A DNA stretch of 10,696 nucleotides from NCBI GenBank assembly GCA_943328885.2, contig CALQBT020000044.1, positions 1 through 10,696 on the forward strand. The letters run 5' to 3'. Below, piece by piece: positions 1-10,696 of the stretch (position 1 is its first letter; each line of letters starts with the position of its first letter). This DNA is from Bordetella parapertussis (lineage in GTDB: Bacteria; Pseudomonadota; Gammaproteobacteria; Burkholderiales; Burkholderiaceae_C). The notes under the pieces are model-generated. The model saw nothing but the letters and a program-made list of their open reading frames with translations. It was not told where the DNA came from and ran no database searches. The translations under genes were made by a program, and so were the position numbers.

Positions 1-85
1 ATCCGGGCAGCAGCCAGAGCCGTCCGGTCTTGGCCTGGCCGGGACGGTCTCCCGCAGTCCTGCAAACAGCAGCTATGGCGCCCAT
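1..85 (-). CDS. Possible 5' end of an unrecognised gene downstream of the decarboxylase (partial)
   Basis: On the minus strand an ATG at 85-83 is preceded by GGAGG (95-91) with a five-base spacer, and the frame stays open to the window edge (28 codons, beginning MGAIAAVCRTAG). It lies 85 bases past the decarboxylase stop in the same orientation, so it could be the third gene of the minus-strand operon. I do not recognise the product. Codon third positions are mixed rather than strongly G/C as in the neighbours, and a potential hairpin lies inside it, so it may be non-coding spacer that happens to start with a good Shine-Dalgarno. The call rests on the ribosome binding site and gene spacing only. 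Confidence 0.3.
   Translation of the reverse strand, partial: MGAIAAVCRTAGDRPGQAKTGRLWLLPG
20..47. other. Potential stem-loop downstream of the decarboxylase gene
   Basis: CCGTCCGG at 20-27 can pair with CCGGGACGG at 39-47 with one bulged G, leaving a loop of about 11 bases. No T-run follows on either strand, so it is not a convincing intrinsic terminator. It could be an RNA structure past the end of the decarboxylase gene or a chance GC-rich pairing. Confidence 0.2.
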
Positions 86-170
86 CGTCCCCTCCGAGGC
101 TGTTGAGTCCGGCTGCCCGGGTTTCTACAACACCAGACAGCGGCGACGGACCCGCAAGCGCAGGCCCCCC

Positions 171-1481
171 CTAGACCAAGACCTCGATGCAGCCTGGGTG
201 ACCGAGAAAGGCCTGCGGACTGGCGCTGGGGCCATAGGCACCCGACTGGTACACCACCACCAGATCGCCGACATCGGCCACCGGCAAGTCCATGCGGTCG
301 GCCAACAGGTCGAGCGGGGTGCACAGCGGACCGACCACCGAGGCGGTTTCGCGCAGCGCCGAATCAGCCTTGTTACCGATGGTGACCGGGTAGTTCTTGC
401 GCAACACCTGCCCGAAATTGCCCGACGCCGCGAGGTGGTGGTGCAGGCCACCGTCACAGACCAGAAACACCTGGCCGCGCGACAGCTTGCGGTCGACCAC
501 GCGCGTCACGTAGACGCCGGACTCGCCGACAAAGTAGCGGCCCAGTTCGATCACGATTCCGGCTTGCGGCAACTCGGTCCGGGCCCGCTCGCACAAGCTG
601 GCCAGGTTATCGGCAATCGGCGCCAGATCGAGTCGCCGCTCGCCAGGGAAATAAGGGATGCCGAAGCCGCCGCCCAGGTTGAGAAACCGCACGGGCGCGG
701 GCGCCGCCGCGGCCAAGCGCAGCGCCAGTTCATAGCTCTTGCACTGCGACTCGCAGATCGCCTCGGCGCGCAGGTTCTGCGAACCCGCGAAAAGATGAAA
801 GCCCTCGAAAGCCAGACCGAGTGCTGCGACGCGGGCGAGCATGGCGGGCACTTGCTCGACATCGATGCCGAAGGGCTTGGCGCCGCCCCCCATCTTCATG
901 CCCGAACCCTTGAGCTCGAAGTCGGGATTGACACGCAAGGCCACCCGAGCGCGCCGGCCCAGGGCCTGCGATTCGCGCGCCAGCACCTCGAGCTCACGCG
1001 CCGACTCGACGTTGACCAGCACACCCGACGCGCAGGCCTGGCGCAACTCGATGTCGCGCTTGCCTGGCCCGGCGAAACTGATCTCCGCAGGATCGGCCCC
1101 GGCATCCAGCGCCACCTTGAGTTCACCGCCGGAGGCAACATCGATGCCATCGACCAGCCCTGCCATCAGCCCCACGACCGCGGGCATCGGATTGGCCTTC
1201 ATCGCGTAGTGCAGCTTGACCGCCGCCGGCAGTTGCTGCCTGAGCTGCGCCACACGCTGTTGCAGCAAGGCCCGGTCGTAAGCGTAGAAAGGCGTTTGGC
1301 CGACTCTTGCGGCCAGCAGGTTCAGTGGCACCCCGCCAATGACGAGTTGGCCGGCGCGCAGCGCGAACTGGTCCATCTCAGCATGGGTCGGTAACTGGCG
1401 CGGCGCCAGCGTCGACGCCAAGACTCGGTCGCTCGACAGACCTTGCGAATTCATCTGCCCGGACTCGGCCGACGGGCTCAT
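171..1481 (-). CDS. PLP-dependent decarboxylase, exosortase A system-associated
   Basis: A cytosolic fold-type III PLP enzyme of the Orn/Lys/Arg/DAP decarboxylase superfamily, in the subgroup found with exosortase A loci (TIGR03099-like, identified from memory). It should remove the alpha-carboxylate of an amino acid or amino-acid conjugate; the substrate is not known. The 436 residues show the PLP-lysine motif HYAMKAN (K95), the glycine-rich phosphate loop LGGGFGIPYF (about 269-278), ELGRYFVGESGVYV (about 312-325), the catalytic-cysteine segment GPLCTPLD (C387) and the tyrosine motif GAYG (Y416). The DAP-decarboxylase signature CESxD is replaced by CTPLD, so lysine synthesis is unlikely. The start used makes an ATGA overlap with the upstream ligase stop. 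An internal Met at residue 36 (1376) would give about 401 residues, nearer the family length I remember, and is the main alternative. The tight pairing with the AMP-forming ligase is a hallmark of this family. Confidence 0.9.
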   Translation of the reverse strand: MSPSAESGQMNSQGLSSDRVLASTLAPRQLPTHAEMDQFALRAGQLVIGGVPLNLLAARVGQTPFYAYDRALLQQRVAQLRQQLPAAVKLHYAMKANPMPAVVGLMAGLVDGIDVASGGELKVALDAGADPAEISFAGPGKRDIELRQACASGVLVNVESARELEVLARESQALGRRARVALRVNPDFELKGSGMKMGGGAKPFGIDVEQVPAMLARVAALGLAFEGFHLFAGSQNLRAEAICESQCKSYELALRLAAAAPAPVRFLNLGGGFGIPYFPGERRLDLAPIADNLASLCERARTELPQAGIVIELGRYFVGESGVYVTRVVDRKLSRGQVFLVCDGGLHHHLAASGNFGQVLRKNYPVTIGNKADSALRETASVVGPLCTPLDLLADRMDLPVADVGDLVVVYQSGAYGPSASPQAFLGHPGCIEVLV

Positions 1482-3100
1482 GCGGCCCCCATCGAATGCC
1501 TCAGCAACCAGGCAAGGGCCAAATTCTTGCGATCGATCTTGCCATTGGGGTTGCGCGGCAAGGGACCGACCGATGGCTCGATCCCGGCGGGCACCATGAA
1601 AGCCGGCATGCGCGAACGACAGTCGGCCAGCAACGCGCTCAGGTCCAGCCCAGGGCCATCACCCAGCGGCGTGGCGATCACCTGGATGACCTGACCCAAG
1701 GCGGCATCGTCGACCCCAAAGGCCACACATTCCCCGACCAGCCCGCTTGCATAGACAAGCTCCTCAACCTCGGTCGGGCTGACGCGGTAGCCCGAGGTCT
1801 TGATCATCTCGTCCCGACGCCCGATGAAGTACAGAAAACCCTCGGCATCCTGGCGCACGGTGTCCCCCGAGAACACCGCGTATTCGGGCAATTGCAAACC
1901 GGCGGGACGGCTGCCCACACCCGCGGGCAGCAGCTTGTAGCGCTCGGCGGTCTTCTCGGCGTCGTTCCAGTAACCCTGACCCACCAAAGCGCCGCGGTGA
2001 ACCAACTCGCCGGGTTCATCCACTGCGCAAGCCGAGCCATCGTCGCGCAGCACCAGGATCTCGGCATTGGGGATTGCCTTGCCGATCGAATCGGGCCGCC
2101 GGTCGACTTCGTCGGGCGAGAGGTAAGTCGAGCGGAAAGCCTCGGTCAGGCCGTACATCAGCACCGGTTTGGCGCCAGGCAGGCGCTGCCGCAACAGCCC
2201 CAGCGTGTCGAGCGGCATGCGACCGCCGGTGTTGGCAAAGTAGCGCAAATGCCGCGCGACCTCAGCCGGCCAATCCAGTCGCGACAACTGGATGTAGAGC
2301 GGCGGCACCGCCGTCAAGCCTGTGACGCGCTCGCGCGCCATCGCCTTGAGCACGTCGCGTGGCAACAGGTAATTGAGCAGCACCACACGGGCACCCGCAT
2401 GAAAAGCCGTCGTGAGCTGGCTGAAACCGGCGTCGAAAGACAGCGGCAACGCGGCCAGCAAGGTGTCGTCAGCATGGTTGCCCAAGTAGGAGGCCACGCT
2501 CTTGGCCCCCGCGACCATGTTGCGGTGCGACAGCACCACCCCTTTGGGCCGCCCGGTGCTGCCCGAGGTGTAAAGGATGGCAGCGATGTCGGTGTCGATG
2601 ACACGGTGGGCGGCGCGGCAGGCGCCATCGACAAGCTCTGCCCAGTGCAGCAGCGTCAAGCCCTCAGGCAGCGCGACTGGCTGGGCAAGCAGACCCGTCA
2701 CCAGCACAAAGCGCAGTGCCGGGCAGCCGGCAAGCGCCACGGCCAGCGCGGGCAGGCGCTCGGGCGAGGTCACCAACAGCTTGACATCGCAGTCCTGCAG
2801 GATGAAAGCCACCTGCTCAGGTTTGAGCAAGGGGTTGACAGGCACGAACACCGCACCGGCCGCGGGCGCCCCGAAGCTGGCGATCACCGTCTCGAAGCGT
2901 TGCTCCAGATAGATGGCCACGCGCTCAGCACGCTGCACGCCCAAGCCCATCAAGCCTGAAGAAAAAGAAAATACCTCTTCAGAAATATCTTCGTATGAAC
3001 GCGACATTTGACCCGCCGTCAAGGCCACTGAACTCGGCGACCTCTCGGCAGCGACAGCAAGCAACTCGTGGAGCAAAGAGGATTCCGGCATCAAGCGCAT
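1478..3100 (-). CDS. Acyl-CoA ligase (AMP-forming), exosortase A system-associated
   Basis: An ANL-superfamily adenylating enzyme (TIGR03098-like) that should activate a carboxylate with ATP and pass it to CoA or a carrier protein; the nearby acyl carrier protein is a plausible acceptor. With the start chosen (540 residues) the motifs run in order: P-loop YTSGSTGRPKG (about 177-187), YGLTE (316-320), SGD for ribose binding (411-413), the hinge GRRDEMIKTSGYR (427-439) and the C-terminal catalytic lysine in PRNPNGKIDRK (K521). The reading frame stays open to an ATG at 3223 (581 residues), but family similarity begins only at SLLHELL, so the ATGs at 3100 or 3091 are preferred; AGGGAG lies about 12 bases before the 3100 ATG. 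Its stop overlaps the decarboxylase start (ATGA), which implies co-translation. The substrate is unknown. All catalytic motifs are intact. Confidence 0.9.
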   Translation of the reverse strand: MRLMPESSLLHELLAVAAERSPSSVALTAGQMSRSYEDISEEVFSFSSGLMGLGVQRAERVAIYLEQRFETVIASFGAPAAGAVFVPVNPLLKPEQVAFILQDCDVKLLVTSPERLPALAVALAGCPALRFVLVTGLLAQPVALPEGLTLLHWAELVDGACRAAHRVIDTDIAAILYTSGSTGRPKGVVLSHRNMVAGAKSVASYLGNHADDTLLAALPLSFDAGFSQLTTAFHAGARVVLLNYLLPRDVLKAMARERVTGLTAVPPLYIQLSRLDWPAEVARHLRYFANTGGRMPLDTLGLLRQRLPGAKPVLMYGLTEAFRSTYLSPDEVDRRPDSIGKAIPNAEILVLRDDGSACAVDEPGELVHRGALVGQGYWNDAEKTAERYKLLPAGVGSRPAGLQLPEYAVFSGDTVRQDAEGFLYFIGRRDEMIKTSGYRVSPTEVEELVYASGLVGECVAFGVDDAALGQVIQVIATPLGDGPGLDLSALLADCRSRMPAFMVPAGIEPSVGPLPRNPNGKIDRKNLALAWLLRHSMGAA

Positions 3101-3359
3101 CTCAAGGCCGCTCTCCCTGTCGACCACCCTATCGACTGTACACGCACGGTCCCTTGGCATCACGCCCCGCGATGTGACGTTTTCAGCCCCAAGTCGACCT
3201 GAGACAGAGCGCATTTCACTCACCCAGTCTTGCCATCACGAAATACAGAGACCGCTTCCGTGACCGGTTACCGCGCGCAAGCCTCGATCAGACATCGCCA
3301 AGCCGGTCTCCCTCGGCCATGACCTCTAGAATTATTTTTGAACCTCAAGAAGAACCATC
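3101..3359. promoter_or_regulatory. Divergent intergenic control region between ligase and acyl carrier protein genes
   Basis: About 260 bases separate two divergent operons and should carry both promoters, since each flanking gene heads a tightly packed transcription unit. For the plus strand, TAGAAT at 3327-3332 followed by an AT-rich run (ATTATTTTT) resembles a -10 element 28 bases before the ACP start, but no good -35 lies 16-18 bases upstream, which suggests activator dependence. I found no GG-N10-GC sigma-54 pattern on the plus strand near the ACP gene. No clear minus-strand promoter hexamers could be picked. If the ligase starts at 3223 instead, the non-coding part shrinks to about 136 bases (3224-3359). 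Confidence 0.5.
3260..3271. repeat. 12-base imperfect palindrome, candidate operator
   Basis: GTGACCGGTTAC fits GTNACCGGTNAC, a dyad with one mismatched pair. It sits about 56 bases upstream of the candidate -10 at 3327 and in the middle of the divergent region, a fitting place for a dimeric regulator acting on both operons. A 12-base site of this kind can also arise by chance in GC-rich DNA, and no second copy was seen nearby. Confidence 0.3.
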
Positions 3360-3620
3360 ATGACCGCAATGAATGTGCAAGAGCAAGTTCTTCGAACGCT
3401 GAGCGAAGTGCTCAGTCTGAGCGACCGGATCAGCAGCTTCACCCGCGAGACTCCCCTGCTGGGTTCGATTCCTGAACTTGACTCCATGGCGGTGGTTTCA
3501 CTGATCGGCGCATTGGAAGAGAGCTTCGGCATCAGCATCGATGACGACGACATCGAGGGCGCCACCTTCGCCACGGTCGGCTCGCTCGTGGACTTCGTCA
3601 GCGCCAGGCTGGTGCAATGA
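3360..3620 (+). CDS. Acyl carrier protein, exosortase A locus
   Basis: An 86-residue carrier protein with the ACP/PCP four-helix pattern. The phosphopantetheine attachment serine is S42 in PELDSMAV, followed by the acidic helix SLIGALEESFGISI and DDDDIEG typical of carrier proteins. After modification by a 4'-phosphopantetheinyl transferase it would carry an acyl or aminoacyl thioester in the cytosol. It is not the fatty-acid ACP by context: it opens the operon that faces the AMP-forming ligase and is followed 13 bases later by two alpha/beta hydrolases. Ligase, ACP and hydrolases together suggest carrier-bound chemistry, comparable in logic to DltA-DltC loading (inference). A second Met at codon 4 is an alternative start. 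The ribosome binding site is weak and A-rich (AAGAAGA). Confidence 0.9.
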   Translation: MTAMNVQEQVLRTLSEVLSLSDRISSFTRETPLLGSIPELDSMAVVSLIGALEESFGISIDDDDIEGATFATVGSLVDFVSARLVQ

Positions 3621-3633
3621 AGCCAAGCGCGAA

Positions 3634-4473
3634 ATGCAGAACGTACAAGCCAGCGCTCAACCCCTGTTCCTAGACCTTCACGCTGGCGCGCTAGGCCGTC
3701 GCTTCGCTGTCTACCATGCACCGCGGCCCAGCCTGATGCAAGGTCAAGTGGTCTACCTTCATCCCTTCGCCGAGGAAATGAACAAGTCACGTCGCATGGC
3801 TGCCCTGCAGTCGCGCGCCTTGGCCCGCGCCGGCTTCGCAGTCCTGCAGATGGATCTCCTGGGCAGCGGAGACAGTGACGGAGACTTCGGCGACGCCAGT
3901 TGGGAGCGCTGGGTCGACGATGCAGTGTTCGGGGTCCGCTGGCTTGCCAAGCGTGCGGCGGGCCCCTTGTGGCTTTGGGGACTTCGCGCCGGCTGTCTGC
4001 TCGCCACTGAAGTCGCACACCGACTCGATCAGCCCAGCCGCTTCTTGTTCTGGCAGCCCGCGAGTTCGGGCAAACTGCTGCTGCGACAGTTCTTGCGCAC
4101 CAAGATCGCTGCCGATATGCCGGTTGGCAAGTCGCATGGTCTGATGACGAATTTACGCGATCGACTCAGTTCGGGTCAATCTCTCGACATCGCAGGCTAC
4201 ACCCTGTCGCCCGCGATGGCGCTGGGGCTAGAACAGGCGACGTTGAGATCCCCTCTGCGCTCATCTCAATCGATATGGTACGAGCTGTCCCTTCGGCCCG
4301 ACGACGGGCCCACCGCAGGACTGACCGCCAACTCTTCGCGGTGGGCCGACGCGGGAAGCCCGCCGATAGTTTGCACCGTTGAAGGCCCGGCCTTCTGGCA
4401 AACCTCGGAAATCAAAGACGCACCGACCCTGATCGACGCGACCGTCAGCGCCGTGACCGAGATGGCCACATGA
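3634..4473 (+). CDS. Alpha/beta hydrolase, exosortase A system-associated hydrolase 2 type
   Basis: A 279-residue alpha/beta-hydrolase-fold protein matching the XrtA-associated hydrolase 2 family (TIGR03101-like) in length and motifs. Visible are HPFAEEMNKSRR (about 43-54), the GSGDSDGDF turn (77-85), the nucleophile-elbow position GLRAG (116-120) and the C-terminal GPAFWQTSEI (251-260). The elbow has Arg where classical hydrolases have Ser, so a standard Ser-His-Asp mechanism is not possible. I recall this as a family trait, so it need not be decay. The reading frame is open further upstream, but those codons overlap the ACP gene; the Met at 3634 lies 13 bases past the ACP stop and begins the region of similarity. 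It overlaps hydrolase 1 by ATGA. Its partner may be hydrolase 1 or the carrier protein (inference). Confidence 0.85.
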   Translation: MQNVQASAQPLFLDLHAGALGRRFAVYHAPRPSLMQGQVVYLHPFAEEMNKSRRMAALQSRALARAGFAVLQMDLLGSGDSDGDFGDASWERWVDDAVFGVRWLAKRAAGPLWLWGLRAGCLLATEVAHRLDQPSRFLFWQPASSGKLLLRQFLRTKIAADMPVGKSHGLMTNLRDRLSSGQSLDIAGYTLSPAMALGLEQATLRSPLRSSQSIWYELSLRPDDGPTAGLTANSSRWADAGSPPIVCTVEGPAFWQTSEIKDAPTLIDATVSAVTEMAT

Positions 4474-5387
4474 ACTTCGAGGATCAAGCCATCAGCTTCG
4501 CCTGCTTGGGCGAGACACTGACCGGCATCCTGTCACAGCCTGAAGACGCAGCGGACACCGCCGTCATCGTCGTGGTCGGCGGGCCGCAGTACCGCGTCGG
4601 CAGTCATCGGCAGTTCGTGCAACTGGCCAGGCGCCTGGCTCGACAGGGCTATCCGGTCCTGCGATTCGATGCCACCGGCATGGGCGACAGCAACGGTCTG
4701 CTGCGCACTTTCGAGGCGTTCGACAACGACATCGGTGCAGCCATCGACACGATCACCGACCGTACTTCGGTCGGCAAGATCGTGCTGTGGGGGCTTTGTG
4801 ACGGGGCGTCGGCGGCCCTGATGTACTGGCAAGCCACGCGCGACCCGAGAGTATCGGGAATGGTCTTGTGCAACCCTTGGGTGAGGTCCGAAACCAGTCT
4901 GGCTCGGGCCCAGATCAAGCACTATTACACACGGCGCCTGATGCAGCGCGAGTTCTGGACCAAACTGCTGCGCGGCGGAGTGGCCGCCGGCGCGTTGACC
5001 GGTCTGGTCATGCGCGCAAGCTCGGTGCTTCGGCGCGCGAAGCCGGAAAGTCTGCGCACAGGACCAATGTCACACCAAGCGTTTCAGCAACGCATGGCCG
5101 AAGCCTGTTTGTTGTTTCCTGGAAGCATACTTCTGCTGCTGAGCGGCCAAGACCTCACGGCGCAAGAGTTCATCGAACACATCAAGACCCATCCGGTTTG
5201 GCGCAGCGCCGTCAGCTCCAAGAAGGTGCAGCGGGTTGATCTACCCCAGGCCAACCACACCTTCTCGGATCCGCGTGACAGCGCGAAAGTTGAAGCGCTC
5301 ACGCTGCATTGGCTCGACGAAACGACAAAAATAGTGCCCGAAATCCACCAAGCATTCCTCGAACTCCAGATGAGGGAAAGACCATGA
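4470..5387 (+). CDS. Alpha/beta hydrolase, exosortase A system-associated hydrolase 1 type
   Basis: A 305-residue alpha/beta hydrolase of the XrtA-associated hydrolase 1 family (TIGR03100-like). It has GGPQYRVGSHRQF near the oxyanion strand (about 37-49), FDATGMGDSNG (67-76), the nucleophile elbow WGLCDGAS with C110 in place of Ser, the acidic residue in SGQD (D228) and the histidine in ANHTFSDP (H263). This is a complete Cys-Asp-His triad, as in dienelactone-hydrolase-like enzymes, so hydrolase or thioesterase/acyltransferase activity is likely; the substrate is unknown. The start forms an ATGA overlap with hydrolase 2, with GAG (4459-4461) eight bases upstream. The two hydrolases are neighbours in this class of locus, and a direct ACP-thioester substrate is an attractive guess. 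Confidence 0.88.
   Translation: MNFEDQAISFACLGETLTGILSQPEDAADTAVIVVVGGPQYRVGSHRQFVQLARRLARQGYPVLRFDATGMGDSNGLLRTFEAFDNDIGAAIDTITDRTSVGKIVLWGLCDGASAALMYWQATRDPRVSGMVLCNPWVRSETSLARAQIKHYYTRRLMQREFWTKLLRGGVAAGALTGLVMRASSVLRRAKPESLRTGPMSHQAFQQRMAEACLLFPGSILLLLSGQDLTAQEFIEHIKTHPVWRSAVSSKKVQRVDLPQANHTFSDPRDSAKVEALTLHWLDETTKIVPEIHQAFLELQMRERP
5372..5377 (+). promoter_or_regulatory. Ribosome binding site fixing the TPR protein start
   Basis: GAGGGA ends six bases before the ATG at 5384. It supports this start over an ATG at 5309 in the same frame, because the protein from 5384 begins with a proper signal peptide and the start overlaps the previous stop as ATGA. Confidence 0.6.
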
Positions 5388-6103
5388 ACGACGGGTGCGA
5401 CTGCCAAATTTTTCGTTCCAGTTTTATCCCCACCCTGGCGACATTCATCGCGTTGGCGCTGCCGCCTCAAGCAAGCGCCCAACCGTTGGTGAGCGAATCC
5501 CTCTGCGGACCCTTGAATGCCGTCCAAGGCGACAACCGCCACATTAACCAAAAACAACGTCAATTGGTAGAAGGCGCGCACTTCCCCAGCCATGTCGAAA
5601 ATCTGATCAGAGGTCATTCAACGCATTTCGCTGGGGACATCAGCTACACACTGATCGCTTTCCCCAACCACTATCGGGCGCTCGTCTCAGCGGTGCGCTA
5701 CGCGGAAAAGAGCAAATCGGACACGCCGCCTCAGATGTGGTATCCAGTGGAGTGCTGGTTCGAAAGAGCCATTCGATTCAAAGCCGATGACCACATTGTC
5801 AGGATGCTTTACGCTGATTTTCTGATCAAGAGGTCTCGTCATGACGAGGCCATTCGGCAACTCGACGCTGCGCTTTTTTATGCCGATCCCGAAAGCCCAA
5901 TCACACCGTACAACGTCGGCTTTCTCTACTTGGAGATGAAGCGCTACGACAAAGCACTTCTTTACGCCCAGAAAGCTCAAGCCATGGGCTTTCCCAAACT
6001 AGAGCTCAGGAGACGGCTCGAGACCGCAGGCAAGTGGTCAGATTCAGAATCAACCCCCACCCCTTCAGAAACCATTCCAATCGCGCCGGAGCTGGCCCCA
6101 TGA
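5384..6103 (+). CDS. Exported tetratricopeptide-repeat (TPR) protein
   Basis: A 239-residue protein with an N-terminal signal peptide: R11, then a hydrophobic stretch at about 14-27 and a likely signal peptidase I site after ASA (residue 32). The mature part starts with SLCGPL, followed by LVEGAHFPSHVENLIRG and AFPNHYRAL (about 92-100). I recall this head module from uncharacterised proteobacterial TPR proteins, but the family has no assigned function that I know. TPR-like helix pairs fill about 121-215 (YADFLIKRSRHDEAIRQL and YNVGFLYLEMKRYDKALLY). The tail is Ser/Thr/Pro-rich. It is probably periplasmic and may scaffold polysaccharide assembly or export (inference). It is the only exported product in this operon segment. 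The start overlaps the hydrolase 1 stop, and its stop overlaps the aminotransferase start. Confidence 0.8.
   Translation: MNDGCDCQIFRSSFIPTLATFIALALPPQASAQPLVSESLCGPLNAVQGDNRHINQKQRQLVEGAHFPSHVENLIRGHSTHFAGDISYTLIAFPNHYRALVSAVRYAEKSKSDTPPQMWYPVECWFERAIRFKADDHIVRMLYADFLIKRSRHDEAIRQLDAALFYADPESPITPYNVGFLYLEMKRYDKALLYAQKAQAMGFPKLELRRRLETAGKWSDSESTPTPSETIPIAPELAP
6088..6091 (+). promoter_or_regulatory. Ribosome binding site fixing the aminotransferase start
   Basis: GGAG lies eight bases before the ATG at 6100. It favours this start over an in-frame ATG at 6034, which would overlap the TPR gene by 70 bases. Confidence 0.5.
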
Positions 6104-7446
6104 CCCGTGACGTGCTGGTGGTGCGGGAATATGCATCCTCGACAGCCCCGGCAACTTCAATCGCCGGGACCGCCACGCCCTTGCCCAAGGGACCCGTCCT
6201 CGGCTGGTCAACCTGGGCTTGGCTTCCCGTCAACCCGAGCACAAAGCACGACATTGCACATCGCAGCCGGCGCATCATGGTCACGAGCGGGCGCGCGGCC
6301 ATCCTGCTCGCGCTCAAGCAACTTCGCTTGCCGAGCGCCAGCGTTGTCCTGGTTCCCAGCTACCACTGCCCAACGATGGTGGCACCGGTCCTGCTGGCAG
6401 GGCTGCAACCGGACTACTACGCCATTGACTCTGACGGCTTGCCCGATTTCTCGAGTGTCTCGGTCGAATTGATCAAGCGTGTCAAGGTCGTTCTTGTAGC
6501 GCATTATTTCGGTTTGCCGAGATCACTCGCCAAGGTGCGCAACTGGTGTGATGTGCATGGTGTGGCCTTGATCGAAGACTGCGCCCACTGCTTGTACGGT
6601 CAGGCCGGCGCCTTGCCGGTGGGAGGATGGGGCGATTTCGCGACTGCCAGCATCTCCAAGTTCCTTCCCGTGCTCGAAGCTGGCCTGTTGATCTCCAGGC
6701 GCAAAAGCATACCGAAGGTAAGGCAGGTGGGTCAGGGATTGCATGCCCAGATCAAGGGCTGCTTCGACCTGTTGGAATATGCCACGGCGCATGATCGCCT
6801 CAGGGGCCTTGGTTGGATTGTCGCCCTGTGTCGGATGCTCAAGAAACCAGCCCCTCAGACTTGGGAAAGGTCTGAAACTGATGCGGGTCCTGGGCAGGCT
6901 TGCGATGCCCAGGCTGCGATGGCTGCCTGCGACATGGGACGCAGCGACAAGAAGCCATTGCTGGTGTCGATGCTCCTGTACTGCATCATCCCGACAGCCC
7001 GGATGCAGGCTCGCAGGCTTGCAAACTACAACCTCTATGCGCAACAGCTCGAGGCAGTCGCCGGTGCGCATCCATTGTTCAAGGGGCCTGCACCGTCCGG
7101 CACCGTGCCCTATGTCTTTCCACTATGGGTAGATGACGCCGACCAGGTCTATGGCATGGCTCGCCAGTCCGGGCTGCCAGTGTATCGCTGGGATCGACCT
7201 TGGCCAGACAGGCCCAGCCTGCCCGGTGACAGCGGCCCTGGCTGGAATCAACATGTCCTGCAGTTGCTATGCCATCAGGACTTGAGCGCCAAGGACATCG
7301 AAGTCTGCGCCAAGGCCCTCATCGAGATGATCCACCTCGCGTCAGCCGAAACGCAGACCCTTGCCAACGGAGAAGGGCCAAAACCGCACCTGCCAGCAGC
7401 CGCAATCCCGCAGGTACCCGCACGAGAAGTCCCTGAGACACCATGA
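6100..7446 (+). CDS. DegT/DnrJ/EryC1/StrS-family PLP aminotransferase
   Basis: A fold-type I PLP enzyme of the sugar aminotransferase family, 448 residues. It shows TSGRAAILLAL (about 62-72, cofactor phosphate region), VPSYHCPTMVAPVL (85-98), the PLP-ring aspartate in LIEDCAHC (D160), the Schiff-base lysine in ASISKFLPV (K187) and the RRLANYNLY helix (305-313). Such enzymes usually transfer an amino group from Glu/Gln to a nucleotide-linked keto-sugar in the cytosol. It is longer than typical members (about 370-400), with about 45 extra N-terminal residues and a Pro/Ala-rich tail of about 30. The usual small Gly-rich turn after the lysine reads VLEAGLL, a divergence seen in the exopolysaccharide-linked branch. 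A GNAT-like acyltransferase follows with ATGA overlap, fitting amination then acylation of a sugar. The substrate cannot be read from the sequence. Confidence 0.8.
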   Translation: MTRDVLVVREYASSTAPATSIAGTATPLPKGPVLGWSTWAWLPVNPSTKHDIAHRSRRIMVTSGRAAILLALKQLRLPSASVVLVPSYHCPTMVAPVLLAGLQPDYYAIDSDGLPDFSSVSVELIKRVKVVLVAHYFGLPRSLAKVRNWCDVHGVALIEDCAHCLYGQAGALPVGGWGDFATASISKFLPVLEAGLLISRRKSIPKVRQVGQGLHAQIKGCFDLLEYATAHDRLRGLGWIVALCRMLKKPAPQTWERSETDAGPGQACDAQAAMAACDMGRSDKKPLLVSMLLYCIIPTARMQARRLANYNLYAQQLEAVAGAHPLFKGPAPSGTVPYVFPLWVDDADQVYGMARQSGLPVYRWDRPWPDRPSLPGDSGPGWNQHVLQLLCHQDLSAKDIEVCAKALIEMIHLASAETQTLANGEGPKPHLPAAAIPQVPAREVPETP

Positions 7447-8561
7447 AAACATCTGGTCTTGAAATGCACTGGCGCCTTGGCAACGCTCAGCTTCTGGTGT
7501 CAGACCCGAGAACACGTGACAGTTGGGATCACCTCAATTTACGGGGTCTGAACCTGCCATTCATGACGGCTTCGTGCTGGGCTATTGCGACGCAGGTGTT
7601 TGGCAATGGCAGTGAGCGCTTGCTCGTCGGCCGTCAAGGCGAGCATGTCCGCGCCATGTTGTTGGTCACCCGCACCGGCAGGCTGGGCTGGCAGACCTTT
7701 CAACCCTCACAGATGCCGCTCGGCGCCTGGGTCGCAGAGGCTGACATCGACGCCTGCGAGATGGCCGCCGATGCACTGGCCAAAGGCCTGATCGTGGCGC
7801 TGTCCCTCACCGTGTCGCAAGTCGACCCCAGGCACGCAGCCCGACGCACGGACGGCCCGGCCGATGAACAAGCGGACTACATAGAGACCGCCTGGGTCGA
7901 GGTCACGGGAACCTTCGAGGCGTACTGGTCTGAAAGAGGAAAAAATCTTCGCCAGAACATGCGAAAGCAGCGCAAGAAACTTGCCGATGACGGTGTCGAT
8001 ATGAAATTCCTGGCGTACCGCTGCGAGGAGGACATGGCGCCAGCGCTGAAGCGATATGGACTGATCGAAAGCGCGGGTTGGAAGGCCGACTTGGGCACAT
8101 CGATACACCCAGACAACGAGCAAGGTCGTTTCTACCGATCGCTCCTGGAGGATGCTGCCAAGCGGGGCGAGGCGATCGTCTACGAACTCCGTTTCAATGA
8201 GAAAGTCGTTGCAATGAACCTCTGCCTCGTGCGCCAAGGCTTGCTGGTGGTGCTCAAGACGACCTATGACGAAAGCGTGGACAAGAGCATTTCACCAGCA
8301 TTCCTGTTGCAAGAAGACGTGCTGAGGAGACTTTTCGAAGGAGACGAGGTCAAGCGGCTTGAATACTACGGTCGCTTGCGCGATTGGCACACCAAGTGGA
8401 CCGACCGAAAGCGGATGCTGCACCATCTCACGGTCTTTCGCTGGCCTTGGGTGAAGGCCGCCGCGATCTGGCGGCGCAACGCGAGACGGCGAAATGTTGA
8501 GCCTGATCTGTCCAGAACAATCCCAACGCCGGGCCCAATATCAGTGGAGCGACCGGGATGA
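7443..8561 (+). CDS. GNAT-like / FemAB-related acyltransferase
   Basis: A 372-residue protein with the GNAT-like acyltransferase domain of the CelD/BcsL and FemAB-related group (PF13480-like) at about 155-320. The basic segment RGKNLRQNMRKQRKKL (165-180), the strand GEAIVYELRFNEKVVAMNL (242-260) with its core GNAT beta-hairpin and the YDESVDKSISPAFLLQEDVL region (275-294) are characteristic. It has no signal peptide or membrane helix, so it should act in the cytosol, probably transferring an acyl or aminoacyl group to an amino sugar. It could be the enzyme that receives the product of the ACP/ligase module (inference). The start overlaps the aminotransferase stop as ATGA, with GAGA just upstream. 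The C-terminal 40 residues are basic and low in conservation signals. Confidence 0.75.
   Translation: MKTSGLEMHWRLGNAQLLVSDPRTRDSWDHLNLRGLNLPFMTASCWAIATQVFGNGSERLLVGRQGEHVRAMLLVTRTGRLGWQTFQPSQMPLGAWVAEADIDACEMAADALAKGLIVALSLTVSQVDPRHAARRTDGPADEQADYIETAWVEVTGTFEAYWSERGKNLRQNMRKQRKKLADDGVDMKFLAYRCEEDMAPALKRYGLIESAGWKADLGTSIHPDNEQGRFYRSLLEDAAKRGEAIVYELRFNEKVVAMNLCLVRQGLLVVLKTTYDESVDKSISPAFLLQEDVLRRLFEGDEVKRLEYYGRLRDWHTKWTDRKRMLHHLTVFRWPWVKAAAIWRRNARRRNVEPDLSRTIPTPGPISVERPG
8546..8549 (+). promoter_or_regulatory. Ribosome binding site before a very short ORF at 8558
   Basis: GGAG lies eight bases before the ATG at 8558, which overlaps the GNAT stop as ATGA exactly like the other junctions of the operon. 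The frame closes after only 25 codons, which suggests that a gene once began here. Confidence 0.35.
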
Positions 8562-8635
8562 TCTGCGAGATGCCTTTTCTTCGTCGCCCACTTGTCGTGA
8601 TGCCCACATGCCGGCATCGACTGGCACACCGGTGA
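8558..8635 (+). pseudogene. Short ORF, possible 5' part of a frameshifted gene
   Basis: Twenty-five codons (MICEMPFLRRPLVVMPTC and on) start at an ATG that overlaps the upstream stop and has GGAG at the right distance, then stop at 8633-8635. The next open frame (through 8640-8867) is open back to 8601, so a single extra base between about 8601 and 8632 would join both into a protein of about 102 residues filling the whole gap between the acyltransferase and glycosyltransferase genes. This is suggestive only: the protein resembles nothing I know. Confidence 0.25.
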
Positions 8636-8639
8636 TGCG

Positions 8640-8867
8640 ATGAGAAGCGCGCCGCCATCAGTCGAGTTCCGCAAGAATTTCAGTGTCAGGAAGATTCAAT
8701 CTGTGATTTTCCTGAGACGGTCATTTTTCGGATTGCAGTGTTTCAGCCTCGATATCGTGCTGTACACACACGAAGGTCTCTCGTTGCCAGGGGAGTATCC
8801 CATCGCTGACGACGCACAACGCCAGGTCATACAGCACGACTGCTTGATGACGAGGCGCGACGCATGA
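8640..8867 (+). CDS. Small unrecognised protein, or the 3' part of a broken gene
   Basis: A 75-residue frame whose stop overlaps the glycosyltransferase start as ATGA. Hand counting gives GC of about 50, 41 and 66 percent at codon positions 1, 2 and 3, the ordering expected of coding DNA in a GC-rich genome, although the segment is clearly more AT-rich than its neighbours. The middle reads FRKNFSVRKIQSVIFLRRSFFGLQ in two basic/hydrophobic blocks; there is no signal peptide and no motif I recognise. The ribosome binding site for the ATG at 8640 is poor, and the frame is open upstream to 8601. It may be a real small translated spacer gene, or the remainder of a gene that began at 8558. Confidence 0.4.
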   Translation: MRSAPPSVEFRKNFSVRKIQSVIFLRRSFFGLQCFSLDIVLYTHEGLSLPGEYPIADDAQRQVIQHDCLMTRRDA

Positions 8868-10216
8868 TGCCTGTGCCAGTCGGTCAAGCTGCTGCAGCGC
8901 ACAGATCTCTCTCGGGTCGCGGTCAGCAGCCAAGCCGAGTCTTGATGATCGCCTACCATTTCCCGCCGCTGATGGGCAGCAGCGGCATTCAGCGGACCCT
9001 GCGCTTCGTCAAGCACCTGCCCACCGAAGGTTGGGATCCACTGGTTCTGACAGCGCACCCCCGCGCTTACGAGCGCGTGACCAGTGACCTGATCACCGAA
9101 ATTCCGCGGGAAACAGTCGTGCGGCGCGCTTTTGCATTGGACGCTGCCCGGCATCTTGCATTGGGCGGGCGTTACCTCGGCGCCACCGCACGCCCCGACC
9201 GATGGGCGAGCTGGCAGTACGACGCTGTGCGTCAAGGGCTGCTGATGATCGAGCAATACCGGCCCTTGGCGATCTGGTCGACCTACCCCATTGCTACAGC
9301 GCACCTGATTGGCGCTGAGTTGCAACGCCGCAGCGGCCTGCCCTGGATCGCCGATTTCCGCGATCCCATGGCACAAGACGGCTACCCTGCCGACCCCAAG
9401 ACCTGGCGCCGATACCAAGCGATCGAGGCAAGTGCGATGTCCCAAGCGCTTGCCTGCACCTTCACCACCCGTGGCGCCGCGCAGGTCTATCGGCAGCGCT
9501 ACCCGGATGCCGCGTCGCGCATCTCGGTGATCGAGAATGGCTACGATGAGGAGAGTTTTCCCAGCGCGGGTACAGTGGCAGCCGCGCCCAAGCGCAGGCC
9601 GACTCCTCAGCCCATAGTGCTGTTGCACAGCGGCATCATCTACCCCTCCGAGCGAGATCCGATCTGCCTGTTCCAGGCCCTGCGATGGCTGCTTGACCAA
9701 GGCCATCTCGAACGCGGTGCGCTGATATTGCGATTCAGGGCCGCTGTGCATGACGAACTCTTGCGCGATCTTGCGCAACGCCACGGTGTCGCCGACTGTG
9801 TTGAGACAGTCCCTGCACTGCCTTACCGCGATGCCTTGGCCGAGATGATGGGGGCCGATGCGCTGCTGGTGCTGCAGGCCAGCAACTGCAACGAGCAAAT
9901 TCCAGCCAAGCTTTATGAATACTTGCGGGCGGGGCCGCCTGTTGTCGGGCTGACCGATCCCGCGGGTGACACGGCCGAGTTGCTTGCCCGAGCCGGCATT
10001 CCCTATGTTGCGCCACTCGACGACACATTGGCCATCGCCAGGACGCTTGCGGCATTGTGTAGCGCGCTGCGCAAAGGTGATGCCGTGCTTCCCCTGCCCG
10101 CAGCGGTGACATCGGCGTCGCGGCGCCTGCGTGCGCGGTCTCTGGCGGATCTGCTGACAAGCGTGGTGAAGTCCCCTGGTTCATCCAACACTCCGATCGA
10201 TCAAGACCGATGTTAA
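8864..10216 (+). CDS. GT-B glycosyltransferase (GT4-like)
   Basis: A 450-residue glycosyltransferase with two Rossmann-like domains. The N-terminal domain starts VLMIAYHFPPLMGSSGIQRT (27-45), with the Gly-rich acceptor/phosphate loop, and continues to WIADFRDPM (161-169). The C-terminal domain has IVLLHSGIIYPSERDP (251-266) and the donor-binding IPAKLYEYLRAGPPVVGL (346-363), whose Glu (E352) is in the usual position. It would transfer a nucleotide-activated sugar to a growing lipid-linked oligosaccharide or protein-linked glycan at the cytosolic face of the membrane. No membrane helix is visible. The first 22 residues are poorly conserved in type and a later start is possible, but GAGG at 8852-8855 fits the ATG at 8864. 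The next gene overlaps its stop by seven bases. Confidence 0.88.
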   Translation: MMPVPVGQAAAAHRSLSGRGQQPSRVLMIAYHFPPLMGSSGIQRTLRFVKHLPTEGWDPLVLTAHPRAYERVTSDLITEIPRETVVRRAFALDAARHLALGGRYLGATARPDRWASWQYDAVRQGLLMIEQYRPLAIWSTYPIATAHLIGAELQRRSGLPWIADFRDPMAQDGYPADPKTWRRYQAIEASAMSQALACTFTTRGAAQVYRQRYPDAASRISVIENGYDEESFPSAGTVAAAPKRRPTPQPIVLLHSGIIYPSERDPICLFQALRWLLDQGHLERGALILRFRAAVHDELLRDLAQRHGVADCVETVPALPYRDALAEMMGADALLVLQASNCNEQIPAKLYEYLRAGPPVVGLTDPAGDTAELLARAGIPYVAPLDDTLAIARTLAALCSALRKGDAVLPLPAAVTSASRRLRARSLADLLTSVVKSPGSSNTPIDQDRC

Positions 10217-10696
10217 AGACATTTCAACGGCTCAAGGCCGCGATGACCCCAGAAATTCTGCCCGCCGTCGCAAGGGCGGAGAGCAGCCTTGAGCGCGGCG
10301 ATCCAGGTCGACCCGATCCTGGTGCCACCGCCGTGATTGAGGCCTGTGTCGATTGGCTTTGTACCGCACAGGACCGGTCGGCGTCAGCCGATGGTGGCAT
10401 CGCTCGCGACTACAGCCTGATCACCGGCTGGTCAACCTCCTACCCGGAGACCACCGGTTACATCATTCCGACGATGATCGATGTGGCAACCCGCCAAGGC
10501 CGTGAAGACCTGCATCAGCGCGCTCGGAAGATGCTTGACTGGTGCGTGGACATTCAGTTCGACAGCGGCGCATTCCAGGGCGGAAAGATCGATGCAAGCC
10601 CTTTTGTGCCAGTGACCTTCAACACTGGCCAGATACTGCTGGGTCTGGCAGCGGGGGCTGCCGCTTACGGAGACGCCCGCTATCGTCGTGCCATGC
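10210..10696 (+). CDS. Predicted alpha/alpha-barrel protein of polysaccharide loci (partial, 3' end outside window)
   Basis: The first 162 codons of a gene cut by the window edge. The ATG at 10210 overlaps the glycosyltransferase stop (ATGTTAA). The segment DWLCTAQDRSASADGGIARDYS and, further on, GWSTSYPETTGYIIPTMID (about 73-91), followed by FQGGKID and FNTGQILLGLAAG (about 137-149), is the pattern of six-hairpin / (alpha/alpha)6-barrel proteins encoded in exopolysaccharide clusters, related to sugar epimerases and polysaccharide-acting enzymes. No signal peptide is seen. The role is probably modification of a sugar or polymer, but activity cannot be claimed without the missing C-terminus. 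An alternative start at the Met of codon 12 exists. Confidence 0.75.
   Translation, partial: MLKTFQRLKAAMTPEILPAVARAESSLERGDPGRPDPGATAVIEACVDWLCTAQDRSASADGGIARDYSLITGWSTSYPETTGYIIPTMIDVATRQGREDLHQRARKMLDWCVDIQFDSGAFQGGKIDASPFVPVTFNTGQILLGLAAGAAAYGDARYRRAM

What the first reader, a model, noticed from the sequence alone, without database searches (positions are those of the whole stretch)
171..5387. Exosortase A-linked ligase/decarboxylase/ACP/two-hydrolase module with no established product
Five genes (AMP-forming ligase, PLP decarboxylase, carrier protein, two alpha/beta hydrolases) are split into two divergent units around one control region. From family knowledge this set recurs beside exosortase A, yet I know of no defined substrate. 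The enzyme mix suggests loading of an amino acid-like acid onto the ACP, decarboxylation to an amine or amide precursor, and release or transfer by the hydrolases. The product could decorate the exopolysaccharide or the PEP-CTERM proteins.
Basis: partly seen in the sequence, partly recalled or inferred. Interest (0 to 1): 0.7.

Follow-up and report, generated by a model that had tools for sequence, protein, structure and literature searches.

The report
Beta-amino-acid decoration module for exopolysaccharide
This gene set, known only by placeholder names and often found with the exosortase A sorting system, looks like a small assembly line that loads an aspartate-like amino acid onto a carrier protein, clips it to a beta-amino acid and perhaps attaches it to a slime sugar, which gives a set without an assigned product a testable one.

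Summary
The five genes are real; all but the ACP score over the curated cut-offs of TIGR03098/03099/03100/03101, so the set itself is known. New is the chemistry. The ligase's best single-domain PDB match is VinN; [quoted passage not shown] Asp and Arg are kept in 89 of 89 relatives and occur together in 0 of 28 other AMP-binding proteins of this genome. The decarboxylase is nearest to BtrK, which acts on a carrier-bound amino acid, and shares its Cys-Thr-Pro loop. An analogous trio, AfcQ/K/P, turns L-Asp into beta-alanyl-carrier in vitro (passages). So the module probably makes beta-aminoacyl-ACP, most likely beta-alanyl. 'Hydrolase 1' has a Cys nucleophile; 'hydrolase 2' has an invariant Arg there and is probably no hydrolase. 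ATGA overlaps extend the operon to an aminotransferase and a GNAT, to 8561. The XrtA link is strong, not exclusive: 22 of 34 ligase genomes have XrtA, seven no detected exosortase. Transfer to an amino sugar is inferred.

The parts
171..1481 (-). DEC: PLP decarboxylase (TIGR03099), BtrK-like; Lys95 (PLP); Cys387-Thr388-Pro389 loop (codons 315-323). The family model begins at residue 41, so the true start may lie downstream
1478..3223 (-). LIG: AMP-forming ligase (TIGR03098), VinN-type; Asp264 (2432-2434), Thr332 (2228-2230), Arg364 (2132-2134), Lys562. Model begins at residue 50; GTG start uncertain
3224..3359 (.). divergent intergenic region, presumed to hold both promoters (not shown)
3360..3620 (+). 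ACP: stand-alone carrier protein, phosphopantetheine Ser42 (3483-3485) in E-x-DSM
3634..4473 (+). HYD2 (TIGR03101): alpha/beta-hydrolase fold with Arg118 (3985-3987) at the nucleophile elbow and Trp255 where His is expected; predicted pseudo-hydrolase
4470..5387 (+). HYD1 (TIGR03100): alpha/beta hydrolase with Cys110 (4797-4799), Asp228, His263
5384..6103 (+). TPR-like protein (no model over its cut-off), N-terminus looks like a signal peptide (my reading), coupled to HYD1 by ATGA
6100..7446 (+). DegT/DnrJ/EryC1-type sugar aminotransferase (PF01041, 68 bits, partial match), coupled by ATGA
7443..8561 (+). GNAT acyltransferase (PF13480, 71 bits), coupled by ATGA; candidate transferase of the beta-aminoacyl group
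8864..10216 (+). glycosyltransferase-like (PF13439, 25 bits, below its cut-off), context only

Best explanation
The module is a carrier-protein pathway for a beta-amino acyl group used in exopolysaccharide synthesis. (1) The ligase adenylates the distal (beta) carboxylate of an aspartate-like amino acid, most likely L-aspartate, and loads it on the ACP arm. (2) The PLP decarboxylase removes the alpha-carboxylate while the residue is on the ACP, giving a beta-aminoacyl-ACP, most likely beta-alanyl-ACP, perhaps extended to an oligo-beta-alanyl chain as in the Afc system. (3) The Cys-type hydrolase 1, perhaps with the catalytically dead hydrolase 2 as partner, shuttles or edits that thioester. 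(4) The GNAT puts it on the amino group of a sugar made by the DegT aminotransferase, before polymerisation and export. Steps 1-2 rest on residue-level homology to characterised enzymes; the exact acid, and steps 3-4, are inferred from catalytic residues and operon structure only.
For: Ligase: best single-domain PDB match VinN 3wvn, 211 bits over residues 19-569 (five entries of multi-domain LgrA stand above it at 221, their two A domains summed), and top outright for residues 19-400. [quoted passage not shown] with one constant offset of 16 they are chain D246/S315/R347 and align with ligase D264/T332/R364. D264 89/89, R364 89/89, T/S332 76/13, Lys562 89/89; D and R also in two plasmid copies and two remoter relatives below my bit threshold. 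Control: of 29 other AMP-binding proteins of this genome examined (37 matched) 0 have Asp at the first site; 1 of the 28 covering the second has Arg (L139); none has both. Decarboxylase: BtrK 271 bits vs 166 for the next, a DAP decarboxylase; C-T-P in 92/92 as in BtrK, where that DAP decarboxylase has C-E-T and this genome's LysA C-E-S. PMC12186527 (passages): AfcQ (VinN-type), AfcK and AfcP turn L-Asp into beta-Ala-S-AfcK, iteratively; AfcQ Arg311 = VinN Arg331. ACP Ser42 70/70. Operon: four ATGA overlaps. LIG-DEC-DegT-GNAT on one strand in Accumulibacter L063; GNAT-like-LIG-DEC-ACP-like on S. meliloti pSymB; FemAB-type protein + ACP beside DEC/LIG in G185. HYD1 triad and HYD2 Arg.
Against: No biochemistry; the pocket is read from alignments, and the VinN structure paper was not held. 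Two pocket groups exist (A265/T332 in 76, Y265/S332 in 13); the ligases of all seven genomes without a detected exosortase fall in the second, so they may use another acid. In G077, G204 and G212 a ligase over the cut-off has no TIGR03099 decarboxylase over its cut-off in the genome and none beside it; in G120 likewise, but its contig ends just after the ligase. So decarboxylation is not part of every such pathway. GNAT-type genes were found in only 34 of the 80 related loci (five of the six GNAT queries came from fetched loci, so some count themselves; flanks are often cut by contig ends), and GNATs are common in polysaccharide clusters anyway. No direct support for any role of HYD1/HYD2; in G197 they sit beside an NRPS-like protein. 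No paper on beta-alanyl groups on an exopolysaccharide of these bacteria turned up (listings; passages).
Confidence: 0.6

Rival explanations
1. Same logic but the acid is L-glutamate: gamma-glutamyl-ACP is decarboxylated to 4-aminobutyryl-ACP, as with BtrI/BtrK in butirosin synthesis.
For: The decarboxylase is nearest to BtrK, whose substrate is glutamyl-BtrI (PMC7857480 passages).
Against: The activating enzyme is VinN-like, and the VinN-type enzymes in the passages read take 3-methyl-Asp or Asp; no VinO structure is named in the PDB list, so nearness to BtrK may reflect what has been solved.
Confidence: 0.15
2. The ligase makes an acyl-CoA or fatty acyl-ACP and the decarboxylase makes a free amine or polyamine; the two enzymes act on separate substrates.
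For: Curated names say acyl-CoA ligase and decarboxylase. Ligases without the decarboxylase exist in three genomes.
Against: The Asp264/Arg364 pair was absent from the 28 other AMP-binding proteins of this genome that cover both sites; DAP-type residues are replaced by BtrK-type ones; ligase and decarboxylase overlap by ATGA here and lie on one strand in all 76 loci where both were found.
Confidence: 0.1
3. The group modifies PEP-CTERM proteins or their anchor rather than the polysaccharide.
For: 20 of 23 hydrolase-1 genomes have XrtA.
Against: The ligase/decarboxylase pair occurs in genomes without a detected exosortase and in polysaccharide clusters of two alphaproteobacterial plasmids (those genomes were not searched for exosortase); 29 of 51 XrtA genomes have no ligase over the cut-off.
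Confidence: 0.1
4. A diffusible small molecule (nonribosomal peptide-like) is made, with the polysaccharide genes as neighbours only.
For: Analogous trios serve antibiotics or lipopeptides (passages); in G197 hydrolases 1 and 2 adjoin a condensation-adenylation-carrier protein.
Against: No NRPS or PKS gene among the ten window ORFs scanned; polysaccharide genes recur around related copies.
Confidence: 0.1

Closest known systems
AfcQ / AfcK / AfcP of AFC-BC11 synthesis in Burkholderia (PMC12186527, passages read)
   Same: stand-alone VinN-type ligase with the key Arg, one carrier protein, PLP decarboxylase; reported to make beta-alanyl-carrier from L-Asp in vitro
   Different: there part of a lipopeptide cluster; here with two alpha/beta-hydrolase-fold proteins, DegT, GNAT and, in relatives, polysaccharide/exosortase genes. 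Sequences of AfcQ/AfcP were not compared
VinN / VinL / VinO of vicenistatin synthesis (PMC11284099, PMC7756342, passages read; PDB 3wv4, 3wvn)
   Same: ligase closest in sequence among single-domain PDB entries; amino- and carboxyl-recognising residues kept (Ser to Thr)
   Different: 3-methylaspartate and a polyketide starter unit there; VinO and VinL not compared
BtrI / BtrK of butirosin synthesis (PMC7857480 passages; PDB 7ru7, 2j66)
   Same: decarboxylase nearest in sequence among PDB entries; carrier-bound substrate; Cys-Thr-Pro loop
   Different: glutamate, loaded by a ligase of another kind (recalled, no call)
XrtA / PEP-CTERM exopolysaccharide locus (NCBIfam TIGR03098-03101, TIGR02915-02917, TIGR03013, TIGR03109)
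   Same: the same families recur together; PrsT, PrsK, PrsR and EpsB-type genes near some related copies
   Different: the ligase-decarboxylase pair is wider than XrtA; 'hydrolase 2' lacks a hydrolase active site

Membership tests
NCBIfam TIGR03098, TIGR03099, TIGR03100, TIGR03101 | score over the curated cut-off | tested here: met
   750/592, 616/478, 321/168, 270/203 bits
VinN-type beta-amino-acid adenylation enzyme | Asp (VinN 230) for the amino group and Arg (331) for the alpha-carboxylate | tested here: met
   D264 and R364 in 89 of 89 relatives; both together in 0 of 28 paralogues covering both sites, Arg alone in 1
VinN-type beta-amino-acid adenylation enzyme | Ser299 in the carboxylate site | tested here: inconclusive
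   Thr in the window; T 76, S 13 of 89
VinN-type beta-amino-acid adenylation enzyme | activates the distal carboxylate of an Asp-like acid | not testable with these tools
   needs an enzyme assay
BtrK/VinO-type carrier-bound amino acid decarboxylase | PLP lysine and a Cys-loop unlike DAP decarboxylase | tested here: met
   Lys95 92/92, C-T-P 92/92; BtrK aligned with C-T-P, a DAP decarboxylase with C-E-T, own LysA (one sequence) C-E-S
BtrK/VinO-type carrier-bound amino acid decarboxylase | acts on the carrier-bound, not the free, amino acid | not testable with these tools
   needs an assay
alpha/beta-hydrolase with a Ser-His-acid triad: hydrolase 1 | Ser nucleophile | tested here: not met
   Cys110 in 55 of 55; Asp228 53, His263 53 of 55: a Cys-type triad instead; elbow between strand 103-109 and helix 111-123
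alpha/beta-hydrolase with a catalytic triad: hydrolase 2 | nucleophile and His | tested here: not met
   Arg118 57/57 between strand 112-117 and helix 119-130; Trp255 57/57 where His is expected
obligate part of the XrtA/PEP-CTERM system | always co-occurs with XrtA | tested here: not met
   ligase genomes with XrtA 22 of 34; hydrolase-1 genomes 20 of 23; XrtA genomes without ligase 29 of 51; the same 274 genomes

The most novel reading that the evidence does not exclude
The beta-aminoacyl (or oligo-beta-alanyl) group is put on a polysaccharide or its lipid carrier to provide the primary amine onto which exosortase A transfers PEP-CTERM proteins after cleavage, in the way that Fem enzymes build the glycine bridge onto which Gram-positive sortases transfer proteins (analogy recalled, no call). 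The module would then supply an acceptor for the exosortase reaction and explain why surface polysaccharide and protein sorting genes travel together. That 29 of 51 XrtA genomes have no ligase over the cut-off means it could only be one of several acceptor chemistries.
Probability: 0.08. Interest if true: 0.92.

Novelty: new variant of a known kind. Interest (0 to 1): 0.6.

Why it matters
These families carry placeholder names ('exosortase A system-associated') in the curated library, with no substrate in the name. The residue evidence gives a named, cheap test (L-Asp, ligase, ACP, decarboxylase, intact mass) and predicts a beta-amino acid, that is a free amine, on a matrix polymer of bacteria that include Accumulibacter, Zoogloea, Rhodoferax and Rubrivivax relatives (hits; floc and granule formers by general knowledge). 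It would carry a chemistry that the papers read describe for antibiotics and lipopeptides into the making of extracellular polysaccharide, and it corrects a misleading annotation ('hydrolase 2').

Tried and rejected
Promoter scans: no sigma-54 or sigma-70 match in the divergent region. Literature on these families: in the open library one paper, PMC3584217, mentions one of the four accessions (or the two phrases searched with them) and calls its protein a predicted hydrolase (passages); the PEP-CTERM paper PMC1569441 holds none of the six terms ligase, decarboxylase, hydrolase, acyl carrier, acyltransferase, asparagine synthase; (exosortase, decarboxylase, acyl carrier protein) lists one paper, PMC8776678, one occurrence of each, not opened; one search found none. 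Searches for beta-alanine on amino sugars or exopolysaccharides gave nothing usable (listings; passages). None of the 40 listed of 50 papers shows both an exosortase/PEP-CTERM term and a BtrK/butirosin/vicenistatin/beta-alanyl term; 10 rows were not shown and subscription papers are mostly not held. A floc-mutant paper, PMC9850573 (passages), names PrsK, PrsR and EpsB2 but none of the module's enzymes under the terms searched. Tying the S. meliloti copy to a described polysaccharide failed (listing). A polyamine/free-amine route and a fatty-acid route were considered and put low on the pocket residues. The idea that the module is XrtA-specific was rejected. An earlier count said 0 of 29 paralogues have D264 or R364; on rereading, one of the 28 covering it (L139) has the Arg; the report uses the corrected count.
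Full report
What is there. The window is the whole contig C44 of a draft genome (2.92 Mb, 467 contigs, 62% complete). On the minus strand lie a decarboxylase (171-1481) and an AMP-forming ligase (1478-3223), overlapping by ATGA; on the plus strand a carrier protein (3360-3620), hydrolase 2 (3634-4473) and hydrolase 1 (4470-5387). The plus-strand unit runs on: ATGA overlaps at 4470, 5384, 6100 and 7443 tie hydrolase 2, hydrolase 1, a TPR-like protein, a DegT-type aminotransferase and a PF13480 GNAT into one coupled operon to 8561 (families).

Conservation of the set. In these 80 the ligase was found in 76 (each on the decarboxylase's strand), the ACP in 63, hydrolase 2 in 54, hydrolase 1 in 50; the ACP diverges from the ligase in 58 of 62; ACP-HYD2-HYD1 keep order in 48 of 50; DegT and GNAT adjoin in 18 of the 19 that have both (tblastn gave the ligase in 77). 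Short contigs explain part of the absences; I did not count which.

Link to exosortase A. The same 274 genomes of the class (the window's own included) were searched with five models. Over the curated cut-offs: XrtA 51, ligase 34, decarboxylase 30, hydrolase 1 23, hydrolase 2 17 (22 at E <= 1e-45). Ligase and decarboxylase share 29; ligase and XrtA share 22 against 6.3 expected (Fisher p about 1e-10); hydrolase 1 and XrtA share 20 of 23; all 23 hydrolase-1 genomes are among the 34 ligase genomes, all 22 hydrolase-2 genomes among the 23 (Fisher ignores kinship). In 8 of the 22 genomes with both, ligase and XrtA are on one contig, about 20 to 61 kb apart (coordinates); in the other 14 they are on different contigs. 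Against exclusivity: 12 of 34 ligase genomes have no XrtA over the cut-off; a Pfam exosortase search of these 12 found none in 7 (completeness 85-100%). Three hydrolase-1 genomes lack XrtA (G044, with another exosortase; G104 and G197, with none found). Of the 11 ligase genomes without hydrolase 1 only 2 have XrtA. So the hydrolase pair is the XrtA-linked part; ligase and decarboxylase are a wider unit. Against a fixed pair: of the 5 ligase genomes without a decarboxylase over its cut-off, G094 has it split over two contigs, G120's contig ends just after the ligase, but in G077, G204 and G212 I saw none beside the ligase.

Ligase chemistry. The best single-domain PDB match is VinN (3wvn, 211 bits over residues 19-569; five multi-domain LgrA entries rank above it at 221), and VinN is top for residues 19-400. 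[quoted passage not shown] In the PDB chain these are 246, 315, 347, one offset of 16 for all three, and align with ligase Asp264, Thr332 and Arg364. In 89 sequences (window plus 88 from 109 loci, at least 80% coverage and 380 bits): Asp 89, Arg 89, Thr 76/Ser 13, catalytic Lys 89. Two plasmid copies and two relatives below that threshold keep Asp, Arg and Lys too. Control: of 38 AMP-binding matches in this genome 30 became loci, one being the ligase itself; of the 29 others none has Asp at the first site, one of the 28 covering the second has Arg (L139), none has both. The Ser to Thr change and two pocket groups (A265/T332 76; Y265/S332 13) leave the acid open; the ligases of the seven genomes without a detected exosortase are all in the second group, the window's in the first.

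Decarboxylase chemistry. The best PDB matches are BtrK (7ru7, 2j66; 271 bits), then a DAP decarboxylase at 166. BtrK decarboxylates glutamyl-BtrI carrier to the aminobutyryl form (PMC7857480, passages); the same paper names the loop holding the conserved Cys as a specificity element. Here that loop is C-T-P in 92 of 92, as in BtrK; the DAP decarboxylase has C-E-T, and this genome's own (partial) LysA has C-E-S and a D-L-V-R-P stretch where the module has H-H-L-A-A. PLP Lys95 is in 92 of 92.

Precedent. PMC12186527 (passages) reports in vitro that AfcQ, a VinN-type enzyme, activates L-Asp and not beta-Ala, loads carrier AfcK, and that AfcP (semipure) decarboxylates it there to beta-alanyl-AfcK, iteratively; its Arg311 equals VinN Arg331. 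PMC7756342 proposes the same for BolO/BolC/BolN and reports that deletion of bolN abolished the product. I did not compare those sequences.

The two 'hydrolases'. Hydrolase 1 has G-x-C-x-(G/A/S) with Cys110 in 55 of 55, Asp228 and His263 in 53 of 55; the two exceptions (L026, L059) lose both. Hydrolase 2 has Arg118 in 57 of 57 and Trp255 in 57 of 57. Models: mean pLDDT 86.3 and 93.9; Cys110 stands between strand 103-109 and helix 111-123, Arg118 between strand 112-117 and helix 119-130, the nucleophile-elbow place in this fold (general knowledge). Both match lipases and feruloyl esterases best in PDB. So one is a Cys enzyme, fit for acyl transfer or thioester cleavage, the other very probably not a hydrolase.

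Acceptor. In Accumulibacter L063 ligase, decarboxylase, DegT and GNAT follow on one strand; on S. meliloti pSymB a GNAT-like protein (my reading of its sequence; Pfam gave nothing), ligase, decarboxylase and an ACP-like stretch absent from the PLSDB table lie among glycosyltransferases; in G185, without a detected exosortase, a FemAB/GNAT protein and an ACP stand by the pair, though aromatic amino acid genes flank them. GNAT-type homologues occur in 42 of 102 loci, 34 of the 80 (five of the six GNAT queries came from fetched loci). Among 100 loci clustered, a flippase-like family occurs in 19 and PrsT-, PrsK-, PrsR- and EpsB-type families in 17 each. I infer N-acylation of an amino sugar; a protein target or a small molecule is not excluded.

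Verdict. Known gene set, new and specific functional assignment: beta-aminoacyl-ACP synthesis by VinN/BtrK-type enzymes, probably for a polysaccharide. I put about 0.8 on an Asp-like acid loaded by its distal carboxylate and decarboxylated on the ACP, 0.6 on L-Asp to beta-alanyl, 0.4 on GNAT transfer to an amino sugar.

Noticed in passing
own genome C120:1767-2546 (L002): A second EpsH-family exosortase-like match, 158.9 bits to the XrtA model and below its cut-off.
   Followed up: no
L106 1416-3002, L107 5028-6608, L108 7834-9414: Ligases over the TIGR03098 cut-off with no TIGR03099 decarboxylase over its cut-off in their genomes (G077, G212, G204) and none beside them; all three have the Y265/S332 pocket. 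They may load an acid that is never decarboxylated.
   Followed up: partly
L059 and L067: Two ACP matches, on either side of hydrolases 1 and 2.
   Followed up: no
L026, L059 (hydrolase 1): The Cys is kept but Asp228 and His263 are replaced by Ser and Gln in both.
   Followed up: no
L096, genome G197: Hydrolases 1 and 2 next to a condensation-adenylation-carrier protein in a 99% complete genome without a detected exosortase.
   Followed up: partly
genome G134: Hydrolases lie about 23 kb from XrtA on contig 1 while ligase and decarboxylase are on contig 2, so the two units can part.
   Followed up: no
L140 15262-15529: ACP-like stretch, absent from the PLSDB gene table, just after the decarboxylase on S. 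meliloti pSymB.
   Followed up: partly
window 10210-10695: ORF running off the contig with no family over its cut-off.
   Followed up: no
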